Origin: an uncultured Bacteroidales bacterium
Lineage (GTDB): Bacteria > Bacteroidota > Bacteroidia > Bacteroidales > UBA11471
NCBI GenBank assembly: GCA_944325415.1
Contig: CALUZW010000002.1
Location: 124,001 to 188,000, forward strand
Direction of reading: 5' to 3'
DNA: 64,000 nt
Shown here: positions 1 through 64,000 of the stretch, one piece after another
Layout of the letters: every line of letters begins with the position of its first letter
Position numbering within the stretch: the first letter of the stretch is position 1
Position numbers and translations under genes: made by a program
Notes under the pieces: generated by a model
Seen by the model: the letters and a program-made list of their open reading frames with translations, nothing else
What the model was told of the DNA's origin: nothing
Databases searched by the model: none

Positions 1-1069
1 TGACTTTGAATTTTTCTCTGAATCCACAATCGCGCACAGCCACATTCTGCAAAGAGGAGTTGTGCAGCAACACCACCTCGGCAATACCCGTCTGGTTCAT
101 CGTTTCAGATTCGGAGGCATTGTATATCGTATCGAGCTGCCACAAGCCATTCTCCTCGACCATACGGGCTACCTGAGCGGCATCGCCCGAGAGATAGAGT
201 ATATCGTCGGCCAGAATCTCGGTATGCGGACCTGCGGTTATATGGTCATAGATGTTATTGAAAAAATGGCGGCGTGTCGAAACCTTCCGCCGTATTTCCA
301 ATATTCCCACACCGTATGTCTCGGAGATATTGAGTTCCTGCACCGTCTTTCCGCAATAGGCAGCAGAGGTCGGCACCTGCACACGGAACATACGCTGTTC
401 GAGTTGATATTCGCGCAAGAGCTCCTCGGTCGTACGGTGGGTTTTCTTCTCCTCATCTCCACCCTTTCGTTTGCCGGAGAGGAACCATTTCGACATGGGT
501 ATAAGCACCAGTATGCCCACTGCAATGCAGACTATGCCCACCGGCGTGAATGAGAAGAACGACAATGCCTCCATGCCGGCATTTTCCAACGTCTCCTGTA
601 TCACAAGGTTGGGCGGTGTACCTATGAGGGTAAGCATCCCCCCCATACTGCTGGCAAAGGCCAGAGGCATGAGCAGACGCGAAGGCGACATATCGGCCCC
701 TTTGGCCAGGCTCACAACAATCGGCAGCATCAGTGCCACCGTACCGGTATTACTGACAAAGGCACCGACGAAAGAGGTTACCAGCATGACCAGCAGGAAG
801 AGCCGGAACTGGTTTTTCCCGGCAGCCCGCATAATCTTTCCGCTCACCATCTTGGCCAGACCGGTCTGGAATATGGCTCCTCCCACGACAAAAAGTCCAA
901 CCATCATGATGACGACACTATTGGAAAATCCGCTCAACGCTTCGGTTGGCGTAAGTATGCCACACAGCACCAGCAAAATGAGCGAACACAGCGCAATCAG
1001 ATCGGAGCGGATTTTTCCCGCCATGAAAAATATGGCCGACAAGGCTAAAATAACAAGGGTTGCAATCAT
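1..1069 (-). CDS. SLC13/DASS-family permease with TrkA-C (RCK_C) domain, 3' end outside window
   Basis: Not closed by a stop inside the window; about 356 N-terminal residues are present. The reverse strand reads from ATG at 1069 (an in-frame TAA lies six bases upstream, fixing the start region). The protein opens with hydrophobic helices and carries SNTGTVALMLP near residue 105 and a second half-motif IGTPPN near residue 150. These are the paired Ser-Asn-Thr-type and GTPPN signatures of the sodium-coupled anion/dicarboxylate (SLC13, ArsB-like) transporters of the inner membrane. From about residue 230 it becomes soluble, with the VQELNI...GVGILEIRR pattern of a TrkA-C regulatory domain. Substrate (dicarboxylate, sulfate or similar) cannot be told from sequence. 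A TATCTTTG promoter box at 1151-1158 and a terminator of the next operon at 1201-1249 suggest it is transcribed alone. Confidence 0.88.
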   Translation of the reverse strand, partial: MIATLVILALSAIFFMAGKIRSDLIALCSLILLVLCGILTPTEALSGFSNSVVIMMVGLFVVGGAIFQTGLAKMVSGKIMRAAGKNQFRLFLLVMLVTSFVGAFVSNTGTVALMLPIVVSLAKGADMSPSRLLMPLAFASSMGGMLTLIGTPPNLVIQETLENAGMEALSFFSFTPVGIVCIAVGILVLIPMSKWFLSGKRKGGDEEKKTHRTTEELLREYQLEQRMFRVQVPTSAAYCGKTVQELNISETYGVGILEIRRKVSTRRHFFNNIYDHITAGPHTEILADDILYLSGDAAQVARMVEENGLWQLDTIYNASESETMNQTGIAEVVLLHNSSLQNVAVRDCGFREKFKV

Positions 1070-1150
1070 CTCTTAATTTATTAATCAGATTTAACCATGA
1101 GAAATGGAAACACTTTCTTACAGACGTTAAAAGTTTTCCATACGATTAGT

Positions 1151-1158
1151 CAAAGATA
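1151..1158 (-). promoter_or_regulatory. Putative Bacteroidetes -7 promoter box (TATCTTTG) for the SLC13 permease
   Basis: Reverse-strand TATCTTTG matches the Bacteroidetes TAnnTTTG consensus. It lies about 80 bases upstream of the permease start. No clear -33 TTTG was identified. Confidence 0.5.
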
Positions 1159-1200
1159 AATATTTTAATGCCATATAGAATCGGAATATCAATAATTATT

Positions 1201-1249
1201 CTAAAAAATAAAAAGCAGGAGAATAGAGATTATTTTCTATCCTCCTGCT
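1201..1249 (-). terminator. Rho-independent terminator after the alpha/beta-hydrolase gene
   Basis: An inverted repeat (AGCAGGAG/CTCCTGCT plus ATAGA/TCTAT) spans 1214-1249. On the minus strand it is followed by a T-rich tract (1201-1214). It lies 24 bases past the hydrolase stop and separates that transcript from the SLC13 permease. Confidence 0.85.
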
Positions 1250-1272
1250 CAATCTTTTACCTTGAATATGAA

Positions 1273-2655
1273 TTACAAGATATACTTTTTCAGAAAACGG
1301 TAAATCTCATCAAGGGCCTCTTCGGCAAAGACGTCGGGCAAATCGGGAATCTCCTCCTGCCGACAAGTCTCACAGTGCTGGAACATGTGGTTGAGCCCCG
1401 GCAACAGCACCGTTTCATAGCGGGTATTCCCGCCAAGTCGCAACAGAGAGTCGGCGGTCGAGAGATTGGGCTCGGCCGGCACCAGAATGTCGCAATCGCC
1501 GTTGAGTAACAGTACCGGCACCTCAACCCGCGGCAGATAGTCGGCCGGGTCGTAATGCATCAGACGGCGATACCACTGGGTATCGGCGGTACGCAGATAG
1601 CGTGCCAAATACATCTCTTCACGACCTTTCAGGCCGGTTGCCTGCAATACCGTATCGTTCTGCATGGAAGTCCATGCCATAAAACGTTCGCGCAGAGGCT
1701 CGGCCAAAGGTTGCGTCAGCGGCACCTCGTACACCCAGCGGAAAAGAAGTCGCAGGAAATCCTTGTTGGTCTGTCGCCACTCGTCGGAATAACCGGGATA
1801 GGAGTCGATAATGGCATCGTTCTGCAAAGCGAGGCTGGTCAGTCCATCGGTCATAAGTCCGGCCAATGTAACGACAAAAGCCACATCGTCGGAAGAAGCT
1901 GCTGCCATCATGGCAGCAGCACCACCCTCGCTGTGCCCCATCAGGCCTATTTTCGAGGTGCGGATATGCCGATGTTGTTTCAAAACCTCTACGGCCCGTA
2001 AAGCGTCGGAGGCAAAATCGGCTGTCGTAGCCTCTTCGTATCGACCGGTAGACTCTCCTACCCCCCGGTCGTCGAGTCGCAGCACAGCCACACCACGACG
2101 GGTGAGATAATCGGCTATCCGGGCAAAAGGCCGATGGCCGGTAAAAGAGGCATCGCGGTCCTGCTTGCCGGTGCCAGAGAGTATTACCACTGCCGGTACC
2201 CTCCTGCGGGTACGGGGACGGGTCAGGGTTCCCGACAGAACAATAGAATCGTTAACAGGTACGGCTATCTTCTCCTCGATATAAGGGTATGGAGGTACAG
2301 GGTTTTGTGCCCAATAGTGCGGTTGGAGCGTATCGGCCTTCACAAAGTCGATAGAATAATCTTTCTGGTAAAGGGTTACACTCGCACTCATTCGAGGCGA
2401 AGGCGATGAAATCAAACGCCCTCTCATCACCAACTGGCCATTATTGAAACGGAGAAAAAGCGAATCGCCCGAGAGGCTCAGTGAATCGCAAGGCGCCTGT
2501 TCTATCCAATATTCGGGCACGGTTACGGTGGTACCTCCGACCGTATAATCTGTTTTCAAGAAGAAACGGCAACTTCCGTGCTGCCCCTGCCAACCGTCGG
2601 CAAAGATTGAAACGGCGGAAACAAAACAGAAAATAAACAGACTGACTTTTTTCAT
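1273..2655 (-). CDS. Exported alpha/beta-hydrolase (serine esterase/peptidase-like)
   Basis: A 460-residue protein with a Sec signal peptide (hydrophobic residues 4-19, ending SIFA). Residues about 25-120 form a non-catalytic N-terminal region and about 125-460 an alpha/beta-hydrolase domain. The nucleophile elbow is GHSEGG (Ser242), preceded by the RLDDRGVGES strand-turn typical of dienelactone-hydrolase/peptidase S9-like enzymes. The likely acid is Asp387 or Asp389 in NGDCD and the base His423 in GLNH. It is probably a periplasmic esterase or acyl-peptide hydrolase; the substrate is unknown. It follows the T9SS protein by 76 bases, and a TAACTTTG box (2708-2715) in that gap suggests it can be transcribed on its own, with a strong terminator behind it. 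Confidence 0.88.
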   Translation of the reverse strand: MKKVSLFIFCFVSAVSIFADGWQGQHGSCRFFLKTDYTVGGTTVTVPEYWIEQAPCDSLSLSGDSLFLRFNNGQLVMRGRLISSPSPRMSASVTLYQKDYSIDFVKADTLQPHYWAQNPVPPYPYIEEKIAVPVNDSIVLSGTLTRPRTRRRVPAVVILSGTGKQDRDASFTGHRPFARIADYLTRRGVAVLRLDDRGVGESTGRYEEATTADFASDALRAVEVLKQHRHIRTSKIGLMGHSEGGAAAMMAAASSDDVAFVVTLAGLMTDGLTSLALQNDAIIDSYPGYSDEWRQTNKDFLRLLFRWVYEVPLTQPLAEPLRERFMAWTSMQNDTVLQATGLKGREEMYLARYLRTADTQWYRRLMHYDPADYLPRVEVPVLLLNGDCDILVPAEPNLSTADSLLRLGGNTRYETVLLPGLNHMFQHCETCRQEEIPDLPDVFAEEALDEIYRFLKKYIL

Positions 2656-2707
2656 CGTAAAAAAGGAAGTGAGAAAAGAGTGTTACTTCTCTTTCCCCAC
2701 TCCACAT

Positions 2708-2715
2708 CAAAGTTA
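2708..2715 (-). promoter_or_regulatory. Putative -7 promoter box (TAACTTTG) for the alpha/beta-hydrolase
   Basis: TAACTTTG on the minus strand, about 53 bases before the hydrolase start, fits TAnnTTTG. It sits between the hydrolase and the preceding same-strand gene, so the hydrolase may have its own transcript. Confidence 0.45.
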
Positions 2716-2731
2716 AGGTTTATACCGGGAA

Positions 2732-4309
2732 TTACTTAATCACGACTTTCTGGGCGAAGCTATTTCCTTCGGCATCGACACCTTGCAGGAAGTAGTAACC
2801 GGCAACCAGTGAAGAGACATTGACCGAGGTGGCCATGGGTGCATCGAGAACCAATACTCCCGAAGCATTATAGAGTTTCACGGCAGCAGGAGCCGAAAGA
2901 TACAGACAGTCGGTAGCCGGCGTAGGATAAGCCACGATAGATGCCTCTGCGCTTTCTATTTCGGCCACAGATGCCTCAAACGTTCCGTTGAAAGGATTGA
3001 CAATCATCTCGTTGGATTTCTCCGACGTACCGGTTTTATATTTTGTTATCACCCACATGGTGAGATCAACTCCTTCAATACCATCTTCACCATTCACTTC
3101 ACAAGCCCAAGTAGGTAACAGTACCTCACTCGAAGTCTGATCGGCAGCGACAGAAACATAGCTATATTCGCTATAATATACACGATATTCCGTTATTTCA
3201 CTGGTCGTTTCAGGAGCTGTCCAAGAGACAACAACGGGATAGTTGCTTCCATCAGAAGGTTTAATCTCGTTCACAGTAAAGTTGGTAACAGGTTTCACGC
3301 CTTCATCGTTCAGTGTTGCCGTTACAAACTCTGTTATATTCTTTATCTCCCCTCCTGCCACAGCGGCCACGGCCACCATGTGCATACCGTTTACCAGTGT
3401 ATCAGAAACAAACGAAGTAGACGAAACTTCATCCTGCATAACACCATCTATAATAACCCGATAACCGGTAGCACCGGCCTGAGGTGCGCTCCATGTAATG
3501 TCTAAAACGTTCTTGATGCTTGCATTTTCTTTTACAGACAAGTTCTGAGGCACATACGAAGCACTCAATGAAGAATATTTATAATCTTCTTCATTCACAT
3601 AAACTCCCCATCTCGATGAAGAAACCGAACGAATATTTGTCAATTTACCATCGGTATAGGTATAGGTTTCGGTCATGACAGGATCTGCAACATATGTACC
3701 TGTATTATTATCAAATTGATATTGATTCATACCTGTGCATATACCGTTATTATAGATATAAACCGTACTATCCAAACGGGTCTTTACATCGGCACTGGGG
3801 CGGAAAGAATTAACGGTATAGATAAGTGTACCATTCTCAAACACATGATCGGACGAACGCCAATAGGTGATGGTAACACCATCTTTGTTTATCGACTTCA
3901 TGTCCTGGTACATGCCGTTAATATAATTTTCATATTCGACATATCCCGAGACCTCACCATTGGCATTATACGAAACTGTTTTTATCAACTGCTTGTTTTC
4001 ATCGTAAAAATACTCCGTATATGAACCGGGCATATATTCTCCTGTATTAAAATCGGAGCTATATGTCTGCGATTTCGTTTTAAGCCCATTGGCGTCATAA
4101 GTATTAATTACTGCCGAAGAGCTCAATTCTAAATAGAGATTGTTGTTCGAATCAAACAGGTTATACTGTGTAGAAGAAGGTGTGGCAGGTTTAGACTCTC
4201 CCTCGCTGTAAGAATACGTTTCTTTCACGCTATAACCTTCTGCCTCGATTTGGGCATAAAACGGCATTGCCAGCAGGCATGCCACAGACAGTGTAATCAG
4301 TCTTTTCAT
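2732..4309 (-). CDS. Secreted protein with fibronectin type III-like domains and T9SS type A sorting domain
   Basis: 525 residues. A Sec signal peptide (MKRLITLSVACLLAMPFYAQ) starts the protein. Residues about 25-245 contain degenerate strand repeats rich in Tyr, Asn and Gly, of the kind TYDANGLK and YFYDENKQLIKTVSYNANG, resembling YD/RHS-like beta repeats. Two Fn3-like domains follow (about 250-340 and 345-430, each with a W-x-A-P strand). The last 75 residues are a T9SS C-terminal domain (AYPTPATDCLYL ... GYYFLQG ... QKVVIK), which sends the protein across the outer membrane and anchors it at the surface. No catalytic motif is visible. It lies in the SusCD locus, 42 bases after the TlpA-like gene, and may be a surface binding protein for the same nutrient. 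Confidence 0.85.
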   Translation of the reverse strand: MKRLITLSVACLLAMPFYAQIEAEGYSVKETYSYSEGESKPATPSSTQYNLFDSNNNLYLELSSSAVINTYDANGLKTKSQTYSSDFNTGEYMPGSYTEYFYDENKQLIKTVSYNANGEVSGYVEYENYINGMYQDMKSINKDGVTITYWRSSDHVFENGTLIYTVNSFRPSADVKTRLDSTVYIYNNGICTGMNQYQFDNNTGTYVADPVMTETYTYTDGKLTNIRSVSSSRWGVYVNEEDYKYSSLSASYVPQNLSVKENASIKNVLDITWSAPQAGATGYRVIIDGVMQDEVSSTSFVSDTLVNGMHMVAVAAVAGGEIKNITEFVTATLNDEGVKPVTNFTVNEIKPSDGSNYPVVVSWTAPETTSEITEYRVYYSEYSYVSVAADQTSSEVLLPTWACEVNGEDGIEGVDLTMWVITKYKTGTSEKSNEMIVNPFNGTFEASVAEIESAEASIVAYPTPATDCLYLSAPAAVKLYNASGVLVLDAPMATSVNVSSLVAGYYFLQGVDAEGNSFAQKVVIK

Positions 4310-4351
4310 AGCTTTTTGTTTTTAATTGGTAAGAATAAATTATGTAGTTTC

Positions 4352-6367
4352 TTATTTTTCATATTCAGCCTCGCTTTTCAGATATTCTACGATGAAACTT
4401 ATTTCATCGACCAGTGCCGACGGGCTGCCGTAATATCCAGTCGAACGCCAGCGAAGATTTCCATTCCCGTCGATAATCATCTTTTGAGGTATGCCCGAGA
4501 AGTGGAATGTCTTGGCATAGGTCTCATAAATAAGGTCGCGCTTATTTTCGTTCTGCGGATTGGGCTCATCAAAGACAACCTGGAAGGTATATCCTTTCTC
4601 TTTAATAAACTCTTCTATCTTCTGCTTGAAATTGGGATCAAACTCCTGGGTCGAAACAAAGAAGAATTTTACATTATCATCGTCTTTATACTTGTCGACC
4701 GCCATCTGCATACCCGGCATAGCCGCCTTGCAGGGACCGCACCAGGTAGCCCAGAAATCGAGCACGATGATTTTTCCTTTCAACCCAGCCATATCGATAC
4801 GACCGCCTTCGAGCGTCTCCACCTCATACAAGGGTATCGGCTCGTTACACATATCTTTCATGACACGTGCTTTCAAAGCCTTCTGTACCTCATCGGATTT
4901 CATCTCCTCGATGTACATAGCGAATCCCTTTTCTGAACCATTCTTAGCTATATAATCGTCTTTAAGCAGAGCAAGCATTTCCGGCGAAGCGGCATTTTCC
5001 TTTACGCCTGCTTCAATGAAAGGTATTATCTGCTCGGTATGTCCTGTCGCCTGTAACAGGCTTACATAAAAGTCGTTGAAATCGGCTTCTTTGCTTCCGA
5101 AATATTTCAATAACTGCTGAGACAAAGCGTATGACTCTTCCAACAGATTATTTTCTTTCAATATTTTGGCATATACCAAATAGGCATCGTCTCTTGAACG
5201 GTACAATTCCTGTATCCACTCCTTAGGAGTATAACCCGCTAAATAACCGTAACGCGGACGATCTTGCATTTCATTCATGATGGCCCGTGCGTGAGGCAGC
5301 AACTCCTCGGCCGACATCTGTTTCTGATTATAGGGTATCTGTACCAAATGCCAATAGAACGTAGCCAACATATTTACAGGCACTTCGTGCAGATACTTAT
5401 ACATCTTGTCATAGTTTTTATTCTCTATGACATGGGTATATACAACCGCACGGAACAAATGCCCATAAAAGTTATTATCAATATCTGACTCGAAAATATT
5501 GAATTTTTTTGCAGGGAAACGTTTCAGAAACTTATCGAGTTCTACCTCCAACTGAGCCATATCTCTGATGGCATACAAACGCATAATTTCCTTGTCACGA
5601 GCCAATATGCCATCGGGGAAACGTTTGAGAATCTCGGTATCCAACACCTGGGTGAGAGAATCATCGTAAAGTATCTTCTCAGCGGCTGTACGGCAGCGGT
5701 AGAGATATATTTCGGGCAAAGGTTTCTGATCGTCGAGCTGCCGTATATAATCTATTTCCTGACGGATGCGCTCTTTCCCAGCCTCGGGATTGAGTCTATT
5801 CAACATACCGACAGCATAGGTAAAGATATTTTTCCGCTCCTCAGGATTATATGCTACCTCCTGATTGAGCCAGAAACGAAGCACCTCGTCGTCGATCCAC
5901 ATATCGGTCGAGTCTTTCATCAAATCGGGTACGGAATACATCTGCGTATTCTTATTCCGCAACAGGGCCCATCCGGTATACGACGAAGGGAGTTGCCGTC
6001 CCTTCTTGTCGACAGTAAAATAGGCATACATGTTCTTGCCGCCATTGTCGCTTTTGCCATCGGCAGAGTATTTATAAACTACCAAGGCTGCATTCTTGGG
6101 TACCTGCACGGTGCTTACCCAGCCACTATCGGTCTTTTGGAGTGGCAGGTCTTCGCCCCGCCAACCGTAATCCTGCCAATAGTAAACAGATGCCTCGATA
6201 TCTGTGGCGCCTTGCAACGGAGTGTTTTCGGGCCGGTAAAGGGTCGTTGTCTTTTTACCGACCCGAAACTCTCCATCTATCACCTCCCAATTTTTATCTG
6301 GAGTCCCTGCCTGTAATGCCAACGACATACATATGCAGGAAAGACTCAATCCTACTGTTTTCTTCAT
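4352..6367 (-). CDS. Large TlpA-like thioredoxin-fold protein
   Basis: 671 residues with a signal peptide (about residues 1-20, ending LQAG). Residues about 25-130 resemble a beta-sandwich, and about 160-490 are a long helical, TPR-like region. The C-terminal 170 residues are a thioredoxin domain with the redox motif WCGPC (CGPC at 543-546) inside the strand VLDFWATWCGPCKAAMP, and a cis-proline (GIPQKMIID) about 80 residues later. It should act in the periplasm or at the outer membrane in disulfide reduction or exchange, as in the TlpA/ResA family. Its place behind SusC, SusD, DUF4843 and PKD-like genes is common in Bacteroidetes. Whether it handles thiols of the imported nutrient or repairs surface proteins is inference. 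Ordinary TlpA proteins are 150-400 residues, so this one is long. Confidence 0.88.
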   Translation of the reverse strand: MKKTVGLSLSCICMSLALQAGTPDKNWEVIDGEFRVGKKTTTLYRPENTPLQGATDIEASVYYWQDYGWRGEDLPLQKTDSGWVSTVQVPKNAALVVYKYSADGKSDNGGKNMYAYFTVDKKGRQLPSSYTGWALLRNKNTQMYSVPDLMKDSTDMWIDDEVLRFWLNQEVAYNPEERKNIFTYAVGMLNRLNPEAGKERIRQEIDYIRQLDDQKPLPEIYLYRCRTAAEKILYDDSLTQVLDTEILKRFPDGILARDKEIMRLYAIRDMAQLEVELDKFLKRFPAKKFNIFESDIDNNFYGHLFRAVVYTHVIENKNYDKMYKYLHEVPVNMLATFYWHLVQIPYNQKQMSAEELLPHARAIMNEMQDRPRYGYLAGYTPKEWIQELYRSRDDAYLVYAKILKENNLLEESYALSQQLLKYFGSKEADFNDFYVSLLQATGHTEQIIPFIEAGVKENAASPEMLALLKDDYIAKNGSEKGFAMYIEEMKSDEVQKALKARVMKDMCNEPIPLYEVETLEGGRIDMAGLKGKIIVLDFWATWCGPCKAAMPGMQMAVDKYKDDDNVKFFFVSTQEFDPNFKQKIEEFIKEKGYTFQVVFDEPNPQNENKRDLIYETYAKTFHFSGIPQKMIIDGNGNLRWRSTGYYGSPSALVDEISFIVEYLKSEAEYEK

Positions 6368-6418
6368 CTTGCTGTATATTTATGGTTACACGTTTTTCCC
6401 CTTTTTCATCATAAATTA

Positions 6419-8059
6419 TCATTGTGCATCATCGCCCCAACCTTGAACTTTTACAGCCATATCTACCACTTTTCCCATGCCTGTAAAGATATTGAGCGGA
6501 GCTTTCTTGTCTTCACCCTGCGTGTTGTTCATCTCGCAGGTGTTGCGGGCAATGGCAAATTCATAGATCTTACCCTCGGTACCGTTCCAGGTAGCCACAT
6601 AGAGATAGTTGCCGGTAACCGAAGCCAATTCGCTCATCTGGTTGACATTCTGATTATAAATCATCAGAGCGGTGATTTTCTCATCGGCGGGGAAATCATT
6701 GTTGATTTTCACCGTGCGCAGTGTCGTACTCCGTATTGAGGTTACATATATATCGCGCTCGGTGGCATACATAAAGAGGGTGGCAAACTCGCCACAGTCG
6801 AAGAACTTGGCATTCTGTATTTCTGGTTCGCCACTCAAGTCATAGATTCTCACAGCCAAGTCATTGATATCCTCATTTATTTCACTGGATCCGTCGGGAT
6901 TAAGGATAAACTCATCGGTATTGAAATTGGCTCTATACAACGTATAATCGGTCATCAGTGCAAAACCGTGGGCATTGTATCCGATACCAAACCAAATGAG
7001 ATCTTTACCGATATTGTTGACATCGAATGCCGTCGATATCTGGGTAACAAAAGGTGCCAACTTGGCCGTTTCGTTAAAGGAAGACGGCAGTCGTACAAAA
7101 CGTTTGCCTTTGGTATCGTAAAAGACCGCCAAATTGGGTGTCAAATAACTATCGGGCATATAAATAAACGGAGCAACGGAAACTTCGCCCAAAGACGACT
7201 CGGCACGCAGGGCATCGGAAAAAGTATTGTTCCAATACTGCGACGACTGGTTATTGATGTTGTGTACATCGTCGTCATTTATCAGCACTGTCGTATGGGC
7301 TATCTGGCCATCGCGCAGTACTCGGTATGGCTTCAACACATCGGGACGTTGGTAAAAGAGTTCGTTGACATCGCACACCCAAGAGAAATCCTTGCCCGAC
7401 AGTTTTACAAACTCCTCGTCGGTTGCTACATATACAGCGTTAACACTTGACCCTGTCTGTCCCGACTGACGCACAGTCGACACCGAAACGGGATTTCCCG
7501 AAAGTTTTCGTTCTACAGTTGAATACAATATGTTTTTCAACCATTTGTTCTCCACCACTCCGGGCACTGCATTAGTCGTCGCAATATAATCTATATCACT
7601 TTGACCATTAAGCGTATGTAATGCCACAATACCAGACACAACACTGGGTTGCACAATGAGGGTATATTTCTGTTGCCACACTGTATTATCTTCAAGATTG
7701 GTGATATAATACATAATGGCATAATTTTCGGTCTTGGATTGCTGGGTTACCTGCATGTGCAGTTCTTTCTCAGTAGACAGCACCTCCATATCCGACTCGG
7801 AATTGGAAAAATTATCGGTATATATAACCCACTTGTATGCCAGTTTCTCCTCGGGTATCGGCCCCTGCGTAAAACAAAGTTCCGGTACTATATGAAGCGA
7901 ATCGTACTGTTCGAGAGTATAAGTGGTAGAAATACCGACAGTATCGACCGAAATTTCATTCAAGGCTACATAGTCGTAGTTTCCTTTATCATCGTAACAG
8001 GCTGTTACAAAGCAGGCTGCGACAAGCAACCCTACTATTTTAGTCTCTTTTTTCATCAT
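6419..8059 (-). CDS. PKD-like family lipoprotein (SusCD accessory)
   Basis: 546 residues. The signal peptide ends in lipobox VTAC (Cys21), so it is a lipoprotein, probably at the cell surface like other SusCD partners. The N-terminal YDDKGNYDYVALNEI pattern and the following beta-rich domains match the Bacteroidetes PKD-like family that accompanies SusC/SusD and DUF4843 genes. The rest of the chain (about 200-520) is strand-rich with repeated YxxTxxG-like and YVAT motifs, suggesting a propeller-like binding fold. No catalytic residues are apparent. The gap to the DUF4843 gene is 15 bases, so both are in one transcript. Likely role: capture of the locus nutrient at the outer membrane. Confidence 0.82.
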   Translation of the reverse strand: MMKKETKIVGLLVAACFVTACYDDKGNYDYVALNEISVDTVGISTTYTLEQYDSLHIVPELCFTQGPIPEEKLAYKWVIYTDNFSNSESDMEVLSTEKELHMQVTQQSKTENYAIMYYITNLEDNTVWQQKYTLIVQPSVVSGIVALHTLNGQSDIDYIATTNAVPGVVENKWLKNILYSTVERKLSGNPVSVSTVRQSGQTGSSVNAVYVATDEEFVKLSGKDFSWVCDVNELFYQRPDVLKPYRVLRDGQIAHTTVLINDDDVHNINNQSSQYWNNTFSDALRAESSLGEVSVAPFIYMPDSYLTPNLAVFYDTKGKRFVRLPSSFNETAKLAPFVTQISTAFDVNNIGKDLIWFGIGYNAHGFALMTDYTLYRANFNTDEFILNPDGSSEINEDINDLAVRIYDLSGEPEIQNAKFFDCGEFATLFMYATERDIYVTSIRSTTLRTVKINNDFPADEKITALMIYNQNVNQMSELASVTGNYLYVATWNGTEGKIYEFAIARNTCEMNNTQGEDKKAPLNIFTGMGKVVDMAVKVQGWGDDAQ

Positions 8060-8074
8060 TTAGCCTCCTCTCTG

Positions 8075-8830
8075 CTAATTCGATCCAAAATATATTTCGA
8101 CCTTTGGGTCGGCATTGTCGTCTTCGTATATCGGGCCATAAACCTTACGATATTCTTCATAGGCATCATTGAGTTTGTTAGCTTCTCGTTGAATATCGGT
8201 TATGGTATATATTCCTTCTTCCTTTCCCGAAGTTACCCTATCGGCCTGCGGCCAATCGGTATGTCCGGTAACATCGATGGCAAAACGATACTTGTTCACG
8301 CTATATGCGCCGAAAAAATATTCGGGCCAATGCTCGGGTTTCATCAAGATATCGCCCCAACTGAGAGAAAACGATATGTCATCGGGGTGGCCGGGGTCGA
8401 GATCGTCTGTTGAGATAAGACGCAGACTCAAAGAGACAGGAGCCTCTTTGGTATCGGCCGTACGGTAGAGAAGCACCGGAAGGTAGGACTCGTATTGTCC
8501 GGCTTCCAGCACGCCGTCGAGCAAAGTATAATGCACTCCCTCCACAGCCGTCGTTCCTTCGGAGAGGACTTCGGCACGGAACACACGGTCACGATCGGAA
8601 AGATAGCCCATAAGCTTGGTTTTAAGTTTTATGGTATCTTCCATCAGAGCCGAATGTTGCAAGGCGAAGGAGTAGTTTTTTTCATAAACCTTGACCCGAA
8701 TCGCTCCATTAGACGTCGTTTCGTTGAAATATATCCGGTCGGAGATATTATAATCCATCATCTCGTTCTGCTGACAGGCACAGAGCCAGATGCAGAGGGG
8801 AAGAATCAATAATCTACATACGTTTTTCAT
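8075..8830 (-). CDS. DUF4843 lipoprotein (SusCD accessory)
   Basis: 251 residues, with a signal peptide ending LCAC (Cys19) and hence lipid-anchored. The IYFNE stretch after the lipobox and the LSLRLISTDDLDPG region are as in DUF4843 proteins, which nearly always sit directly behind susD. No enzyme signature is present. It is 18 bases downstream of the susD stop and 15 bases upstream of the PKD-like gene. The order SusC-SusD-DUF4843-PKD-like suggests these four build one surface uptake complex; the part played by DUF4843 is unknown. Confidence 0.82.
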   Translation of the reverse strand: MKNVCRLLILPLCIWLCACQQNEMMDYNISDRIYFNETTSNGAIRVKVYEKNYSFALQHSALMEDTIKLKTKLMGYLSDRDRVFRAEVLSEGTTAVEGVHYTLLDGVLEAGQYESYLPVLLYRTADTKEAPVSLSLRLISTDDLDPGHPDDISFSLSWGDILMKPEHWPEYFFGAYSVNKYRFAIDVTGHTDWPQADRVTSGKEEGIYTITDIQREANKLNDAYEEYRKVYGPIYEDDNADPKVEIYFGSN

Positions 8831-8848
8831 ACTGACAGGTATTTTATC

Positions 8849-10315
8849 TTATTCGTTGTTTCTATCACCATATTCTATTTCATCGTCGGGCAACGGCAAC
8901 ACATAATCGGGCGTTACATATGTGGTTACCACATTGGAGCCGACGGCCGACGTAACGGGTATCTGCGGCATGTTGCGGCGCTTGAAGTAGAAGAAGAGTT
9001 GTCCTTCGCAGCAGAATTCCTTGGCATACTCCTTGTAAATCTCGTTCTGCATCTCATCGGATGTAAGCATCGAGCCCACCAGTTCGACGGTAAGACCACG
9101 ATGCTGACGGACGGTGTTGAGATAACCAGCAGCCGACTCAACATCGCCGTTTTGCTGCAAGGCACACTCGGCAGCGATATAATAGGCTTCGCTGATACGC
9201 ATCAGCGGAAGGCGGAAATGGTAGAGTGAATTGCCTGACTCGGGTTGTTTCAGTTTGGTGCAGACCCGAATATCGGTGAGAGCTTCAGTCTGGTAGGTGT
9301 ACCGATAGTCGGTATAAGCGCCGTATGTACTCATTTCATACAGTGCCTCATAGGTCTCCTCGGTCATGTAAAGGCCCGATGTTGAGGTGAACGAGGCGGT
9401 ATACAAGTCTCGCAGATTGCTCTCATACAGGCAGAAGAGCAGCTCTTCGGAAAAGACATAATTCTTTTTCAAGGGATCGTTTGTCGAAATTTCTGACTCG
9501 GGGACCCATGTAAATACCGTCTGTCCGATAACCGATTGAGCAGCTTTGTCAGCTTCGACATAATTTCCCATGTAGAGATAGATACGGGCCTGCAACAGTT
9601 TCACGGCGTAGTAGTTGAACTTGAAGGTACGGTCACGCTGGTAGGTTTCGTCGTCAGTTTCATACACGGCTGCATCGACAACCGGGTCGACTGACAACTC
9701 GGCTTCGGCTATCTTCAAGTCGTCAAGGGCTTTGAGCAGGACCTCTTCAACAGTAGAAAGCGGCGTAACATCTTTTCCAGCCACCGTTACATAGGGAATG
9801 GCCTTGGTCGAGGCACCCGCCTTGTAAGAAGGGGCAAAAAGACGCAGAATATCGAAATGCAGCATGGCCCGCAATCCGTAGGCCTCTCCACGGATAAGGT
9901 GATAGTTGCGGCCGGTAAACATCCCGGGATTGGCTTCGTCGATGTAGCCAATCAGCTCGTTGATGTTGGCTATGACATTATAGCTGCTGCTCCACATCGA
10001 GTTGATGCGTGTCTCACACGATGCCTCATCGTAAGCATACTTAGAGTCGTTGTAATAGGCATGACTGGTCTGCGTAATGCCGGTGTAGTACTGTGCCAGG
10101 ACATCGGTCATGCCATAGGTAAACTCCTTGCCGTAGACATTGGTGCCGGTCATGAGCAGATAGACTCCGGTGAGGGCATCTTTAAATCCCTGCTCGCTCT
10201 CGAAGTTGTCGTCGGCTTTGATTTCCGTACGCGGGCTGACGTCTAACCAGTCACTGCATGAGGTTATCCCCGTCAGGCCCACAAGTGCTGCCATATATAT
10301 CAATAGATGTTTCAT
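8849..10315 (-). CDS. SusD/RagB-family nutrient-binding lipoprotein
   Basis: 488 residues. The lipobox is ITSC (Cys20), followed by SDWLDVSPRTEI, the classic start of mature SusD-like proteins. The helical TPR scaffold covers most of the chain (for example RGEAYGLRAMLHFDILRLF near residue 145), and the family C-terminal region with LPLMRISEAYYIAAEC is present. SusD-like proteins form the lid over the SusC barrel at the cell surface and bind the ligand. It is 12 bases downstream of the SusC-like gene. Pairing with an STN-type SusC, FecR and an ECF sigma factor, and with a TlpA-like thioredoxin rather than CAZymes, argues for a peptide or host-glycan nutrient rather than a plant polysaccharide, but this is inference. 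Confidence 0.93.
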   Translation of the reverse strand: MKHLLIYMAALVGLTGITSCSDWLDVSPRTEIKADDNFESEQGFKDALTGVYLLMTGTNVYGKEFTYGMTDVLAQYYTGITQTSHAYYNDSKYAYDEASCETRINSMWSSSYNVIANINELIGYIDEANPGMFTGRNYHLIRGEAYGLRAMLHFDILRLFAPSYKAGASTKAIPYVTVAGKDVTPLSTVEEVLLKALDDLKIAEAELSVDPVVDAAVYETDDETYQRDRTFKFNYYAVKLLQARIYLYMGNYVEADKAAQSVIGQTVFTWVPESEISTNDPLKKNYVFSEELLFCLYESNLRDLYTASFTSTSGLYMTEETYEALYEMSTYGAYTDYRYTYQTEALTDIRVCTKLKQPESGNSLYHFRLPLMRISEAYYIAAECALQQNGDVESAAGYLNTVRQHRGLTVELVGSMLTSDEMQNEIYKEYAKEFCCEGQLFFYFKRRNMPQIPVTSAVGSNVVTTYVTPDYVLPLPDDEIEYGDRNNE

Positions 10316-10327
10316 ACTTTTTCGGTG

Positions 10328-13300
10328 TTAAAAACGTGCTTGTAAAGAGAAAGACAATACGCGAGCGCGGGGATAGGAAAGACCTTGCTCCTTTTTTACC
10401 GTGCTGAGCCAGAAAACGTCGTTCATGTTGAACGTCAGTTTGAGATATTCCAGGAAACTGCGGCGTACAAATTTCAGCGATGAGAAGTCGTATCCCACGC
10501 TCACGGCCGACAACATCAGTTCGTTGTAGTCTTCGACAAAACGAGAGGTGGGTTTGGTGGTGGAAACATCGGCGATACTCTTGAACTTGGCCGGTACGCC
10601 GGGGGTATTCCAGCGGTCGGTCAAGACACGCTTGTCGACGTTCCAGTTCAGCACATCGACATTCTCTACCTTGTCGACCAGGGTGCTGTTGTAGGTCTGC
10701 CCTCCCAGTTTATATGTAAACGTGAGGTTGATTTCAAAACCGTAACACGAAGCACTGGTACCGATATTACCGTTCACCTTGGGCTGGGTATCTCCGCACA
10801 CGACCTGATCGTCGGTGCTCCACTCATAGGTGGTTGTGCCGTCTTTTTTAATAAAGACCTCTTTACCGGTGATGGGGTCAATTCCGGCCGAACGCACGGC
10901 CCAAATGGCCGTGAGGCTCTGTCCCTCCTCAAAACGGGTCGAAGGGGTACGCATCTTTTCTTTGGCCTCTTCCGACGAATCGTTGGCATTCTTGTCGGCA
11001 TCCTGCTGGTTGTTCACCTCTTTCAACGCATCGGAAATCTTGGATATACTGTTCTTGTTATGAGCCAGGTTTACAAACAGATTGACATAACTGCGCGACG
11101 GTGTATGTGAAAACACCCGATAGTTGAGGCCTACCTCGATACCTTTGTTTATGGTCTCACCCATATTCTCCTTGTAGGTAGAGAATCCGGCAGAGGGAGC
11201 CAGAGAGATGTCGGTAAGCAGATTGGTCGTCGTGGCCCAGTAAAGGTCGGTACGCAACGAGAGGTTGCCCAGTATGGCAAAGTCAACACCAATGTTGCGG
11301 TCGTACTGCTGCTGCCATTGCAATCTGTCGTTGGCAATGCCTTTCAAGATAGCACCGAGGTCGCCGTTATAAGTCTTGTCGGTAATGTATTCATAAGTGG
11401 CAATAGCCTGATAGGCACTGAAATTCTGAGAACCGGTATATCCGATAGAGGCACGTATCTTCCAGAAGTCGAGCCAGTCGACATCTTTCAAAAAAGCCTC
11501 CTGATGAAGGTTCCAACCGATACCGGCCGACCAGAAGTGTCCCCACCGCTCCTTGGCTCCAAATTGGGACGAACCGTTGAGACGATACGATGCGTCGAGC
11601 AGATAACGGTTGTCGTATGAATAGTTGAGCGAGAGCACAACACCCAAACTGCGGGTGGTGCTTTCATCTCCGTCGGGCTTTCCACCGGTAGGATAGGAAT
11701 TACCGAAAGAGATGTAATCCATTCGGTCGGAGGGAAAACCCACCGCGCTCAACGATACGTTCTCGGTCGTACTCTCCTCTATCGTATACGCGAGGTTGGA
11801 ATAGAGCAGGTGATTGCCCCGTTCCAGCGCATAGGCAACACTGACATCGGAACTGAGAGAGAGGGTGTTGCCGCTGGTCTGTGCATACTCGCCCCGTTGC
11901 AGATACTCCGACGAGCTGGGTGATATGAGTGCATAATCGGTGTGCGAAGCCGGCTTGAATATATCGGAACTGTTGTGTTGCTTGGTCAATCCGAAACGCA
12001 CCCGGAAACGCAGATTCTTTATCGCCTCCCACTCGGCATAGAAATTCTCGGTAATGGTCGTATAGCGCGACTCGTCCTTGCTGTTCAACCCGGCATTGTA
12101 CAAGGGGTTGTACGCATCTATGCCGTACTGTTTGATCAGCGTACCGTCTTCGCGATACATTCTCCAATAGGGATTCATCTTGGAATAGTCAGCAAAATCG
12201 CCGTAAGGAGAATTGGAGGCATTGTTGTCGTCGATCGACAACTGGTTACGGAAACTCAATGTCTTGTAACGATAAGAGAGGGTAATGTTTCCCGAAATCG
12301 TGCGACGGTCGGAGCCTTTCATCACACCGGCTATATGGTTGTAGCCCAGACTGGCGGCGTAGCGCATGTCTTCGCTACCGCCGTCGAGATAGGCCGTGTG
12401 CTTGTTGCCGATACCGGTGCGCAAAGGTTGCGACATCCAGTAGGTATTGACCCCACGCTGCACCTCTTGGAAGAGGGCATTGTACTGCTCATTGAGCTCG
12501 GCTTGTGTAAAGGCATTGTTACTGGTGTATTTTCCGGCCAATACTTCGGCTTGCAGTTTTTCGGCCGAGTTGGTCAGGTTGTAGGAGGTAAGATCGGGTA
12601 TCGTAACATCGACCGATCCGGTGTAGGTAACACGCAAACGTCCGGCTTCGGGCTGAATAGTTTCAATGACCACCACTCCGTTAGCAGCCTTGGAACCGTA
12701 TATGGCTTTGGCGGCAGCATCTTTGAGCAACGTAACGCTCTGCACGAGATTCATGTCAAGGTCATATACCTTTTCTATCGTAGCCTCGAAACCATCAAGA
12801 ATAAACAATGGCTGATTGGGCGCCGTCTGATATTCCCCTTTGAGATCGGGAATATTGTTCTGTCCACGCATCTGTATATCGGGCATACGGTTCGGGTCGC
12901 TACCGAAGTCGACACTCTCGTTAATGACAAACGAAGGGTCTATGTTTTTCAAACTGGCCAACACATTCTGTGTACCCATGCGTTTGAGCTGGTCCTGGTT
13001 GAATGTCGACACAGAACCGGTAAAACTCTCGGCTTTACGCACAAACATACCGGTCGCCACCACTTCGGTAGCTTCCAGCGTATGAGCTGATGCCAACATC
13101 TTGACGTTGATGCGTTGATTCCCCTCGTATTTTTTCTCGACGGGTTCCATACCGATGCAGGTAAACCGCAATGTAATGTCGGACTGACTGGCGGGTACCG
13201 AGACGTTATAGCTACCGTCGGCCGCAGTCATCACACCTATCTTGGTGTTCATCACCCACACGGCTGCTCCGGCAACGGGCTCGCCCGACTCGTCAATGAC

Positions 13301-13699
13301 ATATCCCGATATCTCAATCTTGGGCTCATCACTCGCCGACGACGAGACAAGCTGACGGGTGGTATTCTGCTTATAACGCAACGTAATGATGTTGCCTTCG
13401 GTGGTGTATTCGAGACGGCTGTTCCCGAGCACACGGTCAAGCACCTGGCCCAACGGCTCTTTTTCGGCCCGGACAGTCACCGGCTCGACCGAACGGGCCT
13501 GCTGCACCGTATAAAAGAAATCCACACCCGTCTGCGCATGTATTTCATCAAAGAACTGCTTTAATGTAACCCTTTCGAGCTTCAACGTAACCAATTTACC
13601 GCGAGCATCCTGGGCGTATCCCGTCAAGGGAATCATCAACAAAACGACCAGCCACACAAGTTTTTTCAAGGAGGCTGTCGGGCAGAATAAAAATCTCAT
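10328..13699 (-). CDS. SusC/RagA-family TonB-dependent receptor with STN signalling domain
   Basis: 1123 residues. A signal peptide (to about 30) is followed by an STN domain (about 35-110, VTLKQFFDEIHAQTGVDFFY), which relays ligand occupancy to a FecR protein. A carboxypeptidase-regulatory-like beta domain (about 128-210, ISGYVIDESGEPVAGA) and the plug (about 215-350, with IQMRGQNN, LFILDGFE and VTLLKDAAAKAIYGSKAANGV) come next. The 22-strand barrel runs to the C-terminus and ends in aromatic Phe (LQARF). It imports the SusD-captured ligand across the outer membrane using TonB energy. The start is only 6 bases from the fecR stop, so regulator and receptor are probably co-transcribed, unlike many loci where an ECF-dependent promoter separates them. 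Confidence 0.95.
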   Translation of the reverse strand: MRFLFCPTASLKKLVWLVVLLMIPLTGYAQDARGKLVTLKLERVTLKQFFDEIHAQTGVDFFYTVQQARSVEPVTVRAEKEPLGQVLDRVLGNSRLEYTTEGNIITLRYKQNTTRQLVSSSASDEPKIEISGYVIDESGEPVAGAAVWVMNTKIGVMTAADGSYNVSVPASQSDITLRFTCIGMEPVEKKYEGNQRINVKMLASAHTLEATEVVATGMFVRKAESFTGSVSTFNQDQLKRMGTQNVLASLKNIDPSFVINESVDFGSDPNRMPDIQMRGQNNIPDLKGEYQTAPNQPLFILDGFEATIEKVYDLDMNLVQSVTLLKDAAAKAIYGSKAANGVVVIETIQPEAGRLRVTYTGSVDVTIPDLTSYNLTNSAEKLQAEVLAGKYTSNNAFTQAELNEQYNALFQEVQRGVNTYWMSQPLRTGIGNKHTAYLDGGSEDMRYAASLGYNHIAGVMKGSDRRTISGNITLSYRYKTLSFRNQLSIDDNNASNSPYGDFADYSKMNPYWRMYREDGTLIKQYGIDAYNPLYNAGLNSKDESRYTTITENFYAEWEAIKNLRFRVRFGLTKQHNSSDIFKPASHTDYALISPSSSEYLQRGEYAQTSGNTLSLSSDVSVAYALERGNHLLYSNLAYTIEESTTENVSLSAVGFPSDRMDYISFGNSYPTGGKPDGDESTTRSLGVVLSLNYSYDNRYLLDASYRLNGSSQFGAKERWGHFWSAGIGWNLHQEAFLKDVDWLDFWKIRASIGYTGSQNFSAYQAIATYEYITDKTYNGDLGAILKGIANDRLQWQQQYDRNIGVDFAILGNLSLRTDLYWATTTNLLTDISLAPSAGFSTYKENMGETINKGIEVGLNYRVFSHTPSRSYVNLFVNLAHNKNSISKISDALKEVNNQQDADKNANDSSEEAKEKMRTPSTRFEEGQSLTAIWAVRSAGIDPITGKEVFIKKDGTTTYEWSTDDQVVCGDTQPKVNGNIGTSASCYGFEINLTFTYKLGGQTYNSTLVDKVENVDVLNWNVDKRVLTDRWNTPGVPAKFKSIADVSTTKPTSRFVEDYNELMLSAVSVGYDFSSLKFVRRSFLEYLKLTFNMNDVFWLSTVKKEQGLSYPRARVLSFSLQARF

Positions 13700-13705
13700 A
13701 GCACT

Positions 13706-14833
13706 TTATTTGAATATCTCTATCTTATTTTCTTTTACTTCGACACGCACATTCTGCGTATAGGAAATGGCATTCATGATGTGTTCTATCGACTGGTCGC
13801 GGCCGACGCTGCCTGTAAAACGCATATCGGCAATCTCCGGGTCGAGAATCTCAATCTCCACATCATACCATCGCATGAGGTCTTCGGCAATATCGACCAA
13901 CCGCTCGTCGTCGAACGTAAAGCGGCCTTTTGTCCACGCGATATAGGGAAGGACATCGACATCGCGCACCTCGATACCTTCATCACACACGGCCAACTGA
14001 CCGGGAGCAAGTGAAACCTCTGCCCCGTTCTCACGGGATACGCCGATGGCGCCGCTCACCAGCACCACCTCGGCCGCATCGTTGTAGGTATTGATATTGA
14101 ATATTGTACCATACTGGCGCACGCGTGCTGCCCCAGCTTCGACAACAAACGGCCTCGCGGCCTCTTTTGCCACCTCAAAATAGGCTTCGCCCGATAGCTG
14201 TACCCGCCGTTCGGAACCGGAAAAAGCAACGGGGAATCGCAACTTGGAGTCGGCGTTGATATGTACCCGTGTACCGTCGGAGAGCGTAATGCGGTACTCT
14301 CCACCGCGCGGGACAACAAGAGTATGGTATTCGGGCGACTTGACGGCGTGACCGGGATTGTATGTAATGGCTCCGTCTTCGGTGCGGGCTGAAAGGGAAT
14401 CGTCGAATGCAATGGTCTCTCCACCTCGGGTGAGCGAAAACTCGGAGCCGTTCTCCAACACCAGTACGGCCTGCGTTGTTCCGGGAGCTACCTCGGTAAG
14501 GAGAAATGCCGGCGCTTCGGACTCACTCGTGCGTGAAAACCATACCGACACCACAATCAATGCGGCTACGGCTGCGGCCGAATACCATGCCCAATGGGTT
14601 GTATCGAAAATCTGACGACGGCGAATCTTTCTCAGGAAACGACGCTTGGCCCCTTCGGCATCGACCGCCTCATAACGGCGATATTTGACCGAGAAATCAT
14701 TGCGCTCGGCCAGTCGGCGTAGGTACTCTTCCCGTCCGGGCAACTCTTCGACCCAGCGACGCAGGTACTCTGTCTCCTCTTCGGAGAGATTTTTTGTTAA
14801 ATATTTTGCAATTAACTGCTCGATACACTTCAT
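13706..14833 (-). CDS. FecR-family anti-sigma factor
   Basis: 375 residues. The cytoplasmic N-terminal helical part (about 1-75, with LSEEETEYLRRWVEELPG) holds the sigma factor. One membrane helix spans about 82-99. The periplasmic FecR domain (about 160-265: GGEYRITLSDGTRVHINADS, LSGEAYFEVAK, GTIFNINTYN) is followed by a C-terminal DUF4974 region (about 300-375, MRFTGSVGRDQSIEHIM), which normally meets the STN domain of the receptor. The neighbouring STN-bearing SusC (6 bases downstream) and the ECF sigma factor (130 bases upstream) complete a trans-envelope signalling circuit in which ligand-loaded receptor frees the sigma factor. Confidence 0.94.
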   Translation of the reverse strand: MKCIEQLIAKYLTKNLSEEETEYLRRWVEELPGREEYLRRLAERNDFSVKYRRYEAVDAEGAKRRFLRKIRRRQIFDTTHWAWYSAAAVAALIVVSVWFSRTSESEAPAFLLTEVAPGTTQAVLVLENGSEFSLTRGGETIAFDDSLSARTEDGAITYNPGHAVKSPEYHTLVVPRGGEYRITLSDGTRVHINADSKLRFPVAFSGSERRVQLSGEAYFEVAKEAARPFVVEAGAARVRQYGTIFNINTYNDAAEVVLVSGAIGVSRENGAEVSLAPGQLAVCDEGIEVRDVDVLPYIAWTKGRFTFDDERLVDIAEDLMRWYDVEIEILDPEIADMRFTGSVGRDQSIEHIMNAISYTQNVRVEVKENKIEIFK

Positions 14834-14963
14834 AAGCTCATGTGCTATCTTCTTTCACTATAAAGACAACAAATGAAACAAATCGGGGTACAAATATTTA
14901 AAAAAAATATTGCGGAATATTCATTTTTGACAAAATGTCATAAAATAGAGCAGCAAAGAAGTC

Positions 14964-15548
14964 TTAACAGCCGTTTAATATTTCAAAAAAACAGGCTTTC
15001 CCGCCATTTATTGCCAGAGCCAACAGCACTGCTTTGTCGAGATTGTCGCGTATATAGGCCATCGCCCGCTTTTTCTGGGTCTTGACCGTCTCGACCGAGA
15101 GTTGCAGCATAGCGGCAATCTCTTCGTTTTTCTTTCCTTCCATATGCAAAAGAAATATCTCCCGACAACGGGGCGGCAATTCATCGATAAGTTTAAACAG
15201 ATGACGGTAAATCTCTTCGTCGTTGACCGCCTCCTCATCAACAGGCGAATAAGTCTGCGACAGATATTCCATATACTTCTGGGTAACGCCCTGGTGTTTA
15301 AGATAATTGAGAGAGGCATTGCGCACGGCGTTGTAAAGATAGGTGGTGAAGGCAGCATAAGAAGAGAACGAAAGCCGGTGTTCCCAAATGTTGATGATAA
15401 CCTCCTGCACCAAATCTTCGCCCACATCACCGTCGTCTATAAAATTGGCAGCATACACGACAAGTGTACGGTAATAACGGTCATAGAGTTCCTTGAAAGC
15501 ATCTAACTCCCGTTTATTGATTCGCTGTATGAAACCTTTGTTGTTCAC
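14964..15548 (-). CDS. ECF RNA polymerase sigma factor (FecI-like, Bacteroidetes group)
   Basis: 194 residues, GTG start at 15548. Region 2 (about 12-80) contains FKELYDRYYRTLVVYA and GEDLVQEVIINIWEH. Region 4 (about 120-180) contains IDELPPRCREIFLLHMEGKK and LQLSVETVKTQKKRAMAYI. Length and the absence of extra domains fit group-1 Bacteroidetes ECF factors. It directs RNA polymerase to the downstream fecR-susCD operon when the partner FecR is signalled by the receptor STN domain. The stretch to fecR (14834-14963) is AT-rich and contains reverse-strand AATATTTG at 14891-14898, one mismatch from the housekeeping -7 consensus. An ECF-dependent promoter may lie there, but I cannot define one. Confidence 0.93.
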   Translation of the reverse strand: MNNKGFIQRINKRELDAFKELYDRYYRTLVVYAANFIDDGDVGEDLVQEVIINIWEHRLSFSSYAAFTTYLYNAVRNASLNYLKHQGVTQKYMEYLSQTYSPVDEEAVNDEEIYRHLFKLIDELPPRCREIFLLHMEGKKNEEIAAMLQLSVETVKTQKKRAMAYIRDNLDKAVLLALAINGGKACFFEILNGC

Positions 15549-15573
15549 CCAAACACCTTTTCATCTAAGGTGG

Positions 15574-15581
15574 CAAAGATA
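15574..15581 (-). promoter_or_regulatory. Putative -7 promoter box (TATCTTTG) for the ECF sigma factor
   Basis: TATCTTTG on the minus strand, 26 bases upstream of the GTG start of the sigma factor. It is a perfect TAnnTTTG match and implies a very short leader. Confidence 0.55.
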
Positions 15582-15766
15582 TAATAAATATTGAATAGTT
15601 TCTGCTTTCCGACACAATCAATATTTTCATACCTGCACATATTTCAATTTGCAACCAAAACCGCCACTATACATTTCACAACGACAGTGCATTCCGATTC
15701 ACTTTCCATGAATAAGAAGCGGACACTATTTCTATGGCGTTTTTACTTAATATCAAATTATTTTCA

Positions 15767-15774
15767 TATCTTTA
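15767..15774 (+). promoter_or_regulatory. Possible -7 box (TATCTTTA) for the beta-propeller lipoprotein
   Basis: TATCTTTA has one mismatch to TAnnTTTG and sits 26 bases upstream of the ATG at 15800. It lies in the divergent spacer with the sigma factor. Confidence 0.3.
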
Positions 15775-15799
15775 CACGACCACCATTTTAGCTTGTAAT

Positions 15800-16867
15800 A
15801 TGCCGACAATCAATCACATCGCTTTTCTATGCTTATCGTGCATCATGTTCTGTCTATGTTGCACCGAACAGAAACAACCGACAACACCCTCTTTAAAAGT
15901 AGACTTAGAAAACATTATAGAGCTACCCGTCGACACGACCCGAATCATTCACATCGAGACAAACGACAGCTCGCTGCTCTATGACGTGTGCCTGGTGGAA
16001 AAAACCGGCAACAGATATTTTATTAATTCCCGAAGTTTCGTTCGCGCCTTCAACGAAAAGGGAGAATACCTGTTTGACCTCTCGGGTAAAGGTCAAGGGC
16101 CCACAGAATATCTCAGCGTGAACAACTTGTGGGTAGAAGACGGAAATCTGTGTCTCTTCGACAAAACAGCTCAAAAGATTATGTACTTCTCTCCCGACGG
16201 CAAATATTTGAGAAGCGACAAATTAGGAAAATTCAAAAGCGAGACAGGACCTATCAATCTTTTTCCCGCTCCCGACTCCACATTTTTGAGTGCCAACAGC
16301 TATGGCGGAGACAGAAACGTCGCTCTTTTCTCGCGATGGAACAAGAACCTGACCTGGCAAGAAACGGTTACAGGGCGTTATGTGCAAAGCTCTTACGTCT
16401 TCCCCGACGTCTGCTTTACCGACTATACACACAACAGAGTATTATATTGGGAGGCCATGAAAGATACACTGTTCTGCATTGAAGCCGACGAGATACGGCC
16501 ACTCTACGCCTTTGATTATGGAGAGAAGGCTATTCCTTCTTCCTTAAAGGAGGAAACATTCATTGAAAAGTCGCATTTCATCAACGAGAATAAAGACAAA
16601 GAATATGCCTATTGGGCCCGTTATTTCCAATCGGCAGGCGATACCATATTTTTCTCCCTTGGATATGGGCAGGAGATTCTCCTGTGTAAACTCGATGAAA
16701 ACGCCCAAGAAGTGAAAGCCTACACTCTGGTATTTCCCAATAACGAATACCGGATGCTTTTCTTTCTGAAAATTATCGGAGATGTATTACTTATCGAACT
16801 TGAAAATCTGAAAAATCCGTTTATGAATCACCCGTTGCTGTTACTGCCGTTGAATGAACTGAATTAA
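15800..16867 (+). CDS. Six-bladed beta-propeller lipoprotein
   Basis: The ATG at 15800 gives a 355-residue protein whose first 20 residues are a hydrophobic signal segment ending in a Cys cluster (MFCLCC), so it is probably lipidated, although the lipobox is not canonical. A longer reading from 15734 exists but would bury the signal peptide. The mature chain shows the Bacteroidetes six-bladed beta-propeller pattern: VRAFNEKGEYLFDLSGKGQGPTEY near residue 85, then DKTAQKIMYFSPDGKYL near 125, with further blades to the end. These propellers probably bind ligands at the envelope; no enzyme residues are seen. It is divergent from the ECF sigma factor and is not clearly part of that locus. Confidence 0.82.
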   Translation: MPTINHIAFLCLSCIMFCLCCTEQKQPTTPSLKVDLENIIELPVDTTRIIHIETNDSSLLYDVCLVEKTGNRYFINSRSFVRAFNEKGEYLFDLSGKGQGPTEYLSVNNLWVEDGNLCLFDKTAQKIMYFSPDGKYLRSDKLGKFKSETGPINLFPAPDSTFLSANSYGGDRNVALFSRWNKNLTWQETVTGRYVQSSYVFPDVCFTDYTHNRVLYWEAMKDTLFCIEADEIRPLYAFDYGEKAIPSSLKEETFIEKSHFINENKDKEYAYWARYFQSAGDTIFFSLGYGQEILLCKLDENAQEVKAYTLVFPNNEYRMLFFLKIIGDVLLIELENLKNPFMNHPLLLLPLNELN

Positions 16868-17148
16868 AATCAGCAAAGATACTTTTGGCAAAGGTCCGCC
16901 CCCTATAAACAAAAAAAATTGATTGTCTCACGACAACCAATCTTTGTTAACCTTAAATTTAATACCATGAAAAACACAGTGCAAATATAGCGCATATTTT
17001 GAATATGCCATCTCTATATAGCAATTTTTAGTCATGGTTTTTGCTTAATTAACGTTTGCATAATACATCTGACCGTATATAAATATATATTAACTAAAAT
17101 AGTTTTGATTCCGCCGATTATTGGCTATCGCGCACGACGATACATGTA
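16868..17148. other. Intergenic stretch with hairpins and promoter-like box
   Basis: This 281-base AT-rich gap lies between the convergent propeller and nspC genes. It holds a hairpin at 16919-16945 (TTGTC/GACAA core with an ATTG/CAAT outer stem) next to an A8 run, a perfect 7-bp hairpin (GCATATT/AATATGC) at 16992-17008, and reverse-strand TATATTTG at 16982-16989. No gene is visible in it. Confidence 0.6.
16911..16975 (-). ncRNA. Candidate short minus-strand RNA ending in a terminator hairpin
   Basis: Reverse-strand TATATTTG (16982-16989) would start transcription near 16975. About 30 bases later comes a hairpin (16919-16945), then a run of T on the minus strand (A8 at 16911-16918 on plus). 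The result would be an RNA of about 65 bases. Alternatively the hairpin is simply the terminator of nspC, whose stop lies about 200 bases away. No family was recognised. Confidence 0.25.
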
Positions 17149-18285
17149 CTATGACATACGGCTCTTATAGTCGTCGTAGGTATATTCTCGCCACATAATG
17201 AGCCGGTCGTCGGCACTCCACAAAGCCAGCGCAGGGTGAGAAATACCGTTGAACATCGTCGTCTTGACAATGGTGTAGTGTATCATGTCTTCGAAGACGA
17301 TGCGCTCGCCCACCTTCAATTCGTGGTCGAACGACCAGTCGCCCATATAGTCGCCGCTGAGGCATGAATTTCCACCCAACCGATAGGTCGGCTTACCGGG
17401 GGTCGGTTCAAGAGCCCCGCGTACAACAGGCTTGTAGGGCATTTCAAGACAATCGGGCATATGGCAGGTAAACGACACGTCGAGAATAGCCGTGCGAATG
17501 CCGTGGTTCTCGACGATATCGAGAACTGTCGCCACCAGCACACCGGTCTGCCAGGCAAATGCACTGCCGGGTTCGAGTATGACCTCGAGGCCGGGATAAC
17601 GGCTCTTGAAGTTTTTCAGCATCGACACCAGATGATCAACATCATAGCCCATGCGGGTCATCAGATGCCCACCACCCATATTTATCCACTTCAAACGGGG
17701 AAGAAGATGGCCAAACCGCTGCTCGACATGGCTCAGCGTCTTTTCCAGGTCGTAGGAAGACGACTCACACAAGGTGTGGAAGTGCAGCCCCTCTACCCCT
17801 TCGGGCAAAGTATCGCCGAGAAGGTCGGCCGTAACGCCGAGGCGGCTCCCGGGAGCACAAGGGTTATAGAGTGCCGTCTCTACATCGGAGTACTCGGGAT
17901 TGATGCGCAAACCGCAGGAGATGTGCCGTCCCGAGGCCTTTACCGTGGGATAGTGGTGATGAAACTGCGAGAGTGAGTTGAAGGTAATGTGGCTGCTGTA
18001 TGCCATTATCTCGGGAAATTCTCTGTCGCTGTATGCCGGGGCATAGGTGTGTGCCGGCGAGCCCATCTCTTCATAGGCAAGACGGGCCTCGAAAAGCGAA
18101 CTGGCCGTAGACGAGGGTATATACTCCCGCACGATGGGGAATGCCTTCCACAAAGCGAAAGCCTTAAAGGCCAAGATGATGTTTACCCCGGCCCGCTCCT
18201 TGACCGAGCGGATAAGCGAGAGATTATCGCGGAAGAGACGTTCGTCCAAGACATAACAGGGCGACGGTACACGGTTGATATCCAT
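17149..18285 (-). CDS. nspC: Carboxynorspermidine/carboxyspermidine decarboxylase
   Basis: 378 residues, the usual length for this PLP enzyme of the alanine-racemase/ornithine-decarboxylase (fold III) group. It decarboxylates carboxy(nor)spermidine to (nor)spermidine, the last step of the alternative spermidine pathway used by gut Bacteroidetes. The PLP lysine is in ILAFKAFALW (about residue 42). HTLCESSS, WINMGGGH (phosphate-binding glycine loop), LEPGSAF and GNSCLSGDYMG (active-site Cys and Asp) follow in family order. The helicase gene lies 12 bases upstream on the same strand, so both may share a transcript, though their functions are unrelated. The partner carboxyspermidine dehydrogenase is not in this window. 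Confidence 0.93.
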   Translation of the reverse strand: MDINRVPSPCYVLDERLFRDNLSLIRSVKERAGVNIILAFKAFALWKAFPIVREYIPSSTASSLFEARLAYEEMGSPAHTYAPAYSDREFPEIMAYSSHITFNSLSQFHHHYPTVKASGRHISCGLRINPEYSDVETALYNPCAPGSRLGVTADLLGDTLPEGVEGLHFHTLCESSSYDLEKTLSHVEQRFGHLLPRLKWINMGGGHLMTRMGYDVDHLVSMLKNFKSRYPGLEVILEPGSAFAWQTGVLVATVLDIVENHGIRTAILDVSFTCHMPDCLEMPYKPVVRGALEPTPGKPTYRLGGNSCLSGDYMGDWSFDHELKVGERIVFEDMIHYTIVKTTMFNGISHPALALWSADDRLIMWREYTYDDYKSRMS

Positions 18286-18297
18286 AAGTATCAGAGT

Positions 18298-20631
18298 TTA
18301 TTTGAGTATGGTAAATTTGGCAAATTTCATAAGGAGGTGCTTCTGTCCCACATGGTCGAAAGATACGGCAATCTTGCGGTTGTCGCCATCGCCCGAGATG
18401 TCGGTAACGGTTCCCTCGCCGAAGCGGTCGTGCCGGATGCGCACCCCCACGGCGAGACCGTCGGGATCGGGCACCGACGAGGCCGACGGCGTCGACGGAG
18501 AAGCCGAGGCATCGATGCGCACCCACTTGGGGGTGGCAGGAGCATCGGCCATGTCGGCCATACGGCGGGCCGGTGAATGATACTCTCCGGCCGACGATGC
18601 AGCAGCGGTATAGCGCGGCGCCGTGTAGCCCGACACCCGCTCGACAGAACGGGCCGCCCCGTCGGGCAGAATCAGATAGGCCGGGTCGATGTCTCTGATG
18701 AAACGGCTGGGCGGCGATGCCGTGGGTTTGCCGTTGCGATAGCGCGAGGCAGCATAAGAGAGCAGACAAGTCTCTTCGGCGCGAGTGATGGCCACATAGA
18801 GAAGACGCCGCTCCTCTTCCAACTCCCGGGCACTCCCCATGGCCATGGCGGCGGGGAAGAGCTCCTCTTCAAGCCCGACGACAAAGACATGGCGGAACTC
18901 CAACCCTTTCGAGGCATGCACCGTCATGAGGGTAACGCGGTTGTCGTCGCCATCGTCGTCGCTATCCTGATCGGTGGCCAGCGAAACCTCAGCCAGAAAA
19001 TCGGAGAGTGCAACGGCATCGCGCCCCTCCTCCCGGCGAAGGTTACAGAAATCCTGTATGCCGTTGAGCAGCTCCTGCACGTTCTCCTGCCGGCTCATGT
19101 TCTCGGGCGAGTGGTCGGCGTAAATGTCGGCCATGATACCCGAACGGCGCACCACGGCGTCGGCCAGTTCGTAGGCACTGGCCGTTGCGCTCATCTCCAC
19201 AAAAGAGCGTATCAGCTCAGCAAAAGCCATCAACTTGTTCTGTGTCGAGGCATTCACGGCAAGACCATACTCCACAGGGCGGCTCACGACGTCCCACAGC
19301 GAGACCTGCTGCGTCTCGGCACAAGCCATGACTTTGGCCACAGTGGTGTTGCCAATACCACGCGCGGGGTAGTTGATAACCCGTTTGAGGGCCTCCTCGT
19401 CGGCCGGATTTACCGACAGCCGGAAATAGGCCACCACATCTTTTATCTCCTTGCGCTGATAAAACGACTGGCCACCATAGATGCGGTAGGGAATATTGCG
19501 CTTGCGCAGCGCCTCCTCGAAGATACGCGACTGGGAATTGGTACGATACAATATGGCAAAGTCGGAATAATCCGAGGCCGTGGCCACGCGCATCGTGGCA
19601 ATGCGGTTGGCAATAAGATAGCCCTCCTCAAAGTCGGAATAGGCACTCACGACGGGAATCTTCGCGCCCACGGCGTTGTGCGAGAATATCTGCTTGGGTA
19701 TCTGTTCCTTGTTTTTAGCAATAAGGCTGTTGGCCGCAGCCACAATCGTCTGGGTGGAGCGGTAATTCTGTTCGAGTTTGAAAACCCTGAAATCGGGATA
19801 CTCCTTTTGGAGGTTAAGTATATTGCTGATGTTGGCACCGCGGAATGAATAGATGCTCTGTGCATCGTCGCCTACGACGCAGAGGTGATGGTGTTTCTTC
19901 ACCAGCTGGTTGACGATAAGGTGCTGGGCAAAGTTGGTATCTTGATACTCATCGACGAGGAGGTAGCCAAACTGGTCTTGGTAAAACTCCAACACGTCGG
20001 GGTTATCACGGAAGAGAATATTGGTATAGAGCAGCAGGTCGTCGAAGTCCATCGCCCCGGCCCGGGCACAACGGCTCCAATAGGTCTTGTATATATCGCG
20101 AATAAGGGGCCGCTTCGACTTCACGTCGGCCTCGTACAAGGCGGCATTGGCTGCATAGGCCGCAGGGGTGATGAGGGCATTCTTGGCGTTGGAGATAACA
20201 GCCTGCACGGTAGCAGGTTTGTATATTTTGTCGTCGAGCGACATCTCCTTGATAATTGTCTTTATGAGGCTGCGCGAGTCGGACTGGTCGTAAATCGTAA
20301 AGTCGCGTGAGAAGCCTATCCGCTCGGCATGAGTACGCAGGATACGTGAGAATATCGAGTGAAAGGTGCCCATCCACAACCGTGAGGCCGTGGCTCCGCC
20401 AACGACCGAAGCGATGCGCTCCTTCATCTCACGCGCGGCCTTGTTGGTAAAGGTAAGGGCCAATATCTGATAGGGAGAATAATTTCCCGTATTCAGCAGA
20501 TAGGCTATTTTATAGGTGAGTACGCGGGTCTTTCCCGACCCGGCTCCGGCAATGACCAGCGACGGGCCGTCGTTATAAAGAACCGCCTCGCGCTGCTGTT
20601 CGTTCAGCTCTTGCAAAAAATTTTCTTCCAC
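18298..20631 (-). CDS. UvrD/PcrA-type superfamily 1 DNA helicase
   Basis: 777 residues, with a GTG start at 20631. All SF1A motifs are present in order: Q-motif region LNEQQREAV, Walker A GAGSGKTR (about residue 35), Walker B VDEYQDT, GDDAQSIYSFRGA, LEQNYRST, the TVHASKGLEF region and YVAITRAE. The C-terminal 50 residues (VRHDRFGEGTV-type: IRHDRFGEGTVTDI) form the small Tudor-like domain of PcrA/UvrD that contacts RNA polymerase. The enzyme unwinds DNA 3' to 5' in nucleotide-excision and mismatch repair and clears replication conflicts. PcrA and UvrD cannot be separated by sequence alone here. A perfect TACCTTTG box lies 23 bases upstream. Confidence 0.95.
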   Translation of the reverse strand: MEENFLQELNEQQREAVLYNDGPSLVIAGAGSGKTRVLTYKIAYLLNTGNYSPYQILALTFTNKAAREMKERIASVVGGATASRLWMGTFHSIFSRILRTHAERIGFSRDFTIYDQSDSRSLIKTIIKEMSLDDKIYKPATVQAVISNAKNALITPAAYAANAALYEADVKSKRPLIRDIYKTYWSRCARAGAMDFDDLLLYTNILFRDNPDVLEFYQDQFGYLLVDEYQDTNFAQHLIVNQLVKKHHHLCVVGDDAQSIYSFRGANISNILNLQKEYPDFRVFKLEQNYRSTQTIVAAANSLIAKNKEQIPKQIFSHNAVGAKIPVVSAYSDFEEGYLIANRIATMRVATASDYSDFAILYRTNSQSRIFEEALRKRNIPYRIYGGQSFYQRKEIKDVVAYFRLSVNPADEEALKRVINYPARGIGNTTVAKVMACAETQQVSLWDVVSRPVEYGLAVNASTQNKLMAFAELIRSFVEMSATASAYELADAVVRRSGIMADIYADHSPENMSRQENVQELLNGIQDFCNLRREEGRDAVALSDFLAEVSLATDQDSDDDGDDNRVTLMTVHASKGLEFRHVFVVGLEEELFPAAMAMGSARELEEERRLLYVAITRAEETCLLSYAASRYRNGKPTASPPSRFIRDIDPAYLILPDGAARSVERVSGYTAPRYTAAASSAGEYHSPARRMADMADAPATPKWVRIDASASPSTPSASSVPDPDGLAVGVRIRHDRFGEGTVTDISGDGDNRKIAVSFDHVGQKHLLMKFAKFTILK

Positions 20632-20653
20632 GCCTCAGTCGTTTGTTACCCGG

Positions 20654-20661
20654 CAAAGGTA
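20654..20661 (-). promoter_or_regulatory. -7 promoter box (TACCTTTG) for the UvrD/PcrA helicase
   Basis: The minus strand TACCTTTG is a perfect match to TAnnTTTG, 23 bases upstream of the GTG start. Confidence 0.55.
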
Positions 20662-20764
20662 CGGAGAATGGTCGAAATATGCTATACCTCCCGCCCCACA
20701 TTCTTTCGCCGCCTGTTCTCCGCAAAAAATTTTCTCAGAAAAAAGGCCCGGAACGAACCTTTTT

Positions 20765-20913
20765 CGGGGAGATGTGTTTTATAGGTGAAGCAAGACAAAC
20801 AGAGATTTAACGAACAGTTGCGCGTGAGCGTAGCTTCTCTAGCACTTAATAAGCATAATGTGATGAATTCAGGAACGGGAGTCTGCGTGAGCAGATTCCC
20901 GTTTCGCCTTTTT
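20765..20913 (+). ncRNA. Candidate small RNA or detached leader ending in an intrinsic terminator
   Basis: Between the minus-strand helicase and GH97 (20632-21000) there is no gene, yet a strong plus-strand terminator sits at 20874-20913. Upstream of it, TGCGC-GTGA-GCGTA forms a second hairpin (about 20818-20831). Both hairpins carry a GUGA (GNRA) tetraloop, a mark of structured RNA. A possible GH97 promoter (TAAACTTG, 20964-20971) lies after the terminator, so the upstream RNA may be independent. The 5' end is unknown; I saw no perfect promoter box for it. No Rfam family was recognised. Confidence 0.3.
20874..20913 (+). terminator. Intrinsic terminator with no upstream plus-strand gene
   Basis: The 13-bp stem AACGGGAGTCTGC/GCAGATTCCCGTT (one G-U pair) with a GTGA loop spans 20874-20903, followed by CGCCTTTTT. 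On the minus strand no T-run follows, so it works on the plus strand. Confidence 0.75.
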
Positions 20914-20963
20914 AAATTACCACATTTTAACAGATTCAGAGTTCCCCTCAAAAAGATATTTCC

Positions 20964-20971
20964 TAAACTTG
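20964..20971 (+). promoter_or_regulatory. Possible -7 box (TAAACTTG) for the GH97 gene
   Basis: One mismatch to TAnnTTTG, 30 bases before the GH97 ATG. It lies downstream of the intrinsic terminator, which would otherwise cut the GH97 leader. Confidence 0.3.
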
Positions 20972-21000
20972 CGGAAGTTAAGAAAAAACCACCTGATACC

Positions 21001-22854
21001 ATGAAAAAAGTTTTCACCATTATGGCAATGCTTCTCCCTTGCATTGTCTCTTTTGCCGCGGAACAGAATTATCAAACATTCTATTCTCCTTCCAAAAAGA
21101 TTTCCATACAAATCGGCTTAAAGGAAAACAGTCTCCAATATGCCGTACAATATAAGAGTGAGTATATAATTATTCCGTCAGCCCTATGTTGGACAGCCAA
21201 TAACGACACTCTGGGGAATCACATTACCACACTCTCATTTCTCAACAAAGGCAATACGGTCTCTCGCTATCCTACAAGAGGGGCTCATAACGAAGCCTAC
21301 AACAGATACCGTACAGTTATTGCGAAGGCAACCAGCCAGTCGGGACAGGATTTTCTTGTCGAATTCAGAATTTATGATTCGGGGATAGCGTTCCGATATC
21401 TGCTCTCGCAAGAAAAGATGACCGACATCAACGACTTGACCACCTTCTGCCTTCCCCCCAAATGCCAAACATGGTTGCAAGACAATATTGTCTCTTATGA
21501 AGGCCTCTATAAGTCATATCGCACAGGAGAACTACCTCCATCGGTTGTTGCAGGGCCACCGGTTACCATAGAATATCCATCGGGTATATATGCCGTAATT
21601 ACCGAAGGTGGACTGAGCAATTTTGCAGGAATGGAATTATCGGTTGTTTCACCCGGGGGATTTCAAGCTCGTCTCGATGGCTGCACACGACTTGCCGGGA
21701 GTATTGCCACCCCCTGGCGCATTATTATGGTGGGGTCGCTGAACGAATTGGTTAACAACGATATAATAAGTGATGTATCCGATGCGCTCTCGCCTGTTTT
21801 CAAAGGAAATACCGATTGGATACAAACGGGTAACTGCCTATGGAGCTGGCTTACCGGATATGATGTTACACCCGCTGAGATGAAAAAGTTTGTCGATTGG
21901 GCAGCAGAACTTCATGCCCCGTATGTACTGGTCGACGAAGGTTGGAGCCATTGGAAAGAAACCACACGTAATTTAGATGCATGGCAACTGCTTGCCGAAC
22001 TCACATCGTACGCCAGCGGGAAAGGTGTAAAAATTGTCATGTGGAAATCATATCCCAAAAGAAAAGGCATTGAAAGCATCGCATTGCCGGAGAAACGCCG
22101 GGAATTTTTCCTTCGCTGTAAAGAAGCCGGTGTGTCGGGTGTGAAACTTGACTTTTTCAACAGTGAAAGTCAAGACATTACCCGATATTATGAAGAAACG
22201 CTGAAAGAAGCCGTAGAAATGGGTTTAGTAGTCATTTTTCACGGTTCAAACAAACCCACCGGCTTAGAATACACCTACCCCAACGAAATATCCCGCGAAG
22301 GTATCCGTGGCATGGAATCGGGTGCCGACGCCGCACAAAATGTTATCACCCCATTTACACGTTTCCTATCGGGGCATGCCGACTATACGCCGCTTTTTCT
22401 CGGTAATACGGGCCGAAACGGAAGAAACTGGAAAGGGAATACCACCGAAGCCCATCAGATAGCCTCTACGGCCATCTTCTTTTCGCCATTCCGCTGTTAC
22501 AGCGGACGCCCCGATGAATATATTCTCCACCCGGCAAAAGACATTTTTCTGGACATTCCAGTTGCATGGGACGAAACAATTGTCCTCCCGCCGAGTGAAA
22601 TAGGCTCTTGTGTGCTAATGGCTCGCCGGAAAGGTGAAACATGGTATGTGGCAGCACTCTCTTCTCAGGCACAGAGTATAACTGTCGACCTATCTTTTCT
22701 GTCTCATAAAAAATACGAAGCTACGCTTATACAAGACGCCGAAGGAACAACGTGTACCATAACTAATGCGGTATTCTCCCGCAGAGACAACGTTGATATA
22801 AAGACACACAACGGCGGAGGCTTCCTTATCAAACTGGAACCTATCCGTCGATAG
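21001..22854 (+). CDS. Glycoside hydrolase family 97 (alpha-galactosidase/alpha-glucosidase type)
   Basis: The ATG at 21001 gives 617 residues with a signal peptide (MKKVFTIMAMLLPCIVSFAA). An upstream in-frame reading from 20785 would cross a terminator and bury the signal. The N-terminal super-sandwich domain (about 22-280) carries SPSKKISIQIGL and ITEGGLSNFAG. The (beta/alpha)8 barrel (about 290-540) carries WSWLTGYD, VDEGWSHW, GVKLDFFNSE and SREGIRGMES. Asp384 (KLDFF) occupies the nucleophile position of retaining GH97 enzymes, and Glu439 lies 55 residues on. That matches the nucleophile-to-acid/base spacing I recall for the retaining Bacteroides alpha-galactosidase BtGH97b, so a retaining alpha-galactosidase is favoured over a SusB-like inverting glucosidase. 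A C-terminal beta domain ends the chain. Confidence 0.93.
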   Translation: MKKVFTIMAMLLPCIVSFAAEQNYQTFYSPSKKISIQIGLKENSLQYAVQYKSEYIIIPSALCWTANNDTLGNHITTLSFLNKGNTVSRYPTRGAHNEAYNRYRTVIAKATSQSGQDFLVEFRIYDSGIAFRYLLSQEKMTDINDLTTFCLPPKCQTWLQDNIVSYEGLYKSYRTGELPPSVVAGPPVTIEYPSGIYAVITEGGLSNFAGMELSVVSPGGFQARLDGCTRLAGSIATPWRIIMVGSLNELVNNDIISDVSDALSPVFKGNTDWIQTGNCLWSWLTGYDVTPAEMKKFVDWAAELHAPYVLVDEGWSHWKETTRNLDAWQLLAELTSYASGKGVKIVMWKSYPKRKGIESIALPEKRREFFLRCKEAGVSGVKLDFFNSESQDITRYYEETLKEAVEMGLVVIFHGSNKPTGLEYTYPNEISREGIRGMESGADAAQNVITPFTRFLSGHADYTPLFLGNTGRNGRNWKGNTTEAHQIASTAIFFSPFRCYSGRPDEYILHPAKDIFLDIPVAWDETIVLPPSEIGSCVLMARRKGETWYVAALSSQAQSITVDLSFLSHKKYEATLIQDAEGTTCTITNAVFSRRDNVDIKTHNGGGFLIKLEPIRR

Positions 22855-22877
22855 ATAAAAAGCCCCCTGTGCCAATG

Positions 22878-22920
22878 CTTTTATTTCGTGCGGGGAGATT
22901 TCTCCCGCATGAAATAAAAG
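22878..22920. terminator. Hairpin terminator behind GH97
   Basis: An inverted repeat CTTTTATTTC/GAAATAAAAG with inner GGGAGA/TCTCCC begins 24 bases past the GH97 stop. A short CCTTTTGCC tail follows. The rest of 22855-23164 holds the response-regulator promoter and no gene. Confidence 0.7.
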
Positions 22921-23067
22921 GCCTTTTGCCGATATTTTGCCGGCACCTGTAACGGTTTTAGAAAGTTTTTAATGAGTGCTGGTATCTACAATAATTCCGA
23001 CTTTCAACAATCAATCTGACATCTGTAATAAATCGGTATATTTCAGATTCTCTTCAAAATTTATCAC

Positions 23068-23075
23068 TACTTTTG
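23068..23075 (+). promoter_or_regulatory. -7 promoter box (TACTTTTG) for the two-component operon
   Basis: A perfect TAnnTTTG match, about 90 bases upstream of the response-regulator ATG at 23165. Confidence 0.5.
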
Positions 23076-23164
23076 TGTAAATGGGGTATGATGCCTCGCT
23101 TAAAAATCTATGCGTTCTATTTCATCATTCCCCGAAGAAATGGAGACCTTTATTATTTTTTAAT

Positions 23165-23851
23165 ATGAAGATACTGATTATTGAAGACGAACCTTCGCTG
23201 CGGGAAGTCATGCTGCGGGCTCTAAAAGAGGAAGGCTATGTGGTGGAAAGTGCATCGACCTATTTCGAGGCCGATGCAAAAATTGCCGGATACAGCTACG
23301 ACTGTATCCTGCTCGACATTATGCTGCCCGACGGCAACGGACTGAAACTGCTAGAACAGCTGAAAGCCTTGCGGAAACGCGATAACGTCATTATCATTTC
23401 GGCCCGCGACTCGCTCGACGACAAGATACTGGGGCTCGAACTCGGTGCCGACGATTACCTGCCGAAGCCTTTCCACACGGCCGAACTCAAAGCCCGCATC
23501 AAGAGCGTCGTGCGCCGCAGCCGCAACGACGGGAATCTCGACATCACCCTAGGAAACGTCGCTCTCGACCCCGAAAGTTGCCGGGTGAAGGTAGCCGGGA
23601 AAGAGGTGGAACTGCTGAAAAAAGAGTTTGACATACTGCGGTTTTTCCTGCAACGTCCCAACCACGTCGTCGACAAGTCGGTACTGGCCGAGGCCATCTG
23701 GGGCGACCACGCCGACCAGGCCGACAACTTCCATTTCGTCTACGCCCAGATGAAAAATCTGCGCCGCAAACTCTCCGATGCCGGTGCCAACATAGAGATA
23801 AAATCGGTATACGGATTCGGCTACAAACTCACGCTTCCCGAAACCGAATAA
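23165..23851 (+). CDS. OmpR/PhoB-family response regulator
   Basis: The ATG at 23165 gives 228 residues and starts at the canonical MKILIIEDEP; longer readings add a leader with no domain. The receiver domain (1-120) has acidic pocket Glu7/Asp8/Glu9, phosphoacceptor Asp51 (LLDIMLPDG), Ser79 (IIISAR) and Lys101 (YLPKPF). The C-terminal winged helix (about 130-225) has KEFDILRFFLQRPNHVV and the recognition-helix region FHFVYAQMKNLRRKL. The cognate kinase starts 13 bases downstream. The two PepSY-like exported proteins behind the kinase are likely targets or sensors of this system. Confidence 0.95.
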   Translation: MKILIIEDEPSLREVMLRALKEEGYVVESASTYFEADAKIAGYSYDCILLDIMLPDGNGLKLLEQLKALRKRDNVIIISARDSLDDKILGLELGADDYLPKPFHTAELKARIKSVVRRSRNDGNLDITLGNVALDPESCRVKVAGKEVELLKKEFDILRFFLQRPNHVVDKSVLAEAIWGDHADQADNFHFVYAQMKNLRRKLSDAGANIEIKSVYGFGYKLTLPETE

Positions 23852-23864
23852 CTGACACCCTGCC

Positions 23865-25136
23865 ATGAAACTGACCTATCGCATCGCTCTTCGACTCTCG
23901 CTCTTCCTGCTGCCACTCATGGCATTGTGGGCCGTACTGTTTTACTTCACGATGGTCGACGAAATAAACGATGAGGCCGACGACGCCCTCGACGACTATT
24001 CCGAGATGATTATTATCCGTATGCTGGCCGGCCGGGAGCTTCCGCCGCTCAACAGCGGGTCAAACAACAGCTACTCGATTGTTCCCGTAGACGAAGCCTA
24101 CGCCGATACCCACCCTCACATCGACTACTACGATGCCGAGGTGTACATTCCCGAAAAAGAGGAGACCGAACCGGCCCGTATCCTCACCACCATTTTCCAA
24201 GACGGCTCCGGCAGCTACTACGAACTGAAAGTGGCCACACCGACATTTGAAAAAGAAGATCTGTTGCGTGCCATTCTCTTCTGGGTCGTACTCCTATATA
24301 TATTGTTGCTCCTTACCACGCTGACACTTACCCTCTGGGTTTTCCACCGCAGTATGCGACCGCTGTATACGCTGCTGCACTGGCTCGACCACTACACGCC
24401 GGGACAAAAAAACGATCCTGTACCCGACGACACCCGCATTCAGGAGTTTGCCAAACTCAATGCCGCAGCACAACAGGCGGTAGACCGCGTGGAGAGTGTA
24501 TTCGAACAACAAAAACAATTCATCGGCAACGCCTCTCACGAACTGCAAACGCCGCTTGCCGTACTCGGCACCCGCATCGAATGGCTGCTCGACCACGCTT
24601 CGCTCAACGAGGAAGAGACCGGCGAACTGCTCAAAATGCAACGCTCGCTCGGCCACATCGTGCGTCTGAACAAGACCCTCCTGCTACTTACCAAAATCGA
24701 GAACGGACAATTTCCTGAGAGCAGCACCATCGACATGGGAAAACTCGTGGAAGAACAGGCCGAGCTCTACCAGGAGATATATGCCGACCACTCGCTCTCC
24801 TGCACGGTGAACATTGGAGAGGATTTCTCGGTTAAAATGAATGAGTCGCTGGCCTCGACACTCACCAGCAATCTGCTCAAAAATGCATTTGTCCACACCG
24901 AAGCAGGCGGCCACATCGCCATCACGGTCGGGTCGAAGCAACTGTGCATCAGCAACGACGGAAAGCAACCGCTTGATGCCGAACACATTTTCGACCGCTT
25001 CTTCCAGGGCGAGAAGAAAGAGGGCTCAACCGGCCTGGGGCTGGCACTGGTAAAAGCAGTGTGCCGATACTACGGGCTCGGTCTTGAATACCGGTATGTC
25101 GACGGCCGCCATACCTTCACGGTCGACTGGCGATGA
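23865..25136 (+). CDS. Membrane sensor histidine kinase
   Basis: 423 residues. Two membrane helices (about 9-30 and 136-160) bracket a periplasmic sensor of about 105 residues rich in Asp/Glu. A short HAMP-like linker follows. HisKA carries the phospho-His in GNASHELQTPL (His225). The ATPase domain has the N-box (LLKNAFVH, about 325), the G1 box ISNDG, the F-box DRFFQG, and GSTGLGLALVKAVC. It should autophosphorylate on an envelope signal and pass phosphate to the regulator 13 bases upstream. The acidic sensor loop could bind cations or cationic peptides; that is a guess. Confidence 0.95.
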   Translation: MKLTYRIALRLSLFLLPLMALWAVLFYFTMVDEINDEADDALDDYSEMIIIRMLAGRELPPLNSGSNNSYSIVPVDEAYADTHPHIDYYDAEVYIPEKEETEPARILTTIFQDGSGSYYELKVATPTFEKEDLLRAILFWVVLLYILLLLTTLTLTLWVFHRSMRPLYTLLHWLDHYTPGQKNDPVPDDTRIQEFAKLNAAAQQAVDRVESVFEQQKQFIGNASHELQTPLAVLGTRIEWLLDHASLNEEETGELLKMQRSLGHIVRLNKTLLLLTKIENGQFPESSTIDMGKLVEEQAELYQEIYADHSLSCTVNIGEDFSVKMNESLASTLTSNLLKNAFVHTEAGGHIAITVGSKQLCISNDGKQPLDAEHIFDRFFQGEKKEGSTGLGLALVKAVCRYYGLGLEYRYVDGRHTFTVDWR

Positions 25137-25263
25137 GCCGGAGAAAAATTTTTTCGATTTTTTTCTGAAAAAGTCGAATATTTCAAATTCATTTCAAAAT
25201 CGGGTCGGATATTTGTATCAGAAAACAATACAGAACATGTCTAACCCACTAAAACCAAATGTT

Positions 25264-25704
25264 ATGAAAAAGTTAATGATTCTCGCAGCCATCTTGTTCT
25301 CGCTGGGTACCATCACCGCCAAAGCCGACAACGACCGTATGATTACCGTCAACCAACTGCCGCAAAAGTCGCAGACATTCATCAAACAGCACTTCCCCAA
25401 TGAGAAAGTTGCCTATGCCAAATACGAGCGGGACTTCCTCGACAGCACCTACGAAATTGTCTTCACCAGCAGCGCTAAAATAGAATTCTTCAAAAACGGA
25501 GACTGGAAAGAGGTTGACTGCAAATACTCGACCGTACCGGCCGACATCGTTCCCGCACAGATAACGGCATACATCCAACAGAACTGGCCCGATGCCTCGA
25601 TTGTGAAAATAGACCGCGACAAACGCGACTACGAAGTGCAACTGAACAACCGTCTCGAACTGACGTTTGACCTGAACTTCAACCTTATCGAAATCGACGA
25701 TTAA
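25264..25704 (+). CDS. Exported PepSY-like domain protein
   Basis: The ATG at 25264 gives 146 residues with a signal peptide (MKKLMILAAILFSLGTITAKA). An earlier start at 25084 would overlap the kinase and hide the signal. The mature part has two PepSY-like repeats: LPQKSQTFIKQHFPNEKV...YEV and VPAQITAYIQQNWPDASIVKI...YEVQL, matching the 'beta-lactamase-inhibitor-like PepSY-like' Bacteroidetes family. It is probably periplasmic and binds rather than catalyses. It lies 127 bases behind the kinase, with a near-consensus GATATTTG box (25208-25215) in the gap, and 18 bases before a larger PepSY-like lipoprotein. Regulation by the adjacent two-component system is likely but inferred. Confidence 0.85.
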   Translation: MKKLMILAAILFSLGTITAKADNDRMITVNQLPQKSQTFIKQHFPNEKVAYAKYERDFLDSTYEIVFTSSAKIEFFKNGDWKEVDCKYSTVPADIVPAQITAYIQQNWPDASIVKIDRDKRDYEVQLNNRLELTFDLNFNLIEIDD

Positions 25705-25722
25705 TTCTGCCAATACATCGCC

Positions 25723-26595
25723 ATGAAAAAATTCCTCTATACGACTCTGACCCTTTGCCTGCTGACTGTTTTTTACAGTTGCGACAAAGAAGAGAACAGC
25801 CAGCTCACCACCGACGAAGTGAGAAACACGCTCAAAAGCATGTATCCCTCGGCCAACGACATCTCATGGGAGATAAAGAACGGCTATATCGTAGCCGACT
25901 TCAAGGCTCCCGCCGTCCTGAATCCGGGCGGGAGAGATGTAGAACACGCCGCATGGTTCGACCGCAGCGGACGTTGGTACATGACCGAGACCGATATACC
26001 TTTCTCCCTCCTGCCCGATGCTGTTAAAGCGGCTTTCCAGCAAAGTCAGTATTCTGAATGGATTGTCGACGATGTAGACATGATCGAACGGGAAAACTTC
26101 GAAACCGTATATGTAATCGAGGCCGAAAGCCGCTCGGCCGGAGGCGAAAACGAAGTGGCCCTCTGCTACTCGGCCGACGGTATCCTTGTCAAGACATTGA
26201 CGGGTGCCAACAGCGACAACGATTACGGCGACTTCATTACCCCCTCGTTCAACCAACAGATTGTAGACTTTATCGAAAACCGCTACCCGGGTGCCCGCAT
26301 CGTCGAGATGGATAAGGAGGTAAACCGCACCGAGGTCGAAATCATCGACGGAAATGTGTGTCGGGAACTGACATTCGATGCCTCCAACAACTGGATACGC
26401 ACCGAGACAGAGACTGCCTATACAGCCCTTCCCGCCGCCGTGCAACAGGCTTTCAACGGCTCGATTTACGGCAGCTACCGCATCGACGACATTTACTATG
26501 TCGAGACACCCGAGCGCGAATACTACCTCTTCGAACTCGAAAACAACGACCGCGACCTGAACGTATCTATCGATACACAAGGCAATATTCTCTGA
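25723..26595 (+). CDS. PepSY-like domain lipoprotein
   Basis: 290 residues with a signal peptide and lipobox FYSC (Cys20). It contains four related segments of the pattern 'P-x-x-[IV]-x-x-F/Y...W-x-V-D' (LPDAVKAAFQQSQYSEWIVDD, FNQQIVDFIENRYPGARIVEMD, LPAAVQQAFNGSIYGSYRIDD and an N-terminal copy), so it is a duplicated PepSY-like protein. The acidic mature chain and envelope location fit a binding or inhibitor role. It is 18 bases downstream of the single-unit paralogue, apparently co-transcribed, and followed by a terminator hairpin at 26615-26656. Confidence 0.85.
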   Translation: MKKFLYTTLTLCLLTVFYSCDKEENSQLTTDEVRNTLKSMYPSANDISWEIKNGYIVADFKAPAVLNPGGRDVEHAAWFDRSGRWYMTETDIPFSLLPDAVKAAFQQSQYSEWIVDDVDMIERENFETVYVIEAESRSAGGENEVALCYSADGILVKTLTGANSDNDYGDFITPSFNQQIVDFIENRYPGARIVEMDKEVNRTEVEIIDGNVCRELTFDASNNWIRTETETAYTALPAAVQQAFNGSIYGSYRIDDIYYVETPEREYYLFELENNDRDLNVSIDTQGNIL

Positions 26596-26614
26596 AACCG
26601 CCTTGTACTCTACC

Positions 26615-26656
26615 ACAGAAAGGGGCCATGCTGCGTTGCAGTATGGCCCCTTTCTG
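26615..26656 (+). terminator. Hairpin terminator closing the two-component/PepSY operon
   Basis: A 20-bp stem ACAGAAAGGGGCCATGCTGC pairs with 26637-26656. No long T-run follows, but the stem is very strong and begins 20 bases after the PepSY lipoprotein stop. Confidence 0.7.
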
Positions 26657-26746
26657 TATACAGTAACCTTCCGCAGCCGGCACAGGCCATTCCTAAACAT
26701 CGGGCAGATTTTTGGCCCGACATCATTGAAAACAGGAAAATAGGAT

Positions 26747-26754
26747 TATCTTTG
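26747..26754 (+). promoter_or_regulatory. -7 promoter box (TATCTTTG) for the 26776-27334 gene pair
   Basis: A perfect TAnnTTTG match, 21 bases before the ATG. ATTG at 26725-26728 gives an 18-base spacer and fits the -33 element. Confidence 0.6.
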
Positions 26755-26775
26755 GGAAAAATAAATTTTCGCCTT

Positions 26776-27105
26776 ATGAAAAAATGGATTGCGGGCCTCA
26801 TCGTGGCCATCGGTATTCTGACACTGGTCGTATCCTGTCCGCCGGCCGAAGAACATCGCGATGCCATGAAAAGCATCGTCAAGGAATCGCTCGACAGCAG
26901 CGACAATATGCTCATCGCCATGCTGGGCGGATATGTAGTAGACATGGTGGCCGAAGAGATGGTTTCGTGCCGGAACTATGTGCTGTTCTCGACCGGATAT
27001 ATCGAATATGAAGGAGAAAAGCAACTGGCCAGTATCGGGGTTCTGGGCCACGTATTCGTACTCTTCGACCGTGAGGATATAGACAAGCTGCTCGAAGATT
27101 TGTAA
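26776..27105 (+). CDS. Small exported DUF4359-like protein
   Basis: The ATG at 26776 gives 109 residues. Residues 4-21 form one hydrophobic segment ending VVSC, so it is either lipidated or a signal anchor. The mature part (PPAEEHRDAMKSIVKE ... YVLFSTGYIEYEGEKQLASIGVLGHVFVLF) resembles small membrane-associated DUF4359-type proteins that report as 'hypothetical' across Bacteroidetes. No catalytic residues are visible. It lies 4 bases before the DUF2007 gene and has its own promoter, so the two are a separate unit from the PepSY genes. The function is unknown. Confidence 0.7.
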   Translation: MKKWIAGLIVAIGILTLVVSCPPAEEHRDAMKSIVKESLDSSDNMLIAMLGGYVVDMVAEEMVSCRNYVLFSTGYIEYEGEKQLASIGVLGHVFVLFDREDIDKLLEDL

Positions 27106-27109
27106 CCCC

Positions 27110-27334
27110 ATGAATAAAGACAAGATTATCGACATATATCGGGGAGATTTGTGGGAATGCCAGTTGCTCGAATCGATACTGCTCGATGCCGGCATCGACT
27201 GCTTCCTACGCAACAATGTACGCACCCCTTACGGTCCCATAGCCTCGATGGCGACCGCCGTCATTGTAATGATAAAACAAGAAGACGAAAGCCGCGCCAA
27301 TGCCTTATTGCAAGAACATGAGTATATAAAATAA
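27110..27334 (+). CDS. DUF2007-family small signalling-like protein
   Basis: 74 residues, cytoplasmic. The chain DIYRGDLWECQLLESILLDAGIDCFLRNN then VMIKQEDESRANALLQ matches DUF2007 (putative signal-transducing, PII-like alpha-beta-alpha fold): a switch between two chains with a conserved E-A/C-x-x-L-L helix. It starts 4 bases behind the DUF4359-like gene. Members often occur alone or beside membrane proteins, and the ligand is not known. Confidence 0.78.
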   Translation: MNKDKIIDIYRGDLWECQLLESILLDAGIDCFLRNNVRTPYGPIASMATAVIVMIKQEDESRANALLQEHEYIK

Positions 27335-27362
27335 GTCTGCCGTTCCCTGCGCAATAAACAAC

Positions 27363-27394
27363 CAACGCCGTTTCTCCAAAGAGAAACGGCGTTG
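27363..27394. terminator. Bidirectional terminator between DUF2007 and ettA
   Basis: A perfect 14-bp stem CAACGCCGTTTCTC/GAGAAACGGCGTTG with a CAAA loop lies between two convergent genes. Confidence 0.8.
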
Positions 27395-27427
27395 ATGCTA
27401 TACAGAGGGAGAAGTACGGACAAGCGA

Positions 27428-29113
<1,686 letters not shown>

Positions 29114-29147
29114 AGATGTTGTTCTGGTTTGGAATCGGAATCTCTTT

Positions 29148-29711
29148 TTAATGTTTGGCGTTTACGGTTTTGACCCGATAATCGCAATGGGCTTTACCCC
29201 GAATGATGTTATTGAGTTTTGACTTGATAAGTTGCTTGCGTATGGGCGAGAGGTGGTCGATGAAAAGTTTTCCGTCGAGATGGTCATACTCGTGCTGGAT
29301 GACCCGAGCCACATAGCCTTCGAAGACCTCGGTGTGCTCGACAAAGTTTTCGTCGCAATAGCGTATCGAGAGTTTCTCCTGACGCACGACCGACTCGTGA
29401 ATACCGGGCAGGCTGAGACACCCCTCCTCGCGCGAGACAGTATCGCCCTCGGTGGCAATGATGTGGGCATTTATCATGGCTTTGCGATAGTTCTTATATT
29501 CGGGCCATGTGTCGGAAAGAGGGTCGAGATTGATGACCAGCACCCGTATGTCGAGGCCGATTTGCGGAGCGGCCAACCCTACCCCTTCGGCACTGTCCAT
29601 CGTTTCAAACATGTCTTCGATGAGTTTTTTCAGACCGGGATAGTCGGGGGTGATATCCGTGGCGATTTTACGCAGCACAGGCTGACCGTAAAGATAAATA
29701 GGTAATATCAT
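29148..29711 (-). CDS. def: Peptide deformylase
   Basis: 187 residues. The three deformylase motifs are complete: [10 protein letters not shown] (about 44-53), EEGCLSLPG (about 105-113, metal-binding Cys) and QHEYDHLDG (about 147-155, HExxH metal site). It removes the N-formyl group from new proteins in the cytoplasm and uses iron or another divalent metal. Its ATG overlaps the ruvX stop by four bases (ATGA), so translation is coupled. The C-terminal tail ([24 protein letters not shown]) is longer than in E. coli but usual in Bacteroidetes. Confidence 0.97.
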
Positions 29712-30136
29712 AGCTTGTTTTTATAAGATTGGCTTTCGAGGTAATCTTGCAGGATGATGGTAGCACTTATCTCGTCGACCAGAGCCTTGTCGCGGCGGGC
29801 CTTCTGTTTCAGACCGCCGTCGATCATGGCACGGTGAGCCAGAGCCGAGGTGAAACGTTCGTCGAAAAACTCGACAGGCATCTCGGGCAGGGCCTTGCGC
29901 AGTTTCGCCACAAAGGGCTTGATGTAACGCATGCTCTCCGAAGGGGTGTTGTCGAGCTGGCGGGGCAAGCCCACGACAATGCGTTCTACCGGTTCACGCT
30001 GCACATAGTCGAGCAGAAACGGTAGGAGTTCGTGCGTAGCCACCGTACACAATCCGTTGGCGATGAGTTGCAAGGTATCGGTAACGGCTATTCCCGTGCG
30101 CTTGCGTCCGAAATCGATAGATAAAATGCGAGCCAT
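29708..30136 (-). CDS. ruvX: RuvX/YqgF Holliday-junction-resolvase-like nuclease
   Basis: The ATG at 30136 gives 142 residues beginning [20 protein letters not shown], the typical start. An upstream reading from 30205 would cross the promoter. The RNase H fold shows Asp in SIDFG (about 8), [19 protein letters not shown] (catalytic Glu/Asp) and the final [13 protein letters not shown] (Asp). Roles described for the family are processing of Holliday junctions and pre-16S rRNA maturation. It heads the ruvX-def-ettA operon and is preceded by a TATCTTTG box at 30145-30152. Confidence 0.94.
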
Positions 30137-30144
30137 ATCGAGGA

Positions 30145-30152
30145 CAAAGATA
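30145..30152 (-). promoter_or_regulatory. -7 promoter box (TATCTTTG) for ruvX-def-ettA
   Basis: A perfect TAnnTTTG on the minus strand, 9 bases upstream of the ruvX ATG. Transcription would begin almost at the start codon, so the leader is very short or absent. Confidence 0.45.
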
Positions 30153-30294
30153 CGAATTTTTGCGACATCACCATATCTCACCGATTCCGGAAATACCAAT
30201 AGCAAAAAATGTCTCGCTTAGGCAACTGTCTCTTAGGAACAAAAGTCGCAGTAACTGTGCCAAAAATATCAGTCGACAAATTACTCTGTGCATA

Positions 30295-30302
30295 TATCTT
30301 TG
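30295..30302 (+). promoter_or_regulatory. -7 promoter box (TATCTTTG) for the first PL11 lyase
   Basis: A perfect TAnnTTTG on the plus strand, 21 bases before the PL11 ATG at 30323. Confidence 0.55.
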
Positions 30303-30322
30303 CGATGATAAAATTATTAACC

Positions 30323-33300
30323 ATGAAAAAGCACTACATCTTCCTGTATCTTTGTGCCTTATCTTTCATGATTCCCTCATGGGGAGCAGCCCAGGTAGCA
30401 CAAACCGAGAAACTCAATCGAGGCGTAGTAGCCGTGAACATGTCGAAGAGCGAAGGTCAAAAAAAGACCGGCATCTTCCTCAGTTGGCGATTCCTCGACA
30501 GCGACGACAAAACTACCGCGTTCAATGTTTACCGCGACGGAACGCTCCTTACCCCTACTCCTCTTACCACGGTAACCAACTTCACCGACACCGAAGGTAC
30601 CCTTTCGTCGAAATATGTGGTCGAGACTCTCGTCAACGGCCAGGTTACCGAAAACAACATGGTCGAAGAGATTTGGCCCACCATTTACAAAGAGATTCCT
30701 CTTGACCGTCCTGCTGCCGGAGTAACGCCTCCTTATACCTGTACCCGCAACAAAGAAACAGTAAGTTTTCCCAACGGTGAAAATTACACCTACTCACCCA
30801 ACGATTGCAGTGCCGGTGATGTCGATGGCGACGGTGAATACGAAATCATCGTGAAATGGGACCCCTCGAACTCACAAGACAACTCCATAGCCGGTTACAC
30901 AGGCAACGTATTCCTCGATTGCTATAAACTCGACGGGACTAAATTATGGCGCATCGACTTGGGACAAAATATCCGCGCCGGAGCCCACTATACCCAATTC
31001 ATGGTCTATGACCTCGACGGCGACGGCAAGGCCGAGGTAGCCTGCAAGACAGCCCCCGGCACCATCGACGGAGCAGGCAACTATGTGCTTATGGGCAACG
31101 ACGACCCCAGCAAAGACTATCGCAACTCGTCGGGATATATCCTTTCCGGCCCGGAATACCTCACCGTGTTCAACGGTGAAACGGGAGCCGAAATGGCTAC
31201 CGTCTCTTACAACCCGCCGCGTGGAATCGTAAGCTCGTGGGGCGATAGCTACGGTAACCGGGTAGACCGTTTCCTGGCCTGCATCGCTTATCTCGACGGC
31301 ATTCACCCGAGCCTCGTGATGTGCCGCGGATATTATACCCGCTCGGTGCTCGTAGCTTACGACTTCGACGGCACCAACCTCACCCAACGCTGGATACACG
31401 ACTCGGCAACCAACGGAAAAGGTGCCTACGGACAGGGTAACCACAACCTCTCGGTGGGTGATGTCGATGACGACGGGTACGACGAAATCGTCTACGGAGC
31501 CTGTGCCATCGACCACGACGGTGTCTTGATGTACCGCACCGGCTTGGGCCACGGCGATGCCATTCACCTCTCCGACCTCGACCCCGACCTCGACGGTCTT
31601 GAACTGTTCACGCCCCATGAAGACAAAACAGCCCAATATGGCTTTGACATTCACGAAGCAGGAACGGGTAAAATCATCTACGGCGAATATACCGGCAGCG
31701 ACGTAGGCCGCGGTATTGCCGCCGACATCGACCCGAACAGCCGCGGTTTTGAATTCTGGTCGACGGCCAACGGCAACATCTACGATTGCCATGGCAATGT
31801 ACTTTATACCAAAAACCGCCCGTCGGTCAACTTCCGCGTTTACTGGGACGGCGACCTACAAGACGAACTCCTCGACGGCGACCGCATCGACAAATGGGAC
31901 GCTGGCACCGGAAAAGCCAACCGCATCTTCACCCTTTACAACTACGCCAGTGCATCGTCGTGCAACGGCACCAAAAAGACCCCTTGCCTGCAAGCCGACC
32001 TCTTCGGAGACTGGCGCGAAGAAATTGTTCTGTGGAATGCCTCGACCAGCTCGTCGCTTGTCGTATTCACCACGACATACGACTCGGAATATCGTTTGGT
32101 AACCCCGATGCAGGACCATGTCTATCGCATGGGTGTTGCCTGGCAGAACGTAGCCTACAACCAACCTCCCCACCTGGGCTATTACATCGGCGACGGTACC
32201 GACCCGACAGCTGCCCGCCTCTCTAAAATCGGAGAAGGAAATCTGGTACAGAATGTCGAAATTGAAGAACCGATTGCCGAAATTCAATACATGTGGTTCA
32301 ATGCCGAGAACGTAACTGTCGAAGGCAACCTGCCCTCGGGCGTTACAGCCAGCATCGACAAAGAGAAATCGACCATAACCATCAGCGGCATACCCGAAGA
32401 GATTGGAGAATTCAAATACGCCATCACCACACAAGGCGGTACCACCGACATCTCACTGCCGGGAACCATCACGGTACGCGCAGCCGAAGTCCTCACCGAA
32501 GTAGCCAATTTCCATTTCGACGAGACATCGGGTACAACAGCCAAGAACGAAATCTCGGGCGAAGCCTCGGCCAAAGCACTCAACCCTGCATGGGTAAGCG
32601 GCGTATCGGGCAATGCCATCTCGTTCGAAGGTCAAAGCGGTTATATGGTACAGCCTCACTACGATGCCCTCTCGATGAGTAAAGGCTCCTTCTCTATCGC
32701 CTTGTGGTTCAAATCGCCGGGTGCCGACGGCATCGACTGGTATCTCTTCCACAAAGGCAGCCACACGGCAGGAGCCGTTCCTACGGCTACCGGCAAATGG
32801 ATAGGTATCCAATACAAGAACAACAACCTCACCTTCGGTATCGATGATAATCAGACGAAAACCAACCTCGATGTTCCGGCTTCGGACTACTTCGACAACA
32901 ACTGGCACTTCCTCACCTGCGTGCGCGACTCGGCCAATAAAGTCATCTCGATGTACATCGACGGTGAACTGGTGGGCACCAAAGACGATGCTACCGGCGA
33001 CATCTTTGAAACCGAAGATATGGTTATCGGCAACTGCAACGTCAACTTCAATACGCCGTTCCAGGGAGCGATCGACGAACTGGTCATCTACACCGGAGCC
33101 ATGAGCGCTGCCAAAGTGAAGAGATACTACGAAGAACAACGGCCTACCGGTGCTATTGAAGAAACAACAACCATGAGCGTAACCGAACGCGTGAAGGTGT
33201 TCCCGACAGTATTCAACGATGAAGTAACCATCTCGCTCAACGGCATATCCAATGAGGTTGTAGAGTTTACCATCTTTGCTGTCAACGGTTCGACGGTATA

Positions 33301-33433
33301 CAACCGAAGCCTCCTCATCGACAGCTCAACACCGCTTACCATAAGCGGACTCCAAGAACTGCCGCAAGGATATTACACCTTACAGGTTACAACCTCAGAA
33401 GGTGTCTTTACCCGGAAACTTATCAAGGAATAA
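30323..33433 (+). CDS. Rhamnogalacturonan lyase, PL11, with LamG and T9SS sorting domains
   Basis: The ATG at 30323 gives 1036 residues with a signal peptide (ending SWGAAQ). The PL11 beta-propeller (about 30-625) has the family hallmarks LNRGVVAV, FLSWRFL, NDCSAGDVDGDGEYEIIVKWDPSNS, YDLDGDGKAEVACKTAPG and LQADLFGDWREE. The Asp/Gly-rich loops bind calcium. Cleavage is beta-elimination in the rhamnogalacturonan I backbone. An Ig-like region (about 650-710), a LamG/concanavalin-like domain (about 715-930, ANFHFDETSGTTAKN) and a T9SS type A domain (last 80 residues, FPTVFNDEVTIS...GYYTLQV) follow. It is therefore secreted across the outer membrane and held at the surface. The close paralogue follows in tandem after a terminator. 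Confidence 0.94.
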   Translation: MKKHYIFLYLCALSFMIPSWGAAQVAQTEKLNRGVVAVNMSKSEGQKKTGIFLSWRFLDSDDKTTAFNVYRDGTLLTPTPLTTVTNFTDTEGTLSSKYVVETLVNGQVTENNMVEEIWPTIYKEIPLDRPAAGVTPPYTCTRNKETVSFPNGENYTYSPNDCSAGDVDGDGEYEIIVKWDPSNSQDNSIAGYTGNVFLDCYKLDGTKLWRIDLGQNIRAGAHYTQFMVYDLDGDGKAEVACKTAPGTIDGAGNYVLMGNDDPSKDYRNSSGYILSGPEYLTVFNGETGAEMATVSYNPPRGIVSSWGDSYGNRVDRFLACIAYLDGIHPSLVMCRGYYTRSVLVAYDFDGTNLTQRWIHDSATNGKGAYGQGNHNLSVGDVDDDGYDEIVYGACAIDHDGVLMYRTGLGHGDAIHLSDLDPDLDGLELFTPHEDKTAQYGFDIHEAGTGKIIYGEYTGSDVGRGIAADIDPNSRGFEFWSTANGNIYDCHGNVLYTKNRPSVNFRVYWDGDLQDELLDGDRIDKWDAGTGKANRIFTLYNYASASSCNGTKKTPCLQADLFGDWREEIVLWNASTSSSLVVFTTTYDSEYRLVTPMQDHVYRMGVAWQNVAYNQPPHLGYYIGDGTDPTAARLSKIGEGNLVQNVEIEEPIAEIQYMWFNAENVTVEGNLPSGVTASIDKEKSTITISGIPEEIGEFKYAITTQGGTTDISLPGTITVRAAEVLTEVANFHFDETSGTTAKNEISGEASAKALNPAWVSGVSGNAISFEGQSGYMVQPHYDALSMSKGSFSIALWFKSPGADGIDWYLFHKGSHTAGAVPTATGKWIGIQYKNNNLTFGIDDNQTKTNLDVPASDYFDNNWHFLTCVRDSANKVISMYIDGELVGTKDDATGDIFETEDMVIGNCNVNFNTPFQGAIDELVIYTGAMSAAKVKRYYEEQRPTGAIEETTTMSVTERVKVFPTVFNDEVTISLNGISNEVVEFTIFAVNGSTVYNRSLLIDSSTPLTISGLQELPQGYYTLQVTTSEGVFTRKLIKE

Positions 33434-33444
33434 ACCCTGCTCAA

Positions 33445-33484
33445 CAGAAAGACTCTGCCCCGGAAATGGGACAGAGTCTTTCTG
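33445..33484 (+). terminator. Terminator between the tandem PL11 genes
   Basis: A perfect 13-bp stem CAGAAAGACTCTG/CAGAGTCTTTCTG with an additional CCC/GGG inside lies 12 bases after the first PL11 stop. A CTCTTA tail follows. No clear promoter was found between it and the second gene. Confidence 0.75.
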
Positions 33485-33579
33485 CTCTTATACCTATCTC
33501 CCATTCACAATCAAAGAATACATCAATAAAAGGGAACAAAAACAGACATCATACTATAACAATCACAAACCCCACATTC

Positions 33580-36500
33580 ATGAAACAGAAACGACTCAAC
33601 ATCTTACTGCTACTTGTCTTTCTGTCGACATTGCCGTCGGTTAAAGCACAGGTACCACAGCAAGAAGTTCTTAATCGCGGTGTAGTAGCCGTAAAGACAG
33701 ACGACGGGGTCTTCGTCAGCTGGCGCTATCTCGGCACCGACAGCCCCTCGGCCGGTTTCAACCTCTACCGCGACGGGGAAAAGCTCAACAGCGAACCCAT
33801 CACCTCCTCGACAAACTATGTCGATGCCGGCGGTACACTCGCCTCGACATACGTTGTAAAACGGGTCGACTACGGTCGTGAAACCGACGAATCGGAAGCT
33901 ACTGCCGTATGGGACACTTTCTATAAGAAAATAAAACTGCAACGTCCACCCTCGGGCGTCACCCCGCCATATACCGTGACCAATAGCGGCAATGAAGAAA
34001 ATTATCCCAACGGACAGTTTTATTCTTACACGCCCAACGATTGTAGTGCAGGCGATGTCGACGGCGACGGTGAATATGAAATCATCGTAAAATGGGATCC
34101 CAGCAACTCGCGAGATAATTCATTCTATGGCTACACCGGCGAAGTCTACCTCGACTGTTACAAGATGGATGGCACACTCCTATGGCGCATCAACCTGGGT
34201 CGGAATATCCGTGCCGGTGCCCACTACACCCAATTCATGGTCTATGATCTCGACGGCGACGGAAAGGCCGAGGTAGCCTGCAAGACAGCTCCGGGCACAA
34301 TCGACGGACAAGGCAAAGCCGTGCTCATGGGCAACGATACCGAAGGCCTCGACTTCCGCAACTCCAAAGGTATGGTCATCACCGGCACCGAATACCTCAC
34401 GGTATTCAACGGCGAGACCGGAGCCGAAATAACCTCCGTCTCCTATGACCCTCCGCGCGGAAGTGTGACTTCGTGGGGAGGCGACAGCTATGGTAACCGC
34501 TCGGAGCGTTACCTGGCCTGCATCGCCTACCTCGACGGCATACGACCCAGCCTCGTGATGTGCCGAGGATACTACGAGCGTACCGCATTGGCCGCCTACA
34601 ACTTCGACGGAAATGAGTTGACCCAACTGTGGCTGCACGACTCCAAATCTCCCGGGCAAGGGGCCTATGGACAAGGGAATCATAACCTTTCGGTGGGCGA
34701 CGTCGACCAAGACGGCTGCGACGAAATCGTCTATGGTTCCTGCGCCATCGACCAAGATGGTACGTTGATGTACCGTACCGGACTGGGACACGGCGATGCC
34801 ATACACCTTACCGATTTCGATCCCGACCTCGACGGACTCGAATTGTTCACTCCTCACGAAGAATCGACAGCCCAATACGGTATGGATCTCCATCGGGCCG
34901 GAACGGGCGAAATCATCTTTGGCCAATATGCCGGCAAAGATGTAGGTCGTGGTGGAGCAGGTGATATCGACCCCAACTACCGAGGTGTCGAGTTTTGGAC
35001 AAGTGAATGCGGCGTACGCGACTGTAAAGGTAATGCCATCGGTGGCACCCGGCCGGCCATGAACTTCCGCGTTTATTGGGACGGAGACCTGCAAGACGAA
35101 TTATTTGAAAACACGACTATAACGAAATGGAATCCCGATAAGAAGAAAGCCTCGACTTTGCTCGAACTTTCGGGATATGAATGGACGGCTTCCTGCAATT
35201 CAACCAAAGCCACCCCGTGTTTGCAAGCCGACCTTTTTGGAGACTGGCGGGAAGAAATCATTTTGTGGAGCCGGAACGACTCGGCTTCGTTGGTTGTATT
35301 TACCACCACAACACCCACAGTGTACCGCATACCCACCCTCATGCACGACCATGTGTACCGAATGGGTATCGCCTGGCAGAACGTGGCCTATAACCAACCG
35401 CCCCACCTGGGATACTACATCGGCGACGGTGAAATTGAATATGCCCGACTCACCAAGATTAGCAGCGGCGACCGCAACCAGACTGTCGGCATCTTCATGC
35501 CCATCGACACCATCACCTTCCGTTGGGACCGCTGCGATGGCGTGGAACTGAACCGGGCTCTCCCCGCTGGCATCTCTTCGGCATATGACGAGGCCAGCCG
35601 CACCATATCGCTCTTCGGTACTCCTACCACGGCCGGAAACTATACCATCGAACTGAGCACCTACGGTAATCCCGTAAGCAACCCCGTAGAGACTATCTCC
35701 TTCGACATTATAGGCGAAGACAAGATAACGACCGTCGCTCAGTACCATTTCGACGAAACGTCGGGCTCGTCTGCCGCCAACGCCATATTTGGTCAGGCTG
35801 TGGCCGAAGGGTTCACCCCGGAATGGGTAACCGGCCACAGCGGAAATGCACTCTCATTCCCCGCCTCAATAGCCGAGACCGGCTGCCTGAAACAAACGGC
35901 ATATCCCGAGCTGGAAACTTTGGCCGACAATTCTTTCACCATAGCCTTGTGGGTGAAAGGCGAAAAAGCCGATCAATGTATTCTGAACATCGAAGGCGAT
36001 AATGGCTCCTATATCCGCATCGAGGGCGACAATCTGTTACGGTTCTCCGTATGCGACGGAATAAACGAGACCCAGCTAACCGCTCGCATCATGCCGAGTC
36101 TGTTCAACAACGAATGGAACCAACTCCTCTGTATCAGAGACCGCGAAGATGGAAAACTCTATATGTTCCTCAACGGTGAGCGGAGAGCTCAAACCGATGA
36201 TAAATGCGGTAATCTCGAAATTTCGTCTCTCACCATCGGTAACCGGGAAGAAGAGGGCGCATACCTGCCCTTCAAGAGCTTGATGGACGAACTGGTTGTC
36301 TCCACCGGTGCCATGAACGAGCGACAAGCTGCCGAGTATTACGAGAAAACAAGCGCAGGAATTGTTGAGACCGGTGTGGCTGACGGAAGCCTCTTACAGG
36401 TCTTCCCGACATACTTCACCGACCAACTGCAAATACAATTCAACCGTGAGACAAGCGGAACTGCTATTGTATCGCTTCACAACAATGCCGGTGCCGTGGT

Positions 36501-36636
36501 ATTCGAACGGGAATACAATATCGACAGATTGCCCCGGCTCATTATCGCCGGTTTCGACGGCCTGCCACAAGGAACCTATATCTTGCACATTACCAATGGC
36601 GACTCGGTAGAGAGCCACAAACTTTTCAAACGATAG
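33580..36636 (+). CDS. Rhamnogalacturonan lyase, PL11, second tandem copy with LamG and T9SS domains
   Basis: The ATG at 33580 gives 1018 residues with a signal peptide (LLLVFLSTLPSVKA). It has the same architecture as the upstream gene: PL11 propeller (about 24-610) with NDCSAGDVDGDGEYEI, YDLDGDGKAEVACKTAPG and TPCLQADLFGDWREE, then an Ig-like stretch, a LamG domain (about 700-910, AQYHFDETSGSSAAN) and a T9SS tail (FPTYFTDQLQIQF...GTYILHI). DNA stretches of the PL11 part are nearly identical to the first gene, while LamG and tail parts differ more, so this is an older tandem duplication. The two lyases may prefer different backbone lengths or side-chain densities. A terminator follows at 36659-36691. 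Confidence 0.94.
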   Translation: MKQKRLNILLLLVFLSTLPSVKAQVPQQEVLNRGVVAVKTDDGVFVSWRYLGTDSPSAGFNLYRDGEKLNSEPITSSTNYVDAGGTLASTYVVKRVDYGRETDESEATAVWDTFYKKIKLQRPPSGVTPPYTVTNSGNEENYPNGQFYSYTPNDCSAGDVDGDGEYEIIVKWDPSNSRDNSFYGYTGEVYLDCYKMDGTLLWRINLGRNIRAGAHYTQFMVYDLDGDGKAEVACKTAPGTIDGQGKAVLMGNDTEGLDFRNSKGMVITGTEYLTVFNGETGAEITSVSYDPPRGSVTSWGGDSYGNRSERYLACIAYLDGIRPSLVMCRGYYERTALAAYNFDGNELTQLWLHDSKSPGQGAYGQGNHNLSVGDVDQDGCDEIVYGSCAIDQDGTLMYRTGLGHGDAIHLTDFDPDLDGLELFTPHEESTAQYGMDLHRAGTGEIIFGQYAGKDVGRGGAGDIDPNYRGVEFWTSECGVRDCKGNAIGGTRPAMNFRVYWDGDLQDELFENTTITKWNPDKKKASTLLELSGYEWTASCNSTKATPCLQADLFGDWREEIILWSRNDSASLVVFTTTTPTVYRIPTLMHDHVYRMGIAWQNVAYNQPPHLGYYIGDGEIEYARLTKISSGDRNQTVGIFMPIDTITFRWDRCDGVELNRALPAGISSAYDEASRTISLFGTPTTAGNYTIELSTYGNPVSNPVETISFDIIGEDKITTVAQYHFDETSGSSAANAIFGQAVAEGFTPEWVTGHSGNALSFPASIAETGCLKQTAYPELETLADNSFTIALWVKGEKADQCILNIEGDNGSYIRIEGDNLLRFSVCDGINETQLTARIMPSLFNNEWNQLLCIRDREDGKLYMFLNGERRAQTDDKCGNLEISSLTIGNREEEGAYLPFKSLMDELVVSTGAMNERQAAEYYEKTSAGIVETGVADGSLLQVFPTYFTDQLQIQFNRETSGTAIVSLHNNAGAVVFEREYNIDRLPRLIIAGFDGLPQGTYILHITNGDSVESHKLFKR

Positions 36637-36658
36637 GACGCTTCTATCGCTTTACTAT

Positions 36659-36691
36659 ACAGGGTTGCTCCGAATCACGGAGCAACCCTGT
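36659..36691 (+). terminator. Terminator behind the second PL11 gene
   Basis: A perfect 14-bp stem ACAGGGTTGCTCCG/CGGAGCAACCCTGT with an AATCA loop lies 22 bases after the stop. No T-run follows, but the stem is strong. Confidence 0.8.
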
Positions 36692-36963
36692 GTGCATAAT
36701 TAAGGTCCAGACTGCTGAAACGCTACATGGTAAAGCTCTGTAATTTCTTATCGCGGCCCACTCTCTTTCCACGCTACCCTGCTACGGCATAAGACCGGCA
36801 CTCATATACAGGCATCTCAACCTCTGCGCCCATGGGGTAGCTCCATACTCACCCGACTATCGCCCAATAGAGCCCCCGACAACACTAGGTCGGATTACTC
36901 ATCAGAAGAGGTTCAACCCGACACGGAGCAATGTTCCACCGCCACTACATCTTACAGGGAGAT
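36692..36963. other. Unexplained 270-base stretch between two terminators, structured-RNA-like
   Basis: No gene or database-like family was recognised; every frame that stays open is short or carries no recognisable protein. The sequence is as GC-rich as the genes and folds locally: GCTACCC (36774-36780) pairs with GGGTAGC (36835-36841) at a distance. TGGGG-TAG-CTCCA and CTAT/ATAG (loop CGCCCA) are nearby, and CCGAC pairs with GTCGG (loop AACACTAG). It could be a structured RNA or the remnant of a lost gene or mobile element. Confidence 0.4.
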
Positions 36964-37000
36964 ACGAAAACACCCGACCATAATGGCCGGGTGTTTTCGT
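36964..37000 (-). terminator. Terminator behind the GH31-GH3 operon
   Basis: A 13-bp stem ACGAAAACACCCG/CGGGTGTTTTCGT with partial inner pairing lies 17 bases past the GH3 stop on the minus strand. The A/T-rich stem base serves as the tail. Confidence 0.75.
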
Positions 37001-37017
37001 AAAGACAAGGGGAAATA

Positions 37018-39228
37018 TTATTTCAAGGTAAACGAAGCCTGGGCGCGGATATCGGCCGAAGAGGCTCCTATGTAAAGGGTAAACTTACCGGGTTCGGCTA
37101 CCCACTCGTGGCGGGCATCATCGAAATATTTGAGATCATCAGGCGTAATCGTGAACGTAACCGTTTTCTCCTCCCCGGGATTCAGAGCTATTTTGTCGAA
37201 GGCTTTCAGCTCTTTTTTCGGACGAGGCAACGACGACTTGTTGTCGCCGATATAGAGTTGCACCACCTCTTTTCCGGGACGGTCGCCACTGTTTCTCACC
37301 GGGACGGTTACCGTTATGGAGCCGTCGGCAGTGAGGCTCGACGATGAAAGGGTGGCCTTGCCATAAGAGAAAGTAGTATAGCTCAATCCGTGTCCAAAGG
37401 GGAAAAGTGCCGGTATTTTCTTGGTATCGTGCCAGCGGTAACCGACGAGAATATCTTCTTTATACTCTACGCGGATGCTGTCGCCGGGATAACAGAGGGC
37501 ATCGAAAGCATGGGCACCGTTGTCGGTAAGTTTCACAGGGAACGACATGGGCAACTTGCCGCTGGGATTGACAGCGCCACCGAGTACATCGGCCAGGGCA
37601 TGACCGGCCTCGGAACCAAGATACCATGCCTGTACGATGGCAGGTACCTCGTCGACCCACTTCATCTCCACGGCATTGCCGCTGACAAGCACCAATACCA
37701 GATTGGGATTAATGGCCGCCAGTTCGGGGATAAGCCGGTCCTGCCCGAAAGGCAGGCTGTACTGTACCCGGTCGCCGGCCTCACAATCCTGCTCGTGATT
37801 TTTATTAAGTCCGCCGACAAAAATCACCAAATCGGCGTCGGCGGCCAATTCAAGAGCCTTGCGATAGAGTGAGTCGGTATCGACTCGGGGCTGCTCGACT
37901 TTGCCATAGCGGGGACGTCCGGCGGCATAACCCTGCGTGTAGGTAATCTTGTCGCCATACAACTCGACAAGCCCCTGCAAGGGCGATATCTCATGTTTCA
38001 CTTTCAACTCCGAAGAGCCGCCACCCTCGGTGAGCCGACGGGTAGCGTTGTCGCCCACCACCAGTATCTTTTCATAACGCGAAGGGTCGATGGGCAGAAG
38101 GGCCGGCTGCTGCCGCTTCACAGGCTCATTTTTCAAGAGTACGATACCCTCGGTACCGATTTGGCGGGCCGCCTCGTAATGAGCTTCCGAGGTAAAGGAG
38201 CCCCAGGGACGGTTGCGATTCATCGCCGTGCGAAATATCAGGCGGAGTACCCGTGCAGCCTTGTCTTCGACCGTAGAAAGGGGATATTCACCCGATTGCA
38301 GGCCCTGCAAATAGGGACGAGCCAGAAAATAATCGCTATAAGCGAAGTTGCGACCCGAGGTAAGGCCGTTGGTATAGGAGCCCATCTCTATGTCGAGACC
38401 GTTGAAGACCGCCTCACGGGTATCGTGAGCGCCGCCCCAGTCGGTAACGACACAACCGTCAAATCCCCACTCCTCTTTGAGAATACGGTTGAGCAAGAGG
38501 TCGTTGTGGCAGGCGTGTTCACCCCGCACCTTATTGTAGGCACCCATGATGCTCCATGCGCCCCCCTCCTGCACGGCAGCCTTGAAAGCCGGCAGGTATA
38601 TCTCGTACAACGCCCGATCGCTCAACTGCACATCGATATGGCCGCGCCACTTCTCCTGATTGTTGAGAGCGTAGTGCTTGACACAGGCTGCAACTCCGTT
38701 TTTCTGCAACTCCTGAATGTAGGGAACAACCATGACAGAGGCCAGATAAGGGTCTTCACCAAGGTATTCGAAATTGCGACCGTTGAGCGGCGTGCGGTAG
38801 ATATTGCAACCAGGGCCCAGCAGGATATCCTTGCGGCGATAGCGGGCCTCCTCGCCGATATTCTTGCCATAAAGGGCCGACATCTCGGGATTCCAGGTAG
38901 CAGCCAGGCAGGTGAGTGCAGGGAAAGCGGTGCAGGAGTCATTGGTAAAACCGGCATTGCTCCAACTGTCCCACTGAATCTCTTCGCGCACACCGTGGGG
39001 GCCGTCGCTCATCCATATCTCGGGTATGCCGAGACGGGGCACGCCGTGCGAACTGAACTTGCTCTGTGCCGTACACAACTTGACTTTCTCTTCGAGGGTC
39101 ATGCGCGACAAGGCATCTTGCACGCGTACCTCGATGGGCTGACTCTCGTCGAGATACAACGGCACCGGTGTCTGAGCCACAGCTACCGCAGCAAACAACG
39201 AGAAAGAAAGAATGAACAGTTTTTTCAT
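37018..39228 (-). CDS. Glycoside hydrolase family 3 (beta-glucosidase/beta-xylosidase type)
   Basis: 736 residues with a signal peptide (residues 1-19, ending AVAQ). The GH3 N-terminal barrel (about 30-340) has GIPEIWMSDGPHGVREE, the KHYALNNQE sugar-binding loop, and the nucleophile Asp263 in GCVVTDWGGAHD. The C-terminal alpha/beta sandwich (about 370-600) includes VVGDNATRRLTEGGGSSEL and GGLNKNHEQDCEAGDR, with the likely acid/base Glu. A fibronectin-like domain (about 650-725, VRNSGDRPGKEVVQLY) ends the protein. It removes terminal beta-linked sugars in the periplasm. It is 29 bases behind a GH31 gene; such a GH31 alpha-xylosidase plus GH3 beta-glucosidase pair fits stepwise xyloglucan-oligosaccharide breakdown, though no GH5/GH9 endoxyloglucanase or SusCD is nearby. 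Confidence 0.93.
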   Translation of the reverse strand: MKKLFILSFSLFAAVAVAQTPVPLYLDESQPIEVRVQDALSRMTLEEKVKLCTAQSKFSSHGVPRLGIPEIWMSDGPHGVREEIQWDSWSNAGFTNDSCTAFPALTCLAATWNPEMSALYGKNIGEEARYRRKDILLGPGCNIYRTPLNGRNFEYLGEDPYLASVMVVPYIQELQKNGVAACVKHYALNNQEKWRGHIDVQLSDRALYEIYLPAFKAAVQEGGAWSIMGAYNKVRGEHACHNDLLLNRILKEEWGFDGCVVTDWGGAHDTREAVFNGLDIEMGSYTNGLTSGRNFAYSDYFLARPYLQGLQSGEYPLSTVEDKAARVLRLIFRTAMNRNRPWGSFTSEAHYEAARQIGTEGIVLLKNEPVKRQQPALLPIDPSRYEKILVVGDNATRRLTEGGGSSELKVKHEISPLQGLVELYGDKITYTQGYAAGRPRYGKVEQPRVDTDSLYRKALELAADADLVIFVGGLNKNHEQDCEAGDRVQYSLPFGQDRLIPELAAINPNLVLVLVSGNAVEMKWVDEVPAIVQAWYLGSEAGHALADVLGGAVNPSGKLPMSFPVKLTDNGAHAFDALCYPGDSIRVEYKEDILVGYRWHDTKKIPALFPFGHGLSYTTFSYGKATLSSSSLTADGSITVTVPVRNSGDRPGKEVVQLYIGDNKSSLPRPKKELKAFDKIALNPGEEKTVTFTITPDDLKYFDDARHEWVAEPGKFTLYIGASSADIRAQASFTLK

Positions 39229-39257
39229 AGGGGTATTCTTTTTTATTTACGTTATCC

Positions 39258-42131
39258 TTATCTCAGTTTCATCTGTATCTCTTCTCCGGTATAAACAAAT
39301 GTACGAGCCGGCTCTCCCGACGAGGGATAAGCCACGGGAGCATCGGGCGACACGACAACGAGTCGCACCGTGCGGCGGAGAGGCATGCCCTCATAGCTAC
39401 CCTGTTGCTTTCCGATGGTGAAGAGGCCCGATGCCTCGTCGTAGCTCATGGGTATTTGCAGGCAAGCCCCCTGCTCGTAATTATAGTTGGTATTTTCGTC
39501 TTCATAAAGGGTAAATGCAGCATCGCGTCCGGTGTAGAGATAGAGAGTCAGCGTATCGGCCGGATACTGATCGCTGTACTGCATCTCACGACCGAAAGGC
39601 ACAATAGAGCCTTCACGCACATAGAGGGGCATACGGGAGTAAGGGGCCGACACCTCGACCATCTGTCCGCCCATAATATGGGCGCCCGAGTAGAAATCGT
39701 ACCACCCCGTACCGGCCGGGAAATAGACCGTACGGGAACGCGCTCCATAGGTATATACAGGACAGGCCATGAAAGCCGGTCCGAACATATACTGGTCGCC
39801 GATGTTCAGCACTGCCGTATCGGCGGGGAAATCCATCACCAGGGGACGCATGATGGTATAGTCGTGGTGCCATGTCATGCCGGCCAAGGTGTAGATATAG
39901 GGCATGAGCGCATAACGCAAGCGGGTGTAGTAGGCCATGGAGAGGTAAGCCGGGTGTCCTTCGGGGGCAATGTTGTAAATCTCCCGATAGGGATACTGAC
40001 CGTGCGAGCGGAAGATGGGTACAAACGCTCCGAACTGGAACCAGCGGGTGTTCAGCTCGCGCCACTCTTTAAGATCGTCGTTTTCCCGACCGGTCTTGTT
40101 GAAGAGTTTGAAGGCCGCTTCGTACCGCTTCTCCACGCAGAAACCTCCGATGTCCATCGACCAGTAGGGAATACCGCTGACCGAGAAATTCAGTCCCGCC
40201 GAAATCTGGGCCTTCATATCTTCCCAGCGGGTGGCTATATCGCCGCTCCATGTCGCCGTAGAGTAACGTTGCAGGCCGGCAAATCCCGAACGGGTAAGCA
40301 GGAAAACCCGCCGGTCGGGGTCGACAGCCCGCTGGCCGTTATAGATGGCTTCGGCGTTCATCAGGGCATAGGCATTGAAATATTGGGTCGAGGGGCCGAG
40401 GGCCGTAGGGCCGCAAAGGGCCTTGCGGTAATCCATGTCGGTGCAGTCGCGCACGTTGGGTTCGCTGGCGTCCATCCACCATGCGTCGATGCCCAACGGG
40501 TAGAGATGGTCCTGCATCTGCTGCCAGAAGAGTTTGCGGGCCCCGGGCGAATAGGCATCGTAGAAAGAGCCGATGTATCCCGGGCCTATCCAGTCGCGTA
40601 TACTGTCTTTGATGGCCTGCTGGTACATCCAGCCGTGGCGGTCAAACTCCTTGTAGTGTTCGGTGGTCATATAGAATTTGGGCCATACCGATATCATCAT
40701 GCGGGCATGCTGTGCATGAATCGAGTCGACCATACCCCGAGGGTCGGGGAAACGGGCGGCATCGAATTCGTGGCTGCCCCAGGCATCTTCGGGCCAGTAG
40801 CTCCAATCGAGTACGATGTTATCGATGGGAATCTGCCGACGGCGGAATTCGGCAAGAGCCTCCAATATCTCATGCTGGGTCTTGTAGCGCTCGCGGCTTT
40901 GCCAGAAACCCATAGCCCAGCGCGGCATAATCTGTGCCTTTCCGGTAAGACGGCGATAGCCGGCTATCACCTCGTCGAGATTCTCACCGGCAATATAATA
41001 ATAGTCGAGCGAAGGGCTCATCTCGCTATACCAGCAAAGGCGGTTCTGCTCGGCGGCATCGACCGGGGTGAGCGCACGCAGGCCAAGGTAAGAGACACCA
41101 CCGTCGGGTTTCCACTCAATGCGCAGGGGCACCCGCTCACCGGCCGTGAGGCTGACGGTGAATTTGTAGCTGTTGGGATTCCAGGCCGTGCGCCAACGCT
41201 CGGGGACGACCGGCTTGCCGTCGATATATACGGTTACATAACCGGCATAATAGAGCAGGAAATGGTACTCTCCCGTCGCCCGGGCAGCGATTTCGCCCGA
41301 GTAGAGTACCGAAGAGCCGTTTAGGTCGAAGCGTTGCGGCAAATCGAGAATGGTCTTCTGATCTTCGTAATAGATGCGGTCTTCGCGGCGGACTACCGGC
41401 GAGGCTTTCTTGTTCTTGGCTGCCGGTGTGTAGGCCGCCGTCAGTGCGCCGAGCTTGCCCTGAGCGTCGTACAGGTCGAAAATCTCGCCCAGTTGGGCAT
41501 AGTCGCGGCTGTCGCCCCACTTGCAGAGCGAATAGGAATCGAAGAGCAATCCGTAATTCTTACTGGAAACGATAAAAGGCACCGACACCTTGGTGTTGTA
41601 CTGGAAAAGCGACTCGTTGCGTCCCTTGTAGTTGAACTCGTCGGCCTGGTGCTGCCCCAGACCGTAAAAAGCTTCATCGGCCGGCGACTCAAACTGCTGC
41701 CAGTAGCTGTAACCCGACACGCCGTCGACCGTTATGGGTCGAAACTTTTTGCCTCCTCCACAACGTTCACGCAGACGCACCGCACCGTCGGCATCGGCAA
41801 AAGCCACCTCACCTGTGGTCATGTCGACCGTAGCCCGTACGGCTGCGGTAGCGAGAGTGAGATGACCTTCGTCTTCATAGAGCGAAAAAGGTGTCTTGGT
41901 AAAGGCTTCCGGCAGAACGGCCAGACTTTTTGTGCGGGGAATTTTTCGGCCAGGGTGCGCCGTTACGCGGATAATCCGGTCGTCGACAACCTGCAAGCGC
42001 ACAACTCGCGCCGTCGTATCGCCCGATGCGGGCAGCGTCAGCACGACACCATCGGACATCTTCCGGTACGATGCGGCTTCGGACGAACAGACAAACAGCA
42101 ACAACAAAGAGAACAACAGGGTGTGTTTCAT
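39258..42131 (-). CDS. Glycoside hydrolase family 31 (alpha-xylosidase/alpha-glucosidase type) with PA14 insert
   Basis: The ATG at 42131 gives 957 residues and places the signal peptide (MKHTLLFSLLLLFVCSSEA) at the N-terminus; the longer reading from 42224 does not. The N-terminal beta sandwich holds a PA14-like insertion (about 215-375, with SGEIAARATGEYHFLLYYAGYVTVYIDG). The catalytic barrel shows YYIAGENLDEVI, MPRWAMGFWQSRERYKTQ, DWSYWPEDAWG, the nucleophile Asp554 in WMDASEP, and the acid/base Asp631 in WSGDIATRWEDM. The PA14 insert and these motifs match the xyloglucan-active GH31 group (BoGH31A-like), so alpha-xylosidase activity is likely but not certain. A promoter box TATATTTG lies at 42237-42244. 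GH3 follows in the same operon. Confidence 0.93.
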   Translation of the reverse strand: MKHTLLFSLLLLFVCSSEAASYRKMSDGVVLTLPASGDTTARVVRLQVVDDRIIRVTAHPGRKIPRTKSLAVLPEAFTKTPFSLYEDEGHLTLATAAVRATVDMTTGEVAFADADGAVRLRERCGGGKKFRPITVDGVSGYSYWQQFESPADEAFYGLGQHQADEFNYKGRNESLFQYNTKVSVPFIVSSKNYGLLFDSYSLCKWGDSRDYAQLGEIFDLYDAQGKLGALTAAYTPAAKNKKASPVVRREDRIYYEDQKTILDLPQRFDLNGSSVLYSGEIAARATGEYHFLLYYAGYVTVYIDGKPVVPERWRTAWNPNSYKFTVSLTAGERVPLRIEWKPDGGVSYLGLRALTPVDAAEQNRLCWYSEMSPSLDYYYIAGENLDEVIAGYRRLTGKAQIMPRWAMGFWQSRERYKTQHEILEALAEFRRRQIPIDNIVLDWSYWPEDAWGSHEFDAARFPDPRGMVDSIHAQHARMMISVWPKFYMTTEHYKEFDRHGWMYQQAIKDSIRDWIGPGYIGSFYDAYSPGARKLFWQQMQDHLYPLGIDAWWMDASEPNVRDCTDMDYRKALCGPTALGPSTQYFNAYALMNAEAIYNGQRAVDPDRRVFLLTRSGFAGLQRYSTATWSGDIATRWEDMKAQISAGLNFSVSGIPYWSMDIGGFCVEKRYEAAFKLFNKTGRENDDLKEWRELNTRWFQFGAFVPIFRSHGQYPYREIYNIAPEGHPAYLSMAYYTRLRYALMPYIYTLAGMTWHHDYTIMRPLVMDFPADTAVLNIGDQYMFGPAFMACPVYTYGARSRTVYFPAGTGWYDFYSGAHIMGGQMVEVSAPYSRMPLYVREGSIVPFGREMQYSDQYPADTLTLYLYTGRDAAFTLYEDENTNYNYEQGACLQIPMSYDEASGLFTIGKQQGSYEGMPLRRTVRLVVVSPDAPVAYPSSGEPARTFVYTGEEIQMKLR

Positions 42132-42236
42132 GATTTTTTCTTTAAAGGTATACTTACAAACAAAGAAAGGTGCCAGCGAAAAGTTTTCCCGAAATGTTCC
42201 AGGGAACCTCCTCACGCCAGCCATTTCTTCATGCTA

Positions 42237-42244
42237 CAAATATA
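42237..42244 (-). promoter_or_regulatory. -7 promoter box (TATATTTG) for the GH31-GH3 operon
   Basis: A perfect TAnnTTTG on the minus strand, about 105 bases before the GH31 ATG. Confidence 0.5.
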
Positions 42245-42371
42245 GGAGAAAAAACGGCAGCTGCCAACAAGAGACGACCTCTATGTCGAGACATCATGCG
42301 GTTTTTCATTCCCTGTTCTACCCTTCTGCAATTTTATAGAAGAAAAAAACGAATTAGTCAAATATTCTTCT

Positions 42372-42379
42372 TATTTTTG
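42372..42379 (+). promoter_or_regulatory. -7 promoter box (TATTTTTG) for the SPOR lipoprotein
   Basis: A perfect TAnnTTTG on the plus strand, 26 bases before the ATG at 42405, in the divergent spacer with GH31. Confidence 0.5.
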
Positions 42380-42404
42380 CTCGATATATCATTGATTCAA
42401 TATT

Positions 42405-42866
42405 ATGAAAAAAACATTCTTCTTAGGATTCATCGCCGTAGCCCTGCTAATAGGCGCCAGCTCGTGCAAATCGAAAGAGAGCGCGTATAAGGCCGCATAC
42501 ATGAAGGCTCAGGAAAAAGAGGTTGCCGAGGAGGTACCCGTAGAAAACGAAGTGGTTACCACACAGGCTCCCGTACAAGAGCGCGTCAGCAACGAACGCA
42601 TATCCATCATCGACGACGACGCCAGCAAACTGAAATTATACAACGTGGTTGTAGGAAGCTTCTCGGTAAAGACCAACGCCTCCTCCTTGAAAGAGCGCCT
42701 GATCAAAGACGGATACAACACTTTCATTGCCCGCAACAACCAGATGATGTACCGCGTAATTGCCGGTAGTTTCGATACCCGAAAAGAGGCCGAAGAGCTA
42801 CGCGACGCCATCAAGTTGAAATATTCGCCCGAATTCAGCGATGCATGGTTGCTCATCAACCGCTAA
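42405..42866 (+). CDS. SPOR-domain lipoprotein
   Basis: 153 residues. The signal peptide ends in a lipobox (ASSC, Cys21). A short charged coiled segment (SAYKAAYMKAQEKEVAEE, common after the lipobox in this Bacteroidetes family) leads into a SPOR domain (about 76-153: LYNVVVGSFSVKTNASSLKERL...MYRVIAGSFDTRKEAEELRD). SPOR domains bind septal peptidoglycan without stem peptides, so the protein probably helps in cell division or envelope maintenance. It sits alone: divergent from GH31, with its own promoter and a strong terminator behind it. Confidence 0.9.
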   Translation: MKKTFFLGFIAVALLIGASSCKSKESAYKAAYMKAQEKEVAEEVPVENEVVTTQAPVQERVSNERISIIDDDASKLKLYNVVVGSFSVKTNASSLKERLIKDGYNTFIARNNQMMYRVIAGSFDTRKEAEELRDAIKLKYSPEFSDAWLLINR

Positions 42867-42885
42867 AATCGATATGTTATCCCGA

Positions 42886-42922
42886 CGCATTTTGACCCAT
42901 CGTGGTCGAAATGCGTTTTTTT
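42886..42922 (+). terminator. Rho-independent terminator behind the SPOR lipoprotein
   Basis: A 12-bp stem CGCATTTTGACC/GGTCGAAATGCG (one mismatch) is followed by T7 (42916-42922). Confidence 0.9.
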
Positions 42923-42942
42923 AATTCATAATCTATTGCCTT

Positions 42943-44226
42943 ATGTGGAAAAAATGGGTGGGTTTCGACCCGTCAAAAATGAACATCTCCACCGAAATCA
43001 TGGCAGGTATCACTTCGTTTCTCGCCATGTCGTATATTCTGGCGGTCAATCCAGCCATACTTTCGGCCACAGGAATGGACAAGGGGGCCATCTTCACAAC
43101 AACCGCCCTGGCTGCCATCATCGGTACAATGTGTATGGCTCTATGGGCCAAAATGCCGTTTGCACTGGCTCCGGGCATGGGACTCAATGCCTTCTTTGCC
43201 TATACCGTGTGCCTGCAAATGGGTAACTCATGGCAATTTGCCCTGACAGCGGTCTTTCTCGAAGGCATCATCTTCATCATACTCACCCTCACCCATCTAC
43301 GGCAAGCTATTGTCAATGCCATACCCCACACCCTGCGCCAAGGCATAGGCGTGGGCATCGGACTGTTCATCGCCTTTATCGGACTTATCAACTGCCGCAT
43401 CGTCGTGCCCCACGAGACGACGCTTGTAACCATCGGAAAACTCACCAGTGGCGAGGCGCTTCTGGGGCTGATAGGACTTGTCGTAACAGCGGTTCTTGTC
43501 GTCAAAAAGGTAAAAGGGGGGCTTCTCATCGGTATTCTGCTCACCACCCTCATCGGTATTCCGATGGGACTTACCCAATATGCCGGGTTCATGAATATTC
43601 CCCCATCGATTGAGCCCATATTCATGAAATTTGAGTTCTCCGAGATATTCTCGCTGAAAATGGTCATCGTCGTCTTTACGTTTCTCTTTATCGATATGTT
43701 CGACACCATAGGCACCATCATCGGAGTATTCAACAAGGCCGGTATGACTGTCAACGGGAAAATACCACGGCTGAAAGAGGCTTTCATGGCCGACGCCATA
43801 GGAACGACCTGTGGTGCCATGCTGGGTACCAGCACCGTAACCGTGTTTGTCGAGAGTGCCAGCGGCATCTCACAAGGCGGCCGCTCGGGCCTGACCGCCC
43901 TTACCACAGCCGTATGTTTCGCACTGGCCCTGCTTTTCTCACCCTTCTTTCTCTCCATTCCGGCGCCGGCCACCGGAGCCATACTCATTCTGGTAGGTCT
44001 GTCGATGGTTGCCACCATTACCAACATCGACTTTTCCGACCTGAGTGAAGCTATTCCCGCCTTTATCTGCATACTCATCATACCGTTTGCATACAGCATC
44101 TCCGACGGCATCATTCTGGGTATGATAAGTTACGTTGTCATCAACCTGCTCAGCGGCAAACGGGAGAAGATCTCCACCGCCATGTATATCCTTGCCGTTA
44201 TACTCACGATGAAATTCATTCTTTAA
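42943..44226 (+). CDS. NCS2-family purine permease (hypoxanthine/guanine/adenine type)
   Basis: 427 residues with about 12-14 membrane segments. It opens with KKWVGFDPSKMNISTEIMAGITSFL, contains ALAPGMGLNAFFAYTVC (about 77-93) and FIDMFDTIGTIIGV (about 247-260), and ends with a hydrophobic block. These are the AzgA/PbuG/GhxP subgroup signatures of NCS2 (nucleobase-cation symporter 2) proteins, which import purine bases by proton symport; xanthine/urate members differ in these motifs. It heads a four-gene run with a small acetyltransferase (12 bases on), an SGNH hydrolase and a GH43. The grouping is functionally mixed, so shared transcription may be only positional. Confidence 0.92.
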   Translation: MWKKWVGFDPSKMNISTEIMAGITSFLAMSYILAVNPAILSATGMDKGAIFTTTALAAIIGTMCMALWAKMPFALAPGMGLNAFFAYTVCLQMGNSWQFALTAVFLEGIIFIILTLTHLRQAIVNAIPHTLRQGIGVGIGLFIAFIGLINCRIVVPHETTLVTIGKLTSGEALLGLIGLVVTAVLVVKKVKGGLLIGILLTTLIGIPMGLTQYAGFMNIPPSIEPIFMKFEFSEIFSLKMVIVVFTFLFIDMFDTIGTIIGVFNKAGMTVNGKIPRLKEAFMADAIGTTCGAMLGTSTVTVFVESASGISQGGRSGLTALTTAVCFALALLFSPFFLSIPAPATGAILILVGLSMVATITNIDFSDLSEAIPAFICILIIPFAYSISDGIILGMISYVVINLLSGKREKISTAMYILAVILTMKFIL

Positions 44227-44237
44227 CCTTCATACTC

Positions 44238-44501
44238 ATGGAACCACACATTACACACCACCCCGAAACCGCCCGGTTCGAGACCATCGTCGACGGACAC
44301 ACAGCCTACGTTGAGTATCAGCTGGAAAACAACGTTCTGGACATACTCCACACCATCGTTCCCCCTGCTATCGAGGGCCGAGGCCTGGCATCACGACTTG
44401 TAGGGGCAGCCTACGACTATGCCGAAGCCAACGGACTCACTTTCAAAGCCACCTGCTCATACGCCATTCTATGGTTACAACGTAAAAAAAGCCATGCCTA
44501 A
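44238..44501 (+). CDS. Small GNAT-like N-acetyltransferase (YjdJ/GCN5-related)
   Basis: 87 residues. The chain PETARFETIVDGHTAYVEYQ ... LDILHTIVPPAIEGRGLASRLVGAAYDYAEANGL has the acetyl-CoA pyrophosphate loop (EGRGLASRL) of the short GCN5-related family (YjdJ, human NATD1 type). Such proteins keep only the core acetyltransferase fold and have no known substrate in bacteria. It lies 11 bases behind the purine permease and 4 bases before the SGNH hydrolase. Confidence 0.88.
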   Translation: MEPHITHHPETARFETIVDGHTAYVEYQLENNVLDILHTIVPPAIEGRGLASRLVGAAYDYAEANGLTFKATCSYAILWLQRKKSHA

Positions 44502-44505
44502 TACC

Positions 44506-45150
44506 ATGAAAACAAGTATTCTGTCTTTTATCGCCGTCATCTGCCTATCGACGGCCCTACATGCCCAGGAGCCCATACGCGTAGCCTGCGTGGGCAACAG
44601 CATTACCTACGGTCACGGACTGAAAAACCGCTCCACGGAGAGCTACCCTTCGGTATTGGGCGAAATGCTGGGCGAGAAATATGAGGTAAGAAATTTCGGC
44701 ATCAGTGCGCGCACCCTGCTCAACAAGGGCGACCACCCCTACATGAAAGAGCAACTGTTTGCCGAGGCCCGTGCGTTCCACCCCGACATTGTTGTCATCA
44801 AACTGGGCACGAACGATACCAAGCCTCACAACTGGAAATATGCCCAAGACTTCCGACACGACCTCTCGGCTCTCATCGACTCTTTCCGCTGTGAAGGTTC
44901 GCCACGCATCTATCTCTGCTACCCGGCCACCGTCTACGGCATACGCTGGGGCATCAACGACAGTACGCTGGTGCATGGAGTCATACCCGCCATCAAGAAA
45001 ACAGCCCGGAAGAAAAAGGTCCGCCTCATCGACCTGCACTCTGCCACACAGGAGATGCCCGAGAATTTTCCTGATGGGGTACACCCCAATGCTGCCGGAG
45101 CCCGCATCCTGGCCGAGGAGGTTTTCAAAGCCATTACCAACAAACGATAA
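44506..45150 (+). CDS. Exported SGNH/GDSL hydrolase (acetylesterase-like)
   Basis: The ATG at 44506 gives 214 residues with a signal peptide (ending ALHAQ). An ATG at 44494 is also possible but overlaps the previous gene. Block I is VGNSITYGHG (Ser nucleophile, about residue 29), block III is LGTNDTKPHN, and block V is DGVHPNAAG (Asp and His). The isolated length of about 210 residues and periplasmic location suit a carbohydrate O-acetyl- or feruloyl-esterase. It stands before a GH43 gene in the same run and may deacetylate pectic or xylan side chains; that link is inference. Confidence 0.88.
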   Translation: MKTSILSFIAVICLSTALHAQEPIRVACVGNSITYGHGLKNRSTESYPSVLGEMLGEKYEVRNFGISARTLLNKGDHPYMKEQLFAEARAFHPDIVVIKLGTNDTKPHNWKYAQDFRHDLSALIDSFRCEGSPRIYLCYPATVYGIRWGINDSTLVHGVIPAIKKTARKKKVRLIDLHSATQEMPENFPDGVHPNAAGARILAEEVFKAITNKR

Positions 45151-45161
45151 TTTACCGACGT

Positions 45162-46229
45162 ATGTCTACAAGAAATTTTATCTCAATCCTGTTGTTGATA
45201 GGCGGCATTGTCTTATCACCCGCCGCATCAGCCCGCAAAAAAGCCAAAGTGCCCGATGAAAAAGATATGGCCGCATACCTGCTGGTCTATTTCAAAGACG
45301 ACACCCACAGCCTGCACATGGCCCTGAGTGCCGACGGCTACTCGTTTACCGATGTAAACAACGGTAGGCCCGTCGTGTCGGGTGATACCATCGCCCAGCA
45401 ACGGGGCATACGCGACCCGCACATCATGCGCGGCCCCGACGGTGCCTTCTACCTGGCCATGACCGACCTGCACATCTACGCCCAGGAGGCCGGTTACCGT
45501 GACACTCAATGGGAGCGCGACGGCAAAGCCTACGGCTGGGGCAACAACCGCGCAGTGGTACTGATGCGCTCGACCGACCTGATACATTGGACCCACAGTT
45601 GCTTCCGTCTCGATGAGGCATTTCCCGGATATGAAGAGGTGGGTTGCGTATGGGCTCCGCAGACCATCTACGACCCCGAAGCCGGCAAACTCATGATATA
45701 CTTCACCATGCGCTACGGCAACGAGCGGTGCGAACTCTACTATGCCTATACCGACGATGCTTTCACCCGCATGACGACCGAGCCGAAACGTCTCTTTAAC
45801 TACCCCAAGAAATTCTCCTACATCGACGGAGACATTACCAAGGTGGGCGACAAGTATCATCTCTACTATGTAGCCCAAGAGGGATGCGCAGGAATACGCC
45901 ATGCCGTCTCCGACTCTATCCACAGCGGGTATGTCTACGACGACGGCTGGTACGACTCCGAGCCAAGAGGTTGCGAGGCTCCCAACATATGGAAACGCAT
46001 CGGCGAAGATCGCTGGGTACTCATGTACGACATATACAGTCTGAAACCGCATAATTTCGGATTCAGAGAGACAACCGACTTCAAGACATTCACCGACCTG
46101 GGACACTTCAACAAAGGGGTGATGAAAGCCACCAACTTCACCATTCCCAAACACGGTGCCGTCATTCACCTCACAGCCAAAGAGGCCCGCCGCCTGGCCC
46201 GCTACTGGGGGTGCGACATGAAATTCTGA
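45162..46229 (+). CDS. Glycoside hydrolase family 43-like protein
   Basis: 355 residues with a signal peptide (to about 25). The five-bladed propeller places the three acids of GH43 where expected: Asp85 in QRGIRDPHIM (base), Asp in FSYIDGDITKV (pKa modulator, about 225) and Glu in RGCEAPNIWK (acid, about 275). CVWAPQTIYDPEAGKLMIYF fits blade 3. GH43 enzymes are inverting arabinofuranosidases, arabinanases or xylosidases; the exact sugar cannot be fixed. It follows the SGNH hydrolase by 11 bases and lies close to the PL11 and GH31/GH3 genes, so arabinan side-chain trimming of rhamnogalacturonan is plausible. Confidence 0.85.
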   Translation: MSTRNFISILLLIGGIVLSPAASARKKAKVPDEKDMAAYLLVYFKDDTHSLHMALSADGYSFTDVNNGRPVVSGDTIAQQRGIRDPHIMRGPDGAFYLAMTDLHIYAQEAGYRDTQWERDGKAYGWGNNRAVVLMRSTDLIHWTHSCFRLDEAFPGYEEVGCVWAPQTIYDPEAGKLMIYFTMRYGNERCELYYAYTDDAFTRMTTEPKRLFNYPKKFSYIDGDITKVGDKYHLYYVAQEGCAGIRHAVSDSIHSGYVYDDGWYDSEPRGCEAPNIWKRIGEDRWVLMYDIYSLKPHNFGFRETTDFKTFTDLGHFNKGVMKATNFTIPKHGAVIHLTAKEARRLARYWGCDMKF

Positions 46230-46249
46230 CACAACGTTCCCTCAAAAAG

Positions 46250-46289
46250 CACAGTGGGCCGCGCATCATGTGATGCGCGGCCCACTGTG
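46250..46289. terminator. Perfect 40-base palindrome, bidirectional terminator
   Basis: CACAGTGGGCCGCGCATCAT and its exact complement form the palindrome (46250-46289) between convergent genes. On the minus strand TTTTT follows, so it ends the AraC gene transcript; it also lies 20 bases after the GH43 stop. Confidence 0.85.
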
Positions 46290-46309
46290 TACTTAGGAAC
46301 AGGCCCGAA

Positions 46310-47206
46310 TCAATTCTGACGGCGATACTCATTGGGCGTAACGCCTACACTTTTCTTGAACATCCGGCTGAAATGTTGCGGATACTGGAATCCCATACCG
46401 TAAGCCACTTCACTGACACTTTTCGACGTATCACACAACCGCTCCTTCGCGGTTTCAATGATATACGACTGAATATACTCCTGTGCCGACTTGCCACATT
46501 CCTTCTTTATCAAGTCTCCGAAGTAATTGGCCGAAAGAGAGAGTTTGTCGGCAAAGAACCTGACCGAAGGCAATCCCTGCTCCACCATCTCGTCCGAACG
46601 AAAATAGTCATGCAGCAACCGCTCAAAGCGCACAATCACATCTTTGTTTTCACGGTTTCGCGTAATGAATTGCCGGTCATAAAACCGCAAACAATAATTG
46701 AGCAACAGCTCTATGTTGGAAACAATCAACATACGACTATGCCGGTCGATGGAATGGCGCAACTCGGCAGCGATATTGTGCAGACACTCCATGACAACTC
46801 CTCGCTCCTGCTCGGAAATGTGCAATGCCTCGTTTACTTCATAAGAAAAGAAGGTATAATCATCGATATGACGACCCAGTGAGGTACCCCGGATAAGGTC
46901 GGGGTGAAAAACAAGCGCCCACCCTTTTGGTTGAACTTTTTCTCCTTTATTTTCGATACCGTATACCTGACCGGGAGCCAGGAAAACAAGCGTCCCCTCC
47001 TGATAATCGTAATACTGCCGGCCATATCGCATATCGCCACACATGACATCTTTGAGAAACACGGCATAAAAGCCGTATGAACGACGTCGTGAGCATAGGG
47101 GCTGACACTGAGACCAATCAACCACACTCACCAAAGGATTTAACGTCTCCACACCCATCATGCGATTATATTCATACACATGATCTATCTTTTCTATCTC
47201 ATCCAT
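46310..47206 (-). CDS. AraC-family transcriptional regulator (next to RND efflux operon)
   Basis: 298 residues. The N-terminal cupin-like sensor (about 40-150) contains YQEGTLVFLAPGQVYGIE. The C-terminal double helix-turn-helix (about 190-297) contains LSLSANYFGDLIKKECGKSAQEYIQ and VSEVAYGMGFQYPQHFSRMFKKSVGVTPNEYRRQ, the AraC/XylS signature. It is divergent from the adaptor-pump-TolC operon with 323 bases between starts and probably controls it. A TATATTTG box (47228-47235) lies just before its start. Confidence 0.92.
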   Translation of the reverse strand: MDEIEKIDHVYEYNRMMGVETLNPLVSVVDWSQCQPLCSRRRSYGFYAVFLKDVMCGDMRYGRQYYDYQEGTLVFLAPGQVYGIENKGEKVQPKGWALVFHPDLIRGTSLGRHIDDYTFFSYEVNEALHISEQERGVVMECLHNIAAELRHSIDRHSRMLIVSNIELLLNYCLRFYDRQFITRNRENKDVIVRFERLLHDYFRSDEMVEQGLPSVRFFADKLSLSANYFGDLIKKECGKSAQEYIQSYIIETAKERLCDTSKSVSEVAYGMGFQYPQHFSRMFKKSVGVTPNEYRRQN

Positions 47207-47227
47207 AGCTTATAAGTATAACCCTTG

Positions 47228-47235
47228 CAAATATA
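47228..47235 (-). promoter_or_regulatory. -7 promoter box (TATATTTG) for the AraC regulator
   Basis: A perfect TAnnTTTG on the minus strand, 21 bases before the regulator ATG. Confidence 0.5.
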
Positions 47236-47402
47236 TGATATTCTTCATAAAAAGAGACTTTCCCCTCTTCAATGCTGTAAAAAAGGTAATAAAAACCGTA
47301 ATCTGTTTCCTCCGCCCGCATTGTGTCGTAAAATATTGCCGGAACCTTTTATTATTTCTCGAAAAAACGGGAGACAGTCTTAGCGGGAAAAGGATATTTA
47401 CG

Positions 47403-47410
47403 TATCTTTG
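47403..47410 (+). promoter_or_regulatory. -7 promoter box (TATCTTTG) for the RND efflux operon
   Basis: A perfect TAnnTTTG on the plus strand, about 120 bases before the adaptor ATG. The AraC operator probably lies in 47236-47402, where I could not mark a clear repeat. Confidence 0.5.
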
Positions 47411-47529
47411 AACATTCTTTACATGAGACTGAAAGTCGGCATGTATTTAAATAATGTAAAAAAATCAATCCCACATTAAACTTTATCGGGATAATCTATC
47501 TAACTTGTAAAATTTTTTTTGATAAAACC

Positions 47530-48603
47530 ATGAATAAAAGAGTAAGGACAGGTCTCATTACGTTAGTTATCGCCGCCCTCGCGGGATATGGTATTCACAC
47601 TTTTTATCCATTGGGACAGAAGGCCGACAAGGACGATGTGCCCGTGGCAACCAATGTGCGGAAAAGCCTTCAAGTTACGGCCTATGTAGTAAAGCCGGAA
47701 ACACTGACCAATGAAATAATCATTACCGGAGACCTCCTGCCCGACGAAGAGGTAAACCTCTCTTTTGAAACCTCAGGAAAAATCACAGCCATCAATTTTA
47801 CCGAAGGCACCCACGTCAATAAAGGCGATATTCTCGCCAAAGTCAATGACGCTCCCCTGCAAGCCCAACTGCGTAAACTCGAAGTGCAACTACAACTGGC
47901 CGAAGACCGGGTGTACCGGCAGAACGCACTGCTCGAAAGAGAGGCTGTAAGTAAGGAGGCCTACGAGCAGGTGCAGACCGACCTCGCCACCTTGCAGGCC
48001 GAGATAGACATGGTCAAGGCCAATATCGCCCTAACCGAACTGAAAGCGCCGTTCGACGGTATCATCGGTCTGCGGCAGGTGAGTGAAGGTGCCTACGCCA
48101 CTCCGTCGACACCCATTGCCACACTCACTAAAATCACGCCGCTGAAAATAGAATTTTCATTACCCGAAAAATATGCCGGAACCATCAAGAACGGAACCGG
48201 ACTGGAATTCACTGCCGACGGCTTCCTGCATCCGTTCAAGGCTACGGTATATGCTTCCGACTCACGTCTCGACACCGAAACCCATACATTTACCCTGCGT
48301 GCCACCTATCCCAACAGCCAAGGCTTACTCTATCCGGGACGTTTTGTCAACATCAGACTGAAAACGCAGGAAATCAAAAACGCCATTGCCATACCGTCCG
48401 AAGCCATCGTGCCTGAAATGGGTATCGACAAGGTGTTCCTTTACAAATCGGGCAAAGCCCAACCCGTCGAAATTACCAAAGGTCTGCGCACCGAGGCCAA
48501 GGTGCAGGTACTCAAAGGCCTTCAAGCCGGCGACACCATCATCACATCGGGTACACTGCAACTGCGTACCGGACTCAACGTAACCTTGCAAAACATCGAA
48601 TAA
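47530..48603 (+). CDS. RND efflux periplasmic adaptor (membrane fusion protein)
   Basis: 357 residues. An N-terminal signal anchor (residues 8-27) is followed by a barrel-sandwich split by a coiled-coil hairpin. ISFTEGTHVNKGDILA-type lipoyl half (NFTEGTHVNKGDIL, about 92) and ELKAPFDGIIGLRQVSEGAY (about 172) are the paired lipoyl motifs. QLAEDRVYRQNALLEREAVSKEAYEQVQ forms the helical hairpin, and VFLYKSGKAQPVEITKGL is the membrane-proximal domain. It bridges the inner-membrane pump and TolC. The pump starts 15 bases downstream. The MexH-like adaptor type fits efflux of small amphipathic molecules. Confidence 0.94.
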   Translation: MNKRVRTGLITLVIAALAGYGIHTFYPLGQKADKDDVPVATNVRKSLQVTAYVVKPETLTNEIIITGDLLPDEEVNLSFETSGKITAINFTEGTHVNKGDILAKVNDAPLQAQLRKLEVQLQLAEDRVYRQNALLEREAVSKEAYEQVQTDLATLQAEIDMVKANIALTELKAPFDGIIGLRQVSEGAYATPSTPIATLTKITPLKIEFSLPEKYAGTIKNGTGLEFTADGFLHPFKATVYASDSRLDTETHTFTLRATYPNSQGLLYPGRFVNIRLKTQEIKNAIAIPSEAIVPEMGIDKVFLYKSGKAQPVEITKGLRTEAKVQVLKGLQAGDTIITSGTLQLRTGLNVTLQNIE

Positions 48604-48618
48604 GCCCCCCTCGCTGCC

Positions 48619-51600
48619 ATGAATATATCGGAACTAAGCATCAAGCGGCCCGTACTGGCCACCGTATTGACCTTAATCATCATACTCTTCGGTATCATCG
48701 GATACCAAAGCCTCGGCGTGAGAGAGTATCCCTCGGTCGACAACCCCATCATCTCGGTAACCTGCTCTTATTCGGGTGCCAATGCCGACGTTATCGAGAA
48801 CCAGATTACCGAACCGCTGGAACAAAACATCAACGGTATCCCGGGCATCCGCTCGCTGTCGAGTGTCAGCAAACAGGGACAAAGCCGTATCACGGTAGAA
48901 TTTGAATTGTCGGTCGACCTCGAAACTGCTGCCAACGACGTGCGCGACAAAGTGTCGCGTGCCCAACGCTACCTGCCCGACGACTGTGACCCTCCTACCG
49001 TATCGAAGGCCGATGCCGATGCCACCCCAATCCTGATGGTGGCTATTCAGAGCGACAAACGCTCACTGCTCGAAATCAGTGAGATTGCCGACCTGACGGT
49101 GAAAGAACGTCTGCAAACCATCTCCGATGTAAGCAGTGTATCGATATGGGGCGAAAAACGTTACTCGATGCGTCTGTGGCTCGACCCGGCAAAAATGGCC
49201 GGATATGGCGTTACACCCATGGACGTGAAAAACGCCGTCGACAAGGAGAACATCGAACTCCCCTCGGGTAGTATCGAAGGCAACACCACCGAGTTGACCA
49301 TCCGCACACTGGGTCTGATGCACACGGCCGAAGAATTCAACAACCTCATCATCAAGCAGAGTGAAAACCGCATCATCCGTTTTCGCGATATCGGGACAGC
49401 CGACATCGAGGCCCAGGACCTGAAAAGCTACATGAAGATGAACGGCGTGCCGATGGTAGGCGTCGTGGTCATTCCCCAGCCCGGAGCCAATCATATAGAG
49501 ATTGCCGATGCTGTGTATGAGCGCATGGAGTCAATGGAGAAAGACCTGCCCGATGATGTAAAATATACCTACGGATTTGACAACACCAAATTCATACGCG
49601 CCTCCATCAACGAGGTGGAAAGTACCGTGTACGAGGCTTTCATACTGGTTATCATCATCATATTCCTCTTCCTGCGCGACTGGCGGGTTACCTTGGTACC
49701 CTGTGTGGTAATACCCGTTTCACTCATCGGTGCCTTCTTTGTGATGTACCTGGCAGGATTCTCCATCAACGTACTGTCGATGCTGGCGGTCGTGCTGGCC
49801 GTGGGACTTGTGGTCGACGATGCCATCGTAATGACAGAGAACATCTATATCCGCATCGAGAAAGGCATGTCGCCCAAAGAAGCGGGTATTGAAGGGTCGA
49901 AAGAGATTTTCTTTGCCGTCATATCGACCACCATCACCCTGGTGGCGGTATTCTTCCCCATCGTATTCATGGAGGGAACAACCGGCCGACTCTTCCGCGA
50001 ATTCAGTATCGTCGTTTCAGGAGCCGTCATCATCTCAGCCTTTGCGGCACTTACATTCACCCCCATGCTGGCCACCAAATTGCTCAAACGCCACGAAAAG
50101 AAAAACTGGTTCTACCGGAAGACCGAACCTTTCTTTGTGGGCATGAACCACTACTACTCCCGCTCGCTCGACCTCTTCTTGCGGCACCGTTACCTGGCAC
50201 TGCCTATCATCATCGTCATGCTGGGTATCATCGGCTACTTGTGGATAAACATTCCCTCGGAAATGGCTCCGCTCGAAGACCGTTCACGCATCACCATCAA
50301 CACCCGTGGTCCCGAAGGGGTAACCTACGAATTCATGCGTGACTATACCGAGGAAATCAACCAGCTGGCCGACTCCATCATGCCCGATGCCACAGCCATC
50401 ACCGCCCGGGTGTGGAGTGGGTCGGGTAATGTGGAAATCATGTTGAAAGATATCAAAGACCGGAATTACACCCAAATGGAGGTGGCCGAGAAACTCTCCA
50501 AGGCGGTACAGAGCAAAACCAAGGCCCGTGCCTTTGTACAGCAGCAATCGACCTTCGGCGGACGCCGGGGCAGTATGCCGGTACAGTATGTCATACAGGC
50601 CTCCAACCTCGAAAAGCTACAAGAGGTATTGCCGGTATTCATGACAAAGGTCTACGAAAATCCGGTCTTCCAGATGGCCGACGTCGACTTGAAATTCAGC
50701 AAGCCTGAGGCTCGTATCGAAATAGACCGGGAAAAAGCCAACGTGCTGGGCGTAACCACCCGCGACATAGCCCAGACCCTCCAATACGGATTGAGCGGCC
50801 AACGCATGGGCTACTTCTACATGAACGGAAAACAATACGAGATTCTCGGCGAAATCAACCGGCAGCAACGCAACAAACCCGTCGATCTGAAATCGCTCTA
50901 CATTCGCAACACCAACGGCGACATGATACAGCTCGACAACCTGATTACCCTCGAAGAGGGAACGGCTCCGCCCCAACTCTACCGCTACAACCGTTTTGTA
51001 TCGGCCACTGTATCGGCCGGTCTGGCCGAGGGGAAAACCATCGGTCAGGGTCTCGACGAGATGGACAAGATTGCCGCCGAGACACTCGACGACTCGTTCC
51101 GTACTGCACTGACGGGCGATTCCAAGGAGTATCGCGAGAGCTCATCGAGCCTGATGTTTGCCTTTATCCTTGCGCTGGTACTTATATACCTCATACTGGC
51201 TGCCCAGTTTGAGAGTTTCAAAGACCCGTTCATCATCATGCTCACCGTGCCGCTGGCTATCTGCGGAGCCCTGGTATTCATGTATTTCAGCGACCAGACG
51301 ATGAACATATTCAGCCAAATCGGTATCATCATGCTCATCGGTCTCGTGGCCAAGAACGGTATCTTGATTGTAGAGTTTGCCAACCAACGCCAGGAAGCCG
51401 GAGCCGACAAGCATGCAGCCATCAGAGAGGCATCGGTACAACGGTTGCGCCCCATTCTCATGACCAGTGCATCGACCATTCTGGGACTTCTGCCTCTGGC
51501 ATTTGCCAGCGGTGAAGGAGCCAACGGCCGTGTGGCCATGGGTATCGCCGTCGTGGGAGGTATGCTCATCTCCACATTTATGACCATGTACATCGTCCCG

Positions 51601-51648
51601 GCCATCTATACCTACATATCCACTTCGCGTAAACACACCTCGGAATAA
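48619..51648 (+). CDS. RND multidrug efflux pump (HAE1/AcrB family)
   Basis: 1009 residues with 12 predicted membrane helices and two large periplasmic loops. The N-terminus MNISELSIKRPVLATVL, the proton-relay aspartates in GLVVDDAIVMTENIYIRIE (TM4, about 400), and the C-terminal repeat GLVAKNGILIVEFANQ (TM10) are those of HAE1 pumps. It uses the proton gradient to drive periplasmic substrates out through TolC. The adaptor is 15 bases upstream and the TolC gene overlaps its stop by one base, so this is a complete tripartite operon. The substrate range cannot be inferred. Confidence 0.96.
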   Translation: MNISELSIKRPVLATVLTLIIILFGIIGYQSLGVREYPSVDNPIISVTCSYSGANADVIENQITEPLEQNINGIPGIRSLSSVSKQGQSRITVEFELSVDLETAANDVRDKVSRAQRYLPDDCDPPTVSKADADATPILMVAIQSDKRSLLEISEIADLTVKERLQTISDVSSVSIWGEKRYSMRLWLDPAKMAGYGVTPMDVKNAVDKENIELPSGSIEGNTTELTIRTLGLMHTAEEFNNLIIKQSENRIIRFRDIGTADIEAQDLKSYMKMNGVPMVGVVVIPQPGANHIEIADAVYERMESMEKDLPDDVKYTYGFDNTKFIRASINEVESTVYEAFILVIIIIFLFLRDWRVTLVPCVVIPVSLIGAFFVMYLAGFSINVLSMLAVVLAVGLVVDDAIVMTENIYIRIEKGMSPKEAGIEGSKEIFFAVISTTITLVAVFFPIVFMEGTTGRLFREFSIVVSGAVIISAFAALTFTPMLATKLLKRHEKKNWFYRKTEPFFVGMNHYYSRSLDLFLRHRYLALPIIIVMLGIIGYLWINIPSEMAPLEDRSRITINTRGPEGVTYEFMRDYTEEINQLADSIMPDATAITARVWSGSGNVEIMLKDIKDRNYTQMEVAEKLSKAVQSKTKARAFVQQQSTFGGRRGSMPVQYVIQASNLEKLQEVLPVFMTKVYENPVFQMADVDLKFSKPEARIEIDREKANVLGVTTRDIAQTLQYGLSGQRMGYFYMNGKQYEILGEINRQQRNKPVDLKSLYIRNTNGDMIQLDNLITLEEGTAPPQLYRYNRFVSATVSAGLAEGKTIGQGLDEMDKIAAETLDDSFRTALTGDSKEYRESSSSLMFAFILALVLIYLILAAQFESFKDPFIIMLTVPLAICGALVFMYFSDQTMNIFSQIGIIMLIGLVAKNGILIVEFANQRQEAGADKHAAIREASVQRLRPILMTSASTILGLLPLAFASGEGANGRVAMGIAVVGGMLISTFMTMYIVPAIYTYISTSRKHTSE

Positions 51649-52970
51649 TGAAAAAAATACCTGTCATAACTGCTTTGCTGCTGAACCTGGCCTTCACAGC
51701 CTACGGCCAGGAACCATACTCGCTGAAATCGTGCATTGAGACCGGTCTGGTCCAGAACTACTCGCTGCGCATTGTGCGCAACGAAGAAGAGATGGCCCGT
51801 AACAACGCCACCCGTGCCAACGCGGGCATGATGCCGACACTCGACCTGAATGCCGGATACAACGGAAATGTCGACAACACCAAAAGCATAACCCGCGCCG
51901 ACAAAACAGCCAGCCACCAGAACGGGCTCTACGACGGCAACGTCAATGTGGGTATCGACCTGAACTGGACCATCTTTGACGGCTTCTCGCTCATCACCGA
52001 ATATCATATTCTGAAAGAACTTGAAAAACAAGGCGAGACACTCACCCGCATTGCCATTGAAGACTATATAGCCCAGCTCTCATCGGAATATTACAACTAC
52101 ATACAGCAAGAAATACGACTGAAAAATTTCCTGTATGCCGTGTCGCTGTCAAAAGAGCGGTTACGCATCGTCGAAGAGCGATACCAGATAGGAAACTTTT
52201 CCCGTCTTGACCTGTTACAGGCCCGGGTCGACTTCAACGCCGACAGTGCCCAGTACATGAAACAGCAAGAGACCCTGCACTCCTCTCGCATACGCCTCAA
52301 CGAACTGATGGCCATTGCCGACATGAACAACCCCATCGCCGTAGTCGACACCGTCATCGATGTCAATACGCTGCTCGTCTTTGAGGAGTTGTGGACCTCG
52401 ACACTGCAAACCAATGCCTCCCTGCTGAAAGCCGAACAGGACAAAACAATTGCCAACCTCGACCTGAAAAAGGTATTCTCGCGCAACTATCCCTACGTGC
52501 GCCTCAACGCCGGATATGGATACACACTCAACACCTACGACCGCACCAACACACAACTGCGGCGTAACAATCTGGGCGCCAGTTTCGGCCTCACCATCGG
52601 ATTCAATCTCTACGACGGGAACCGCCGACGGGAAATAAGGAATGCCCGCATCGCCGCCCAAAATGCCGAGCTGCAACAGAAAGATATCGTGCAGTCGCTG
52701 CGGGCCGACATCAGCAACCTGTGGCAGGCCTATAAAAACAACATCGAGGTGCTGAATCTCGAACGCGAAAACCTCACGGCCGCCAAAGAGAACTACCTCA
52801 TTGCCCGCGAACGCTACATCTTGGGCAACTTGTCGGGTATTGAACTACGCGAGGCACAAAAAAGTCTGCTCGATGCCGAAGAGCGTATTCTCACCGCCGA
52901 ATACGATACCAAGCTGTGCGAAATATCACTGCTCCAAATCAGCGGAAAAATTACCGACTATCTGAGGTAA
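51648..52970 (+). CDS. TolC-family outer membrane efflux channel
   Basis: 440 residues with a signal peptide (ending AYGQ). Two OEP repeats (about 22-210 and 230-435) show long amphipathic helices, for example LKNFLYAVSLSKERLRIVEERYQIGNFSRLDLLQARVDF-type and its second-half match REARERYILGNLSGIELREAQKSLLDAE (abbreviated here), with the family ERY-x-GN-x-S-x-x-[DE]-L core in both halves. The trimer forms the outer membrane exit duct. The start overlaps the pump stop by one base (TAATG), and a strong terminator ends the operon at 52991-53033. Confidence 0.94.
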   Translation: MKKIPVITALLLNLAFTAYGQEPYSLKSCIETGLVQNYSLRIVRNEEEMARNNATRANAGMMPTLDLNAGYNGNVDNTKSITRADKTASHQNGLYDGNVNVGIDLNWTIFDGFSLITEYHILKELEKQGETLTRIAIEDYIAQLSSEYYNYIQQEIRLKNFLYAVSLSKERLRIVEERYQIGNFSRLDLLQARVDFNADSAQYMKQQETLHSSRIRLNELMAIADMNNPIAVVDTVIDVNTLLVFEELWTSTLQTNASLLKAEQDKTIANLDLKKVFSRNYPYVRLNAGYGYTLNTYDRTNTQLRRNNLGASFGLTIGFNLYDGNRRREIRNARIAAQNAELQQKDIVQSLRADISNLWQAYKNNIEVLNLERENLTAAKENYLIARERYILGNLSGIELREAQKSLLDAEERILTAEYDTKLCEISLLQISGKITDYLR

Positions 52971-52990
52971 ATTCCATCGGAACCGTTTCG

Positions 52991-53033
52991 TCCTCCGGGT
53001 ATCATTTCTTGATGACTCCCGGAGGATTTTTTT
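52991..53033 (+). terminator. Rho-independent terminator of the RND efflux operon
   Basis: A stem TCCTCCGGG/CCCGGAGGA is followed by T7 (53027-53033), starting 20 bases after the TolC stop. Confidence 0.92.
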
Positions 53034-53095
53034 CATGGCTATCGCAAGAAAAGAGAAACACCGTCACTTCAAAAGCTCATCAAAAAACAAAAAAA

Positions 53096-53127
53096 GTTGC
53101 TTCTTAACCCTGAAACCTTTAGATTTG
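53096..53127 (+). promoter_or_regulatory. Promoter for the Tat/polyferredoxin operon (-33 TTG, -7 TAGATTTG)
   Basis: TAGATTTG (53120-53127) is preceded by GTTG at 53095-53098 with a 21-base spacer, close to the Bacteroidetes consensus. A second perfect box, TACTTTTG (53215-53222), lies nearer the gene but lacks a well-placed -33. The rest of 53034-53340 holds no gene; the leader would be about 120-210 bases and no riboswitch family was recognised. Confidence 0.5.
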
Positions 53128-53340
53128 TATCAATTACCGGTTATTGGAGATATATTCTGTAAAATGGGTACGAATATCTGTAATTGCGATTACCTCACGA
53201 TACCCGACGGTGCATACTTTTGTACAACATTATCCGGTAAAGAGTCGGAAGACCGTCGCAGCAGGACATCGCCCGTTCCTCCGGGAAACAGATGGACCTC
53301 TCCCCCACTTAGGAAACGACACTCTACAAAATAGAACCCT

Positions 53341-54819
53341 ATGTTACGAAAAATCAGAATCGCAGCAGCACTCATCTGCTTTTTACTCATCACACTTCTG
53401 TTTCTCGATTTCACGGGAAGCCTTCACACATGGTTCGGTTGGCTGGCAAAGATACAATTTCTCCCCGCCGTACTGGCTCTGAATGTGGCGGTCGTCGCAG
53501 CACTCGTCGTCTTGACCTTGGTGTGCGGGCGGGTATACTGCTCGGTCATCTGCCCGTTGGGAGTATTCCAGGATATTGTCTCCAAGGTCAGCAGCCTCCG
53601 CCGCAGAAAAAAACACCGCTTCTCCTATTCACCGGCCCTCTCGTGGCTTCGATACGGAGTATTGGTGCTTTTCGTCATCGCTCTCGTCGCCGGCATCTCC
53701 TCGTTTGTAGTGCTGCTGGCACCGTACAGCTCCTACGGACGTATGGTACAGAATCTTCTCGCCCCTCTCTACGGCTGGGGAAACAATGCACTGGCCTACA
53801 TGGCCGAACGTGTAGAGAGTTATGCCTTCTACTCCACAGATGTGTGGTTGAAAAGCCTGCCGACATCCCTGGTGGCGCTTCTCTCCTGCATCATTGTCGC
53901 CATACTGGCCTGGCGCAACGGACGCACCTATTGCAACACCCTTTGTCCCGTAGGCACGGTACTGGGCCTGTTATCGCGCTACGCTTGGCTGAAACCCCGC
54001 ATCGACACCACGAAATGCAACCGCTGCGGACTATGCGCCAGGAGTTGTAAGTCGTCGTGTATCGATGCCAAAACACACCGCATCGATTACAGCCGCTGCG
54101 TCAGCTGCATGGACTGTGTCGAGGTATGTACCCAGAAGGCTATCTCCTACGGGCGTCCACTCAAAACCGCACCTCGCACCGAGAAAGAAGATGGGCCCAC
54201 CGCACGCCGGCAATTTCTCGCAACGGCCGGCATACTGATGGCCGGCGCCATCGAAGCCCAGGAAAAGAAAGTCGACGGCGGTCTCGCCCCCATTATCGAC
54301 AAGAAGATTCCCCATCGGGCCACGCCCATTGTTCCGCCCGGAGCCGAAAGCCTTCAAAACCTGCGGCAACACTGCACAGCCTGCCAACTCTGCGTGTCGG
54401 TATGTCCCAATCAGGTTTTAAGACCATCGGGCAAACTGGCATCTTTTATGCAACCCGAGATGTCGTACGAGCGCGGATACTGCCGGCCCGAATGTACCAA
54501 ATGTTCGGAGGTATGCCCGGCCGGCGCCATCCATCTACTGACCAGAGAGGAGAAATCGGCCACAAAAATAGGCTACGCCGTTGTAGTCAGAGAAAACTGC
54601 ATACCGCTTACCGACGGCGTTTCGTGCGGGAACTGTGCCCGCCACTGCCCCACCGGCGCCATACAGATGATTAAGGAAATCGTCAACGGGAAAGAGGTAG
54701 AACTGCCGGTTGTCAACACCGAACGGTGCATTGGGTGCGGCGCTTGCGAGAATCTGTGTCCCAGCCGCCCGTTCAGCGCCATCTACGTCGAAGGAATAGA
54801 ACATCATCGTACCATCTAA
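53341..54819 (+). CDS. Polyferredoxin: NapH-like membrane part fused to a NapG-like Tat-exported ferredoxin
   Basis: 492 residues. Residues 1-215 carry about four membrane helices with two NapH/CcoG-type motifs, CGRVYCSVICPLG (63-74) and GRTYCNTLCPVG (194-205). Two 4Fe-4S clusters follow (Cys226/229/232/236 and 253/256/259/263). Then comes TARRQFLATAG (288-297), a twin-arginine motif with a hydrophobic stretch ending AIEA near 306. The C-terminal 185 residues hold four more Cys motifs (345-355, 381-392, 420-436, 463-473), as in NapG. This implies a quinol-linked electron carrier whose second half is moved by Tat. It is the first gene of a seven-gene operon, with 12 bases to the next gene. Confidence 0.9.
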   Translation: MLRKIRIAAALICFLLITLLFLDFTGSLHTWFGWLAKIQFLPAVLALNVAVVAALVVLTLVCGRVYCSVICPLGVFQDIVSKVSSLRRRKKHRFSYSPALSWLRYGVLVLFVIALVAGISSFVVLLAPYSSYGRMVQNLLAPLYGWGNNALAYMAERVESYAFYSTDVWLKSLPTSLVALLSCIIVAILAWRNGRTYCNTLCPVGTVLGLLSRYAWLKPRIDTTKCNRCGLCARSCKSSCIDAKTHRIDYSRCVSCMDCVEVCTQKAISYGRPLKTAPRTEKEDGPTARRQFLATAGILMAGAIEAQEKKVDGGLAPIIDKKIPHRATPIVPPGAESLQNLRQHCTACQLCVSVCPNQVLRPSGKLASFMQPEMSYERGYCRPECTKCSEVCPAGAIHLLTREEKSATKIGYAVVVRENCIPLTDGVSCGNCARHCPTGAIQMIKEIVNGKEVELPVVNTERCIGCGACENLCPSRPFSAIYVEGIEHHRTI

Positions 54820-54831
54820 CACTGCAACATC

Positions 54832-56232
54832 ATGGATAAAGAGAATCATAAAGAAAAAAGAAATATAAACCGTCGGGATTTTCTGAAAATCGTAGGAGCT
54901 GGTACCCTCTCGGCCACAGCCCTTCTTTACGGCTGTGACAACAAGAATACGGCGGGAAGCAACACCTTGCAGCCATCGGGTACGATGACCTATCGCACCA
55001 ACTTGCACGGCGAACAGGTATCGCTGCTGGGATATGGTTGCATGCGCTGGCCCACCCGAAAGGATGAGAATGGTAAAAGTGTTCTCGACCAGGAGACCAT
55101 CAACCAGCTGGTCGACTATGCGATGGAACACGGAGTCAATTATTTCGACACATCACCCGCCTACTGTAAAGGTGAATCAGAGCGGGCCACAGGTATTGCC
55201 CTGAGCCGACACCCGCGCGACAAATACTTCATCGCCACCAAGTTGTCAAACTTTTCGCCCTCGACATGGAGCCGCGAAGCCTCCATGTCCATGTACCAAA
55301 ACTCATTCAAGGAGTTGCAGGTCGACTACATCGACTACATGCTGCTGCACGGCATAGGTATGGGCAACGACGCCATGAAGGAATTTGAAGCCCGGTACAT
55401 CGACAACGGCATGCTCGAATTCCTGCTCGAAGAGCGCAAGGCCGGCCGCATCCGCAACCTCGGTTTCTCCTACCACGGCGACATCAGGGTATTTGACTAC
55501 CTGCTCTCGCGGAACGATTACTACCAGTGGGATTTTGTGCAGATACAGCTCAACTACCTCGACTGGCACCACGCCAAGGAGATAAACCGGCGCAATACCA
55601 ATGCCGAGTATCTGTATCAGGAACTTGAAAAAAGACACATTCCCGCCATCATCATGGAACCGCTGCTGGGAGGCCGACTGTCAAAGGTGCACGACCACAT
55701 CGTGGCCCGGTTCAAGCAGCGCGAGCCCGACCGCAGCGTCGCCTCCTGGGCGTTCCGCTTTGCCGGTTCCTTTCCCGGTGTGCTGACCGTGCTGAGCGGC
55801 ATGACCTACATGGATCACCTGCAAGACAACCTCACCTCTTATTGCCCCTTGCAACCGCTCACCGACGAAGAGTTCGACTTTCTATACGAAACAGCCAACC
55901 TCATGATGCAATATCCCTCGATACCCTGCAACGACTGCAAATACTGTATGCCTTGTCCCTACGGCATCGACATACCTGCCATTCTGCTGCACTACAACAA
56001 GTGCGTCAACGAGGGAAATCTGCCGGAGAGTTCGCAAGCCGAGAACTACCGGGAAGCCCGCCGGGCCTTCCTCGTAGGATACGACCGCAGCGTGCCACGC
56101 CTGCGCCAAGCCTCGCACTGCATAGGATGCCGGCAATGCGAGCCGCACTGTCCGCAAAACATACGCATCGCACGAGAAATGCAGCGCATCGACCACTTTG
56201 TCGAAAACCTAAAACAGGGAAACGTGTTCTGA
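54832..56232 (+). CDS. Tat-exported lipoprotein: aldo/keto reductase with two C-terminal ferredoxin clusters
   Basis: 466 residues. NRRDFLK (Arg14-Arg15) is a clean twin-arginine motif and LLYGC (Cys35) a lipobox, so it is folded in the cytoplasm, exported by Tat and lipidated. The aldo/keto reductase barrel (about 50-370) has the tetrad Asp106 (YFDTSPAY), Tyr111, Lys137 (IATKL) and His173 (LLHGIG). The last 100 residues hold CNDCKYCMPCPYGI and CIGCRQCEPHCPQNI, two 4Fe-4S sites. Such enzymes are usually cytoplasmic and NADPH-dependent. Electrons here may instead come from the polyferredoxin next door, because NADPH is absent from the periplasm. It is 9 bases before the DUF1893 gene. Confidence 0.92.
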   Translation: MDKENHKEKRNINRRDFLKIVGAGTLSATALLYGCDNKNTAGSNTLQPSGTMTYRTNLHGEQVSLLGYGCMRWPTRKDENGKSVLDQETINQLVDYAMEHGVNYFDTSPAYCKGESERATGIALSRHPRDKYFIATKLSNFSPSTWSREASMSMYQNSFKELQVDYIDYMLLHGIGMGNDAMKEFEARYIDNGMLEFLLEERKAGRIRNLGFSYHGDIRVFDYLLSRNDYYQWDFVQIQLNYLDWHHAKEINRRNTNAEYLYQELEKRHIPAIIMEPLLGGRLSKVHDHIVARFKQREPDRSVASWAFRFAGSFPGVLTVLSGMTYMDHLQDNLTSYCPLQPLTDEEFDFLYETANLMMQYPSIPCNDCKYCMPCPYGIDIPAILLHYNKCVNEGNLPESSQAENYREARRAFLVGYDRSVPRLRQASHCIGCRQCEPHCPQNIRIAREMQRIDHFVENLKQGNVF

Positions 56233-56241
56233 TCGAAACCT

Positions 56242-56667
56242 ATGGAAGAGCTTATAAAGACGTTACACGAGGGCGGATACTCCTGCGTCATACAACAGGG
56301 CAATGTCATACGCACGTTTACTCAACGAGGGGTAAACGACCTCTACGCACTGCTCACCGAAGAGCCCCACTTTCTACGGGGAGCATCCGTGGCCGACAAA
56401 GTCATAGGCAAGGCGGCCGCTGCCCTGCTGGTGGCAGGAGGCATAAAGGAACTCTATACGGGAGTCATCAGCAACGGTGCCCTCGAACTGCTTGCCCAGG
56501 CCGGCATACCGACGGCCTACGACAAGAAAGTACCCTATATCATCAACCGCACGCACACCGACCGATGCCCGCTCGAAAAACGTTGTGCCGAAGCAACTTC
56601 GGCCGCCGAATGTCTACCCCTCATCGCGAGCTTCGTCGAGGAAATGAAACTCCGCAGCCATGTATAG
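56242..56667 (+). CDS. DUF1893-family protein (cytidine-deaminase-like fold)
   Basis: 141 residues, no signal peptide, hence cytoplasmic. The chain reads HEGGYSCVIQQGNVIRTF, then GASVADKVIGKAAAALLVAGG, then ISNGALELLAQAGI and a Cys-rich end (DRCPLEKRCAEA). This matches DUF1893, whose structural prototype (Thermotoga TM1506) has a cytidine-deaminase-like fold but lacks standard deaminase zinc ligands. The pocket could bind a small heterocycle. Its stop overlaps the receptor start by eight bases, giving translational coupling to a TonB receptor. Function unknown; association with an iron-sulfur redox operon is notable. Confidence 0.87.
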   Translation: MEELIKTLHEGGYSCVIQQGNVIRTFTQRGVNDLYALLTEEPHFLRGASVADKVIGKAAAALLVAGGIKELYTGVISNGALELLAQAGIPTAYDKKVPYIINRTHTDRCPLEKRCAEATSAAECLPLIASFVEEMKLRSHV

Positions 56668-58534
56668 AAACATCTTTATTTGGATATTGCTGCTGACTAT
56701 TGTCGCACCTGTATGGGCCGTAAACGACTCGGTGCCGAACCGGAGAAGCGTCGATATAGACGAAGTCGTCGTTACCGGCACTCGCAGCGAAACCGATAGC
56801 CGGCGGCTCTCATCGACCGTATCGATACTTTCCCGCGATGTGATAGAGAAGAGTTATGAATCGTCACTGCTACCGCTCCTGTCGGCCCATGTTCCGGGAC
56901 TGTTTGTTACAAGTCGCGGCCTGCTGGGATATGGCGTCTCGACCGGTGCTGCCGGTGGCATGACCCTGCGCGGTATCGGTAACAGTCCCACCTCGGGACT
57001 GCTGGTTCTCATCGACGGCCACCCGCAATATATGGGACTGATGGGACACCCCATTGCCGACGCTTATCAGACGGTACTGGCCGAGAAGGTCGAGGTCGTG
57101 AGAGGTCCCGCCTCGGTGATATACGGTTCGAACGCCATGGGAGGTGTCATCAACATCGTTACCCGGGAAGCCGAAGAGGGGACGAAAACCCATCTGCGAA
57201 GCAACTACGGCTCGTTCAACACAACGACCAACGAAATCACCAATCAGACCCGTATCGGAGGATTCGGCAGCACCGTATCGGCATTCTACAACCGCACCGA
57301 CGGCCATCGCCGCGACATGGGATTTGAACAGATGGGAGGCCTCGTCAAGCTTTCCTACGAAATGTCGCCCGCCTGGGAGATGGGTGCCGACCTGAACATG
57401 ACCCACTTCAATGCCTCCAATCCCGGTCCGGTGTCGGCCCCGCGCTTCGACAACGACTCACACATCACCCGGGGCATGACCTCGTTCTACATTGAGAATC
57501 ACTACCAGAAAACATCGGGTGCCGTAACGGCCTTCTACAACTGGGGGCATCATCGCATCAACGACGGATATACGGCCGGAGAGTCGCCACTCGACTATCG
57601 GTTTGACTCGCGCGACCACATGGCCGGAGTCTCCCTGTACCAGAACCTCCGGCTCTTTACCGGGAATGTGGCCACCGTAGGTATCGACTACCAACATTTC
57701 GGAGGTCGGGCCTGGAACCGCTACCCGGCCACCGACACCCGAGAGGAACTGGTCGACAAGACGCTCAACGACATAGCCGGGTATGTAGACCTTCGTCAAG
57801 ATATAGGCCGGCTCGTTACACTCGACGCCGGAGTGCGGTTCGACCACAACTCCCACGTCGGCAACGAATGGATTCCGCAAGGAGGTCTCTCCCTGCATCT
57901 GCCCCGCCTTATGGAGTTGAAAGCAACCGTGGCCAAGGGCTTCCGCAACCCGACCCTGCGCGAGATGTATATGTTCCCGCCCCAAAACCCCGACCTGCAA
58001 CCCGAGCGTGTCGTCAACTACGAGATTGCCTTTTCGCAACGCTTTCCGCAACAACGCCTCTCCTACGGCCTGAACCTTTTCTATCTACACGGCAATAACC
58101 TCATACAGGCGGTGCGCGTACCCAACGGTATGCTCAACATCAATACCGGAGAGGTCGACAATGCCGGGATAGAGGTCGAAGCCGGCTGGCAAATCTCACC
58201 GTCGTGGAACGTTGCGGTCCAGTACAGCTGGCTGCACATGAAACGCCCCATACTCGCCTCGCCCGAACACAAAGCCTGTGCCTCGATATCATACAGCAGC
58301 AGGCGCTGGTCGGTATCGTCGGACTGGCAATATGTACACGGACTCTACACGGCTCTCGATTCTCAACAACAAGAAAATTTTTTGTTATGGAATGTCCGTG
58401 CCGACTACCAAATATGCCGTTTCTTACGTATATTTGCCAAAGGAGAAAATCTGCTGGCTCAACGGTACGAAATTAACCAAGGCTACCCCATGCCCAAAGC
58501 AACCTGCATGGGGGGTGTCGATATTCAATTTTAA
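56660..58534 (+). CDS. TonB-dependent outer membrane receptor (vitamin/siderophore/heme class)
   Basis: 624 residues with a signal peptide (ending VWAV). The TonB box region is IDEVVVTGTRSE (about 34-45). The plug (about 45-170) has MTLRGIGNSPTSGLLVLIDGHPQ, VRGPASVIYGSNAMGGVINIVT. A 22-strand barrel follows, with FRNPTLREMYMFPPQNPDLQPERV near 425, and ends in aromatic Phe (VDIQF). Size and motifs are of the BtuB/HmuR/FepA class, not SusC (no SusD, no carboxypeptidase-like domain). The ligand is likely a small cofactor or metal complex. The gene overlaps the upstream one and is 12 bases from an ECF S-component-like gene, which supports a vitamin or metal ligand. Confidence 0.93.
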   Translation: MYRNIFIWILLLTIVAPVWAVNDSVPNRRSVDIDEVVVTGTRSETDSRRLSSTVSILSRDVIEKSYESSLLPLLSAHVPGLFVTSRGLLGYGVSTGAAGGMTLRGIGNSPTSGLLVLIDGHPQYMGLMGHPIADAYQTVLAEKVEVVRGPASVIYGSNAMGGVINIVTREAEEGTKTHLRSNYGSFNTTTNEITNQTRIGGFGSTVSAFYNRTDGHRRDMGFEQMGGLVKLSYEMSPAWEMGADLNMTHFNASNPGPVSAPRFDNDSHITRGMTSFYIENHYQKTSGAVTAFYNWGHHRINDGYTAGESPLDYRFDSRDHMAGVSLYQNLRLFTGNVATVGIDYQHFGGRAWNRYPATDTREELVDKTLNDIAGYVDLRQDIGRLVTLDAGVRFDHNSHVGNEWIPQGGLSLHLPRLMELKATVAKGFRNPTLREMYMFPPQNPDLQPERVVNYEIAFSQRFPQQRLSYGLNLFYLHGNNLIQAVRVPNGMLNINTGEVDNAGIEVEAGWQISPSWNVAVQYSWLHMKRPILASPEHKACASISYSSRRWSVSSDWQYVHGLYTALDSQQQENFLLWNVRADYQICRFLRIFAKGENLLAQRYEINQGYPMPKATCMGGVDIQF

Positions 58535-58546
58535 AATCATATAACT

Positions 58547-59059
58547 ATGCAGACCTCAACCGTAAGACTCTACTCTCTCTCCTACCGCCAGGCAAAGACC
58601 TACGGCATCGCCCTTCTTTTTGTGGCCGGCAACATCGTGCTGCCGCAACTCTTCCACCTGCTGCCACAAGGGGGTGTAACCTGGCTGCCCATCTATTTCT
58701 TCACCCTGATTGCCGCCTACAAATATGGCTGGAAGGCCGGCCTGCTCACAGCCGTACTTTCGCCGGTTGTCAACAGCCTGCTCTTCGGTATGCCCGCCGC
58801 AGCGGCCCTACCCGCCATTCTGCTGAAATCGGGTCTCCTTGCCGCTGCCGCCGCCATAGCTGCGGCCCGCTTTCAAAAAGCCTCGCTGGTGCTGCTTGCC
58901 GCAGTTGTCGTGTGCTACCAGGGTCTGGGGCTGATAGGCGAATGGGCTCTGACCGGAGACCTCGGCCTGGCCACCCAGGATTTCCGCATAGGAATCCCCG
59001 GAATGATTCTGCAAGTGGTAGGCGGATATTTTTGCATCAATTACATAATACGTAAATAA
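58547..59059 (+). CDS. ECF transporter S-component-like membrane protein
   Basis: 170 residues with about six membrane helices. The order of short loops and the Ala-rich helix [29 protein letters not shown] resemble S-components (substrate-binding subunits) of energy-coupling factor vitamin/metal importers. [34 protein letters not shown] is the usual second to fourth helix. No EcfA or EcfT gene is in this window, so it is an orphan subunit or works with a shared module. Its stop overlaps the TatA start by one base. Together with the TonB receptor it could form a two-membrane path for one ligand. Alternatively it is an unrelated small membrane protein. Confidence 0.72.
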
Positions 59060-59283
59060 TGAATACACTACTGCTAATCGGAGGCATCGGCATGCAGGAA
59101 ATCCTTGTCATTGCCCTCATCGTGTTACTGCTCTTCGGCGGGAAAAAGATTCCCGAACTGATGAAAGGCATCGGCAAAGGAGTGCGCAGCTTCAAAGACG
59201 GTGTAAACGGTATTGAGAAAGAGGGCGAAAGCAACGACGGCCCGAACACCTCCAAATCCAAAGAAAACGACCAGCCCAAATGA
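59059..59283 (+). CDS. tatA: Sec-independent translocase protein TatA
   Basis: 74 residues. [36 protein letters not shown] has the TatA layout: one membrane helix, the FGG hinge, and an amphipathic helix ([14 protein letters not shown]), then a charged tail. TatA oligomers form the passage for folded twin-arginine proteins. The start at 59059 overlaps the preceding stop, and tatC begins four bases before its own stop (ATGA), so the two are coupled. There is no tatB, as usual in this phylum (TatAC type). At least two Tat clients lie in the same operon. Confidence 0.95.
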
Positions 59284-60083
59284 ATAGTCGGGAGAACGAC
59301 GCCACTCAAAGTTTTTGGGAGCATCTCGACGACCTGCGAGCTTGTCTCATAAGAATAGTACTGGTCGTTCTGGTGCTGGGTATCGCGGCTTTCCTGTTCA
59401 AAGAAGAACTCTTTGCCGTCATACTCGGTCCGCAAAACGAGCACTTCATTACCTACCGTCTTCTTGACAAGATAGGGAGCATCTGGGGTGTTGCTGCGGC
59501 ACCGTTCTCGGTCGAACTCATCAATACGGGCCTGGCCCGGCAATTCACGACACACATGACGGCCGCCATATATGCGGCTGTCTTGTGTGCATCGCCTTAT
59601 ATTCTCTATCAGCTGTTCCGATTTGTTTCGCCGGCACTTTACGTGAACGAGAAAAAATATGTCGTGCGGGCCGTCTCGTACAGCTATCTGCTGTTCATGG
59701 GCGGCGTATTGCTGAGTTATTTTCTCATCTTTCCGCTGACATTCCGTTTTCTCGGGACCTACCAGGTAAGCCCCGAGGTAGCCAATCTCATCACCCTGCA
59801 ATCCTACATGGACACGCTCATGACCATCACCCTCATGATGGGTGTCTTGTTTGAGATTCCCATCTTATGCTGGCTGTTTGCCCGCCTGGGTATTCTCACC
59901 GAGTCGTTCATGCGGAAATACCGCCGGCACGCCATCGTGGTCATACTCATCGTTGCCGCCATCATCACCCCCACGGCCGACGTGTTTACCCTCACTGTCG
60001 TATCTCTGCCCATATACCTGCTCTACGAGGGAAGCATCTGCATCGTGCGGCGCTCCCAGAGAAAAGAGATTCAAAATTCTTAA
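59280..60083 (+). CDS. tatC: Sec-independent translocase protein TatC
   Basis: 267 residues with six membrane helices. [14 protein letters not shown] (about 12-25) is the conserved N-terminal signal-binding region, and [22 protein letters not shown] near 225-247 the conserved sixth-helix motif. TatC recognises the twin-arginine pair of substrates such as those encoded at 53341 and 54832 and then recruits TatA. Linkage to specific substrates inside one operon is unusual because Tat genes are normally housekeeping. The gene ends 42 bases before a convergent AraC gene. Confidence 0.96.
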
Positions 60084-60125
60084 TTCACCTGTACCGGCCA
60101 TTACGAGCAGGAAATCCCGAAGGAT

Positions 60126-61049
60126 TTAACCGTTACGATACTTCAATGGCGAAAGGCCGGTCGAAGCCTTGAAATATTTCCCGAAAAACGACGGATTAGG
60201 AAAATGCAGCATTTCACTCACCTGCTGCACGGTATACTCTCCGCTTTTAAGCAAAGCTTTTGCTTCGAAAATCACATAATCCCGTATCCAATCGCCGGCA
60301 TAACGTCCGCTAACACGATAGATTACCTGCGACAGATATTTGGGCGTAACACACAACCTGTCGGCATAGAACGATATACTGCGCTCACGGGCATAATGCC
60401 GACGGACCTCCTTAATAAACCTGTCGTACATCTGCATGGAACGGCTTTTGGGCAACTCCGGCCCCGATGCTGTCTGCGACAAAACGATGGAGAGTACGTT
60501 GCAAAAAAAGATTTGCACATAGCTGTTGATAATAACCGACTTAAACGGTGTGTAGCGGGGATTCTCCATTTTCTCCCACAACTGAGTATATAGGGCTACA
60601 AACTCCTGTGTATCGTGTGCATCAAGACTCACCTTGTAATGATTGGAAACATCGACTTTCTGCATCAGGAGTTTATCAAGCTCTATCTTTGGAATATAGT
60701 CGATATTCGAAAAGGCTATGATGGCCGCCCGGCAATCTTCGCTTATTTCCAAACACTCGCCTATGGAATTGGGCAGAAGCAACAAAAGATCGCCCGCCGC
60801 CATCACATAATCATTCAGATTCACGCGAATACGCATTCGACCTTGTCGGCAAAACAGTAAAAGCGTAAAAGATATTTTAAACGGGTATCCCGAAGCAATC
60901 CAGTTTCCGGCTTCATTGCTTATGGAATTTTCCGCCCCCGCCAAATTATCGCCCAACATTATTTCGTTGTCAACGATGAGCGTATGCCCCGCATGTGGCA
61001 ACATGGCAAGATGCAGCTGTTGTGAGAAAGAGAATGCATTCGTTTTCAT
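60126..61049 (-). CDS. AraC-family transcriptional regulator (next to second RND operon)
   Basis: 307 residues. The cupin-like N-terminal sensor (about 25-150) includes VNLNDYVMAAGDLLLLLPNSIGECLEI. The C-terminal double helix-turn-helix (about 205-305) includes FYADRLCVTPKYLSQVIYRVSGRYAGDWI and VQQVSEMLHFPNPSFFGKYFKASTGLSPLKYR. It is divergent from the second RND efflux operon with 163 bases between starts, which strongly suggests it controls that operon. The start is fixed by the promoter box TAAATTTG at 61078-61085. It lies convergent to tatC. Confidence 0.92.
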   Translation of the reverse strand: MKTNAFSFSQQLHLAMLPHAGHTLIVDNEIMLGDNLAGAENSISNEAGNWIASGYPFKISFTLLLFCRQGRMRIRVNLNDYVMAAGDLLLLLPNSIGECLEISEDCRAAIIAFSNIDYIPKIELDKLLMQKVDVSNHYKVSLDAHDTQEFVALYTQLWEKMENPRYTPFKSVIINSYVQIFFCNVLSIVLSQTASGPELPKSRSMQMYDRFIKEVRRHYARERSISFYADRLCVTPKYLSQVIYRVSGRYAGDWIRDYVIFEAKALLKSGEYTVQQVSEMLHFPNPSFFGKYFKASTGLSPLKYRNG

Positions 61050-61077
61050 ATCTCCCTATACATGTATTCTTATAGGA

Positions 61078-61085
61078 CAAATTTA
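61078..61085 (-). promoter_or_regulatory. -7 promoter box (TAAATTTG) for the second AraC regulator
   Basis: A perfect TAnnTTTG on the minus strand, 28 bases before the regulator ATG. Confidence 0.5.
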
Positions 61086-61175
61086 TATCAAAAAAAACGA
61101 ATACATCTCCACAAAATACATCTTTTAGGCCATTTTCGCCTCCATATCGATGTTTTTTACTCATGCATTAAGGTC

Positions 61176-61183
61176 TACCTTTG
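61176..61183 (+). promoter_or_regulatory. -7 promoter box (TACCTTTG) for the second RND operon
   Basis: A perfect TAnnTTTG on the plus strand, 29 bases before the adaptor ATG at 61213. Confidence 0.55.
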
Positions 61184-61212
61184 AGGCATCAAATTATTTA
61201 ACCAACCACACA

Positions 61213-62277
61213 ATGAAAACAACACCGATATTTTGTGTACTGTCGTTATTGTTCCTTTTCCCGTCCTGCCACGGTGGAAAAGAAGAGAGCCCGTTGATGA
61301 GAAGCGTAGAATCGACGCGACCGGCTACCCTGTCGGCCTACGCCAGCAAATCGTTTTCGGGAGTCGTCAAAGAGGGAAAAGAGATAAGTTTAGGATTCAA
61401 AACCCCCGGCCAGATTACAAAGATCCTTGTCAAAGAAGGAGACCGGGTAGAAGAAGGCCAGTTGCTCGCCACGCTCGACGACGCCGATTACAAATTGGGC
61501 GTCGAAGCCATAGAGATACAGTACGACCAGCTGAAAAAGGAGGTCGACCGCATGAAACTGCTCTACGAAAACAACAGTATCTCAGGAAACGACTACGACA
61601 AGGCTACATCGGGACTTGCCCAGGTCGCCGTACAATTGCAAAGCAACCGGAACAAACTCGATTACACCCGACTCTATGCACCGGCCAGTGGATATATACA
61701 AAGTGTCAATTTTGAAACCGCAGAGATGGTCGATGCCGGCACTCCGGTGTTTACACTGCTCGACACCAGACAGATGGAGGTTACGGTCGACATTCCTGCC
61801 TCACTCCATACACAACAGAATCGAATCAACAGCATTACATGCCACTCGGTACTTTCGCCGGAGAAAAAGATGCCCATGCATCTGGTAAGCATTGCCCCCA
61901 AGGCCGACGGAAACCAACTCTATAAAATGACGCTGGAATTTGACAAGAAACCGGGACAGGAAATCACCCCGGGCATGAATGTCGAGGTAGAGCTGCGTCT
62001 CCGCCATCGGACTTCGTCGCAGGCATATACCCTGCCGCTTCACTGCATATTCAACCACGAGGGACAGAATTGCGTGTGGGTCATAAACAACGACTCGACC
62101 GTTTCGCGCCACATCGTTTCGCTCGACGGGACCGATGAAGAGGGAAGAGCGATTGTCGTCGATGGCCTCTCGGGCGACGAACAGATTGTCAATGCCGGTG
62201 TCAATGCCCTGCGAGACAATGAGAAGGTGCGCATCATCGAACCCGTATCGCCAACCAATGTAGGAGGACTGCTGTAA
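61213..62277 (+). CDS. RND efflux adaptor, lipoprotein type
   Basis: The ATG at 61213 gives 354 residues and puts the signal peptide with lipobox FPSC (Cys19) at the N-terminus. The paired lipoyl halves are ILVKEGDRVEEGQLLATLD (about 75-93) and YTRLYAPASGYIQSVNFETAEMVDAG (about 150-175). The helical hairpin (about 100-145) is YDQLKKEVDRMKLLYENNSISGNDYDKA. The beta-barrel and membrane-proximal domains follow. It differs from the first adaptor of this window, which has an uncleaved membrane anchor. Its stop overlaps the ATG of the pump by one base (TAATG). Confidence 0.93.
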   Translation: MKTTPIFCVLSLLFLFPSCHGGKEESPLMRSVESTRPATLSAYASKSFSGVVKEGKEISLGFKTPGQITKILVKEGDRVEEGQLLATLDDADYKLGVEAIEIQYDQLKKEVDRMKLLYENNSISGNDYDKATSGLAQVAVQLQSNRNKLDYTRLYAPASGYIQSVNFETAEMVDAGTPVFTLLDTRQMEVTVDIPASLHTQQNRINSITCHSVLSPEKKMPMHLVSIAPKADGNQLYKMTLEFDKKPGQEITPGMNVEVELRLRHRTSSQAYTLPLHCIFNHEGQNCVWVINNDSTVSRHIVSLDGTDEEGRAIVVDGLSGDEQIVNAGVNALRDNEKVRIIEPVSPTNVGGLL

Positions 62278-64000
62278 TGAATATCACCCGATTTTTTATC
62301 AACCGCCCTACCCTCTTCTGGTCGTTAATGGCGGGTATCATCATTGCCGGTGTTCTGGCGTTCATACAGATGCCCAAACTCGAAGACCCGGCCGTGGCCA
62401 CCAAACAGGCCATGGTTGTAATACCCTGGCCGGGAGCCAACGCCCACGAAATAGAGCTCAAAGTAGCCCAGGTCATGGAAGAGGAGCTGCGCGCTCTGCC
62501 CGATGTCAAGAAAATAAAGACCGAGTGTCAGAACGGAAACGCCATGATTACGGTCGAATTCCAGATGACCGTCTTGCTCTCTGACCTGGAACAGCACTTC
62601 GACCTGCTGCGACGTAAAGTAAACGATGCCAAGGCCAAACTGCCCGCCGGCTGCTACGACCCCATCGTAATCGACGACATGATGGACGTTTACGGTATTT
62701 TCTATGCCCTTACGGCCGACGGTTACGAATATCCCGACATGTATAAATATGCCAAGCTCATTCGTCGGGAACTGCTGGGTGTCAAAGGGGTGAAACGCAT
62801 CATCATCGCCGGCAATCGCGACGAGAGCATAAATATCATACTCCCCAAGGAGAAAATATCGCGTAACGGACTCATTCCGACACAACTCATGATGTCGTTG
62901 CAGAATGCAGGGAAACCCATCGACGCGGGCAATTACCAGCAGGGTCCCGACCGCATACCGATGCGCATCGACGGCGCTATCGAGAATGAAGACGACATAC
63001 GCAACCTGCTTATCAGCACGATGAACGGGAAACAGCTGAGACTGGGCGATCTTGCCACCGTAGAGCGCAGCTACACCGAGCCACAACGCAACGGATTCTT
63101 TGTCGACGGCAAACCGGCCATCGCCATCTGCATCGCCATGGAGAACGACGCCATAGTTCCCGACGTGGGAAAAGCGGTCGATGCCCGACTGGCCGAAGTG
63201 ATGGAACAGGTTCCTGCCGGCATGGAAATCGACAAGATATTTTTTCAGCCCGACAAGGTCGACGATGCCATCAACTCGTTTATGCTCAACCTGCTGGAAT
63301 CGGTGCTTATCGTCATTCTCGTACTGATATTCACCATGGGATTCCGCAGTGGAGTGATCATCGGTTTCGGACTGGTACTCACCATTGCCGTGTCGTTTCC
63401 CATACTACTGGTGTGCGGCACCACCCTGCAACGCATTTCGTTGGGCGCGTTCATCGTAGCCATGGGTATGCTTGTCGATAACGCCATCGTCATCATGGAC
63501 GGTATACTCATCGACAAGAAACGCGGCCTCGGCCCCAAGACCTACCTCTACCGGATAGGGAAAAATACCGCTCTGCCGCTACTGGGCGCCACAGTCATTG
63601 CCGCGGCAACATTTATAGGCATATACCTCTCGCCCGACTCGGCCGGAGAATATGCCGGCGACCTCTTCCTCGTGCTGTGCGTAAGTCTGCTGGCCAGCTG
63701 GGTACTGGCCCTTATACAAGTGCCCATGTGTGCCAAATCGTGGCTCGCACCGCGTGAAAAGCCTGGAAGCGACGAAACGTGCCTGAACTCTCCGGTGCAT
63801 CGCTTCGTGCGCCGTACCATCACAACACTTATCGCCTATAAGAAAACCACCATTGCCGTTGCCGTCGCTCTGCTTCTGCTGTCGGGTTATGGCATGACCA
63901 AAGTAAAAAACCTCTTCTTCCCCGACTTCGATTACAGCCAGTTTGTCATTGAATATTTCCGCCCGGCACAGACCAGCCCCAACGACGTAAAAGCCGACCT
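62277..64000 (+). CDS. RND efflux pump, 3' end outside window
   Basis: Partial: about 574 N-terminal residues from ATG 62277, still open at the window edge. The N-terminus NITRFFINRPTLFWSLMAGI, periplasmic loop motifs (DPAVATKQAMVVIPWPGAN), and the membrane-helix aspartates in AMGMLVDNAIVIMDGI (about 400) identify an AcrB/HAE1-like pump. In the usual AcrB motif two Asp stand together (DD); here Asp-Asn (VDNAIV) replaces them, as in one branch of Bacteroidetes RND proteins. This may affect proton coupling. It is coupled to its adaptor and regulated with it. The outer membrane partner would lie past the window. Confidence 0.93.
   Translation, partial: MNITRFFINRPTLFWSLMAGIIIAGVLAFIQMPKLEDPAVATKQAMVVIPWPGANAHEIELKVAQVMEEELRALPDVKKIKTECQNGNAMITVEFQMTVLLSDLEQHFDLLRRKVNDAKAKLPAGCYDPIVIDDMMDVYGIFYALTADGYEYPDMYKYAKLIRRELLGVKGVKRIIIAGNRDESINIILPKEKISRNGLIPTQLMMSLQNAGKPIDAGNYQQGPDRIPMRIDGAIENEDDIRNLLISTMNGKQLRLGDLATVERSYTEPQRNGFFVDGKPAIAICIAMENDAIVPDVGKAVDARLAEVMEQVPAGMEIDKIFFQPDKVDDAINSFMLNLLESVLIVILVLIFTMGFRSGVIIGFGLVLTIAVSFPILLVCGTTLQRISLGAFIVAMGMLVDNAIVIMDGILIDKKRGLGPKTYLYRIGKNTALPLLGATVIAAATFIGIYLSPDSAGEYAGDLFLVLCVSLLASWVLALIQVPMCAKSWLAPREKPGSDETCLNSPVHRFVRRTITTLIAYKKTTIAVAVALLLLSGYGMTKVKNLFFPDFDYSQFVIEYFRPAQTSPNDVKAD

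What the first reader, a model, noticed from the sequence alone, without database searches (positions are those of the whole stretch)
53341..54819. Twin-arginine motif in the middle of a polytopic membrane protein (dual Sec/Tat topology)
Residues 1-215 are membrane-spanning with NapH-type motifs. Residues 288-306 then read as a complete twin-arginine signal (TARRQFLATAG plus hydrophobic stretch), followed by a NapG-like ferredoxin with four Cys motifs. NapH and NapG are separate proteins elsewhere. The fusion would need Sec for the first helices and Tat for the folded ferredoxin, as described for some Rieske proteins.
Basis: partly seen in the sequence, partly recalled or inferred. Interest (0 to 1): 0.66.

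Follow-up and report, generated by a model that had tools for sequence, protein, structure and literature searches.

The report
NapH–NapG fusion with internal Tat signal
This gut-type bacterium makes one membrane protein that carries a second export signal in its middle, so two transport machines must build it; that kind of protein is already published, but this branch also shows a conserved cut site suggesting that the signal is clipped off and one gene yields two working electron-transfer proteins.

Summary
Window 53341-54819 encodes a 492-aa protein: four membrane helices plus two [4Fe-4S] motifs (NapH-like), Arg289-Arg290 plus a short hydrophobic stretch, then a four-cluster ferredoxin (NapG-like). 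This is a Bacteroidota branch of that kind.

New evidence that the internal motif is a Tat signal: 222 of 229 homologues have RR/KR; 187 of 189 carrier genomes have TatC; a Tat-exported partner gene (aldo/keto reductase lipoprotein or DUF362) adjoins it in 228 of 240 loci; one genome has NapH and NapG as separate genes, the signal then N-terminal. Where TatC has naturally lost Tyr100/Glu103, the contacts of the second arginine, the fusion's motif and the partner's signal are both RK (15 of 15 genomes; 16 of 16 with the residues have RR).

Likely new twist: a conserved Ala|Gln at 306|307 (clade 137/141; 17 expected) matches the Bacteroidetes Q-rule for signal peptidase I. I infer cleavage into two proteins; this is untested.

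The parts
53341..54819 (+). NapH-NapG fusion polyferredoxin, 492 aa
   Evidence: ORF and domains; AlphaFold2 mean pLDDT 91.8, pTM 0.89
53341..54165 (+). NapH-like part, residues 1-275: four membrane helices, CxxxC(P) motifs at C67/C71 and C198/C202, and a 2x[4Fe-4S] segment (C226-C263)
54205..54210 (+). codons of Arg289-Arg290, the twin-arginine motif (ARRQFL)
   Evidence: conserved RR/KR in 222/229
54211..54258 (+). signal h- and c-region, residues 291-306 (QFLATAGILMAGAIEA)
   Evidence: 14 uncharged residues, hydropathy too low for a good membrane anchor; the low-confidence stretch of the model lies at 275-322
54256..54261 (+). predicted signal peptidase I site Ala306|Gln307 (Bacteroidetes Q-rule)
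   Evidence: A/G/S-Q conserved in 137/141 clade A homologues against 17 expected; Q-rule PMC5837995. Cleavage not shown
54259..54816 (+). predicted mature NapG-like ferredoxin, residues 307-492, 16 invariant Cys for four [4Fe-4S] clusters
54832..56232 (+). partner: aldo/keto reductase with 2x[4Fe-4S], Tat signal (RRDFLK) and lipobox-like LYGC; adjacent to the fusion in nearly all relatives of this clade
   Evidence: Aldo_ket_red 2.8e-35; tetrad D106/Y111/K137/H173 and 8 Cys conserved in at least 97% of 150 homologues; adjacency
59059..59283 (+). TatA-like protein, 74 aa
   Evidence: ORF; homologous TatA linked in other loci; assignment by sequence resemblance only
59280..60083 (+). TatC, with E15- and E103-equivalents present
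   Evidence: PF00902 1.1e-64, TIGR00945 above cut-off

Best explanation
The gene encodes a quinol-side electron-delivery module built by two export machines. Sec inserts four helices (inferred) and leaves the 2x[4Fe-4S] segment in the cytoplasm. The weakly hydrophobic segment after Arg289-Arg290 is not kept by Sec; TatC recognises it (strongly supported by co-evolution) and Tat exports the folded four-cluster ferredoxin (inferred from the published relative). Signal peptidase I then probably cuts between Ala306 and Gln307, and Gln307 becomes pyroglutamate, so the mature complex is a NapH-like membrane protein plus a separate NapG-like periplasmic ferredoxin (inferred from conservation only). 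Electrons would run from quinol through the NapH and NapG clusters to the Tat-exported, lipid-anchored aldo/keto reductase encoded next door (inferred from gene adjacency and family knowledge). My confidence is about 0.93 for the internal Tat signal, 0.6 for cleavage and 0.5 for the electron route; the figure below is for the Tat signal plus cleavage, leaving the electron route aside.
For: Internal Tat signal: RR/KR in 222/229 homologues; TatC in 187/189 genomes with the fusion against 143/203 without; a Tat-signal partner adjacent on the same strand in 228/240 loci, AKR or DUF362; NapH and NapG as separate overlapping genes in L318, NapG starting MDKSRREAIKK; RK in both the internal motif and the partner signal in 15/15 genomes whose TatC lacks Tyr100/Glu103, RR in both in 16/16 g91 genomes that keep them (and for G299); a third Tat substrate is also RK in all four E103-less genomes that have it; the second Arg contacts E103 and Y100 in the E. 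coli TatBC structure (PMC13323110). Export of a relative by Tat is experimental (PMC5449189). Cleavage: A/G/S-Q 13-24 residues after the pair in 137/141 of this clade (expected 17, shuffle maximum 31), 24/42 clusters of the other Bacteroidales branch (4.4) and 11/16 clusters of L232-L257 (1.5), but 1/14 in L258-L271 (1.5); Q-rule PMC5837995, including Ignavibacterium album at 77%; the hydrophobic run is short and the linker is the low-confidence stretch of the model.
Against: No export or cleavage experiment exists for this protein. In this clade the residues after the Ala-Gln (KVDGGLA) are conserved too, so Gln307 might be kept for another reason. Gln at the putative cut site of the neighbouring DUF362 Tat protein is much less frequent (21/80) and does not track that of the fusion (p = 0.8). 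The -3 residue in the window is Ile, acceptable but not ideal. Three homologues have LR or RL although partner signals look normal. The TatC association is not corrected for phylogeny. The side of the membrane on which the ferredoxin sits could not be read from the model. The electron donor and the substrate of the reductase are untested.
Confidence: 0.58

Rival explanations
1. Dual Sec/Tat protein as in Tooke et al.: Tat exports the ferredoxin and the segment stays as an uncleaved fifth membrane helix anchoring it.
For: Direct experimental precedent for a relative (PMC5449189); low hydrophobicity and following positive charges fit its handover model.
Against: Only 14 uncharged residues after RRx in this clade (median), and a strong Ala|Gln signature in most of the family but not in L258-L271.
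Confidence: 0.33
2. The C-terminal ferredoxin is cytoplasmic and the RR pair is just a positively charged linker.
For: The window's segment does not reach the TIGR01409 model; three homologues lack the pair.
Against: TatC co-occurrence, partners with Tat signals, split gene with N-terminal Tat signal, co-variation with the TatC binding site.
Confidence: 0.05
3. Sec alone exports the C-terminal domain through the segment acting as an ordinary fifth helix or Sec signal.
For: Lysine or arginine would both satisfy Sec; a Q-rule site is typical of Sec substrates (PMC5837995).
Against: Low hydrophobicity with positive charges behind it; a four-cluster ferredoxin is expected to fold in the cytoplasm; R290 conservation and its co-variation with TatC contact residues are unexplained by Sec.
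Confidence: 0.04

Closest known systems
Polytopic polyferredoxin (PFD) family, delta proteobacterium MLMS-1 Q1NSB0 (Tooke et al. 2017, PMC5449189)
   Same: NapH-NapG fusion, cytoplasmic-side and four exported-side cluster motifs, RR directly before a weakly hydrophobic segment, positive charges after it
   Different: That paper treats the segment as a permanent fifth membrane helix of about 22 residues; here it is about 14 residues and ends in a conserved Ala|Gln cut signature. The examples it lists include no Bacteroidales, and the sections read discuss no partner gene.
NapGH quinol dehydrogenase
   Same: Same two modules and cysteine pattern; in L318 the modules are separate genes
   Different: One gene here; scores far below the NapH/NapG cut-offs; no NapA found in the genome; the partner is an aldo/keto reductase or DUF362 protein
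Actinobacterial Rieske protein QcrA (dual Sec/Tat)
   Same: Sec helices followed by a Tat-dependent segment and an Fe-S domain
   Different: Not homologous; uncleaved anchor
Bradyrhizobium FbcH cytochrome b/c1 polyprotein (from memory, a lead only)
   Same: One gene, two respiratory subunits separated at an internal signal by signal peptidase
   Different: Internal signal uses Sec, not Tat; unrelated proteins

Membership tests
Tooke polytopic polyferredoxin (PFD) | NapH-type membrane part fused to NapG-type ferredoxin in one ORF | tested here: met
Tooke polytopic polyferredoxin (PFD) | Twin-arginine motif conserved directly before the last hydrophobic segment | tested here: met
   RR/KR in 222/229
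Tooke polytopic polyferredoxin (PFD) | Last segment of low hydrophobicity with C-terminal positive charges | tested here: met
   best 19-aa hydropathy 0.77, QEKK follows
Tooke polytopic polyferredoxin (PFD) | Tat-dependent export of the C-terminal domain | not testable with these tools
   shown experimentally only for MLMS-1
Tooke polytopic polyferredoxin (PFD) | Segment remains as fifth membrane helix | tested here: inconclusive
   short segment and A|Q signature argue against; no direct test
NapGH quinol dehydrogenase | Scores above the curated NapH and NapG cut-offs | tested here: not met
   74 against 234 bits and 63 against 269 bits
NapGH quinol dehydrogenase | Serves periplasmic nitrate reductase NapA | tested here: not met
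   no TIGR01706 match in the genome (83% complete); neighbour is an aldo/keto reductase
NapGH quinol dehydrogenase | Quinol oxidation | not testable with these tools
   inferred from homology
Tat substrate | Recognition by TatC at the E15/E103 site | tested here: met
   indirect, by evolution only: co-variation of the internal motif with TatC Y100/E103 in 31 genomes
Signal peptidase I substrate under the Bacteroidetes Q-rule | Small residue at -1 and Gln at +1 after a signal h-region | tested here: met
   A306|Q307; 137/141 in clade
Signal peptidase I substrate under the Bacteroidetes Q-rule | Actual cleavage and pyroglutamate | not testable with these tools
   needs N-terminal proteomics

The most novel reading that the evidence does not exclude
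A Tat signal inside a polytopic membrane protein is cut by signal peptidase I, so one Bacteroidota gene encodes a Sec-inserted quinol-dehydrogenase subunit and a Tat-exported ferredoxin as a precursor of two proteins; and natural lineages have shifted the Tat code from RR to RK together with loss of TatC Glu103/Tyr100, changing internal and N-terminal signals alike.
Probability: 0.55. Interest if true: 0.75.

Novelty: new variant of a known kind. Interest (0 to 1): 0.52.

Why it matters
It extends dual Sec/Tat assembly to a protein that is common in Bacteroidales (189 of 392 genomes sampled), including culturable Bacteroides, and offers a direct test of whether an internal Tat signal can be processed like an N-terminal one. 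The natural RR-to-RK change together with loss of TatC Glu103, a residue described as almost completely invariant in all three domains (PMC5539426), gives an evolutionary experiment on how Tat reads its signal. The conserved operon also points to an unstudied periplasmic electron-transfer route ending in an aldo/keto reductase.

Tried and rejected
Chance motif: rejected by conservation in 229 homologues. True NapGH: rejected by scores, partner genes and absence of NapA. Structural match to solved structures: none with this architecture; matches are to isolated ferredoxin modules. Correlation between the Q-rule site of the DUF362 partner and that of the fusion: none. TIGR01409 on the window's own segment: no hit. 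A crude Q-rule count on neighbouring Sec-type signals gave Gln as by far the commonest +1 residue (135 of 380) but is too noisy to use as a yardstick.

Full report
What is there. Window 53341-54819 encodes a 492-aa protein. Pfam and NCBIfam see NapH-type Fer4_5 motifs and several 4Fe-4S repeats; the NapH and NapG models match the two halves but stay far below their cut-offs. AlphaFold2 on 120 homologues gives a confident model (mean pLDDT 91.8, pTM 0.89) with four membrane helices and two ferredoxin modules. Confidence collapses only around residues 275-322, the segment holding Arg289-Arg290, a short helix (290-301) and Ala306-Gln307. The cluster cysteines are invariant in 120 homologues. Loop charges follow the positive-inside rule with the N-terminus and the first ferredoxin segment inside.

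Surroundings. Downstream on the same strand lie a Tat-signal aldo/keto reductase with two [4Fe-4S] sites, a DUF1893 protein, a TonB-dependent receptor, an ECF-like membrane protein, TatA and TatC. In 150 relatives the reductase keeps its catalytic tetrad and eight cysteines; those with a readable start have a twin-arginine (or, in a few, RK or KR) signal, nearly always followed by a lipobox-like x-x-G/A/S-C.

Is the internal motif a Tat signal? Five lines say yes. (1) RR or KR in 222 of 229 distinct homologues, while the residues around it vary. (2) 187 of 189 Bacteroidales genomes with the fusion have TatC, against 143 of 203 without (Fisher p = 4e-17, not corrected for phylogeny). (3) In 228 of 240 loci a partner that nearly always carries a Tat signal adjoins the fusion on the same strand: the aldo/keto reductase in 147, a DUF362 protein in 81. 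(4) In L318 the operon DUF362-NapH-NapG has the halves as separate overlapping genes, and NapG then begins MDKSRREAIKK, i.e. the internal signal becomes N-terminal. (5) Natural co-variation: in part of genus g91 and in the genome of L193, TatC has lost the equivalents of Tyr100 and Glu103, the residues that contact the second arginine in the E. coli TatBC structure (PMC13323110). In all 15 such genomes both the internal motif of the fusion and the N-terminal signal of the reductase are RK; in all 16 sampled g91 genomes that keep the residues both are RR. Three of the RK genomes (G793, G801, G815) also carry a second TatC that keeps Glu103. A third Tat substrate, a Gfo/Idh/MocA-family protein, is also RK in the four E103-less genomes that have it. 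One further genome (G016, L102) has an RK reductase signal while keeping Glu103, with Tyr100 changed.

Is it new? Dual Sec/Tat assembly of a NapH-NapG fusion was published in 2017, with Tat dependence shown for the MLMS-1 protein by reporter fusions and RR-to-KK substitution (PMC5449189).

What may be new. About 16-19 residues after the pair, a small residue followed by Gln is conserved: 137 of 141 in this clade (17 expected, at most 31 in 2000 shuffles), 24 of 42 sequence clusters in the other, mostly DUF362-linked Bacteroidales branch (4.4 expected), 11 of 16 clusters in L232-L257 (1.5 expected), but 1 of 14 in L258-L271. In the DUF362-linked branches the sequence behind the site is not conserved, so the pair is unlikely to be kept merely by its neighbours. 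Gln at +1 is the hallmark of signal peptidase I substrates in Bacteroidetes (PMC5837995; 71% on average, and 77% in Ignavibacterium album). With only about 14 uncharged residues and a hydropathy well below that of helices 1-4, the segment looks more like a cleavable signal than a fifth membrane anchor. I infer cleavage at Ala306|Gln307 and a two-protein precursor. This remains a prediction; counter-evidence is the lack of any correlation with the DUF362 signals and the conserved KVDGGLA that follows in this clade.

Function. By homology to NapGH the module should pass electrons from quinol across the membrane to periplasmic partners; the conserved partner here suggests the aldo/keto reductase is the acceptor. 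This is inference. No NapA was found in the genome, which is 83% complete.

Verdict. Observation confirmed; interpretation supported; known kind of system; a Bacteroidota variant with a probable internal signal-peptidase site and an unusually clean natural test of Tat recognition.

Noticed in passing
L300-L303, L350, L376-L395 (TatC); L077, L088, L097, L193, L351-L363 (fusions and reductases); L396-L399: Natural shift of the Tat code: TatC without Glu103 and Tyr100 goes with RK in place of RR in three different Tat substrates, in two Bacteroidales lineages (15/15 against 0/16).
   Followed up: yes
window 59059-60083: TatA and TatC are encoded in the same gene cluster as their likely substrates; TatC also lies near the fusion in about 30 of 200 relatives' loci.
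   Followed up: partly
window 54832-56232: Tat-exported lipoprotein-like aldo/keto reductase with two [4Fe-4S] sites and an intact catalytic tetrad; how such an enzyme is supplied with a nicotinamide cofactor or electrons outside the cytoplasm is unclear.
   Followed up: partly
L103, L105, L109, L120, L234, L248 and others, gene directly upstream of the fusion: DUF362 proteins with Tat signals are the constant partner of the second branch of the fusion family; function unknown.
   Followed up: partly
L318:649-3152: Naturally split version of the fusion: DUF362, NapH-like and NapG-like genes in a row, the last two overlapping by a few bases.
   Followed up: yes
L385, L394, L391 (G793, G815, G801), L304 (G299): Second TatC copies with the Glu15 equivalent read as Gly but Glu103 kept, in genomes that also have another TatC.
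   Followed up: no
L090, L091, L099: Three homologues with RL or LR at the twin-arginine position although partner signals are normal RR.
   Followed up: no
window 56242-56667: DUF1893 (TM1506) gene follows the reductase and does so in many relatives (63 of 200 loci).
   Followed up: no
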